IMG/VR virus record: IMGVR_UViG_3300037069_004294
Location: 1 to 29,662 of that record
DNA from: a virus
Reading direction: 5' to 3' (one strand)
DNA length: 29,662 bases
Shown here piece after piece: positions 1-29,662 of the stretch; position 1 is the stretch's first letter, and each line of letters starts with the position of its first letter. A program made the position numbers and the translations under genes. The notes beneath the pieces were generated by a model that was not told where the DNA came from, ran no database searches, and saw only the letters and a program-made list of their open reading frames with translations.

Positions 1-86
1 GCGCTAAGAACTTAGCAACCAGCGGCCCTTTGTTTGATAAGGAGGAGGGACGTATAAAAACATTGTTACACAACACCGGGGATTAG
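1..86 (+). CDS. C-terminal end of an unidentified protein (partial)
   Basis: The window opens inside an open frame (codons from position 3) that reads 27 residues, ending LLHNTGD, before TAG at 84-86. The other two plus frames stop within the first 15 bases. The fragment is too short to assign a family. It lies on the same strand as the following early-type genes and could be the last gene of an upstream operon. Its Thr-Gly codons form one of the ACCGGG sites discussed in the findings. It could be a chance open frame. Confidence 0.4.
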   Translation, partial: AKNLATSGPLFDKEEGRIKTLLHNTGD

Positions 87-116
87 GCAATATAAAAAAT
101 AAAGATTATTTAATAA

Positions 117-144
117 TTGAACTAATTATATAAAATCATATAAC
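117..144 (+). promoter_or_regulatory. Possible sigma70-like promoter
   Basis: TTGAAC at 117-122 and TATAAC at 139-144 are separated by 16 bp in a very AT-rich stretch. It would serve the two tiny ORFs at 208-374. In such AT-rich DNA a match of this quality can arise by chance. Confidence 0.3.
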
Positions 145-207
145 TTTTTAGTGTATTTACAGTATATTTTTCTAGACTAATAAGCCCTATCATGGTATAG
201 TCGTATT

Positions 208-273
208 ATGAGTCAGACTTTAGTATTGTATTCTATAGTTATGGTAGTTTTCTTGATAGGATTTTTAGAATGA
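208..273 (+). CDS. Tiny predicted membrane peptide (21 aa)
   Basis: A 21-residue ORF whose core (VLYSIVMVVFLIGFL) is one hydrophobic segment long enough to cross a membrane. Its TGA overlaps the ATG of the next ORF (ATGA). That start/stop overlap recurs in this genome and argues for real translation. No clear Shine-Dalgarno lies upstream. Function is unknown. Single-TM phage peptides often act in lysis or superinfection control, but nothing here points to a specific role. Confidence 0.35.
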   Translation: MSQTLVLYSIVMVVFLIGFLE

Positions 274-374
274 AAAGCGCTCTCTGTAAGAGTTTAGTTA
301 AAACCTTTAATTTCTATGTTAAAGTACAAAAGCGCCTAGTAAAAGCTATTATACTTCTAGAGTTTAGTTTTTAG
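270..374 (+). CDS. Small basic peptide (34 aa)
   Basis: This ORF begins in an ATGA overlap with the preceding membrane peptide. It is lysine-rich (MKSALCKSLVKTF...) with a hydrophobic C-terminal stretch and ends at TAG 372-374. It has no recognisable family. The main support is the overlapping start, which suggests translational coupling. Between it and the next gene (375-490) there is only AT-rich DNA and a promoter candidate. Confidence 0.35.
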   Translation: MKSALCKSLVKTFNFYVKVQKRLVKAIILLEFSF

Positions 375-441
375 CGTAGCCGCAATTCTTATTATATCCA
401 AATATTGAAATCTGTCAATAGAAAAATAAATTATTATTTAC

Positions 442-470
442 TTGATTGTTAATAACGCTTATCAGATACT
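442..470 (+). promoter_or_regulatory. Sigma70-like promoter for the left plus-strand operon
   Basis: TTGATT (442-447), a 17-bp spacer and GATACT (465-470), with the gene at 491 following about 20 bp later. The same -10 box and downstream TTT occur in the minus-strand promoter at 25763-25791, which supports both being read by host RNA polymerase. Confidence 0.6.
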
Positions 471-490
471 TTGTTTAGGAGAATTAACAA

Positions 491-715
491 ATGAAACTCA
501 ATAAACTATCAAAGGACAGTTGTATAGAGCTAGCTAGCCATTATGTCGATAAATTGAATAAGAATCACTACCAGGGTCCTTTTTGTAGAATTTATCTATG
601 CAAAGGGTACAACACCGATGGTAAAGGATACTGCCAAGAGCATACAAGCCCTCTTAGAAGCGGTTTAACCCCTGGATCGATTGGTAGCGCTCCGATAGTT
701 AAGAAAACAGTCTAA
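491..715 (+). CDS. Small hypothetical protein, 74 aa
   Basis: ATG is preceded by a good AGGAG ribosome site (477-481). The protein is basic. It has a central segment with two cysteines and a histidine (CRIYLCKGY...GYCQEH), which hints at a metal-binding or disulfide-bonded fold, and a Ser/Gly-rich C-terminus. I do not recognise a family. It is the first gene after the promoter at 442-470, so it is probably expressed early. Confidence 0.65.
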   Translation: MKLNKLSKDSCIELASHYVDKLNKNHYQGPFCRIYLCKGYNTDGKGYCQEHTSPLRSGLTPGSIGSAPIVKKTV

Positions 716-741
716 TAGCCCTAATAGGAGTTTTTAAGCCT

Positions 742-843
742 ATGTCAAATAAAGAGACATTTATATTTTTTGTATCAGTAACTCTTGTGTGTTTAATTTT
801 GGCCTTGATAAATAGTACACCTGGCATTTTGGAAATGTTATGA
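742..843 (+). CDS. Small membrane peptide (33 aa)
   Basis: A short N-terminus is followed by one hydrophobic helix (FIFFVSVTLVCLILALI). An AGGAG lies 11 bp upstream of the ATG, slightly far. The TGA overlaps the ATG of the next gene (ATGA at 840-843), so the two are probably translationally coupled. The neighbour also begins with a membrane helix, so the pair may act together at the inner membrane. Function unknown. Confidence 0.55.
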   Translation: MSNKETFIFFVSVTLVCLILALINSTPGILEML

Positions 844-1070
844 AAGCTCTAATTTTAATAATTATTAGTATGCTAACAGCGTTTATTACAATCATTTTAG
901 TTGAATATAATAAAGTTACCGTGGGAGAATGCTACCTATACCCAAACATAACTATAGTTAAAGTAACAAGAGTTGGAGAATACGGTGTATTAATACGATT
1001 TTCCGAGGGCGATGAAAGGTATACTCCTTTGTCATCTTTAAAAGAACACAAAAGAGCTGATTGTTTTTAA
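840..1070 (+). CDS. Membrane-anchored small protein with a C-terminal beta domain (76 aa)
   Basis: Residues 3-21 form a transmembrane or signal-anchor helix (ALILIIISMLTAFITIILV). The rest is a compact beta-rich segment (TRVGEYGVLIRFSEG...TPLSSLKEH). Its pattern of a Gly-Val core followed by 'xSSLKE' resembles the small SH3-like proteins at 4383 and 28624 of this window, but the similarity is too short to be sure. The start overlaps the upstream stop. Topology suggests a cytoplasmic N-terminus and a periplasmic domain. Function unknown. Confidence 0.6.
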   Translation: MKALILIIISMLTAFITIILVEYNKVTVGECYLYPNITIVKVTRVGEYGVLIRFSEGDERYTPLSSLKEHKRADCF

Positions 1071-1072
1071 AT

Positions 1073-2380
1073 ATGATTAAACTTACTATTGATAATTCAG
1101 ATTCTAAGATAGAAGGCCTTTCAGTAGATGAATTTAAAGAGTTAAAAAGCCTTCTGTCTTACAAAATATCAGCTCAAGCCTCTCATTTCAGTAATTCATA
1201 CAGCAGAATTAGATACTTATTGTCTAAACGCGGAGAGTTTCCTTCTGGACTTTTACCCGCGGTAAAAAAGTTTCTGTCACAAAAACAACATATTATTTGT
1301 GATAATAGAAGGCAACCACAGTCTCAAGAAGGCCGATTTAAACTCTCCTTGCTACATACCCCTTATGTAGAGCAAGAAGAAGCGGTTAGTGCATGTTTAA
1401 AGCAGCATAGAGGGGTAGTAAAAGCAACCACCGGGTTCGGTAAAAGCATTACAATAGCCCTGTTGGTACAAAAACTACAACTCAAAACACTCATAGTAGT
1501 TCCTAATCTTGAACTTAAAAACCAATTAACTGATACTTTTAAGACTTTATTTACTGATTTATCGCATATTACGATTTGCAATATAGATTCAAAAGAACTA
1601 CAAAAAGCGAGTAATTACGATTGTTTGATAGTGGATGAAGCACACCATTCCGCAGCTAAGACCTATAGGGCTTTAAATAAAAAGCAATGGTCAGGCATCT
1701 ACCATAGATACTTTTTTACCGCTACTCCTTTCCGTTCGAGAGATGAAGAAAATATTTTATTTGAAAGCGTGGCTGGACAACTTATTTATGAAGTTTCTCA
1801 CTCAACCGCGGTAAAAAAAGGGTATATAGTACCGCTAGAAGCCTATTATATTGATCTTCCTGAAAAACAAGAAGAACTTTTTGGAAATTATGCATCAGTT
1901 TATAAAAATGGGGTAGTAAATAACGAAGAACTAAATACCATTGTGTCAGAACTTTTAGTAAATTTTCACGTAAATAATCTTTCAACTCTTTGTATTGTAA
2001 AGGAAATTGAACACGGTAATATACTGTCTAATCTAACTAATGCTGGATTTGCTAACGGACAGTCTGAAGACTGCAGAGACTTAATTAAGTGGTTTAGCGA
2101 AGGAAAGCTTAAAACCCTCATAGGCACCCACGGTGTTGTCGGAGAAGGTTCGGACACCAGGGCGTGCGAGTATGTTGTTTTGCCTATTCCTGTTAAAAGT
2201 AAGAATTTGTTCATGCAAATATGTGGTAGAGCATTTAGACGTTATGCAGGCAAAGAATCAGCAAAAATAATCCTAATAAAAAACAATTCGCATAAATGGT
2301 TTAAATCGGCTTTTAAAGAACAATGTAAAATATTAGCTGAAGAGTTTGGAATAAAACCCACAAAACTTAATATACCTTAA
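1073..2380 (+). CDS. Superfamily 2 DEAD/DEAH-type DNA/RNA helicase
   Basis: A 435-residue SF2 helicase. Numbering from ATG 1073, motif I is ATTGFGKS near 118-125, motif II is DEAH near 188-191, motif III is TAT near 216-218, and motif VI is QICGRAFRR toward the C-terminus. The LHTPYVEQEEAV segment is the Q-motif-like entry found before motif I. This architecture matches UvsW/RecG-like phage helicases used in replication, recombination or branch migration. I prefer ATG 1073 to the in-frame TTG at 1061 because the TTG lies inside the upstream gene with only a weak AGAG. It follows the membrane protein gene closely in the same early operon. Substrate is not deducible. Confidence 0.85.
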   Translation: MIKLTIDNSDSKIEGLSVDEFKELKSLLSYKISAQASHFSNSYSRIRYLLSKRGEFPSGLLPAVKKFLSQKQHIICDNRRQPQSQEGRFKLSLLHTPYVEQEEAVSACLKQHRGVVKATTGFGKSITIALLVQKLQLKTLIVVPNLELKNQLTDTFKTLFTDLSHITICNIDSKELQKASNYDCLIVDEAHHSAAKTYRALNKKQWSGIYHRYFFTATPFRSRDEENILFESVAGQLIYEVSHSTAVKKGYIVPLEAYYIDLPEKQEELFGNYASVYKNGVVNNEELNTIVSELLVNFHVNNLSTLCIVKEIEHGNILSNLTNAGFANGQSEDCRDLIKWFSEGKLKTLIGTHGVVGEGSDTRACEYVVLPIPVKSKNLFMQICGRAFRRYAGKESAKIILIKNNSHKWFKSAFKEQCKILAEEFGIKPTKLNIP

Positions 2381-2437
2381 CAAAATACTTGCTTTTTTTA
2401 TTAAAGCATATGAGACTATCATTAAGGAAGTATTAGA

Positions 2438-3301
2438 ATGAAATACCTTGTATTGGGATTTATTGTATCAATTTTGGGCAGTTGTTCTGTAATTAACGAT
2501 AGATTTGTTGGTTCTGAAAACACAGAAGCCACTGTAATGATTACTAATTTAATTAGAACTTCTGGAGGTAGCGGGTTGGTTCTTTCCTCTTCAGGAACAC
2601 ACTCCGAAGTACTAACAAACGCACATGTTTGTGCTGTCGTTAAATCAGGCGGGTTAGTTACTACTACCAAAGGACAAACAGCTTTTGTTTCTTCATATGT
2701 CACTTCAAAAACTCATGATTTATGTAGAATCACCGTCAACAGCGATTTACATGCGAGAACTCGATTAGCTGGAAGGTCCCCTGCTAAGTATGAAGAAGCC
2801 ACAGTGTCCGGTCATCCGCATCTGTTACCTAACATCGTAACCAAAGGACACTTTTCAGATAAAGAGATTATTCCAGTTATGATAGGTTCTAGAGCTTGTA
2901 CTGAGGATGATTATAGTAATCCAACTACCGGGCTATTTTGCATCTTCGGTGGTAGAATGCCTATTGTAAAGAATTATGAAGCCATTGTGGTAAGCGCTAC
3001 CATTATGCCTGGCTCTTCTGGCTCTGGGATTTTCAATGCAGACCACGAACTGAGTGCCTTAGTATTCGCTGGAGCCGGTGATTTAGGTTATGCTTTCGCG
3101 GTACCTCATGAATATATTGAGTTTTTCTTAACATCCGAACTTAATACTCTAACCTCAGAAACTCCTAATACCATTTTACAATTTACTACCGGATCGCCTC
3201 AAGACAAATCTAAATTTGTTATAGCTTGCAATAAAGCTACTACTTCTTTTGAAAGAAGCACTTGCGAAGCCGTTCATAACAATACGCTGTTTGTAAAATA
3301 A
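2438..3301 (+). CDS. Trypsin-like serine protease, predicted lipoprotein
   Basis: 287 residues. The N-terminus MKYLVLGFIVSILGSC is a lipoprotein signal with the lipid-acceptor Cys at 16, placing the enzyme on the periplasmic side. The chymotrypsin-fold triad is visible: His63 in LTNAHVC, Asp94 in KTHDLCRI and Ser194 in PGSSGSGIF, followed by a typical LGYAFAVP strand. Six further cysteines suggest disulfides. AAGGAAG lies before the ATG. It sits between the helicase and lysozyme genes. A membrane-tethered protease could process a surface or envelope protein during infection or lysis, but the target is unknown. A secreted serine protease is uncommon in a phage early region. Confidence 0.85.
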   Translation: MKYLVLGFIVSILGSCSVINDRFVGSENTEATVMITNLIRTSGGSGLVLSSSGTHSEVLTNAHVCAVVKSGGLVTTTKGQTAFVSSYVTSKTHDLCRITVNSDLHARTRLAGRSPAKYEEATVSGHPHLLPNIVTKGHFSDKEIIPVMIGSRACTEDDYSNPTTGLFCIFGGRMPIVKNYEAIVVSATIMPGSSGSGIFNADHELSALVFAGAGDLGYAFAVPHEYIEFFLTSELNTLTSETPNTILQFTTGSPQDKSKFVIACNKATTSFERSTCEAVHNNTLFVK

Positions 3302-3319
3302 ATATCGACCGACTATAAA
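3291..3319 (+). promoter_or_regulatory. Candidate promoter ahead of the lysozyme unit
   Basis: TTGTAA (3291-3296), a 17-bp spacer and TATAAA (3314-3319) could be a sigma70 promoter. The overlapping CGACCGACTATA also resembles the T7-type promoter core (CGAC, three bases, CTATA). It differs from the three shared late-promoter sites in this window, so the host-type reading is preferred. Confidence 0.4.
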
Positions 3320-3383
3320 TATTTACTTGTAAGTTAAGAATATTGTAATAATGTTTTTAAAACCCTCTAGAAAAGGAGTTTTT

Positions 3384-3467
3384 ATGGAGTACATTATAGC
3401 TTTTATTTCATTTTTAATAGGACTAGTCATTGGATCCACAATAGAAGAAGGGCGTCATGAGAATTAA
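3384..3467 (+). CDS. 27-aa membrane peptide overlapping the lysozyme gene
   Basis: A strong AAGGAG precedes the ATG. The peptide has one hydrophobic helix (IIAFISFLIGLVIGS) and a charged tail (EEGRHEN). Its last codons overlap the start of the lysozyme gene by 11 bp in another frame, so the two are co-translated. A one-helix peptide directly before an endolysin is a plausible lysis regulator or small holin/antiholin, but this is inferred only from size, hydrophobicity and position. A multi-helix holin candidate lies separately at 4789-5163. Confidence 0.6.
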   Translation: MEYIIAFISFLIGLVIGSTIEEGRHEN

Positions 3468-3972
3468 TCAAAAAGGTCTTGATTTAATTAAACAATTTGA
3501 AGGTCTGAGACTTCATGCTTATCAGGATATAGTAGGAATATGGACTATAGGCTATGGTTCTACTAATCCAAAAGTAAGTCCTAATGACTTCATAACAGAA
3601 GAGCAGGCAAATACCAGGTTAGAAAACGACATCAAAGCAACCGAAGATGGAGTGACATCAATGGTAAAGGTTCCACTCACCGAAAATCAGTTCTCCGCGC
3701 TAGTATCGTTAGCTTATAACATTGGGTTAGGAGCTTTAGTAAAATCTTCTTTACTAACTACTTTAAATAGTAAAGATTACTCTACTGCTGCTAACATGTT
3801 TATCAGATACGACCATGCCGATGGTAAAGAAGTAAAGTCTTTATTGGATCGACGCATTGCAGAAAAAACTTTATTTTTAACATTGGGGGAGTCATTCCCT
3901 CCATCGGCGGCATCAACATCGGAAAATAATGATGTTGACAAATTAATTAATATGGTTGATTCTCTTACTTAA
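3457..3972 (+). CDS. T4-type lysozyme (glycoside hydrolase 24), endolysin
   Basis: 171 residues. It has the GH24 catalytic residues at the T4 spacing: Glu15 (IKQFEG), Asp24 (AYQD) and Thr30 (GIWTIGYGST). Nine and six residues separate them, as between T4 Glu11, Asp20 and Thr26. The conserved core ENQFSALVSLAYNIG is present. It cleaves peptidoglycan between MurNAc and GlcNAc. No signal peptide is visible, so it needs a holin to reach the wall. About 35 C-terminal residues beyond the catalytic domain are Ser/Asn-rich. Its ATG lies inside the end of the preceding membrane-peptide gene. Confidence 0.93.
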   Translation: MRINQKGLDLIKQFEGLRLHAYQDIVGIWTIGYGSTNPKVSPNDFITEEQANTRLENDIKATEDGVTSMVKVPLTENQFSALVSLAYNIGLGALVKSSLLTTLNSKDYSTAANMFIRYDHADGKEVKSLLDRRIAEKTLFLTLGESFPPSAASTSENNDVDKLINMVDSLT

Positions 3973-3986
3973 ATTAAGGAGTTTGT

Positions 3987-4202
3987 TTGAAACATTTAAT
4001 GGAATTTAATTTGCCTGAAGATAGTTATGATCTAAAAATTAAGATGAATGCTGAAGGGTATTTCTCAGTTTTATCAGAATTAGATCAATGGTTGAGAGAT
4101 GAGATTAAATATGTAAAATATAGTTCAAGAACCGATGTTTTGCAAGAGGTCAGAGATAAACTGTTTAATATTTTACAACAAGAAAATATAGAGATTATAT
4201 GA
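3987..4202 (+). CDS. Conserved small phage protein, 71 aa
   Basis: I choose the TTG start at 3987 because AAGGAG lies at the right distance; the in-frame ATG at 3999 would be too far from it. The sequence (FNLPEDSYDL...FSVLSELDQWLRDEIKY...VRDKLFNILQQ) follows a pattern I recognise from small uncharacterised proteins in many tailed phages: an acidic FxLPE start, a 'DQWLR' helix and a C-terminal helix. It is probably a soluble helical protein. The next gene starts within its stop codon (ATGA). Confidence 0.7.
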   Translation: MKHLMEFNLPEDSYDLKIKMNAEGYFSVLSELDQWLRDEIKYVKYSSRTDVLQEVRDKLFNILQQENIEII

Positions 4203-4381
4203 TTTGCAAGAAATGTAATAACACCGGGGTATTAAACTCTGCTAACAATAAAGAGTTTTATTATTGCAGAGTCTGTAAAGAAGAGATATTTTTAGATGAA
4301 TCCGAAGAAAAACAGCTTTCACAACAAGAAATAAGTGAAATCTTTTATGATTTCTACTATTTAGCCGACAAAGGGGACTGA
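4199..4381 (+). CDS. Small zinc-ribbon protein, 60 aa
   Basis: Two CxxC knuckles, CKKC at 3-6 and CRVC near 23-26, sit about 16 residues apart in an otherwise acidic protein (LDESEEKQ...). This is a minimal zinc ribbon, often used for nucleic-acid or protein contacts. The start overlaps the previous stop, and the next gene begins two bases after its TGA, so it is the middle member of a tight three-gene set. Specific role unknown. Confidence 0.7.
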   Translation: MICKKCNNTGVLNSANNKEFYYCRVCKEEIFLDESEEKQLSQQEISEIFYDFYYLADKGD

Positions 4382-4382
4382 T

Positions 4383-4727
4383 ATGTTTAAAGTACATGAT
4401 ACAGTGGCATGGGCACGTGTTAGAGGTAAAGTAATTGAAGTCAACGATAAGAGCCCATTTGGTGTTAAAGTTTTGTTCGACGGCGTATCAACTCGCTCAT
4501 TTACAGAGGATGGTAGATTGGAAACTTGGCACAAAGAAGTATCATTAAAAAAGTTAGAACATCCTAAACAAGTCATAATAAAAACCATGATCAAATATGT
4601 AGTTATATATAACTCTCCAATAGAGACCCTTTATTACTTTGATTCGTGGCAATTGGCCAATGACTTTCATCAAAAGATACTGAATTCTATAGGACCTATT
4701 CAACTCTCCGGTAGGTATGAAATATAA
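4383..4727 (+). CDS. SH3-like small phage protein (paralogue of the gene at 28624)
   Basis: 114 residues. The first ~65 (MFKVHDTVAW...VRGKVIEVND...FGVKVLFDG...FTEDGR...WHKEVSLK) align with the product of 28624-28986 over its first 65 residues: both share MFKVxDxV, GKVIE, GVxVxF, FTxDG and WHKExSLK. The short alternating strands and glycine turns suggest an SH3/KOW-like barrel, a fold that often binds RNA, DNA or peptides. The C-terminal ~45 residues are unrelated to the paralogue. It is the last plus-strand gene before the hairpin at 4741. Function unknown. Confidence 0.7.
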   Translation: MFKVHDTVAWARVRGKVIEVNDKSPFGVKVLFDGVSTRSFTEDGRLETWHKEVSLKKLEHPKQVIIKTMIKYVVIYNSPIETLYYFDSWQLANDFHQKILNSIGPIQLSGRYEI

Positions 4728-4740
4728 CAATAATTGCTAG

Positions 4741-4787
4741 TTGTTACTTATAGATAACGATACTATTTACTTATTTATAAGTAACAA
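4741..4787. terminator. Hairpin between convergent operons, probable bidirectional terminator
   Basis: A perfect 12-bp inverted repeat, TTGTTACTTATA (4741-4752) with its complement at 4776-4787, lies between the stop of the plus gene (4727) and the stop of the minus holin gene (4789). The stem is AT-rich and the U-runs are poor, so efficiency is uncertain. Position is the strongest argument. Confidence 0.5.
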
Positions 4788-4788
4788 C

Positions 4789-5163
4789 TTATTCTTGTTT
4801 AGTTTTAATTTTCGCAATTAGTCCAGCTAGCAAATGCCTACCAGATATGATTTCAATATTTTCATTGAGAGACAAAAGCTCAACTAAACCGACATAGCTA
4901 CTGGTCATGTTTGTCAGCGGTATACCGGGGGACAGGTAGGTCTCAATGACAAATGCCGCTATAATAGCTACTTGATATACAAGCATTTTAACGACTGAAT
5001 CTTTTAAACCTGAAGATGTAATGGGAATGTTTTGCTTTCTAGAGGCTAATATGCCAGTTACGCAATCAAATAACACAAGTACAAATACAGTTACAATAGC
5101 TGCTTTAATGGGAGCAAAAATAGTTAATATGACTAAACTTAGTTTCTTTATACCGTCTAACAT
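4789..5163 (-). CDS. Holin of the phi29/Cp-1-like (holin 4) type
   Basis: 124 residues with three hydrophobic segments: about 8-25 (LVILTIFAPIKAAIVTVF), 26-40 (VLVLFDCVTGILAS) and 60-75 (MLVYQVAIIAAFVIETYL). The motif FDCVTGILASRK followed by ITSSGLKDSVVKM is characteristic of the phage holin / toxin-secretion family, which forms inner-membrane holes that release the endolysin. GGGAG/AGGA precedes the ATG inside the end of the upstream zinc-ribbon gene (7-bp overlap). It is the last gene of the tail operon, so it would be expressed late. The endolysin is on the other strand at 3457. Confidence 0.75.
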   Translation of the reverse strand: MLDGIKKLSLVILTIFAPIKAAIVTVFVLVLFDCVTGILASRKQNIPITSSGLKDSVVKMLVYQVAIIAAFVIETYLSPGIPLTNMTSSYVGLVELLSLNENIEIISGRHLLAGLIAKIKTKQE

Positions 5164-5333
5164 GTCCTACTCCCTTCTTTAAAACACCTATGACAAACGT
5201 ATCTATACACTTTTTCTAGTTTCACATGCACTCCGTAGTTCTGATTGCCGTAAAAATGCAGATGACATCTTGGGCAATCGGCGACAAATGTTCCTTTTAT
5301 AAATGCTATTAGTTTTCTTAATAACTTTTTCAT
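5157..5333 (-). CDS. 58-aa zinc-ribbon-like protein next to the holin
   Basis: This ORF begins three bases after the stop of the tail gene at 5337 and ends by overlapping the holin start by 7 bp. The basic N-terminus (MKKLLRKLIAFIKG) is amphipathic. It is followed by CPRCHLHF and, after about 22 residues, CHRC, giving two CxxC pairs suitable for one zinc ion. The tight spacing on both sides supports it as a real gene. It could be a regulator or lysis accessory. No family was recognised. Confidence 0.65.
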   Translation of the reverse strand: MKKLLRKLIAFIKGTFVADCPRCHLHFYGNQNYGVHVKLEKVYRYVCHRCFKEGSRTC

Positions 5334-5336
5334 AAA

Positions 5337-5630
5337 CTACACCCCATCATTAATATACGTAGACTCAGTGAAAAATGGATCTAATTGTATTTTTGTATAC
5401 AAAGCCTGGAGCACAGTAGCCCCCTCAGGCAATATATTCGTGGGAACAAATGCTATTGAAATGTGGGTTGTGGTAACAGGATCATTACCATTAGAAAATG
5501 TAGTAGAATCTAAATATCCAGACATACAAATTGTGGCAATTTGTGTCTTAGTATCCAAATGCAACGAGGTCAATACCCAATAGGTTACGACAACGCCTGT
5601 CGATAGTGTTAAACTTTGAGTTAAAGGCAT
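5337..5630 (-). CDS. Small virion/tail-operon protein, 97 aa
   Basis: AAGGA lies 9 bp before the ATG. The protein is rich in Thr/Ser and beta-branched residues (LTLSTGVVVTYWVLTSLHL...) with a 'GYLDSTTFSNG' turn. It looks like a small beta-strand structural protein or a tail-fibre accessory/attachment subunit. It starts directly after the stop of the large tail-fibre gene and precedes the lysis genes, so it probably shares their transcript. No specific family is identified. Confidence 0.7.
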   Translation of the reverse strand: MPLTQSLTLSTGVVVTYWVLTSLHLDTKTQIATICMSGYLDSTTFSNGNDPVTTTHISIAFVPTNILPEGATVLQALYTKIQLDPFFTESTYINDGV

Positions 5631-5632
5631 AG

Positions 5633-7900
5633 TTAAAATCCTTCTATAAGTAAAAAGCCTGTAGTTGTAGCCCCTGTTACGGTTACAGTAGTTGTGCTAA
5701 GAGCAGTAATCACCGTGGCGGCTAGACCATTAGTTGTTAAAATCACTGGGTTGTGGGCAAAAGCAACTGGAAATGTAAATGAAGCCGTTCCAACTAAAGC
5801 ATTACAATATATAATTACTTTTTTGTATGAACTTCCTTCAAAAGGCTGTGAGAACACAGCAGATCCTGATGTACTGCCAGATACGGTTGTTTGTGCAATT
5901 GTAGAATTGATTGCACCTGCAAAAGAGGATGTTCCTGTAAATGATGGAGAAGCAATAGGGGCTTTAAGTGCAATATTACCGTTTAGCTTATCAATCGCTT
6001 GAAGAATCGTATCAGTAGCCGCTACCACTCCTGCTCCAGATACAAAACCCGTAATAAGTGCGCCTGTGACAGAGGCTGCTGTTAAAGAAGTTACCCCTGT
6101 ACTTGTTATGGTCACTGCGCCGGACATGGCCACATCGGTGGCAACGTTAGAAGCATTTCCAACCAAAATGTGAGTATTAGTTAAAGTGGATGATTGTTTA
6201 GCTGAAAAAGTAGTATGATCAGCAGCGCTTAGAACTCCTGCTACGGAATTAGTTGCTGTAGCTGCAGTTAACGTTCTTGTAGCAGTAGTATATGTAAAGG
6301 GAGCGCTGACTACTACAGCTGGCGCCCAACTAATTCCTAAAGAAGCTCCGCTATTTGCCACTAAAACGTTGCCATTTCCTCCAACGGTTAATACTTGATC
6401 GCCCGTTCCATCGTTGACAGCGCTATTAGATAGTAGGCCACCCTTTAATGGGTTTCCAGAACTATTGGCGATCAAATCACTATGGGTATCAAATTGAATA
6501 TTTAATACTGTGGGGCTAATAGCCATACCGACTATTACATAGGTATCTGTAAAGGGGGACGGTAACGGAGATATGCTACCGGCAATATTATCTATATACT
6601 GTTCGAAGCCGGTAAATGGACCAAATGAAAAGCCGTCCATAGAACCACGTATAAATATAGCGGCTGACGACCCTGTTATATTAGTAGCAAAACCTAATTG
6701 TGTTTTATCTGACCCGAATGCAGGTATCGCTGCTCCAGCTATAGTGGCTGGAATCCATTGTGTCGCACCGTCGCGCCACATAACGACCATATGGTCGGTA
6801 ACTGCTCCAGAGATCGGTTGATCTAATAAAACAAGTGACGGTACTTGTGTGGGTGTTCCAGGAGTAATGATATCTGTGGCAGTGACCTCATCATATATAA
6901 AATCCCAAGCTACTGTATTTGTAGTAGCAATATGTAGAATGAGTCGATAATCGACACTCGTAGCAGCGGCAGTAAACGTACCAACAAAAAAATCTATAGT
7001 ATTTACAGGTCCGGCAAGAGTATGAACCAGACTAATAGGTATAAGAACTGCATTTGTTATATCATAAATGAATACTTGTATATCAGAGTTAGAGCCAAAA
7101 ACCATTCCAGAAATGCTTTCATAAGCAAATGAAACTTGTATCTGCCTACCTCTATCTAAACTTTGTATTGCAAAATCAGTGCTAACTCCTTCTCCTTGCC
7201 TATTATTAGCATCCTTTGCTAAATCAAAGCTAGCCACCCCTTGCAGCGGAGTAGTTGTATTTCTAGTCAATGTTACTCCAGTTACGACCCCACCAGTGCC
7301 ATTAATTGGGGATGCATCCCCACCACCGGATAAAAACTCTCCTCCTACAATGTACTGTAATTTGCTGGCTGTGCCTGTAATTGAAAGCGTTGCAATTGCT
7401 GTTGCAGCTCCAACTGCATTCCAAGCTGCAACTAATTGAGTTGCAGTAGGATTATTAGCAATTGTTGGACCATTATTCCATTGTACTTGAACATGTGTAG
7501 AGGATATTACATTTATATTGGGGGTAGAGCTAGGAAAGGATGCATTATAAATATATTCAATTTCTACTCCATTCCCTCCACCGCCGGATAAGGTTGAAGT
7601 ATAAGTTATATCTTGATTAATTAAAGAGGCTGGAATGGTTCTACCAGAATTATTATATAGATTCCATCCAGAAAGATCTATTTCCGCGTCTGGGTTTGTA
7701 ATAAAATTACCTTCAGAAGCATTTAATTTATTATTGAATATATTCCAATCAGTCGAATCTAAATAACCATTGTGTGTTGAATCAGCCACATGTTGAGAAA
7801 TCTGAGTCCCCGCCCCAGTAACCGCACCTGTACCATTCACAATGGTGATGCCATCTGTTCCTACGCCTGTTAGATTACCTGATGGTTTAATATACTTCAT
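5633..7900 (-). CDS. Large tail-fibre / appendage protein, 755 aa
   Basis: The N-terminal motif [16 protein letters not shown] and the later [15 protein letters not shown] are signatures of trimeric phage fibre proteins built of repeated 'GxLsxxDwxxFnxK' modules. The middle third (around residues 60-420) is rich in Thr, Ser, Gly and Asn with long beta stretches, as expected of receptor-binding shafts or domains. The C-terminus ([17 protein letters not shown]) resembles a terminal strand cap. No peptidase triad or chaperone domain is evident. ATG 7900 overlaps the upstream stop (TAATG). It most likely forms the main host-recognition fibre. Receptor unknown. Confidence 0.8.
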
Positions 7901-8391
7901 TAAACTAGTTCCGTTACGCGCATGAATCCATTAGCACTAGACCAAATACCATCCACCCCCCCGGTGTATAGAGGGGGAGTATCAATTATAAAAGTTGAAC
8001 CCGTTTGCATTAAAATAGTGAAACTTGTATTCGAGGCTGAGGTTCCCAACTTTAGATAGCATGTTTGTGTAGAATCATTATAGAATACTGCGCCTTTTCT
8101 ATTGGGATTTGATGCCAACAGTGTAGTATTGGTAGCGCTTGAAGTCACTGAGGTTACTACCGCGGTTGTAGAGACCATTGGAGTTTGATCACTAGCGATA
8201 ACTACAGGAAGGGATGCGGACATCGGCTTTTGACCTTCACTGATTGTCGCCCCACCAATTTCAGTGATGTTTGTTACTACAGGGCCCCCACCAGCACCTG
8301 TAGAATTGACATTAACACTACCGTCAGAATTAACCTTAAGTTGATTGTCTGAACCACCTTGAAAGCCGTCTTTTATTGAGGTGGCAGCCAT
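7900..8391 (-). CDS. Virion appendage protein, 163 aa
   Basis: I take ATG 8391 ([13 protein letters not shown]) as the start, one base after the previous stop; an in-frame TTG at 8403 is less likely. The middle segment [17 protein letters not shown] is a repeated module of phage baseplate/fibre proteins and also occurs, varied, in the gene at 9590. The C-terminal half ([18 protein letters not shown]...[12 protein letters not shown]) has the pattern of a small beta-sandwich often attached to such modules. It is probably an adaptor or decoration of the tail fibre. It is flanked by structural genes with 1-bp overlaps. Confidence 0.75.
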
Positions 8392-8392
8392 T

Positions 8393-8734
8393 TTACAGTC
8401 CAAATCCCATGAAAGTACATGTTAATTGACCATTTGTGATCGAAGAAGCAGTCATACTTCTTAATGACACTCGGCTTTTAGCCGGTATAACGCTCCAAGC
8501 TCTATTGGAAAGACCCCCACCTATGATGCAATTAAGAACTTCATGTCCTGCAGGACCTGTGTAAACCCCTATGTAATCACCCGTGGTGTCGATGTAATCA
8601 ATTGCATAAGAAGCCTTAAATCCAATATCTGCTATTACTTGTAGAGGACTAGAAGCAGTTCCAGGAATATTACTTACATTTGCTTGTAGTACGTGGGGAG
8701 GGTCGAAAAATGCTATTGGATAAAGATGTGTCAC
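8393..8734 (-). CDS. Small virion protein, 113 aa
   Basis: A beta-rich protein without signal peptide or membrane segment (FFDPPHVLQANVSNIPGT...GVYTGPAGHEVLNCIIGGG). Its glycine-rich, aromatic-poor composition and its position between two other virion-type genes with gaps of only a few bases suggest a tail or baseplate subunit. The C-terminus (LTCTFMGFGL) ends one base before the next start codon. No family name can be given. Confidence 0.7.
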   Translation of the reverse strand: MTHLYPIAFFDPPHVLQANVSNIPGTASSPLQVIADIGFKASYAIDYIDTTGDYIGVYTGPAGHEVLNCIIGGGLSNRAWSVIPAKSRVSLRSMTASSITNGQLTCTFMGFGL

Positions 8735-8740
8735 AAAGCA

Positions 8741-9100
8741 CTAAAGAGACAAAGCATTCATGTTAACAACTATAGTTGTAGCACCTGCATTACTGCTCGT
8801 AAAAACAACTCTAATCCATCTATAACACATTTGTGGGATACTAATGACTACTGATGCACCGGAGGTTACAGAAGCAGTGGCACTTGGTACGTCTGTCCAA
8901 TTGGTTACCGTAAATGCACTTGCTTGATATCGGTCATTACAAATATCATTGGACATTTGAATTTTGATGTCTCCAGCTGCATCTGTATCGCCAAACACTG
9001 CTTGAAAAGAAGCAGCAACCAGTTGATTGGAGTCAATTTGAATACCATTTTGACTAGCGGTATCTGGAGCTGATAAAACTATACAATTTACATTTCTCAT
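8741..9100 (-). CDS. Beta-sandwich virion protein, 119 aa (related to the gene at 10705)
   Basis: The core (SFQAVFGDTDAAGDIKIQMSND...VTNWTDVPSAT...MCYRWIRVVFTSS) matches the pattern of 10705-11094: a strand with FQV(E)VSND/IKIQMSND, a central Trp, then a strand ending in IRV.(F/Y)TS and 'AGTTT'. The two are likely duplicated phage structural subunits. This fold is frequent in tail proteins near fibres. It lies in the same operon and is a probable virion component. Function beyond structure is unknown. Confidence 0.72.
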   Translation of the reverse strand: MRNVNCIVLSAPDTASQNGIQIDSNQLVAASFQAVFGDTDAAGDIKIQMSNDICNDRYQASAFTVTNWTDVPSATASVTSGASVVISIPQMCYRWIRVVFTSSNAGATTIVVNMNALSL

Positions 9101-9105
9101 AAAAT

Positions 9106-9588
9106 TTAAGATCCAAGTCTAGTTATATTAATATAATTATAATTACCGTCTGCTATTAGAGGCTTAGAAGCACTAAAAATATTATTTAACGTGAATTGAA
9201 TTGTGTCTCCTACAGAAAGTCTAGCAGAATAGGATATTTGGACATCTGTGTAGGTTGTAGAAGTGCCTTCAATACCCGCTACCACGCCTGCAACTTGAGA
9301 ACCATTAATTTTTATTTTTCCTATCGTTTGTTGTCCTACAACTAATGCGGTAGTATCATACAGGGTTGAAGCATGAACATAGTAAATACCTGCTCCCCCA
9401 GCCGGCACGGTAAAAATCCAACTTGCTCCAGTGGTAACACAATTAAATGGATCATCTATTTTAGTATCAAAATTAACTATTGCATCTGCGCCGCTATTAG
9501 GAATAGATTGTCCTGCCGAAGTATTATATGTAGCTGTTATTAAAGGACCTGAAGAAGAACTAGATTTACTTGTGATCATTATGGCCAT
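9106..9588 (-). CDS. C1q/TNF-like jelly-roll tail protein, 160 aa
   Basis: After a short polar N-terminus the sequence shows the C1q-like pattern: ATYNTSAGQSIPN, then VNFDTKIDDPFNCV, WIFTVPAGGAGIYYVHAS and a C-terminal strand set ending YNYINITRLG. These trimeric heads often occur at the tips of phage fibres or as collars and bind carbohydrate or protein. ATG 9588 follows the previous stop by one base. It probably decorates the fibre complex encoded by its neighbours. Confidence 0.75.
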   Translation of the reverse strand: MAIMITSKSSSSSGPLITATYNTSAGQSIPNSGADAIVNFDTKIDDPFNCVTTGASWIFTVPAGGAGIYYVHASTLYDTTALVVGQQTIGKIKINGSQVAGVVAGIEGTSTTYTDVQISYSARLSVGDTIQFTLNNIFSASKPLIADGNYNYINITRLGS

Positions 9589-9589
9589 A

Positions 9590-10684
9590 TTAAGCTTGCT
9601 CCATCACAGTAACCGTTTGCGATCCCGTACTAGATACAATGTAGTAATCGCCTGCATCATTGTTTGCAATAAACGATTGTCCTGCAACTATTTCTATACC
9701 TCTTGTTGCTCCTGAGTTTGTTACTGTAGCAGAACCAATATAAAAAGTAGCCGTAGAAGTCGTGTCTGGAGTCGCTGCCAACACTACCCGCGTAGAGGCT
9801 GGAGCAGAACCTGATACTGTTAGTCTTACTGCGGATGTGCCTACCGTAATGGCAGCTTGCGTAACTGTTAAAGCAGTTGGAGTTGCTGCTAAAGCACTTA
9901 CTTTACCGATGTTATTAGTGCCTGCAGGTAAAGCTGCATTAACCTGAACACCGTTTGTGGTGCCTGGAGTTGTTTGATCAATGCCTACTTTGCCTATAAT
10001 TGCCGAGCCTGCATCTACTTGAACGTGTAAATTAGAACCTGTTGCTTGAGTAGCTGTAATAGAACCACTATCCACAACTGTATGTAGATTTGTTCCCGTT
10101 GCTTGCGTTACAGTTACGCTGGTCAGCGGCGTTAATGTAGACAATTGAGAAGCAGTCAATACCACGGGTACTGAAGCGGCAGCTAAAGCCTGTCCCAAAG
10201 CCGGGGTTTTTGTATCAATAGAGCTTAAAGAAGCATTACCTGATGTCTGTAGGGCGGCGGTAGCTGCTCCAGAGGGTAATGGAAGAGCCGAAGCCGACAC
10301 AGGTACTACTTGATCTGAAGCTATGTTTACAGGGGTGCTAGCTGCGATTAAAGCGGCTCCTTGAGCAGGAGTTTTTGTGTCTATACTAGTTAAGTGTGTG
10401 ATTTCAGTGCTTTGATTAGCAGAGGTAGCGGCTCCAGAAGGAAGCGCAGAGGCATCTATTGTGGCGTGTAACAAAGAACCATCTGGTTGTACAACTGTTA
10501 CAATTGAGCTAGTTGTTAAAGGAGAAACTAAAAGCGCTCCTCCTGCATCCATTTGGAAAACTGTTTGATTTCCGGAAGGATTTTCTCCTGCAACTAAAAT
10601 ACTTGTAGAAGGAATAGGAGCATTATTAGGAGTACCGGTTAGGGTTACAGAGCTTGAACTTGGATATACGTAATTTTGAGCCAT
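9590..10684 (-). CDS. Repeat-containing virion protein, 364 aa
   Basis: The protein is Ala/Thr/Ser/Val-rich and contains at least two imperfect copies of a ~50-residue module with SxIDTKTPAxGxALxAAS followed by PVxxASxQ, plus two short VTQATGxNLH-type repeats (around 190-225). Such 'SSIDxKtpalG...PVVlAsdQ' modules recur in phage baseplate and fibre-anchor proteins. The C-terminus (IGSATVTNSGATRGIEI...DYYIVSSTGSQTVTVMEQA) resembles a capping domain. It is likely a long fibrous linker or neck-appendage component between the small head-proximal gene at 10705 and the C1q-like protein. Confidence 0.78.
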   Translation of the reverse strand: MAQNYVYPSSSSVTLTGTPNNAPIPSTSILVAGENPSGNQTVFQMDAGGALLVSPLTTSSIVTVVQPDGSLLHATIDASALPSGAATSANQSTEITHLTSIDTKTPAQGAALIAASTPVNIASDQVVPVSASALPLPSGAATAALQTSGNASLSSIDTKTPALGQALAAASVPVVLTASQLSTLTPLTSVTVTQATGTNLHTVVDSGSITATQATGSNLHVQVDAGSAIIGKVGIDQTTPGTTNGVQVNAALPAGTNNIGKVSALAATPTALTVTQAAITVGTSAVRLTVSGSAPASTRVVLAATPDTTSTATFYIGSATVTNSGATRGIEIVAGQSFIANNDAGDYYIVSSTGSQTVTVMEQA

Positions 10685-10704
10685 ATTATCGATTTTTCCT
10701 TAAA

Positions 10705-11094
10705 CTAACCACCGATTTGTTTATCAGTTACAAAAATATCGCAGGTACCAGTTCCAGCTACGGTAGACGTGTAGTGTATTCTAACTGCATAAAATGGAAG
10801 TTGATTTAGATTTATGACGATAGTATCATCTGCTGCTGCAACAAAAGGTGTTCCGCCTGCTAAAGTGAGTGCTGTCCAACTACCTGGATTCATCACAACA
10901 CTATCATTTCCTTCATTAACATAGTAATCGTTGCTCACCTCTACTTGAAAGGTTCCCGTTGAATCACTTGTAGTTACGTTAATTTGATAGCTGCAATTGT
11001 CTAAATATCTTACAATTGTGGGGGTAGTACTGAAAGAAGCCGCTAAGCTTTGAGCTTTAGCGAGCTGGTATACCACGGTGTTTTTTCTGGCCAT
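10705..11094 (-). CDS. Beta-sandwich virion protein, 129 aa; first gene of the tail-fibre operon
   Basis: A basic N-terminus (MARKNTVVYQLAKAQSL) is followed by an immunoglobulin-like alternation of strands (QINVTTSDSTGTFQVEVSND...YAVRIHYTSTVAGTGTCD). It is a relative of 8741-9100. AGAGGT lies 8 bp before the ATG. The late-promoter candidate at 11141-11155 lies about 50 bp upstream, so this is probably the first gene of a polycistronic late message running to the holin. Confidence 0.72.
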   Translation of the reverse strand: MARKNTVVYQLAKAQSLAASFSTTPTIVRYLDNCSYQINVTTSDSTGTFQVEVSNDYYVNEGNDSVVMNPGSWTALTLAGGTPFVAAADDTIVINLNQLPFYAVRIHYTSTVAGTGTCDIFVTDKQIGG

Positions 11095-11140
11095 TATAGA
11101 ACCTCTTATGGATTAAAACCTTATGGGTTTAGTTCATTAA

Positions 11141-11155
11141 TATAGCAAAGTCCAT
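11141..11155 (-). promoter_or_regulatory. Late promoter (phage-type), copy 1
   Basis: Read on the minus strand the site is ATGGACTTTGCTATA, differing by one base from copies at 19205-19219 and 24660-24674. The bases after it (TTAATGAA) also resemble copy 2 (CCTATGAA). It precedes the tail-fibre operon. The CTATA at its end is the hallmark of T7-like promoters. Confidence 0.7.
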
Positions 11156-11156
11156 A

Positions 11157-11185
11157 TTGACTAATGTTTACTTATGCCATATGCT
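11157..11185 (+). promoter_or_regulatory. Sigma70-like promoter for the plus-strand accessory genes
   Basis: TTGACT (11157-11162), a 17-bp spacer and TATGCT (11180-11185), followed by TTATTTATG. The same arrangement, TTGACTAAT near -35 and GCTTTAATTATG after -10, is found on the minus strand at 28565-28593. It is back-to-back with the late promoter at 11141-11155. Confidence 0.6.
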
Positions 11186-11215
11186 TTATTTATGTAGAAT
11201 GGCGCTCTACGTTTT

Positions 11216-11282
11216 ATAAGCAGGTGCCCTAGGTGAACTCCCAGTGGCTAAGTGGATGTAGACGTCAGTCCAGCCTGCTTAT
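11216..11282 (+). ncRNA. Structured leader RNA candidate B (67 nt)
   Basis: The ends pair perfectly (ATAAGCAGG with CCTGCTTAT). Inside, one arm forms between GCC at 11226 and GGC at 11246-11248 and another between TGGA (11253) and TCCA. A separate 5-bp hairpin (GTAGA...TCTAC) lies at about 11195-11211. It is between the promoter at 11157-11185 and the GTG start at 11310, so it should be the untranslated leader. It has the same length and a similar first arm (TGAA loop, TGGCT...AA after it) as the element at 28491-28557. A cis-regulatory role is inferred; it does not fit a riboswitch or tRNA I know. Confidence 0.5.
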
Positions 11283-11309
11283 ACTGTATTTTTATTAAAG
11301 GAGAGATGT

Positions 11310-11900
11310 GTGAATATTTTTGATTTTTTTAAGCGAAAAGATAAAATTTCTGTTAAAACAATAGCTAAACTAAATCCATGTAAAGATAGATTCAATAATT
11401 ATTTAAAGCATTACAGCGATAAAACCTTTACACCTAAACAGTTTATGGGTTTAAGGAATATTAGCCATAATGACAAAATATGGGTAGGAGTAAGGCTAAT
11501 GGATAAAAAGTTACTACGTTTTGCTGCAGCAGATATAGCTGAACTGGTTTTGCCAATATTTGAACAGCAACATCCTAACGATAATAGGCCAAGGCTAGCC
11601 ATTTTAGCAGCTAGAGCTAAAATATTAGATATAAAAGCTTGTAAAGAAGCAGCTGCTGATACTGCTAATGCTGCTGATGCTGCTGATACTGCTAATGCTG
11701 CTTATGTTGCTGATGCTGCTGATGCTGCTTTGGCTGCTTACTATGCTGCTTTGGCTGCTTACTATGCTGCTTTGGCTGCTATTAATGTTACTTATGTTGC
11801 TTATGCTGCTTATTATGCTGCTTGGCCTGCTAATGCTCAGACAAACAGCCAAAATATTGAAAAGAAAATTAGAACAATCTTATTGAGGTATTTGAAATGA
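11310..11900 (+). CDS. Alanine-repeat protein resembling Imm-5-type putative immunity proteins, 196 aa
   Basis: GTG start with AAAGGAGAG at the right distance. The N-terminal ~110 residues (LNPCKDRFNNYLKHYSDK...RFAAADIAELVLPIFEQQ...RPRLAILAARAK) follow the layout of a widespread family with an Ala-rich tail, some members of which are labelled putative immunity protein Imm-5. The C-terminal ~70 residues are almost entirely AAD, AAY and ALAA repeats encoded almost only by GCT, with a 21-bp tandem repeat. These probably form amphipathic helices. It is the first gene after leader RNA B. Its role in a phage is unknown; immunity or toxin protection is only inferred from the family label. Confidence 0.65.
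   Translation: MNIFDFFKRKDKISVKTIAKLNPCKDRFNNYLKHYSDKTFTPKQFMGLRNISHNDKIWVGVRLMDKKLLRFAAADIAELVLPIFEQQHPNDNRPRLAILAARAKILDIKACKEAAADTANAADAADTANAAYVADAADAALAAYYAALAAYYAALAAINVTYVAYAAYYAAWPANAQTNSQNIEKKIRTILLRYLK
11724..11780 (+). repeat. 21-bp tandem repeat inside the alanine-rich gene
   Basis: The unit GCTGCTTTGGCTGCTTACTA(T) occurs twice completely (11724-11744, 11745-11765) and then for 15 bases (11766-11780), encoding ALAAYYA. Surrounding sequence (from about 11650) is a looser GCTGCTGAT/GCTAAT array. Such arrays are prone to slippage and length change. Confidence 0.85.
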
Positions 11901-12535
11901 ATTTGAATGAAGAAATCTTGCCTTATATAGATGGAAACGGTTTGGTGGCTCCAAATTTAGTGCCGGCTGGAGTTGTAAGAGCATCTGACAACGGTCCTAT
12001 GTTTACCGCTGAGTATCTTATAATGGCAAATCGCAATAATTGTTTGCCTGATGCTAATGCACCCTGTTCTTTAACGGAGATATTTAGGTGCATCGGATTT
12101 GACAAAGAATTACATAGAGCCCCCAATGACACAACTCCCGATGAAGTGGACGACTATTACGGTGTCATTGCGGCTTATTCTGAACTACATATTAGGCCTG
12201 GTTTTAAACTACCCATTAGACTTTGGAGACAGCCTCAACTTCTATATGCTTACTTATTAGCAAAAGGCATTCCTTCATTAGTTATGTTACCTTTAATGCT
12301 GTATACGAGCATTGTAATAGCTACTAGCTGTGTTAATGCACCGGCTTCAAATACAGATGCTAGACGTCTTAGTTGGCTTCTAATTCAAAGCGTTAAAACT
12401 AAAAGCTGGTTTTGTAGATTGGTTTCTAAACTTTGGTATAATAGACTATACAAAGTGTTTCCAAATGGCATGAAAGATGTAGCTAAAGAATATTATAGAG
12501 ATAATCACCCATTTCAAAGATATTGGATAGATTAG
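11897..12535 (+). CDS. Conserved hypothetical phage protein, 212 aa
   Basis: The ATG overlaps the preceding stop (ATGA). The sequence lacks a signal peptide. Around residues 122-140 a hydrophobic segment (KGIPSLVMLPLMLYTSIVIA) could be a membrane helix. Other features are a conserved-looking start (LPYIDGNGLVAPN), an aromatic and Arg-rich middle (LPIRLWRQPQLLYAYLL) and a polar C-terminus (NGMKDVAKEYYRDNHPF). I do not recognise a domain with certainty. Neighbouring genes 11310 and 12537 form a compact three-gene set with it. A role at the cell envelope is possible. Confidence 0.65.
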   Translation: MNLNEEILPYIDGNGLVAPNLVPAGVVRASDNGPMFTAEYLIMANRNNCLPDANAPCSLTEIFRCIGFDKELHRAPNDTTPDEVDDYYGVIAAYSELHIRPGFKLPIRLWRQPQLLYAYLLAKGIPSLVMLPLMLYTSIVIATSCVNAPASNTDARRLSWLLIQSVKTKSWFCRLVSKLWYNRLYKVFPNGMKDVAKEYYRDNHPFQRYWID

Positions 12536-12536
12536 T

Positions 12537-12911
12537 ATGACAGATTTAGAATATCAACAAATATATGATGCAGCCAGTTACATAGGTAACTACTGTGCTA
12601 AATGGGGGAGATTGGGCGGTCAATATAAAGAAAAATACGGCACCGTGCGATTCTACGCTATGTTTGGTGCCTTTTATTTACATTCTTTAATTTATCCAGG
12701 CTACTATTATAATCAGTTTCCAAGGTGGTTATGGGTCATGGATATCTACTATATAGGCCCTTTTATAGAGAGGGTGTTCGGTGCCATATTATATAAATGG
12801 CAATCAATCATATATAGAAGAGCTTATAAAAATGCTCTTGCTAAATGGCCCCACTTAAGAGAACCTATTTTAAAGTGTTCAGACTTACCTGATTTATTAC
12901 AAGGGCTGTAA
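12537..12911 (+). CDS. Conserved hypothetical phage protein, 124 aa
   Basis: The motif CAKWGRLGGQYKEKYGTVRF and the following LHSLIYPGYYYNQFPRWLW match a pattern I have met in hypothetical proteins of several unrelated large or medium phages, suggesting a mobile accessory gene. It is aromatic-rich, with a possible membrane-associated helix and a basic C-terminus. It starts one base after the upstream stop. It is convergent with the large minus-strand gene ending at 12962, and no obvious terminator lies in the 50-bp gap. Function unknown. Confidence 0.65.
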   Translation: MTDLEYQQIYDAASYIGNYCAKWGRLGGQYKEKYGTVRFYAMFGAFYLHSLIYPGYYYNQFPRWLWVMDIYYIGPFIERVFGAILYKWQSIIYRRAYKNALAKWPHLREPILKCSDLPDLLQGL

Positions 12912-12961
12912 AATATGGCCTACCAGAGATTGTTCTAGGTTTCGGAAAAACAATTAAGATA

Positions 12962-15900
12962 TTAATCTTTAGTTTGTTGATTATACTGTCTGGCTTGAGA
13001 GGGCGTTCTCGTAGACCCTGGTATTTTTGTCAATTCTTTAGTACTGGCAGCTGAAGGTGCTTTACCGGGGGTGCCTTGTTGAGGAGACTGCTGACTTGCA
13101 GCGTTAGATTGAGCAGCTATAATAGATGCAGGACTCATGGTACTATCCATAGGTTGTCCTAAGAATAACGATAGTCCCATACGTGTCTTATACGGCACAT
13201 GAATCCCTTTTTGAGTTTGTTTAACGATTTCACCGGTGATTTTACCTGATAACTGTTTATATAAATCAGGGTATAAAGTCTTTAGCTCCATTACGTCTTT
13301 CATAGCTAAATTGCCTTTTTTAAGCTTATCTAAAACAAGTAAAGGCTGCTGAGCTATTTTAAGAGAATTCACGAATTCAGCTGTTTGATAAGGAGCCGGT
13401 TTAATTCTATTATCTAAAGGCGCTTTAGGATCGTTGTCTGGCCTTAAACTGTTAAGATATTGAGTTGCTGTGCTGGCTGTTTCCCCAATAGATGCGGCAT
13501 GTTGAGGAAGATAATGACCTATTTGATCACCGCTGTTAATTAAACTGTTAGCATTTAATTGTAGGCCTTTTAATATTTTATCTAACTTGCTGATATCTTT
13601 TTCTGTAGGTATAGCAGAACTAGGCAAAACATCATGTCCTTCTTTAAACAATCCACTAACAGCTTTATCAGCTAATAGCTCGCCTTTGGCGACCGAAGCA
13701 GCATAATTGCTTGCTTTTATAAACGCTTCTCCCTTAGCTGCTGTTCCTACCATAGCTTTCGCTAAAGATGGTAATACCGACGAAAAGAAAGGTCCTAGGG
13801 CATGGGTACCAATTAAGGCACCTATTTCAGCGCTTACACCTAAAGCTCTACCAACACCCGCTCCGATAGCGGCTCCAATACCTTTACCGCCTGCATCAGT
13901 CAATCCTTTGTTGATGAAAATGTCAGCTAATTTCGCCCCAGTGCTTTTACGTTTCAAAGTGCTATTGGCAAAAGCTAATGAACTTGGTTGTAAAGGACTT
14001 TCAATGCCTAAATTTGCATGAGTATCATTTATGACCTTACCGTATTTTTCAGAAGCATCTAAGAAATTAGACAGCATGCTTTGTTTAATTTCAGCTGATG
14101 GCTTACCTAATTGATTGATGTAGGTGGCTATTTTACCGGGGTCTACGACTCTTTCGCCCGATATTTCAGTCGTGAATTTCTTCTCAAAATCTTGTAAAGC
14201 GGGTTTAAATTCTGAGAAAGCTCTATTAATGGCTTGTTGTCTTTCAGCAGCCTTTCCCCATACAGCTTTATCTTCTAATGAGTTTCTTAAATCGAAAGCC
14301 AGCTTCTTAGAATCTCTAACAAAATCATAAGCCTCATCCACAGGTTTAACAAATTTATCAAACTTTGCATATCCCTGCAGTGTTTGTTTCAAGTCTTGAG
14401 TAGCGTTGAATATTTCACTGGGGGATTTAGCATTAGACAAAACATTTTTGAAATTACTCAAGTCTTCTTGTAACTTACCAGTTAATCTAGCAGGGTACTT
14501 GTAAGAGTCTTTAGTCATTTTAGCAACAGAATCTTCTAATTTTTGAGCTATTTCTGAAGTTTGATTAGTAATTTTCTCAGACATTTCAGGCATAGATTTC
14601 TGAATGTCAACCGCTTTTAACCCCGTAGGACCATATACATCATCTGCAACTTGCCTAATGTTATTATAGTGGTCTGTCAATTCCTGATTTAAAGCAAACT
14701 GTGGCTCTGGATTGGCAATGTGTTCATTAATTCTACCTTTAAAGTCTTCAACCAGTTGGCCTATTTTATGGGCACCCGTTAGTCCTTTTAAGGCGGCAGA
14801 TGTACCTTCTATAGTACCGCCAACAGTGCCGCCTAATAAACCGGCTAAGCCTATATTTGTCACCGCTGTTTGTACAGAGGAATTGGGGTCTCTCAGTATC
14901 ATCTTAGAAGCTTCATCGCTGCCTTGGATGAACATATTCTCAATAGCTGCTTTAGCGGCGCCAGAACCTATTTTAGAAGCCAGTGATGCTCCTTCAAGTC
15001 CTTTGGTTAACACTTCTCCAGCTTTCGCAGCAAGAGCGGCCTCACCGGTGCCTGTAAACATAGAGCCTAACAATGCAGCGCCTTCAGACACTTTGCTTAA
15101 AGTTGGATTGGCTTCTTCTCGAGCCCTAATATGTTTGCTAGTTTCTTCTGGAGATTGATTAAATACTGCTTGACTAAAAGCTTGTTCAGCCAACGGTGCT
15201 ATAGGACCTACAAGGCCTCTTGCGGCGCCTTCTAATGCTGCCCCGACTTGCTGCCCCGGTGTCGAATAAGTTTCCTCATCTGACTTAAATTGATCATCAG
15301 GGATGAAATCTGGAGCACTGGTTTGATTTTGAGCTGAATTAACGACTGTAGATTGGTTTTCAGTCATTTTATTAAACTGTTCATCGGGAATGAAGTCAGG
15401 GCTGGAAACTTCACCGCCTTCGGCAAAAGCAGAGCTGCCTCTGTTGTCATCAACCGTTGTGCTTAAATAGCCTTTTTTAGGACCGTTAGCTTTTTGTCGT
15501 AACAATACTAAATCAGATTGCTTTAAATCAGAATGCCTATCTTTAAGTCCTTTAGCTGTAAGTTCAATCATTTCTTCAGCTTTTGTGCCTTCAGGTAAAC
15601 CAATAGCTTTAGCTATGCGTTGTAGGGCACCGGGTTTGGCAGGGGAGCCAGGACCTACGGCAACTTGTTTACCTAAGGTTCCTATTTCATTACCAACTAA
15701 TTTACCGAAGTCTGTATGAGCTACGCCGTTAGCTATGGCATCAGTAGCTGACATAGCGGCTTTAGGAGCCGCAAAAGCTACAGCTTCTATAGGAGAGTTA
15801 TAATCAGGTTGTATAGAATCGTCACCGGGTTTGTTAGGAACATCATCAATTAATGCACCAACGACTTTTTTCATGCCAGGAACTTGAACCGCGGACTGCG

Positions 15901-15967
15901 GATCTATATCCGTTGCCGCACTCATAGCTTGATCCATTTGTTCGTCTGAAAGGAAGTCGTGTGCCAT
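12962..15967 (-). CDS. Large internal virion / DNA-ejection protein, 1001 aa
   Basis: The largest protein of the virion block, acidic-repeat and Ala-rich. It carries a FAEGGEVSSPDFIPDEQF segment followed by a second PDFIPDDQF copy, and starts with a similar HDFLSDEQM. A Gly/Ala-rich hydrophobic region near 700-740 (GAAIGAGVGRALGVSAEIGA) could insert into or cross a membrane. Long predicted helices fill the rest. Very large proteins of this composition next to Gln/Ala-rich partners are typical of podovirus internal virion proteins that leave the head with the DNA. No lytic transglycosylase signature is evident. Confidence 0.7.
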   Translation of the reverse strand: MAHDFLSDEQMDQAMSAATDIDPQSAVQVPGMKKVVGALIDDVPNKPGDDSIQPDYNSPIEAVAFAAPKAAMSATDAIANGVAHTDFGKLVGNEIGTLGKQVAVGPGSPAKPGALQRIAKAIGLPEGTKAEEMIELTAKGLKDRHSDLKQSDLVLLRQKANGPKKGYLSTTVDDNRGSSAFAEGGEVSSPDFIPDEQFNKMTENQSTVVNSAQNQTSAPDFIPDDQFKSDEETYSTPGQQVGAALEGAARGLVGPIAPLAEQAFSQAVFNQSPEETSKHIRAREEANPTLSKVSEGAALLGSMFTGTGEAALAAKAGEVLTKGLEGASLASKIGSGAAKAAIENMFIQGSDEASKMILRDPNSSVQTAVTNIGLAGLLGGTVGGTIEGTSAALKGLTGAHKIGQLVEDFKGRINEHIANPEPQFALNQELTDHYNNIRQVADDVYGPTGLKAVDIQKSMPEMSEKITNQTSEIAQKLEDSVAKMTKDSYKYPARLTGKLQEDLSNFKNVLSNAKSPSEIFNATQDLKQTLQGYAKFDKFVKPVDEAYDFVRDSKKLAFDLRNSLEDKAVWGKAAERQQAINRAFSEFKPALQDFEKKFTTEISGERVVDPGKIATYINQLGKPSAEIKQSMLSNFLDASEKYGKVINDTHANLGIESPLQPSSLAFANSTLKRKSTGAKLADIFINKGLTDAGGKGIGAAIGAGVGRALGVSAEIGALIGTHALGPFFSSVLPSLAKAMVGTAAKGEAFIKASNYAASVAKGELLADKAVSGLFKEGHDVLPSSAIPTEKDISKLDKILKGLQLNANSLINSGDQIGHYLPQHAASIGETASTATQYLNSLRPDNDPKAPLDNRIKPAPYQTAEFVNSLKIAQQPLLVLDKLKKGNLAMKDVMELKTLYPDLYKQLSGKITGEIVKQTQKGIHVPYKTRMGLSLFLGQPMDSTMSPASIIAAQSNAASQQSPQQGTPGKAPSAASTKELTKIPGSTRTPSQARQYNQQTKD

Positions 15968-16001
15968 TTGTTATTATCCTACCCTTGATTAAAGATCAAG
16001 G

Positions 16002-17672
16002 TTATTGTACTTTACGCCAGCCGCCGTTAACCTTCTGATATTGAACTCCATTTAAGGTTTTAATTTCAGGGGTTTTCATCGCCTGTTGATCCATTGTAAT
16101 GGGTCTTGTGCTTTCAAATTTAGAAAGATCAAGTCCATTACCTTTAGCTGTCGGTGCAGAAGCTTTAGATTGGAGATAGCCCATAAGAGCCTCACGTTTT
16201 TGTTGAATCTTATGTTCAGAATCACCGGGCATAGGCGTTACATTTTTAAAGGTATTATCCATAGCAGCCTGCCTTACGGTGCCTTCTAAATCCTTAAAAG
16301 TAGGCTGCATTGCTTGATGTAGAGCCATTACAGAACCCGGAGTTCTTAGAAAACCAGCTCCTGTTTTCATTACAGTGTTCTCTTTGGCAGCATCTTCAAA
16401 TGATTGAATAATGTCTTTACTCATCTTCTTGGTGTTTTGAGCAGCTTCTATTTCACTAAATACTTGTTTCTGTTGATCTGGTTTAACTAAAGTATTTACG
16501 AAATGAGCAGGATCCATGTGGTCAGCTGCACCGCTTGCAATGGTTTTACTTAGTGCAGCTTTTTGAATTAAAGGAGCATATTGTTGCATTAAAGCAGCTT
16601 GGCCTTGTAACGCTCTAGATTTAGCTAATGGACTGGAAGCTTTTGCGGCAGCTTCTCCTAATTGATGAGCTACGTAAGCCGCATTAGCTGCTTTAGTTGC
16701 ATCCTCAGCTGCCATTTTATTGCCATATATACGCATGTTCATAGCAAATAAGTTGTTCTTTTTGCCAATCTCAGCTTTTTGTGCATCTACGTTTCGTTCA
16801 ATGGCTTTATTTAGGTATTCCATGGCTGGATTAGACCCACCACCGAAGCCTCCTAAGAAAAGCCCAATAGCTGTTAACACTTTGCTATGATCTTTCCAAT
16901 AGGCTTCTGGATCTATTTTAGAGTTGGCAATGTCATGAGCTTGTGCAAGAGTTTCTTGCTGCATTTTCTGTAAATCGGCTTGACGCGTTGCCATAAAAGC
17001 CTGATCAGCTTCGGCAGCTTTCTTTTGAATAGCCGCCTGTTCTTTGCCGAGCTGAGATAGTGTGTCAGCCTCTTTATTAATAGCATTTGAACTAGCTTTA
17101 TAAGCGTTATCGAGAGTAGGAGCATTTGGATCCATGTCTTGAGGTTGAGGAGCCGCAGGCGCTTGCATTTGAGCTTCTTCTGGAGCAGTCATTGCTTGAG
17201 CATTTTCAGCTGGCGCTTGAGGAAGAGTTCTAGAGTCTGAGACTAGCGTACCGGGTTGGGGGATTTGAGGAAGCTGTCCCACCGGTATTGTTTCTCCTGG
17301 CTGATCTTCGGAAGGGTTTGGTTCCACATCTAAAGATGCTTCGTTATCTACTTCCCCGCCTTCGGCTAAGCCTAAACCTTCTTTAACGTTCTTTTTCCAT
17401 TTCTCTGGCTGCCAACCTGATTCGTTAGCACCGGATTCGACTTCTTTAGCTGCTTTAGGATCTATATAAGGACCTGAATCTTTTTTAGGCTTCTTATCAG
17501 AGGAAACTTCCCCGCCTTCGGCCATTTTAAGTTTCTCAAGTTGCTTTTTGGTTTCTCTGGTAAGACCATTATGAGCAAGAGTTAAAATGTGGCCATCCTC
17601 ATGAACTAAAGTAGTTTTGGCTTTATCTGAATCTTTTTTACGAAATTTAGACCAGTCTATTTTGATGCTCAT
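16002..17672 (-). CDS. Internal virion-type protein, 556 aa
   Basis: Two AEGGEV segments (about 51-56 and 103-108) are followed by a Pro/Gln/Glu-rich stretch (110-180), a long Ala/Gln coiled-coil region (about 185-245) and a short hydrophobic Gly-rich helix, AIGLFLGGFGGGSNPAMEYL (around 265-285). The C-terminus ends in KVNGGWRKVQ. The hydrophobic segment and helical repeats fit a component of the DNA-ejection apparatus or tape-measure-like core. It lies three bases after the stop of 17675, and its product may assemble with the 1001-aa and 374-aa neighbours. Confidence 0.7.
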   Translation of the reverse strand: MSIKIDWSKFRKKDSDKAKTTLVHEDGHILTLAHNGLTRETKKQLEKLKMAEGGEVSSDKKPKKDSGPYIDPKAAKEVESGANESGWQPEKWKKNVKEGLGLAEGGEVDNEASLDVEPNPSEDQPGETIPVGQLPQIPQPGTLVSDSRTLPQAPAENAQAMTAPEEAQMQAPAAPQPQDMDPNAPTLDNAYKASSNAINKEADTLSQLGKEQAAIQKKAAEADQAFMATRQADLQKMQQETLAQAHDIANSKIDPEAYWKDHSKVLTAIGLFLGGFGGGSNPAMEYLNKAIERNVDAQKAEIGKKNNLFAMNMRIYGNKMAAEDATKAANAAYVAHQLGEAAAKASSPLAKSRALQGQAALMQQYAPLIQKAALSKTIASGAADHMDPAHFVNTLVKPDQQKQVFSEIEAAQNTKKMSKDIIQSFEDAAKENTVMKTGAGFLRTPGSVMALHQAMQPTFKDLEGTVRQAAMDNTFKNVTPMPGDSEHKIQQKREALMGYLQSKASAPTAKGNGLDLSKFESTRPITMDQQAMKTPEIKTLNGVQYQKVNGGWRKVQ

Positions 17673-17674
17673 AG

Positions 17675-18799
17675 TTATTTCTTACCTTTGGACTTACTTC
17701 GAGCCATAACAGCTTGTACAAATTTATAAGCGTTGTGTGCTGGGTCAGATGATTGCATAACGGAATTAGGTATTACCACCCCGCCTGATTCCAATTTCTT
17801 AGGCACCACGTCATTAGCATATGAATTTCCAGGAACCTTTGGTTTACCGGGGATGCGTTCTCCGACTTTAATAGGATCTGCTTTGCCTTTAGCTACTGAT
17901 TTAGCTTGACCTGGCTTAAGATAAATCTCACCTGGGGAAACCATAGCCGGTATTTTTTTCTTGGCTCTACCGCCTCTGGCAAAAGCTGCTTGTAATGGAT
18001 TAGCGTCGTCATCTTGTACATCGTCTTCTGCAGTGCGTTTAGATTTAAGAGCGTTTGCCAAAGCTCCAATGCCTGATGCAACTAAATTACTTTTATCATC
18101 ATCCTTGGTGTCATCTAAGTTCTTAGCTGGAGCTTCTGGCATTTGCATCATTTTGACAGCTTCAGAGCTGGGTTCTATAGAAGCATTTTGATTGAGTGTT
18201 TGGAAGTAGCTATGAACTGGAGCGTAAGGATTTTCTATAGGTCCGCCTACCGCATAATCTTTAGCTTCTGGAACCATGCCACCTTTAGCAGCGGCTCCTG
18301 CTAAAGCAGCTCCTGCACCCTTAGCTGCGCCCATGCCTAAACTGAGACCGCTTTCTAATACACCATTGGCAGCAGCGGTGTTGCCTTGTTGTACGCCTAA
18401 CACTAGAGCGTTTTGGGCTTGATTTTGACCATAAGCCAATTGTTGTTGAGCTAAAGTGTTTTGAGACAACTGGCCTTGAGCTGCCATTTGAGTCTGGGCT
18501 TTTAATTGTGCGGCTTGATTAGCTGCGGTTTGGTTGGCATTAGCTGCGTTGTAGCCTGCTTCTCTGGCAGCCATTGCAGGATTAATACCTTTAGCGCTTG
18601 CAATGATTCCAGTTGCATTTTGAATGTTTTGATTAGTAGCTTGTTGGAGTTGATCTTGAGCTAATCGACTGCCGTTTGTAGCAATGTCTTGTACTTGTGC
18701 ATTAGCTGCAAGCTGAGCATTTCTAGCTGCTACGTCGTTGTCGCCTACGTTTCTATTAAACTGCGCTGCGCTTGGATCAATTGGGGTTTGTGCGGCCAT
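17675..18799 (-). CDS. Internal virion-type protein with 'VSPGE' loop, 374 aa
   Basis: N-terminal ~150 residues are Asn/Gln/Ala-rich helices (ANQAAQLKAQTQMAAQGQ). The Gly/Ala stretch GLSLGMGAAKGAGAALAGAA follows. The C-terminal part has GGMVPEAKDYAVGGPI, then RGGRAKKKIPAMVSPGE and GGVVIPNSVM. This 'GG...IPAMVSPGEIYL' segment is a recurrent motif of phage tail tape-measure and internal core proteins. Its ATG overlaps the GNAT gene stop (TAATG), with AAGGA before it. Probably an ejection or core protein acting with its neighbours. Confidence 0.72.
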   Translation of the reverse strand: MAAQTPIDPSAAQFNRNVGDNDVAARNAQLAANAQVQDIATNGSRLAQDQLQQATNQNIQNATGIIASAKGINPAMAAREAGYNAANANQTAANQAAQLKAQTQMAAQGQLSQNTLAQQQLAYGQNQAQNALVLGVQQGNTAAANGVLESGLSLGMGAAKGAGAALAGAAAKGGMVPEAKDYAVGGPIENPYAPVHSYFQTLNQNASIEPSSEAVKMMQMPEAPAKNLDDTKDDDKSNLVASGIGALANALKSKRTAEDDVQDDDANPLQAAFARGGRAKKKIPAMVSPGEIYLKPGQAKSVAKGKADPIKVGERIPGKPKVPGNSYANDVVPKKLESGGVVIPNSVMQSSDPAHNAYKFVQAVMARSKSKGKK

Positions 18800-19146
18800 T
18801 AGATTTCCTTACTTAAAATAATAGCGTGAGGGGCTATTAAGTGATCAACGACACAGCCATGATTAATTAAGGCTCTTGTCATATTTGTTGGGCTTTCGTG
18901 CATTGTGCTGTGCTTATGTTGAGTTGAAACACAAATATAAATCTTTTTAATGGAGTGTTGTTTACACAATTCAACAACATCGTAAATTCTTTTAATTGCA
19001 AGTCCTTGTTTGCGATGTTCAGGAGCAACATAAACGTCTTCAACTATAATACCATCGCGGTATCCACAGAAAGTAACATAGCTTTTGTCATCTTCTAAGA
19101 TATCTTTACCTATGCGTTCTTTTAAGAAATTGGCGTACAAGCTCAC
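18799..19146 (-). CDS. GNAT-type acetyltransferase-like protein, 115 aa
   Basis: GTG start with AGAGG seven bases upstream. The segment VEDVYVAPEHRKQGLAIKRI is the acetyl-CoA binding loop of GNAT enzymes (R/QxxGxG/A, here RKQGLA) after the usual beta4 strand, and LINHGC... fits motif B. It is short, as phage GNATs often are. GNAT genes sometimes sit among phage head genes, where they may modify host or virion proteins. The late promoter at 19205-19219 lies about 60 bp upstream, so it is the first gene of a transcript that includes the three internal proteins. Substrate unknown. Confidence 0.75.
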   Translation of the reverse strand: MSLYANFLKERIGKDILEDDKSYVTFCGYRDGIIVEDVYVAPEHRKQGLAIKRIYDVVELCKQHSIKKIYICVSTQHKHSTMHESPTNMTRALINHGCVVDHLIAPHAIILSKEI

Positions 19147-19204
19147 TATAAAACCTCTGTTACGAAGATAAAACGATAGGCTGAATGCCTTTTCGCTTCA
19201 TAGG

Positions 19205-19219
19205 TATAGGAAAGTCCAT
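19205..19219 (-). promoter_or_regulatory. Late promoter (phage-type), copy 2
   Basis: ATGGACTTTCCTATA on the minus strand, identical over 15 bases to copy 3 and one base different from copy 1. It is located 59 bp upstream of the GNAT-like gene, downstream of a repeat-rich intergenic stretch. Confidence 0.75.
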
Positions 19220-19249
19220 TTTATGCCTCGGAAGGTATAGATTACTCAT

Positions 19250-19391
19250 AATACTCTGCAGAGTATTTATTAATAGGGTAATTTTGTAGATAAATTGCAT
19301 AATAAGTTATGCAATTTTGTGAGAAATTGAGTAATAAGTTAGCCGGATTACCCTATTAATACTGGATTACCCTATTAATACTGGATTATCC
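19250..19391. repeat. Cluster of palindrome, hairpin and direct/inverted repeats
   Basis: The tail gap between 19147 and 19386 holds an 18-bp palindrome (19250-19267), an 11-bp hairpin with TAAG loop (arms 19292-19302 and 19307-19317) and three copies of the 15-mer ATTACCCTATTAATA: inverted at 19268-19282, direct at 19347-19361 and 19366-19380. The last two belong to a 19-bp tandem (GGATTACCCTATTAATACT) whose truncated third copy (GGATTATCC, 19383-19391) runs into the stop codon of 19386-22325. No U-run suits a terminator on the minus strand. It could be a regulatory, replication or packaging-related site; function unknown. Confidence 0.75.
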
Positions 19392-22325
19392 ATAAGTCGA
19401 AGAAGCAGGCATTTTGAAAGGACCTTTCTTCTGTGCCACATTAAAAGCAAGAGCTGATAGTCTCAGACCTTCAGTAGTAGATACCGGGGAGTCTTGCAAA
19501 GTGAGCTGTATAGACTCACACTTTTGCAGCTGGGTAAACACTCTATATTGCATGGGTATCTGACTCCCTGCAATTGATATGTTATCAACTTGAGTGATTG
19601 TACTATCAAAGTTATAGGCTAAACTAACGGATAAATTTGTAGCGCTTTCAGACTCACCTAATACCAGAAATTGCTTAACTCTTTGAAAGTTTTGAATACC
19701 CGCAAAGGACATCCAACCTGTTGTCAGCTTTAAGCTTATAGGAGTTGCAGATGGATCTGCATATACACCGGGGGTTTCTACGTTTGTCATGCCAGTAGAG
19801 GTTAAATAGGTGTAATTACCTAGATATATTACAGCATCTGAAGCATTTATGTTAGTGAATATAGACCATTGTTTAACAAAATAATCATAAACTAACACTA
19901 TGCCGGTATTTAAACTCAATCTAATTTGTGTGGTACCGGCTATCATTTGAGCTGAAGTAACATTAGCAGAATTGTATCGCTCTACAGCGGCTCCAATGTA
20001 GCTAAGGCTAAGGTCTCTTTGTAATAGATAAATTCCTTTAGGAGATTGAAAGAATAAGCCAGCAGGAGTTAATAGTATAGAACTTTGATTTATGCACCCT
20101 GTGTCAGAAGAAATAATTTGCGGGTAACTAAAATCATTGCTTTGTCCATTAGGAGCTGGGCCATCTCCAATAACATACCATATGTTGGAAGCTTTAAAGA
20201 ATATAAGTTTATCATCCATGGTGTTTAAAGCTGTTATATTACCACCTTTTTCATCGATATTTTGTGTTAATAAATCAGAAAATTCAGCAGGAAACCCCTG
20301 TATCACTTGTTTAGAAAACCACCATTGCAATGGATTTTCAGCGTCTACAGATATTATTCTGTTCTTAAATGAGGTAATTAAATTAGTTGTTGGAGGACCT
20401 ATGTTTTCTAATTCACCGCCTGTTGTGTATAGCTGTTGATTTTGAATAATAACACTATCCTGGCTATTGTCTGTGAATGAAACCGAACCTACTAAATTAT
20501 TAGCAGCCCTTTGTGTCAAATAATATACAGTTCCTCCATTTGTGGTCCTATATAGGTCAACTGTTACATCCATAGCTTTGTAAACTTCAGAAACTCCCAA
20601 ACCTGTAGAGATGATTGTACCTGTTACGCCGGTTAGTCCTATGGGAGTAGCAGTTTGTACTTGGGAGGGTATAGATGGAGCGCTTCTATGTAAATTGCCT
20701 TGAAAATCTATCCAACTATACACAACAAGGTAACTATAAGTATCTGTGGAACCAGGAGTATTTGTGCTTGCAGCTATTATTTCAGGAAACAAATTAAAGC
20801 CTGCTTCTGCTACTCCTAATCCATCAAAAATAGATAATATCCCGCCAACAAAAGTTAAGTTGTTAGCTAATGACACATTTAATAACTTTTCATCAAACAA
20901 AGTTGTAAGTTCAGATATTACAAATTGAGAAACTATTGCTCCTGAAGCTAAAGATGTTTGAGCAGCTTTAAAATAAGGAAGTTGAAAATTACTCCATTTA
21001 ACTAATCCTTGAAGATTACTACCATAATAAGCGGTGTTTAAAGCAAATTTTCCAGCAACAGTTGATTCTACAGCAGTTACACCGGGTCCTCCTGAATAAG
21101 GAGCTCCTACGGATATAATAAATTGAGTTGCTTGAGCTTGTTTAAGATGAATGACTGAATAGTAATATCTAGAGTCTTGAACAAATGCATTAGAATATAA
21201 CCTAGTATTGTAAGTTGGTTTGGCTACTAATGAAAATACTGACGGAGAGGTTCTATAGTTCTGAACCACAGCGTTCATTGTAAAGTAATTTACAGTGTCG
21301 CTAGATTGTCGTTCAAAGAATACTCCTAAATCAGTTCCATTTAATGCCCCAGTTACTTTAGCATCCCCTACGTCAGAAGATGCAGCAAAAGTAGCTAGTA
21401 AAGTTAAATTATAGTCATACCGTTTGCCTACTACATTTACTCCTGCTTTTGTATATAATACAACTAATTCGCTGTTAATTAAATCAACTAAAATCTCTGT
21501 TCCTAAAGTAATGTCTGTGGTTGTTACTGTTACTGTGCTTACAAACGTTAAAGAACCTGCTCCCCCGAGTGCGTATTTATCTATTACTAAATCATTTCCT
21601 CCACCGGCTGTATACAAAAGGAATAAATTAGTTCCATTGAATACTGGTACCATCGGTGGAGCAAGTCTATTATCATTTATAGTTAAAGAAAAGTTGTGTG
21701 TACCGCCCGTAATTTGAACGGTTCCTATTGTTGTTGTTGAAGTGGTGCCATCATCGGATCTTACTGTTGCTCCGAACTCTGTGTTGAGTGAAAGAGTTTG
21801 TATATTAACAATTGTGCCTGGAGTAGTTACTGCTGATATTGTGGTTCCAGTTACAGGTACATTTGTTATATAATCCGATAAATAATATCTTAAAGAACTG
21901 GTGACTAGCAGGTCTGGATAAGCTACAAATTTAAAGTTATTTATTCTGCTCACGGAGGATGGATAGCTTGAGGTTCCTGTAGTTCCTGCTAAACTTTTAG
22001 TAGATAATCTAAGATTAGTTTTATAACCACTTTTAGCCCATGATGCTTTTTCTGGAAGGTAAATAAATACATTAGTATTATCAGTTAATACTAAATTGTC
22101 ATTTAAAAGGCCTAATGAACTTCCTTTAATTAATGTCGTAGGTGAGACATTATCGTAAATTTCATCACTTAAAGATAAATACCCATTTCTTTTAATTATT
22201 TCTCCCGGTGTTGTAAAAACACCGTTTTCTAGTGTTAGTAGCTGTCCTGCAGATATTTGCTTAGGATCAGTTTTAGTGTTTAATCCTTGAGCAAATGATA
22301 TGGGTATTACAGTTTCTTGTAACAT
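19386..22325 (-). CDS. Large virion protein, head-tail/stabilisation-like, 979 aa
   Basis: The N-terminus (VIPISFAQGLNTKTDPKQIS...LLTLENGVFT...IIKRNGYLSL) is a pattern I know from large structural proteins of podovirus-like phages, annotated as stabilisation or tail-tube-associated. The rest is beta-rich with many Thr/Ser/Asn, consistent with a beta-propeller or beta-sandwich assembly. The ATG follows the stop of 22326 immediately (TAAATG). Probably a head-to-tail connector or tail-hub component that closes the portal after packaging. Exact role is inferred. Confidence 0.7.
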   Translation of the reverse strand: MLQETVIPISFAQGLNTKTDPKQISAGQLLTLENGVFTTPGEIIKRNGYLSLSDEIYDNVSPTTLIKGSSLGLLNDNLVLTDNTNVFIYLPEKASWAKSGYKTNLRLSTKSLAGTTGTSSYPSSVSRINNFKFVAYPDLLVTSSLRYYLSDYITNVPVTGTTISAVTTPGTIVNIQTLSLNTEFGATVRSDDGTTSTTTIGTVQITGGTHNFSLTINDNRLAPPMVPVFNGTNLFLLYTAGGGNDLVIDKYALGGAGSLTFVSTVTVTTTDITLGTEILVDLINSELVVLYTKAGVNVVGKRYDYNLTLLATFAASSDVGDAKVTGALNGTDLGVFFERQSSDTVNYFTMNAVVQNYRTSPSVFSLVAKPTYNTRLYSNAFVQDSRYYYSVIHLKQAQATQFIISVGAPYSGGPGVTAVESTVAGKFALNTAYYGSNLQGLVKWSNFQLPYFKAAQTSLASGAIVSQFVISELTTLFDEKLLNVSLANNLTFVGGILSIFDGLGVAEAGFNLFPEIIAASTNTPGSTDTYSYLVVYSWIDFQGNLHRSAPSIPSQVQTATPIGLTGVTGTIISTGLGVSEVYKAMDVTVDLYRTTNGGTVYYLTQRAANNLVGSVSFTDNSQDSVIIQNQQLYTTGGELENIGPPTTNLITSFKNRIISVDAENPLQWWFSKQVIQGFPAEFSDLLTQNIDEKGGNITALNTMDDKLIFFKASNIWYVIGDGPAPNGQSNDFSYPQIISSDTGCINQSSILLTPAGLFFQSPKGIYLLQRDLSLSYIGAAVERYNSANVTSAQMIAGTTQIRLSLNTGIVLVYDYFVKQWSIFTNINASDAVIYLGNYTYLTSTGMTNVETPGVYADPSATPISLKLTTGWMSFAGIQNFQRVKQFLVLGESESATNLSVSLAYNFDSTITQVDNISIAGSQIPMQYRVFTQLQKCESIQLTLQDSPVSTTEGLRLSALAFNVAQKKGPFKMPASSTYG

Positions 22326-22673
22326 TTAAAACACCATTAGCTGTATGGTTGTATCTGCCGACGTGTTTAAAAGAAGGGTTTGAGAAGGCGTAGTATTTGA
22401 ATCTTGATTATCCCAAACAATTGCTTGAACTTTATTCCTTATCAAAAACCATCCCTGTAATGAGCTAGAAAGGCCTATAGGAATCACGGTGGTGGTGCCC
22501 GCTAGTAAGGGTATATTAGGAGTTAAATTACCTGATACGGCATCTTTAATGAAAACCTGTTGAGCTGCTGCTGATGGACTGTTAGTAATAGGCATTAGAG
22601 CTCCTTGAAGCAGAGTTTGATACCTGTTCATTACGGGGTCTTGAGCATTCAAGAGAGGCAATTTGATAGCCAT
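22326..22673 (-). CDS. Small virion protein, 115 aa
   Basis: The start overlaps the end of the preceding adaptor gene (GGC TTC TAA ATG), with GGAGGC as ribosome site. The N-terminus (MAIKLPLLNAQDPVMNRYQ) is helical. The rest is a beta-rich domain (VIPIGLSSSLQGWFLIRNKV...). It is located between the adaptor and the 979-aa connector gene, so it is likely a head-tail joining component. No family name is certain. Confidence 0.7.
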   Translation of the reverse strand: MAIKLPLLNAQDPVMNRYQTLLQGALMPITNSPSAAAQQVFIKDAVSGNLTPNIPLLAGTTTVIPIGLSSSLQGWFLIRNKVQAIVWDNQDSNTTPSQTLLLNTSADTTIQLMVF

Positions 22674-23687
22674 TTAGAAGCCTCCACCGTGGAATCCACT
22701 AAAAGGTCCGTCCCCGCCCCAATTTCCCCATATATTTGTATTAGAAATAGTATCTGGAACGCCATTGTCTCTATTTTGAGCAGAGTTTTCTATTCTATGA
22801 CGTAAATCAATTAAAGCAGCTGATAAAGCAGTTGTATCTGATTCTTCTTTGGTGAGAGCCAATATAGCTGATCTAATAATTACGTATTCTAACCAGCCAG
22901 AGGTTCCTATTGTAGTTAAATCATTATCTTTTAGAAGCTGAGGAAGCCTAGGTATATACCACATTCTTATGACTTGATTACCGGCTGGGGTGGGAATGAA
23001 TTGAACATTGCTTCCCATTACCCTGTATTGAAGATTAAATACACCGTATATGGTTGAATTACTATTTGGATATACGTAATTATTTCTGTCGATAAAATTG
23101 AATTTGTTTATAGTTACGTAAGCGTTTTGACCGGTGCTTAAAGCTAAGTCCATGCCAGACATCTTGTAAAAAGGAGCAGCTCCGCTATAGAGAATACCGT
23201 CTGGTAAGGGGTACGTATTTTGATTATTTACTATAGGAAATGTTACTGCTGGAGCTAAGAAGTAATCTTCATAGGCATCTACTAGAAGGTCATACAGCTC
23301 GTACATGCTTTGATTAATGTATGAATTCCATTCAGTTAGTGTTACAAATTGTGAATTTACTCTGTCTGCTCGTTGTTGAGATGCAAGTCTTAGTTGGCCT
23401 AAGCTCATTTCAGCCGTCGGCGTAGGTACTATTGATTGAGGAGTTGTGTAAGCACTCGTTCCACTACCATTGGTAGCTGCTACTTGATAATAGTAAAGAG
23501 TTCCAATCGTAACAGCGGTGTCTAAGTAATTAGGAGTGGTTGGGCTTGCTACTGTTGTATAAGTTAGGCCATCTAAAGATCTTTGAACGCTATAAGAGGT
23601 GGCTAAAGTGTTTAAATCCCAGCTCAAGTAAACTTGTTGATTACCTTGCTGAATATTAAAATTAGTAGGAACGCTAGGTATAGCCAT
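22674..23687 (-). CDS. Head-tail adaptor-like protein with an N-terminal fibronectin III domain, 337 aa
   Basis: Residues 1-90 form a fibronectin type III domain: VYLSWD near 18, SYSVQRSLDG near 36-45 and TLYYYQVAATNGSG near 66-79. The remaining ~240 residues (LRLASQQRADRVNSQF...TLTEWNSYINQSMYELYDLLVDAYED) have the alternating helical pattern of podovirus tail tubular / adaptor proteins and end in a glycine-rich tail (GGDGPFSGFHGGGF). The FnIII module is probably exposed on the virion surface. The gene starts after a hairpin region at 23695-23792. Confidence 0.72.
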   Translation of the reverse strand: MAIPSVPTNFNIQQGNQQVYLSWDLNTLATSYSVQRSLDGLTYTTVASPTTPNYLDTAVTIGTLYYYQVAATNGSGTSAYTTPQSIVPTPTAEMSLGQLRLASQQRADRVNSQFVTLTEWNSYINQSMYELYDLLVDAYEDYFLAPAVTFPIVNNQNTYPLPDGILYSGAAPFYKMSGMDLALSTGQNAYVTINKFNFIDRNNYVYPNSNSTIYGVFNLQYRVMGSNVQFIPTPAGNQVIRMWYIPRLPQLLKDNDLTTIGTSGWLEYVIIRSAILALTKEESDTTALSAALIDLRHRIENSAQNRDNGVPDTISNTNIWGNWGGDGPFSGFHGGGF

Positions 23688-23694
23688 TTAGTAA

Positions 23695-23792
23695 CCTTTA
23701 AAAACCCCATTTGGGCTTTTCAGCATGTCAAATGAGGACCTAAGTTTTGTTTAAGTAGGGCAGCCCAACTGTTTGAACTCTCTGCCCTACTT
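23695..23792 (-). terminator. Two hairpins between virion genes
   Basis: Downstream of 23818-24546 an 11-bp perfect stem (AAGTAGGGCAG at 23753-23763 with its complement at 23782-23792) forms, without a U-run on the minus strand. Nearer the next gene a CCC-AAAT-GGG mini-hairpin flanked by AAAAG and TTTTT resembles a weak intrinsic terminator. They may reduce read-through from the abundant 23818 transcript, or process the RNA. Confidence 0.45.
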
Positions 23793-23817
23793 CTTGTGAT
23801 AACGCCGATGAAAAATC

Positions 23818-24546
23818 TTATTCGCCGCCAACTAATACACTGGAATCACTGAGCAAGAACTGTAGGCTAATTACTGAGCCTGCTGCTGGAGCAACAATAG
23901 CGCCGGCATAGTCTCGACATTGGAGAATAATTTGAGCTCCAAAACCTTGGCTAACACCGGGGGTGGAAGCAGGAGCAGAAGCTAGGTTGGAGTTTCCAAC
24001 TGTTTCGATTGAAGCTACTCCAGAACCCGTAGCAGCTGTCGGAGCTACTCGGCTTACAGAAGAGGTTCCTGCGCCAGTTGCTTTAGCAATAAAAGCAACG
24101 CCTACTGCAGGAGTAATTCCCGAAGGCACTCCTAAAGCGCGCCAGTCGGCAAGGGTGGCATCACCTAAAATGGTTATAACGTAAGCAACGCCTACTGTAA
24201 GTGCTGCATCACTAGCATCTACTGCTAGGTTAGATCCTAAAGCAGAAACGATTGAATTACATCCAGAATAAATTCTGTTATAATTGTCTTGAAATTGAAC
24301 AATAATTGTTCCACTAGCAGGATTTGGGTTAAGAATTGCTTGTCCAGGGGTAGCAGGATTTGAATTTCCATTACCAGGGGTGGCAGAAGTATGCATGAAT
24401 ACGTTTTGGATATAAGGACCTTTTAAAGACCTGATTCCTAAGCCATTTCCATTTGTTGAATCAACGATAAAGTTACAATCTAATAATACGGGTTTTACGT
24501 GTCCGCTGTACAATTTACCAGCGGAAGCGAAATTTCGGTTAGCCAT
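23818..24546 (-). CDS. Virion protein, possible head decoration or capsid-associated, 242 aa
   Basis: The N-terminus ANRNFASAGKLYSGHVKPVL followed by NCFIVDS-type and GIRSLKGPYIQNVFMHTSA sequence is a pattern I have met in virion proteins of uncultured podovirus-like phages. The middle is Gly/Ala/Pro-rich (GNSNPATPGQ) and the C-terminus beta-rich (GAQIILQCRDYAGAIVAPAAG). AGGAT precedes the ATG. A dedicated late promoter and structured leader lie just upstream, consistent with high-level expression, as for an abundant head component. Precise function unknown. Confidence 0.68.
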   Translation of the reverse strand: MANRNFASAGKLYSGHVKPVLLDCNFIVDSTNGNGLGIRSLKGPYIQNVFMHTSATPGNGNSNPATPGQAILNPNPASGTIIVQFQDNYNRIYSGCNSIVSALGSNLAVDASDAALTVGVAYVITILGDATLADWRALGVPSGITPAVGVAFIAKATGAGTSSVSRVAPTAATGSGVASIETVGNSNLASAPASTPGVSQGFGAQIILQCRDYAGAIVAPAAGSVISLQFLLSDSSVLVGGE

Positions 24547-24560
24547 GTGACATCCTATAA

Positions 24561-24618
24561 TAACCTAGATATGACATAAGCATATAGCTTATGTTCTCAC
24601 CGTTTAAGCTCTAGGTTA
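24561..24618 (-). promoter_or_regulatory. Stem-loop leader before the 23818 virion gene
   Basis: A 9-bp outer stem (TAACCTAGA / TCTAGGTTA, 24561-24569 and 24610-24618) encloses an 8-bp hairpin (arms 24574-24581 and 24587-24594). It is transcribed from the late promoter at 24660-24674 and ends about 15 bases before the start codon. It could stabilise the mRNA 5' end or control its translation. Confidence 0.5.
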
Positions 24619-24659
24619 CCTAAACAGGAAGGCTTGAGGATATCTCACGCTCTTAAATG

Positions 24660-24674
24660 TATAGGAAAGTCCAT
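24660..24674 (-). promoter_or_regulatory. Late promoter (phage-type), copy 3
   Basis: ATGGACTTTCCTATA on the minus strand, the same 15-mer as at 19205-19219. It is followed by a ~110-base leader and the 23818-24546 virion gene. It lies 20 bp beyond the leader-side end of the accessory block, so it separates late structural transcription from the accessory genes. Confidence 0.75.
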
Positions 24675-24679
24675 ATGTT

Positions 24680-25141
24680 CTATTTATTAAGGAATAGGGT
24701 TTCAGTGTTTCTGGTAATATGGCTTAATTCTTGAATCATTTCATCATAATGCTTAATATAGCATTTTTTGATAGCCATTTGGTGATGCATGATACTTTTA
24801 GGACAATTATCGTCATATAACTCATCGGAATGTGCCCTGCCCATGGCGCAATGACCTAGTTCATGAAAAATAATCATTTGTTTTCTAAGTGGATCTAATA
24901 ACTCCCAGTATTCTTTAAGTATTTCCACGGTATCTGTCGCGTGAAAGCAATATCCTACAGCACCGGGTGAGTTAACACTTAGTTGGTCCACTAATTGTAC
25001 ATTTATTTCAGATACATCTCTGTGGTACATATATGAGAAATTATAAACATAAAAGGTGACTTCTGAGTTACTATGTTTAATAGCGCTTGCTAGGCTAGGT
25101 AAAAAGAATATAATCAATAAGGTAATTCCAAATAACTTCAT
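24680..25141 (-). CDS. Secreted metzincin-like zinc protease, paralogue of 25827-26261, 153 aa
   Basis: Start chosen at ATG 25141 because AAGGA lies 7 bases ahead. An in-frame start at 25174 would add an N-terminal extension that disrupts the signal peptide. MKLFGITLLIIFFLPSLASA is a Sec signal. Then comes HELGHCAMGRAH, zinc ligands in an HExxH plus distal His layout, and CPKSIMHHQ, an SIM Met-turn as in metzincins. Cysteines flank the site (CFH, HC, NCPKS, KCYIKH), predicting disulfides. The paralogue shares all of these. It is the last gene of the accessory operon. The substrate may be a periplasmic or surface protein. Confidence 0.75.
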   Translation of the reverse strand: MKLFGITLLIIFFLPSLASAIKHSNSEVTFYVYNFSYMYHRDVSEINVQLVDQLSVNSPGAVGYCFHATDTVEILKEYWELLDPLRKQMIIFHELGHCAMGRAHSDELYDDNCPKSIMHHQMAIKKCYIKHYDEMIQELSHITRNTETLFLNK

Positions 25142-25212
25142 AAGATAGTCCTTAAATTTTGAACAAAAGTTCATGAATTTTAGTCAATATGATAAAAATC
25201 AATACAGTTGTT

Positions 25213-25410
25213 CTATTTTTTAGATCTTCCATGTAATCGCTTCTCCGAAAAAGATAATAAATACTTAACTTCTTTGAGTACGGCTTTATATTCTATTTCT
25301 TGTTGTTTATTTAATGTTTGGCTTGATAACCATATCTCTAGTAAAATTTCTTCTGAATAAAGCTTTTTCATTAGCGCTTCAAAATTATTGTCTACTTTTT
25401 GTTTTTTCAC
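25213..25410 (-). CDS. Small helical protein, 65 aa
   Basis: GTG start with GGAAGG seven bases before it. A Lys/Glu/Leu-rich helical protein (LMKKLYSEEILLEIWLSSQT, then KQQEIEYKAVLKEVKYLLS) with a basic C-terminal tail. The start lies inside the end of the preceding 33-aa ORF in another frame. No motif identified. It could be a coiled-coil DNA- or protein-binding factor; function is unknown. Confidence 0.6.
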   Translation of the reverse strand: MKKQKVDNNFEALMKKLYSEEILLEIWLSSQTLNKQQEIEYKAVLKEVKYLLSFSEKRLHGRSKK

Positions 25411-25486
25411 GTTTAGGCCTTCCTAAACACAAAGAGATTATGGGAAGTCCCACAAATACTAGGGTTTGTATAAGTAATGCGATCAT
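25385..25486 (-). CDS. 33-aa membrane peptide
   Basis: The ATG overlaps the stop of the 50-aa ORF (ATGA at 25486-25483), and its end overlaps the next gene start. MIALLIQTLVFVGLPIISLCL is a single hydrophobic helix followed by a basic tail (GRPKREKTKSRQ), predicting a membrane peptide with positively charged cytoplasmic end. The overlap chain supports translation. Function unknown. Confidence 0.55.
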   Translation of the reverse strand: MIALLIQTLVFVGLPIISLCLGRPKREKTKSRQ

Positions 25487-25635
25487 TTTTTAATTCTTTT
25501 TTTGTTCACGAAATCAACATATATAATTTCGCATTTTTCTTTTTTTAACTGCTCATCCAATTGAGCTTTTTGAATCATTTGTTTTTCATAAAGTTCTAAA
25601 GCTTTTTCTTCTTTAGTTTTTAAGTTCTTATCCAT
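25483..25635 (-). CDS. 50-aa Lys/Glu-rich coiled-coil peptide
   Basis: ATG with AAGGAT nine bases before. Charged helical sequence (MDKNLKTKEEKALELYEKQM ... DEQLKKEKCE) ending in a short hydrophobic strand (IIYVDFV). Stop overlaps the next ORF start. No known family; could be a small regulator or coiled-coil scaffold. Confidence 0.6.
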   Translation of the reverse strand: MDKNLKTKEEKALELYEKQMIQKAQLDEQLKKEKCEIIYVDFVNKKRIKK

Positions 25636-25639
25636 AAAC

Positions 25640-25738
25640 TTATCCTTCTATTACCTTGATATTGTCTATCAAGACTTGTTCTCTGATCTTATGCCTTACA
25701 CCATGGATACCTAAAAGCTTAATCATTATTCTCTTCAT
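25640..25738 (-). CDS. 32-aa basic peptide, first ORF of the accessory operon
   Basis: GAGGAAC is placed four bases before the ATG. The product is basic and helical (MKRIMIKLLGIHGVRHKIRE). Its stop lies in the ribosome site of the next ORF. It lies about 25 bases after the -10 of the promoter at 25763-25791. Could be a leader peptide or a small regulator. Confidence 0.5.
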   Translation of the reverse strand: MKRIMIKLLGIHGVRHKIREQVLIDNIKVIEG

Positions 25739-25762
25739 ACGTTCCTCAGTTTCTATGATTAA

Positions 25763-25791
25763 AGTATCTCAAACTTGAGTAAATTTGTCAA
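25763..25791 (-). promoter_or_regulatory. Sigma70 promoter for the accessory operon
   Basis: A perfect TTGACA -35 (25791-25786), a 17-bp spacer and GATACT -10 (25768-25763), followed by TTT, as in the promoter at 442-470. The spacer contains a short inverted repeat (CTCAA, two bases, TTGAG), which could be an operator. It drives the minus-strand ORFs from 25738 to at least 25213. Confidence 0.72.
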
Positions 25792-25826
25792 CATATTGTT
25801 TAGAATTGTTAACATACTTGAAATTA

Positions 25827-26261
25827 TTAGAAATTTTTGATTATATAATTAGGAAGTTCTTTTAATAAGTCTTGAGAATGAGCATTATAACAGCTATCAC
25901 TCATTAAATAGGTGCTCATGATGCTCTTAGGACAATTATCGTCGTACACATCGTTTCTATGTATTCGATTAAAAATGCAGTGTCCTAATTCATGGAAAAT
26001 TAACACTTTTCTTGATGTTTCGCTTAACATCTCCCAGTAATCCCGTCTAACTTCGACGTGGTCAAAGCCCATTTCACACTGGGCAAGTTCATTATTAGTG
26101 GGAAACATAGAAACGAATTCAATTTCCGTGTCTAGAATATCAGCACTATATTGCCGGTGAAATGCCTGTAAATAAGGCAAGAAGGCAGGATCTTGCGGTT
26201 TAGGAGAACCGCAAGCAGATAATAAAGCTAACAATAAACAACAAACGTACCGCTTTAGCAT
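25827..26261 (-). CDS. Lipoprotein metzincin-like zinc protease, 144 aa
   Basis: MLKRYVCCLLLALLSACGS is a lipoprotein signal, Cys17 being the lipid acceptor. The catalytic motif HELGHCIFNRIH and the Met-turn CPKSIMSTY match the secreted paralogue at 24680-25141, with the same arrangement of flanking cysteines. The preceding block (DHVEVRRDYWEMLSETSRK) parallels TVEILKEYWELLDPLRK of the paralogue. It is anchored in the envelope and so could act on outer-membrane or periplasmic targets. The start codon lies inside the 14-bp palindrome at 26256-26292; the ribosome site is AGAGG in its loop. Confidence 0.75.
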   Translation of the reverse strand: MLKRYVCCLLLALLSACGSPKPQDPAFLPYLQAFHRQYSADILDTEIEFVSMFPTNNELAQCEMGFDHVEVRRDYWEMLSETSRKVLIFHELGHCIFNRIHRNDVYDDNCPKSIMSTYLMSDSCYNAHSQDLLKELPNYIIKNF

Positions 26262-26309
26262 ATAGTGGACCTCTATAATCCACTATATGCTAGTTCATTG
26301 TTATATCAA
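26256..26309 (-). promoter_or_regulatory. Promoter and perfect 14-bp inverted repeat over the protease start
   Basis: The -35 TTGATA (26309-26304) and -10 TATAGT (26287-26282) are 16 bp apart. A 14-bp inverted repeat with 9-base loop (TAGCATATAGTGGA arms, 26256-26269 and 26279-26292) overlaps the -10 and extends to the start codon at 26261. This layout fits a repressor operator. If the RNA were longer, the arms would pair around the ribosome site. Confidence 0.6.
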
Positions 26310-26314
26310 GTGTG

Positions 26315-26824
26315 TCAGAGAAGACTTTTAATCAATGAAGCGATTTCATTTTCAGATAAGCTTTTTGCCACCGGTATCTCAAATTTAGCTCCATTGATTC
26401 TAACGGCTATCATTACTTCATGTGCAGGAGGTGCAATAACTGCTGGCTTAGCTGTTTTTTTGGGTAACTCTAGTACTTCATATTTATTTCTAGCATGAAA
26501 ACCTTCTAAATTTCCAACCTTATTGCAAGCTACATTGCCTACAGACTGTAAAGTTACTCTAATGTCTTTTAAACCTATGATTTTGCCTTTACCGTTGGTG
26601 ACCAGGGTACCTAGATCTAATTCACTTAATAATTTGACTATTTTGCAGTACTCTTCTCTAGGAAAGATAAACTTATTCAGTTTCATTCTTTGATCTAGGG
26701 CGTGAATTGTTAATGTAGATCTAGTTCTGTCTCTGAGGGCGAACACATAGAACACTGCGTTGGCTACTTTGTTTGTTTCAGCTTCTCGCTTTAAACTTTC
26801 AATTACTTGTTTTTCGATAATCAT
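26315..26824 (-). CDS. Hypothetical protein, 169 aa
   Basis: I choose ATG 26824 (MIIEKQVIESLKRE) because AAGGAG lies six bases ahead. The sequence has helical and strand segments (NKVANAVFYVFALRDRTRS...LKLNKFIFPREEYCKIVKLL), a middle with GKIIGLKDIRVTLQSVG, and a Lys/Pro-rich linker (ELPKKTAKPAVIAPPAHE) before a C-terminal IPVAKSLSENEIASLIKSLL. No signal peptide. A soluble protein with a proline-alanine hinge; no family assigned. Upstream elements at 26831-26881 suggest regulated expression. Confidence 0.65.
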   Translation of the reverse strand: MIIEKQVIESLKREAETNKVANAVFYVFALRDRTRSTLTIHALDQRMKLNKFIFPREEYCKIVKLLSELDLGTLVTNGKGKIIGLKDIRVTLQSVGNVACNKVGNLEGFHARNKYEVLELPKKTAKPAVIAPPAHEVMIAVRINGAKFEIPVAKSLSENEIASLIKSLL

Positions 26825-26830
26825 ATATTT

Positions 26831-26881
26831 CTCCTTGTTAATACTCACAAGCTTTATATTACAAGGAGCGTGCCGTTGCAA
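26831..26881 (-). promoter_or_regulatory. Sigma70-like promoter within an inverted repeat
   Basis: TTGCAA (26881-26876), a 17-bp spacer and TATAAA (26858-26853). An inverted repeat of 8 bp plus four more after a one-base bulge (CTCCTTGTTAATA / TATTACAAGGAG, 26831-26843 and 26857-26868) spans from the ribosome site to the -10. The right-hand arm includes the SD of the 26824 gene. Confidence 0.55.
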
Positions 26882-26899
26882 GAGCTATTTTAAGGTACT

Positions 26900-27178
26900 T
26901 TAGTAGTTATTATTTGTAGAAGATTTAGACGACTGACTATTTTCCCAATACCACTGCTTTCTAGGTTTAGTAGCTGGGTCATCCCTAGTATTCGTGTCGT
27001 CTTCAGGGAATGGAGGACAGCCTTTATAGTAGTCAATTTTTGGAGAAGACTCTGTGTCCTTAACAGTTAGGGAAGAATCATTGCATTTAGGACAGCATAG
27101 GGATTCTATTTGACGCCTAGAAGCTGCCCAGTATTCCCAATTAAAACCGCAATAATTGCATAACAATTTAATATCCAT
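26900..27178 (-). CDS. Zinc-ribbon protein, 92 aa
   Basis: Its ATG overlaps the stop of the upstream gene (TAATG). N-terminal CNYCGF and CCPKCND, about 20 residues apart, form a four-cysteine zinc ribbon similar to those on ribosomal or transcription-associated phage proteins. A Trp/Tyr-rich spacer (NWEYWAASRRQIESL) separates them. The C-terminal half is polar and disordered (DDTNTRDDPATKP...SSKSSTNN). A nucleic-acid or protein adaptor is plausible. It shares an operon with 27178-28469. Confidence 0.7.
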   Translation of the reverse strand: MDIKLLCNYCGFNWEYWAASRRQIESLCCPKCNDSSLTVKDTESSPKIDYYKGCPPFPEDDTNTRDDPATKPRKQWYWENSQSSKSSTNNNY

Positions 27179-27381
27179 TATTTTTTTAGTTTCTCTACCA
27201 TTATCATTAAGTTAATAAAGTCCACTTCTTGTTGTCTTGTGGTAAAATAATAATATCTTAAACGTTCTTTAATTTCTTGTAGAGCGCTTGTTATAACTCT
27301 GTCGTTAAAACATTTGGGACACCCACAATAAAAAGGATGAGTTTTTGGAAAAGCTTTTACATTATCGTCATTTGTTGACAT
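27178..27381 (-). CDS. Small CxC-type protein, 67 aa
   Basis: AGAGGT lies seven bases before ATG 27381. The N-terminal half carries PFYCGCPKC, three closely spaced cysteines that could bind zinc with a further ligand, and the rest is a charged helix (LQEIKERLRYYYFTTRQQEVDF). It overlaps the upstream gene by 14 bp and the downstream one by 1 bp. No family was recognised. Confidence 0.65.
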   Translation of the reverse strand: MSTNDDNVKAFPKTHPFYCGCPKCFNDRVITSALQEIKERLRYYYFTTRQQEVDFINLMIMVEKLKK

Positions 27382-27610
27382 TTAACACCTCTTTTACTGT
27401 ATAGAATTTTTCAAGTCGACTTATAAAAGCATACAATCGACTGTCAAAACCATACAATTCACCTATGTAATAAGAAACTAATACAATATGAATATTTGTT
27501 GCGATGGCTAACACACCGATGAAGTCAAATATTTCATCTGCTGTTTTGTCTTTTGTTAAGCTTATAATGTAAGGTATTCTAAGCCGATAATCATTAGCGT
27601 TGAGAGTCAT
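27368..27610 (-). CDS. Small helical protein, 80 aa
   Basis: ATG 27610 (MTLNANDYRLRIPY) is favoured over the longer in-frame start at 27628 because it overlaps the upstream stop in the ATGA manner used by neighbours. The sequence has three predicted helices (TADEIFDFIGVLAIATNIHI, YGFDSRLYAFISRLEKF, VKEVLNV) and no signal or transmembrane segment of clear length. It may be a small regulator or partner of the adjacent lipoproteins. Function unknown. Confidence 0.6.
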   Translation of the reverse strand: MTLNANDYRLRIPYIISLTKDKTADEIFDFIGVLAIATNIHIVLVSYYIGELYGFDSRLYAFISRLEKFYTVKEVLNVNK

Positions 27611-27831
27611 TGAATTACCTCTATGCATGAATAATCCTGAGTGCAGTCAGGAAGAGTTCCTATTATGGGTTGATAAACATCAGATAATATGGTGCCATCT
27701 CTTAATTTAACTCCACAATATCCATAGGAATTACAGCCTCCTACAATAGCTATTAAGCTATGGTATTTTTTATGTTTTATAGCGCATCCAGTTATTATAA
27801 TTACGCAAATTATAATTAATGCTGTTTTCAT
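27607..27831 (-). CDS. Small lipoprotein, 74 aa
   Basis: The start at ATG 27831 overlaps the stop of the preceding gene (ATGA). MKTALIIICVIIITGC is a lipoprotein signal, with Cys16 as acceptor. The mature part is short and Cys-rich (GGCNSYGYCGVKLRDGT...PDCTQDYSC), predicting two disulfides and a beta-hairpin core. It is one of two consecutive lipoproteins. It could coat the outer membrane, for example to block receptor use or superinfection. Confidence 0.7.
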   Translation of the reverse strand: MKTALIIICVIIITGCAIKHKKYHSLIAIVGGCNSYGYCGVKLRDGTILSDVYQPIIGTLPDCTQDYSCIEVIQ

Positions 27832-28250
27832 TGAGTCACCTGGCAATTAGTCAACACGGTGAAGTTGCAAGGGGCTGTTGTGGATGTTGAAGCGTAATAT
27901 CCAGAAGGAATAAGAGCTAGCCAAGCATTTCTGCCGTCCCAATAAACACCGTAAATGGAGTTGTCTATGCATATTCCATACTCGGGGAAAGTGGTGGGGT
28001 AATTTGTTGTTACACTAGGACAAAACTGCACAGTGCTTACAGAGGGTGCATCTTTGCCATTTACTCCATTGGTTCCGTTTAAACCATTAGACACTTCTAC
28101 CTGAGAACCATCTGGGCATAAAATCAAAGCCCCTGTGTCAGTTTTAACCACAGTACAGGATTTAGAAGGAGACGTTGCAGTTGGAGGAATATCAGATACA
28201 CCTGAACCACATCCTGTTAATATGAACACAAAAATAATAATTTTTTTCAT
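27828..28250 (-). CDS. Lipoprotein with collagen-like Gly-Asn/Val triplets, 140 aa
   Basis: MKKIIIFVFILTGCGSG is a lipoprotein signal with acceptor Cys14. The segment LNGTNGVNGKDAPSVSTV looks like short collagen-like or tail-collar triplets, and the C-terminal region (FPEYGICIDNSIYGVYWDGRNAWLALIPSGYYASTSTT) is beta-rich with paired cysteines. It lies in tandem with the smaller lipoprotein. A phage-encoded lipoprotein with a beta head suggests a surface role in the infected host, such as receptor masking. The evidence is only sequence pattern. Confidence 0.72.
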   Translation of the reverse strand: MKKIIIFVFILTGCGSGVSDIPPTATSPSKSCTVVKTDTGALILCPDGSQVEVSNGLNGTNGVNGKDAPSVSTVQFCPSVTTNYPTTFPEYGICIDNSIYGVYWDGRNAWLALIPSGYYASTSTTAPCNFTVLTNCQVTQ

Positions 28251-28251
28251 G

Positions 28252-28359
28252 TCAATTCTTTCTTAAATAATGGCAATAGATAAAATCTGCTCGCATATGA
28301 GCCTTGCCGTGCTTTCCAAGAAATCTTATTAAAAACCAACGTTTATAATAAGATTTCAT
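28252..28359 (-). CDS. 35-aa basic peptide
   Basis: ATG overlaps the stop of the preceding 37-aa ORF. It encodes an Arg/Lys/Tyr-rich peptide (MKSYYKRWFLIRFLGKHGKA) and ends one base before the lipoprotein start. Its first 35 bases lie in an 11-bp inverted repeat (28321-28356), so the region may act partly at RNA level. Translation is plausible but unproven. Confidence 0.45.
   Translation of the reverse strand: MKSYYKRWFLIRFLGKHGKAHMRADFIYCHYLRKN
28321..28356 (-). repeat. 11-bp inverted repeat at an ORF junction
   Basis: AAATCTTATTA (28321-28331) pairs with TAATAAGATTT (28346-28356) around a 14-base loop. It lies across the start of the 35-aa ORF and could control its translation or shape the accessory mRNA. 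Confidence 0.6.
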
Positions 28360-28469
28360 TGCTTGTTCATTTCTTCCTTAAAAATTAAGAATATATAAAT
28401 AACAAGAAAAGCTGGAAGAGATACAGGAAATGCTATCATAAGTAAACCGACTGCTAATGACGTCTTCAT
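28356..28469 (-). CDS. 37-aa membrane peptide, first gene of the lipoprotein operon
   Basis: AAGGAG lies seven bases before the ATG. The peptide has a long hydrophobic stretch (LLMIAFPVSLPAFLVIYIFL) and a charged end (KEEMNKQ). It is the first ORF after leader RNA A. A second ORF starts in its stop. Its function at the membrane is unknown. The good ribosome site is the main support. Confidence 0.62.
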   Translation of the reverse strand: MKTSLAVGLLMIAFPVSLPAFLVIYIFLIFKEEMNKQ

Positions 28470-28490
28470 ATAGTTACTCCTTAGTACTTT

Positions 28491-28557
28491 TGAGGGCGGC
28501 CTCTATGCCTACAGCTAGCGTGCTCTATTAAGCCAGTGATTCAGTTCTGGCCCCTCA
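28491..28557 (-). ncRNA. Structured leader RNA candidate A (67 nt)
   Basis: The ends TGAGGG and CCCTCA pair. GCCAG and CTGGC (bases 7-11 and 22-26 of the element) form an inner arm with a TGAA-containing loop, and TTAATAGAG follows. It begins about where RNA should start from the promoter at 28565-28593 and ends just before the ribosome site of the 37-aa gene. It has the same length as element B (11216-11282), the same position relative to the promoter, and an equivalent first arm. A tRNA was excluded because it lacks a full cloverleaf. Confidence 0.5.
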
Positions 28558-28564
28558 TAATTAA

Positions 28565-28593
28565 AGCTTACTATAGTATACAAAATTAGTCAA
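28565..28593 (-). promoter_or_regulatory. Promoter of the lipoprotein operon
   Basis: TTGACT (28593-28588), a 17-bp spacer and TAAGCT (28570-28565), then TTAATTATG. It parallels the plus-strand promoter at 11157-11185 (TTGACT, 17 bp, TATGCT, TTATTTATG). The -10 box on its own is weak; the support comes from the parallel. Confidence 0.5.
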
Positions 28594-28623
28594 ACTTAAA
28601 TACGCCCTTGTATCCTGGAGTAC

Positions 28624-28986
28624 TCATTCTTCCTCCACTTCAAATTCTAGAGTTACTTTAACGTTAGAATAATGGCCATTGAGATAAGTAGACAATTGAT
28701 CTGAAAAATAAATATGAATTGGATCTCTTTGGTTATAAGAATTTACACTAATTTTAGCTGAAGGATCGAAGATATTCACTTTTTTCGTTCTTTGAGGCCG
28801 ATCTATAAGCTTTAGTGACGGCTCTTTATGCCACGCTTCCGATAAACCGTCTCTGGTAAATCCATAAGTTTTTAGTTCTTTTTGAATCAAAAACTCTACA
28901 GCCACACCATAGAGCCTTTCTTCATCGGTCTCTATTACTTTACCTTTAACCCCAAAAGCTTCTACAATATCGCCTACTTTAAACAT
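28624..28986 (-). CDS. SH3-like small phage protein, paralogue of 4383-4727
   Basis: I take ATG 28986 (MFKVGDIVEAFGVKGKVIE). A longer in-frame start at 29007 would place the -10 box inside the gene and does not match the paralogue, which also begins MFKV. A strong GGAGG stands before it. The first 65 residues match 4383-4727 (GKVIE, GVAVEF, FTRDG, WHKEPSLK). The remaining ~50 are a distinct C-terminal tail. The fold is likely an SH3/KOW-like barrel. Its own promoter and adjacent palindrome suggest it is a separately regulated accessory gene. Confidence 0.72.
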   Translation of the reverse strand: MFKVGDIVEAFGVKGKVIETDEERLYGVAVEFLIQKELKTYGFTRDGLSEAWHKEPSLKLIDRPQRTKKVNIFDPSAKISVNSYNQRDPIHIYFSDQLSTYLNGHYSNVKVTLEFEVEEE

Positions 28987-29005
28987 TTGCAACTCCTCCA
29001 ATGCC

Positions 29006-29034
29006 ATTGTAAGTCTTATTTTGGGGTTTGTCCA
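29006..29034 (-). promoter_or_regulatory. Strong sigma70-like promoter
   Basis: TGGACA (29034-29029), a 17-bp spacer and TACAAT (29011-29006), both five of six to consensus. RNA would start about 28999, just before GGAGG, leaving a very short leader to the 28986 start codon. Confidence 0.7.
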
Positions 29035-29039
29035 GGTAA

Positions 29040-29061
29040 GAAATCATGTCGACATGATTTC
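29040..29061. promoter_or_regulatory. 22-bp perfect palindrome upstream of the -35 box
   Basis: The two 11-bp halves are exact complements (GAAATCATGTC then its inverse) centred on GTCGAC. It abuts the -35 at 29034, a usual place for an activator or repressor site. Its lack of a U-run argues against a terminator. Confidence 0.6.
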
Positions 29062-29077
29062 ACAACTTAAATGCTTT

Positions 29078-29112
29078 AAAATAAAAAAGGCAGGGTTTTT
29101 GGCCCTGCCTTC
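29078..29112 (-). terminator. Intrinsic terminator after the capsid gene
   Basis: A 9-bp stem AAGGCAGGG / CCCTGCCTT (29087-29095, 29103-29111) with a 7-base loop is followed on the minus strand by TTTTTTATTTT. It lies about 30 bases after the capsid stop at 29142, consistent with limiting read-through into the accessory block. Confidence 0.85.
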
Positions 29113-29141
29113 AAACTTAAAAAGTTTAGCTAACTATATGA

Positions 29142-29662
29142 TTATGCAGACAATTGGACAACCATGTTGCGCCCAGGTGCGGAACAAATAAGATTTCCGT
29201 AGTATGCGATACGAATTTCTAATGCATCCGCATTTCCGACGCGAAGTCCTTCAAGACCTTCCATACCGTAGGTCAAGATGTGAGGCACTTTACCTAGTGA
29301 ACGAAGTTTCCAAGTGTTCATGGTCAAGCAATAAGCAGTTTGAGCTGGGCAGCTTCTGTCGGCCAAGATTTCAACAGCGCCGTAAGCGGATTGGAATCGG
29401 ATACCGTCGAAGGCAACTTCAACTTCATCGTGTTTAACTTGAACATATTGAACTTTAGCGCCTAAACTATTAACAAGGGCAGAGTAAGAAGCGAAGTCCA
29501 TGATAATAATATCGAACTTTGCACCTTCTCGGTTTCCGAATGCTAAAGCGTTGGTGATACCTTCTTCAATCGTGTATGATTGAGCATTGTATCGAAGTCC
29601 ACCCAATCGTGTTGGGTCAGCAGAACGAACAACACCCCAGAAGGTGTCACTGCCGCTTGGAG
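29142..29662 (-). CDS. Probable major capsid protein, C-terminal part (partial)
   Basis: The frame runs off the right end of the window. The visible residues (TFWGVVRSADPTRLGGLRYN... GAKFDIIIMDFASYSALV ... VEVAFDGIRFQSAYGAVEIL ... SLGKVPHILTYGMEGLEGLR ... LICSAPGRNMVVQLSA) follow the pattern of HK97-fold phage capsid proteins, where an 'FWG.VRS' arm, a long A-domain strand and a 'N(L)IC..P..N..L' end are common. An intrinsic terminator follows directly. The exact family cannot be fixed without the N-terminus. It fits the position upstream of a run of late virion genes. Confidence 0.65.
   Translation of the reverse strand, partial: PSGSDTFWGVVRSADPTRLGGLRYNAQSYTIEEGITNALAFGNREGAKFDIIIMDFASYSALVNSLGAKVQYVQVKHDEVEVAFDGIRFQSAYGAVEILADRSCPAQTAYCLTMNTWKLRSLGKVPHILTYGMEGLEGLRVGNADALEIRIAYYGNLICSAPGRNMVVQLSA

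Follow-up and report, generated by a model that had tools for sequence, protein, structure and literature searches.

The closest described counterparts of the locus analysed here are sigma70-type phage promoters of moron or accessory cassettes, the put RNAs of phage HK022, and the 5′-terminal stem-loop leaders of the ompA and papA type. In HK022, putL and putR are two elements of ~70 nt located downstream of PL and PR (PMC9378689), while ompA- and papA-type leaders have been reported as mRNA stabilisers, as cited in PMC3997798 (its references 93–95). The window, by which we mean the whole stretch of DNA analysed, is 29,662 bases (29.7 kb) long and constitutes a linear virus record from an uncultured phage. 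Its gene order consists mainly of minus-strand late structural genes, among which accessory genes are scattered. IMG/VR contained 32 relatives at ~49–62% identity, and contig L003 was 100% identical over 3.3 kb and runs beyond the right end of the window. A tail protein used as a query against an annotated phage collection returned no relatives.

Two sites in the window, promoters A and B, resemble the sigma70-type promoters of moron cassettes in their -35 sequence TTGAC, their 17-nt spacer and their intergenic position before accessory genes among late genes, as well as in the absence of cassette B from the same junction in relatives. Unlike in these promoters, the -10 boxes of A and B are weak and their flanks are conserved to an unusual degree, and no terminator was found to end cassette B. 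Like HK022 put, the leader elements behind them would give two RNAs of ~70 nt downstream of promoters on opposite strands; in contrast to put, they are multi-branched in their predicted folds, show no sequence or structure match to it, and occur in accessory cassettes rather than early operons. With the ompA- and papA-type stabilisers they share, in the predicted folds, paired 5′ ends and hairpins extending to shortly before the Shine-Dalgarno (SD) sequence. On balance, we favour the reading that A and B are two promoters of a sigma70-like class driving moron-like accessory cassettes among late genes, each followed by a separate hairpin-rich 5′ UTR with at most a generic protective role.

Table 1 Features of the two cassettes, their promoters and leaders, and promoter C (window coordinates)
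Feature	Position	Strand	Description
Promoter B	11157–11194	+	TTGACTAAT -N17- GCTTTATTTATG; TTGACTAAT at 11157–11165; -35 TTGACT at 11157–11162; -10 TATGCT at 11180–11185; TTTATTTATG ending at 11194
Extra first hairpin, leader B	11192–11212	+	ATGTAGA/TCTACGT; prediction only; at the expected transcript 5′ end
Leader element B	11215–11283	+	69 nt; outer stem TATAAGCAGG/CCTGCTTATA; predicted three-way junction
SD AAAGGAG, first B gene	11297–11303	+	Sequence
Cassette B gene 1	11310–11900	+	Ala-rich repeat protein; weak Pfam Imm5_like match; phrog_38757 (unknown function)
Cassette B gene 2	11897–12535	+	Relatives searched, none found
Cassette B gene 3	12537–12911	+	Relatives searched, none found
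Promoter C	25754–25791	-	TTGACAAAT -N17- ACTTTAATCATA; between genes, 15 nt before a start codon; without leader element
Next cassette A gene	27828–28250	-	Lipoprotein-like; related contigs G002 and G019 carry homologues
37-codon ORF, directly after leader A	28356–28469	-	Hydrophobic small protein; sequence read directly
SD AAGGAG, first A gene	28477–28482	-	Sequence
Leader element A	28491–28557	-	67 nt; outer stem TGAGGG/CCCTCA; predicted four-way junction
Promoter A	28556–28593	-	TTGACTAAT -N17- GCTTTAATTATG; TTGACTAAT at 28593–28585; -10 TAAGCT at 28570–28565; TTTAATTATG ending at 28556
Strong intrinsic-terminator-like site	29086–29112	-	After major capsid gene 29142–29606; upstream of gene 28624–29007 and promoter A

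Promoters A, B and C and related sites

Promoters A and B have a common layout, consisting of TTGACTAAT, exactly 17 bases and then GCTTTAWTTATG (Table 1). As the first-pass annotation had described, and at the positions it gave, both carry the shared -35, the 17-nt spacer, a -10 box (TAAGCT or TATGCT) and the trailing motif, and both stand upstream of small genes, on opposite strands. When fewer than four mismatches were allowed in the TTGACTAAT-17-GCTTTAWTTATG layout, the window and the related loci contained nothing beyond A, B and the identical L003 copy; a search of IMG/VR with the promoter pattern likewise matched in L003 only. We scored the sites against a sigma70 consensus (-35 near TTGACA, 16–18 nt, -10 near TATAAT; scan threshold 9/12). 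B (TTGACT-17-TATGCT) reached 9/12, A (TTGACT-17-TAAGCT) fell below the threshold, and a third site, promoter C (TTGACA-17-GATACT), reached 10/12. Matches of this type were equally common in shuffled sequence; the evidence that these sites are promoters lies in their similarity as a class and their position before genes.

In a comparison anchored on TTGAC, which tests the resemblance more fairly, 44 sites gave 946 pairs, among which A–B ranked first (21/33 identical), A–C second and B–C tied third. Without anchoring, the 26/38 identity between A and B was not significant; AT-rich shuffles reached this level in 27/100 cases, and identity over 38 bases is therefore insufficient by itself. We then scanned 534 kb (window and related loci) with a matrix built from A, B and C against a shuffled control. 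After the training sites and the L003 copy, the top match was position 2589 of contig L005, which scored 23.1 compared with 19.3 for the best shuffled match. This site has a 17-nt spacer and a start codon 13 nt on, and lies within the equivalent accessory region of L005, with homologues of genes 26315, 26900 and 27368 alongside. The next matches, two sites in contig L015 with start codons 9 and 21 nt downstream, scored 18.0 and 17.3, inside the range of the shuffled control.

These sequence comparisons place A, B, C and L005:2589 in one promoter class. As part of the favoured reading, the class is probably of sigma70 type, with TTGAC(T/A)AAT, 17 nt and then, including the -10 box, TAnnCTTTAATTATG. 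Since the boxes TATGCT and TAAGCT match sigma70 poorly, a phage-encoded or alternative factor could take its place, and the conserved AAT after the -35 and TTTAATTATG after the -10 suggest a lineage-specific flavour. The 5′ UTRs at the C, L005 and L015 sites are short and lack a leader; those of C and L005 measure only ~13–15 bases, indicating that the leader is not part of the promoter class. At A and B, host RNA polymerase would start approximately at the conserved ATG, and the cassettes would be transcribed independently of the late operon, cassette B also against it. Each leader would then form its own hairpin-rich 5′ UTR from +1 to the SD.

Accessory cassettes and their junctions

In contigs G002 and G008, homologues of genes 12962 and 10705 lie within ~100 bp of each other with nothing between them, so cassette B was either inserted here or lost there. 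That these two relatives lack it at this junction makes cassette B moron-like; we use this qualified term because no terminator-like site, and hence none ending the cassette, was found on the plus strand between 10700 and 13000. The Imm5_like match of its first gene (E 3.2e-5) scored 24.3 bits, just below the curated cut-off of 25 bits. Two genes for Imm5-like Ala-rich repeat proteins were also observed in L006, and related repeat proteins in L002 and L042. G002 carries homologues of genes 11310 and 27828 on either side of the helicase in a long gene run, without leaders.

Cassette A begins with a 37-codon ORF, too short for the ORF list with its 40-aa cut-off. The terminator-like site after the major capsid gene would part this cassette from the late transcript (Table 1). 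The capsid-to-tail region also carries accessory genes in relatives, so cassette A is better described as a variable region than as a clean insertion. Several other features were observed. A 17-bp hairpin lies where the 37-codon ORF ends (28320–28357) and is the strongest fold in the 70-nt scan of the window (z -7.4). Cassette A encodes two similar HExxH proteins (25827–26261 and 24680–25174, minus strand), the first with a borderline PhageMetallopep match. By eye, the proteins of 28624–29007 (-) and 4383–4727 (+) look paralogous (MFKV.D...RGKVIE or KGKVIE, ..WHKE.SLK). A 19-bp hairpin between convergent genes (4739–4789) is possibly a bidirectional terminator. An intergenic repeat cluster at 19246–19400 comprises the 15-base TATTAATAGGGTAAT, two downstream inverted copies (19347–19361 and 19366–19380) and an inner hairpin; its minus-strand fold (z -8.2) is far stronger than those of leaders A or B, and it may be a mobile palindromic element or resemble a terminator.

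Predicted structure of the leader elements

The first-pass annotation had placed a 67-nt element with paired ends, a GCC...GGC first arm and a TGAA loop behind each promoter. Both elements are present, with TGAA inside a GCC...GGC first arm, but element B is 69 nt long and the predicted inner folds differ (Table 1). Their distance from the promoter differs as well: element A starts approximately at the expected +1 and element B ~21 bases later, behind a 21-nt hairpin that has no counterpart in A. The outer stem of B comprises 10 bp and is perfect, and 5′-terminal pairing is predicted for both transcripts by folding. Fold stability gave z-scores of about -1.65 for A (top 10% of 70-nt windows) and about -2 to -2.1 for B (top 7%), whereas longer leader stretches folded no better than shuffles (z -0.75 and +0.45). 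The individual hairpins of A and B, as modelled, may still form.

Read by eye, the loops offered only four pairs for SD sequestration in B and none in A. There is no case for attenuation either: the short ORFs located at the conserved ATG or close to it, MRGQN for A and MALYVL for B, have no SD and do not resemble each other. No intrinsic-terminator-like site was detected after either element on its own strand.

Origin and possible role of the leaders

The pair had initially been interpreted as two copies of one regulatory RNA, possibly of the riboswitch or protein-binding leader kind. Because full-length MAFFT alignments of A and B came out misplaced, we used single-sequence covariance models instead of a joint full-length model. 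With filters off and E values up to 10, the model of leader B did not list A, and the model of leader A did not list B. Smith-Waterman comparison from leader A ranked B 538th–1373rd of 5,897 segments, near background; from leader B, A reached the top 1% of overlapping segments, though with the 3′ half of B aligned to the start of the first gene of A rather than to leader A. A covariance search of Rfam 15, riboswitches included, gave no match for the leaders. Among 24 related contigs, no leader copy was found except in L003, which is 100% identical to the window, and the single-sequence models found no covarying homologues in relatives, an outcome that the first-pass annotation had itself named as refuting its interpretation. 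The pattern AGGnGCCnnAnnTGAA...CAnTGGCT had exactly two matches in the window and none in 100 shuffles, a circular result, as the pattern was derived from both copies. In IMG/VR, the hairpin pattern gave L003 and five further matches, and those checked by eye sit inside ORFs; in GTDB genomes, it gave 42 matches, approximately the chance expectation by a rough estimate, none of which, when inspected, looked like a leader behind a promoter. A homologous RNA that binds a ligand or a protein, acts like a riboswitch or by autoregulation, and has been duplicated before two cassettes would account for the paired pattern and for the outer stems closed in both A and B, yet it appears improbable given the reciprocal failure of the models, the lack of Rfam matches and of homologues outside L003, the near-chance number of pattern matches elsewhere, and the homologous downstream genes that lack a leader in G002. 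The favoured reading includes that the A and B leaders are not copies of one regulatory RNA, and the claim of duplication is not supported. Some common origin is still conceivable, since the first 45 nt of the elements align with 27 identical columns and a hand-made alignment of the outer stem contains two compensatory changes between A and B. We regard it as distinctly improbable that the two elements are strongly diverged duplicates of a novel cis-acting phage RNA, which would be either a protein-binding leader or an antiterminator of the put kind and would single out accessory cassettes to be expressed independently of the late operon.

Under the favoured reading, the likeliest role of the leaders, if they have any, would be protective: a base-paired 5′ end may slow 5′-end-dependent mRNA decay while the ribosome site is kept open. 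The similarity of the leaders could instead be a coincidence, with only the promoters mattering and both leaders being ordinary 5′ UTRs without further function. We consider this unlikely, since the perfect outer stem of B and the length of both leaders, far greater than that of the UTRs at other promoters of the class, speak against it; the z-scores, which reach only the top 7–10% of windows, the shuffle-like folding of the longer stretches and the near-background similarity of A and B are nonetheless in its favour. The layout of two 67–69-nt RNAs right after promoters on opposite strands would also suit put-like antiterminators which, by analogy with phage HK022, fold right after the promoter, bind polymerase and allow read-through of cassette terminators. 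However, put consists of two adjacent stem-loops whose copies are similar in sequence, whereas the predicted folds of A and B are unlike each other, and the A and B models gave no notable match to the HK022 early region (best E 0.34, within an annotated CDS), rendering this reading highly improbable. Finally, each element, as a compact foldable unit directly after a promoter, might be a short noncoding RNA that is transcribed from its own promoter and ends before the gene; this is barely credible, given the lack of a terminator-like site behind either element and the SD and start codon directly downstream.

The main outcome at present is the correction of the duplicated-RNA claim, together with the confirmation and extension of the promoter observation. 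Were the put-like reading true, the leaders would be a further natural example of leader RNA that affects polymerase with no phage protein involved. If the favoured reading holds, it would supply a defined promoter motif for a group of uncultured phages and show a possible way for accessory cassettes to stay expressed beside late genes.

Follow-up and report, generated by a model that had tools for sequence, protein, structure and literature searches.

We analysed a linear IMG/VR record of viral DNA, 29,662 bases long, and call this whole stretch the window. On its minus strand it holds two homologous genes, P0001 and P0002, and on its plus strand the gene of a further protease candidate, P0003. 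The features that bear on these genes are:

2438-3301, plus strand: P0003, a trypsin-like lipoprotein whose gene lies 155 bp before the endolysin gene
23818-24546, minus strand: s242, a conserved gene of the structural module that borders the variable slot on its far side, in 47 of 80 relatives
24547-29141, no strand: variable accessory-gene slot from the major capsid gene to the next structural gene, from 52 loci
24680-25141, minus strand: P0001, probable exported metzincin-like peptidase with a Sec-type signal (ORF with Shine-Dalgarno sequence, homology to P0002)
25827-26261, minus strand: P0002, probable metzincin-like peptidase and lipoprotein with an LSAC lipobox (ORF, AlphaFold model, structural matches in the PDB)
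26256-26292, minus strand: perfect 14-bp inverted repeat with a 9-nt loop (arms 26256-26269 and 26279-26292)
26282-26309, minus strand: weak promoter-like match TTGATA-16-TATAGT, its -10 element in the 5' arm of the hairpin
26315-26881, minus strand: o26315, neighbour of P0002, with a homologue also beside a family member in the related locus L148
29086-29112, minus strand: terminator-like hairpin that immediately follows the major capsid gene (z -3.09)
29142-29660, minus strand: major capsid protein gene, cut by the end of the record (PHROG 9953 major head protein, E 8.1e-7)

The longer P0001 ORF spans 24680-25174 and starts at 25174. The ATG at 25141 (residue 12) is the better start, with AAGGA 7 nt upstream. 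P0001 carries HELGHC at residues 104-109, a third His at 115, CPKSIM at 124-129 and cysteines at 76, 109, 124 and 138. The corresponding positions in P0002 are 90-95, 101, 110-115 and 62, 95, 110 and 123. The proteins share 35% identity over 116 residues (E 3e-27), so their resemblance is not due to chance. An earlier note on this DNA had described two such proteins, in which HELGHC is followed by a third His (seven residues past HExxH) and by CPKSIM, with matching cysteines and with a Sec signal in one and a lipoprotein signal in the other. This description is borne out for two minus-strand ORFs, which have four cysteines in common. Read by eye from the sequence, the P0001 signal is a hydrophobic stretch with ASA at its end and that of P0002 the lipobox LSAC. 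The same note had called the two proteins paralogues. Their homology stands, but their sister relation varies with the tree: a quick tree joined them with support 94, and a careful tree set them apart (81/82 and 82/93, unstarred). We consider it highly probable that both are exported metzincin-like peptidases.

The family of P0001 and P0002 has no specific model in Pfam, PHROGs or NCBIfam. In Pfam the sole match is PF18894 (PhageMetallopep), which stays below its cut-off of 23.7 bits with both P0001 (22.5) and P0002 (23.3) and spans about 30-35 residues of them, not the whole model. Some relatives pass this cut-off (L096 with 26.3, L047 with 25.0 and L017 with 27.1 bits). PHROGs and NCBIfam gave no specific family for the two window proteins, nor did PHROGs for 26 members (A2), where the best results were distant matches such as phrog_87 metallo-protease (7 of 26), nor NCBIfam for ten relatives. 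The search against peptidase families that had been proposed as a check named a family for P0003, Trypsin_2, but left P0001 and P0002 just under the PF18894 cut-off. In the open-licence literature we found no paper on HELGHC or PhageMetallopep and, among the papers listed, no account of the family; a Listeria pair turned up, to which we return below.

Members were gathered through IFHELGH-type patterns and HMMs, and the conservation of HELGH is therefore given by construction. Among viral contigs, a two-sequence alignment led to 28 loci and a scan with 26 members to 31 loci, together 30 contigs. Three further members come from relatives of the window's phage (L148, L149 and L165), which brings the family to 33 viral contigs. 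One of the viral records, IMGVR_UViG_3300010430_000004, likewise has two copies. In bacterial genomes at least 588 candidate stretches yielded at least 104 relatives, and the 80 that were kept belong mainly to Saprospiraceae and other Bacteroidota, with Bdellovibrionota in addition. A lipobox was recognised by regular expression in 95 of 116 relatives. In the careful tree phage copies stand in several places, and well-supported branches force at least four label changes; the window proteins lie nearer the Bdellovibrionota side in the trees, with the forks open. The simplest reading is an accessory cargo that was acquired more than once.

The textbook zinc motif of metzincins is HExxHxxGxxH, with the third His at position 11. 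We counted conservation on 136 rows; two L069 copies without HExxH and the L062 fragment were dropped beforehand, and L237 and L246 are also outside the count, as they were not returned by the ORF caller and HMM. The third-His column holds His in all 136 rows; in 132 of them it falls at position 12, in four at 13 alone and in none at 11. The strict motif HExxHxxGxxH/D fails because HExxH is followed by one extra residue, usually Cys, in 132 of the 136 rows and by two in the other four. A Gly at the shifted place is found in 36 of 136 rows, and the Met column, the candidate Met-turn at the sequence level, is kept in 135. When the family profile is aligned with snake-venom metalloproteases (HELGH-NLGMEHDD, E 0.016), a one-residue gap falls at the Cys, and the family motif can thus be read as that of metzincins lengthened by a single residue. 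This Cys and an upstream Cys occur together in 121 of the 136 related rows, are both missing in 14 and are discordant in one. This covariation suggests that they form a disulfide, although a p-value for the co-occurrence would be no true probability, as the rows are related to one another. For the second pair, around the Met-turn, 52 rows have both cysteines, eight only the later one and 72 neither, while four rows are unjudgeable.

AlphaFold, given 26 sequences, returned a P0002 model with a mean pLDDT of 90.4 and a pTM of 0.82; the single-sequence model of P0001 was useless (pLDDT 43). In VIA-align matrix metalloproteases (MMPs, M10) come first, with MMP-9 at Z 9.0, 2.9 A and 107 residues, and snapalysin (M7) reaches Z 8.4 over 106 of 132 residues, where differences below 1 count as ties. 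Scores of 8-9 are modest, since models that match nothing clearly also tend to reach a best Z of 7-8. Foldseek against the PDB placed snake-venom metalloproteases best (E about 0.002). P0002 is thus predicted to have a metzincin-like fold, which was the outcome that the proposed structural check called for. The likeness to MMPs and snapalysin covers the predicted fold over 106-112 residues, the HExxH helix, the third His and the candidate Met-turn. Unlike these enzymes, the family has its third His at position 12 instead of 11, a conserved Cys after HExxH and in most members a lipid anchor, and the similarity in sequence is marginal. The adamalysins and snake-venom metalloproteases (M12B) are both the best sequence-profile match in the PDB and the top Foldseek matches. 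However, M12B domains have about 200 residues and the canonical HExxHxxGxxH, and the E-values alone are not significant. The claim of a metzincin-like protein therefore stands for the fold of P0002 but not for the strict signature, and we file the protein under no named family. On this evidence it should work like a metzincin.

Related phages were found with the window's capsid protein; there are 82 relatives, of which 80 were kept, up to 100% identical. They share the gene order capsid, s242, adaptor (Pfam SU10 adaptor) and a tail gene for 979 amino acids. Between capsid gene and s242 lies the slot that in the window holds P0001 and P0002. In 52 loci, the window included, its length ranges from 83 bp to 9.5 kb with a median of 3.8 kb, and it is below 400 bp in 14 (in three of the 52 it was measured to the adaptor gene). 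Because the slot varies so much, we are confident that P0001 and P0002 are accessory, moron-type cargo of the phage. Only the window and L149 have the family among the 52 complete slots. L165 has a member after the capsid gene, with the far edge of the slot outside the contig, and in L148 a member is found upstream of the capsid gene, encoded on the other strand. There, at 3467-4545 of L148, this member and a homologue of o26315 are direct neighbours on the strand that does not carry the structural genes, and the same pair is adjacent in the window; o26315 matches no Pfam family, and its best PHROG match has an E of 0.047. The idea of a dedicated protease slot was rejected, as its 276 distinct ORFs fall into 197 clusters of many kinds. 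Two more small lipoprotein-like ORFs in the window's slot, at 27828-28250 and 27607-27846, have no significant family; for the former, 10 of 80 related phage loci contain a relative. In L149 (4400-6443) some 680 bp split the major capsid gene between the codons of residues 55 and 56. The insertion matches no Rfam family, and stop-codon recoding was rejected for this gene since the stops sit in the insertion.

The neighbours of the phage copies were scanned with PHROGs and Pfam. Among 109 of 118 ORFs there was no recurring family, and no lysis family appeared among the best 25 of each list; a lysis-cassette neighbourhood was therefore rejected. The nine ORFs outside the scan are both L022 ORFs, two that run in reverse across the capsid gene of L149, the capsid gene of L165 together with one reverse ORF at that place, the ORF of 2186 residues in L139, and a single small ORF from each of L129 and L140.

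The family pattern had also been read as a clue to a host among the Bdellovibrionota. The relatives are real, with matches at E <=0.001 in 93 of 290 genomes of this phylum (that of the Bacteriovoracia genome G001), many of them weak, but the family is equally at home in Bacteroidota. Since the capsid protein in addition has no close match among the genomes searched from either phylum, the clue is weak. Its C-terminal part found nothing in 368 genomes of the Bdellovibrionota phylum. A full-length relative, from L184, matched one of these 368 genomes (26% identity) and two of 395 Bacteroidota genomes, once with 33% over most of the protein and once in a short, weak match. The capsid protein had no match in the phage collection, and the L184 terminase matches 364 phage records, with about 23-24% among the matches listed. 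A host assignment from the capsid protein was rejected.

A third envelope-directed protease had been proposed as well, and P0003 qualifies as an exported protease candidate. It matches Pfam Trypsin_2 above the cut-off (E 7.1e-10) and has a lipobox (LGSC), with candidates for the His/Asp/Ser triad in TNAHVC, HDLC and GSSGSG. The endolysin gene next to it is clear from PHROG 7 (E 1.4e-51). Relatives of P0003 occur in 4 of 80 related loci (L142, L147, L168 and L172), in L142 and L147 right after the capsid gene. No spanin was found by a significant PHROG match among 23 window proteins scanned; this excludes nothing, because records of its relatives run to 56-59 kb, about twice the length of this one.

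The start of the P0002 gene lies in the perfect inverted repeat. Its AUG (26261-26259) is part of the 3' arm, and the Shine-Dalgarno sequence GAGGT (26273-26269) occupies the loop and its edge. The predicted RNA hairpin has a folding energy of -24.6 kcal/mol (z -6.16, 0 of 200 shuffles), and its z is the lowest of 30 start regions tested in the window. Among 31 start regions of other phage copies none had a z below -2.5 (32 copies were taken, one near a contig end was not folded, and some of the script-chosen starts are doubtful). As the promoter-like -10 element lies within the 5' arm, a transcript that starts about 7 nt later would be without this arm. A terminator-like site lies after the capsid gene, and promoter-like matches in the region are at chance number (19 versus 18.6 in shuffles). 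According to PMC3014915, the starts of the T4 genes e, soc and 49 are sequestered in an RNA helix. Late-promoter transcripts of gene e are described there as being without the 5' part and well translated, which is thought to avoid premature lysis. The P0002 hairpin has the same layout over Shine-Dalgarno sequence and AUG as described for gene e in that text (PMC3014915). By this analogy the hairpin suggests that untimely synthesis of P0002 would be harmful. The palindrome at 26256-26292 could alternatively be a DNA operator.

The best explanation as a whole, to which we give slightly less than an even chance, is that P0001 and P0002 are exported zinc peptidases that the phage carries as accessory cargo and that weaken the envelope late for release. 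Late assistance of release is the most likely role, and a tentative one. Such late weakening is suggested by the position of the peptidase genes after the capsid gene, by the predicted gating of P0002 in the manner of a lysis gene, and by the location of the P0003 gene directly upstream of the endolysin gene. The analysis itself shows the genes, their family, the predicted fold, the conserved residues, the variable location and the predicted hairpin. The steps that we infer for the two proteins, from export and zinc binding over late proteolysis of a substrate to release, would be the following. P0001 would go free into the periplasm, whereas a lipid anchor would hold P0002, probably in the outer membrane. 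The two HExxH histidines and the third His at position 12 would hold zinc above the Met-turn, and a disulfide would link the active-site helix to the preceding strand region. Because of the hairpin, read-through transcripts would stay untranslated until a shorter mRNA is made from a promoter inside it. Made late, the peptidases would cut host envelope proteins, and endolysin and holin might then release virions more readily from the weakened envelope. In a more daring version, the timed lipid-anchored peptidase, its periplasmic partner and the trypsin-like lipoprotein would together use proteolysis to break the outer membrane or the proteins that tie it to the wall, replacing spanins or acting beside them, with a zinc loop one residue longer and braced by a disulfide and synthesis locked by the hairpin until the late phase; this combination we regard as quite improbable.

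Peptidases with a comparable setting have been described. PMC8235301 reports that Listeria has a prophage-linked secreted metzincin, Mtz, with the lipoprotein partner Tim, and that the metzincin alters morphology and raises sensitivity to phage lysins. The window proteins resemble Mtz in being phage-linked, probably Sec-exported and of metzincin type; Mtz works with a lipoprotein and affects lysis (PMC8235301). Unlike the family, Mtz belongs to a Gram-positive host and has the canonical HExxHxxGxxH/D, and its partner is described there as a TIMP-like lipoprotein and not a second peptidase (PMC8235301). VgrG2b is an example of a periplasmic zinc peptidase that can make cells bleb and lyse (PMC6899460). 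Its C-terminal domain would share with our proteins the zinc-peptidase nature, the action in the periplasm and the disturbance of the envelope. In contrast to the family, VgrG2b is in that account a T6SS effector with thermolysin-like relatives by DALI and no lipid anchor (PMC6899460).

Another role, possible although we doubt it, is superinfection exclusion, in which the lipid-anchored peptidase would trim a surface receptor or block functions of incoming phages. Some exclusion factors are known to be phage lipoproteins, as PMC3952083 describes for Ltp, and accessory, fast-diverging genes at varying sites fit an arms-race cargo. However, late action is favoured over early action by the place of the gene behind the capsid gene and by its start, which long transcripts are predicted to keep closed. 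It is unlikely that the proteins are cargo for the benefit of the host, that is bacterial envelope or nutrient peptidases without a role in the phage cycle, for example for the digestion of prey or polymers. The wide distribution in the Bdellovibrionota phylum and in many Saprospiraceae and their relatives would fit such a function, as would the bacterial genes, which have no single conserved partner (on the Bdellovibrionota side the neighbours lack one conserved context in the 26 of 29 loci where the gene was located). Yet a lytic phage would gain little from genes of this kind, and there is no integrase among the scanned window proteins of this partial record.

Still less probable is that P0001 and P0002 are zincins of another type, either minigluzincins like selecase or proteins of the PF18894/SprT type. 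Minigluzincins and selecase should differ from the family in their third ligand and in the Met-turn. They share small size and HExxH with it, and selecase has a Foldseek probability of 1.0 and a VIA-align Z of 7.9, which is tied with MMPs and snapalysin within about 1, but it aligns over only 94 residues versus 107-112. PF18894 resembles the family in the region up to and including the HExxH helix, and 15 of 26 members match it around the active-site helix at E <=0.001. An hhalign comparison aligned 63 columns with a probability of 93.8, in the N-terminal half only. Unlike the family, the PF18894 members examined have no signal peptide and a different C-terminal half, and those parsed (14 of 19 loci) show HELLHIDP-type motifs with a His at 11-13 in none of the 14, whereas the near-invariant third His and Met of the family fit metzincins. 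That P0001 and P0002 are exported but catalytically dead, with a fold that serves for binding alone, is very improbable: two L069 copies without HExxH make it seem that inactive paralogues exist in the family, but both window proteins retain HExxH, the third His, Met and the Cys pairs.

The exported metzincin-like peptidases thus appear to belong to an unnamed family with a shifted zinc motif that is common to predatory and polymer-degrading bacteria and their phages, and the family is now marked as phage cargo. A search with HExxHxxGxxH misses it because the zinc loop is longer. If the late-lysis reading is true, proteolysis would join pores, endolysins and spanins in opening the Gram-negative envelope. 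The family varies in its architecture. The Saprospiraceae contig L069 has five copies at 6270-10384, the two without HExxH included. Many Bacteroidota members, L032, L064, L068 and L103 among others, carry long C-terminal extensions and reach about 310-400 residues. Two near-identical phage members (L017 and L019, each at 7983-8765) are fused to a C-terminal thioredoxin domain, with PF00085 at E 3.4e-21 for L017 and WCxxC in both.
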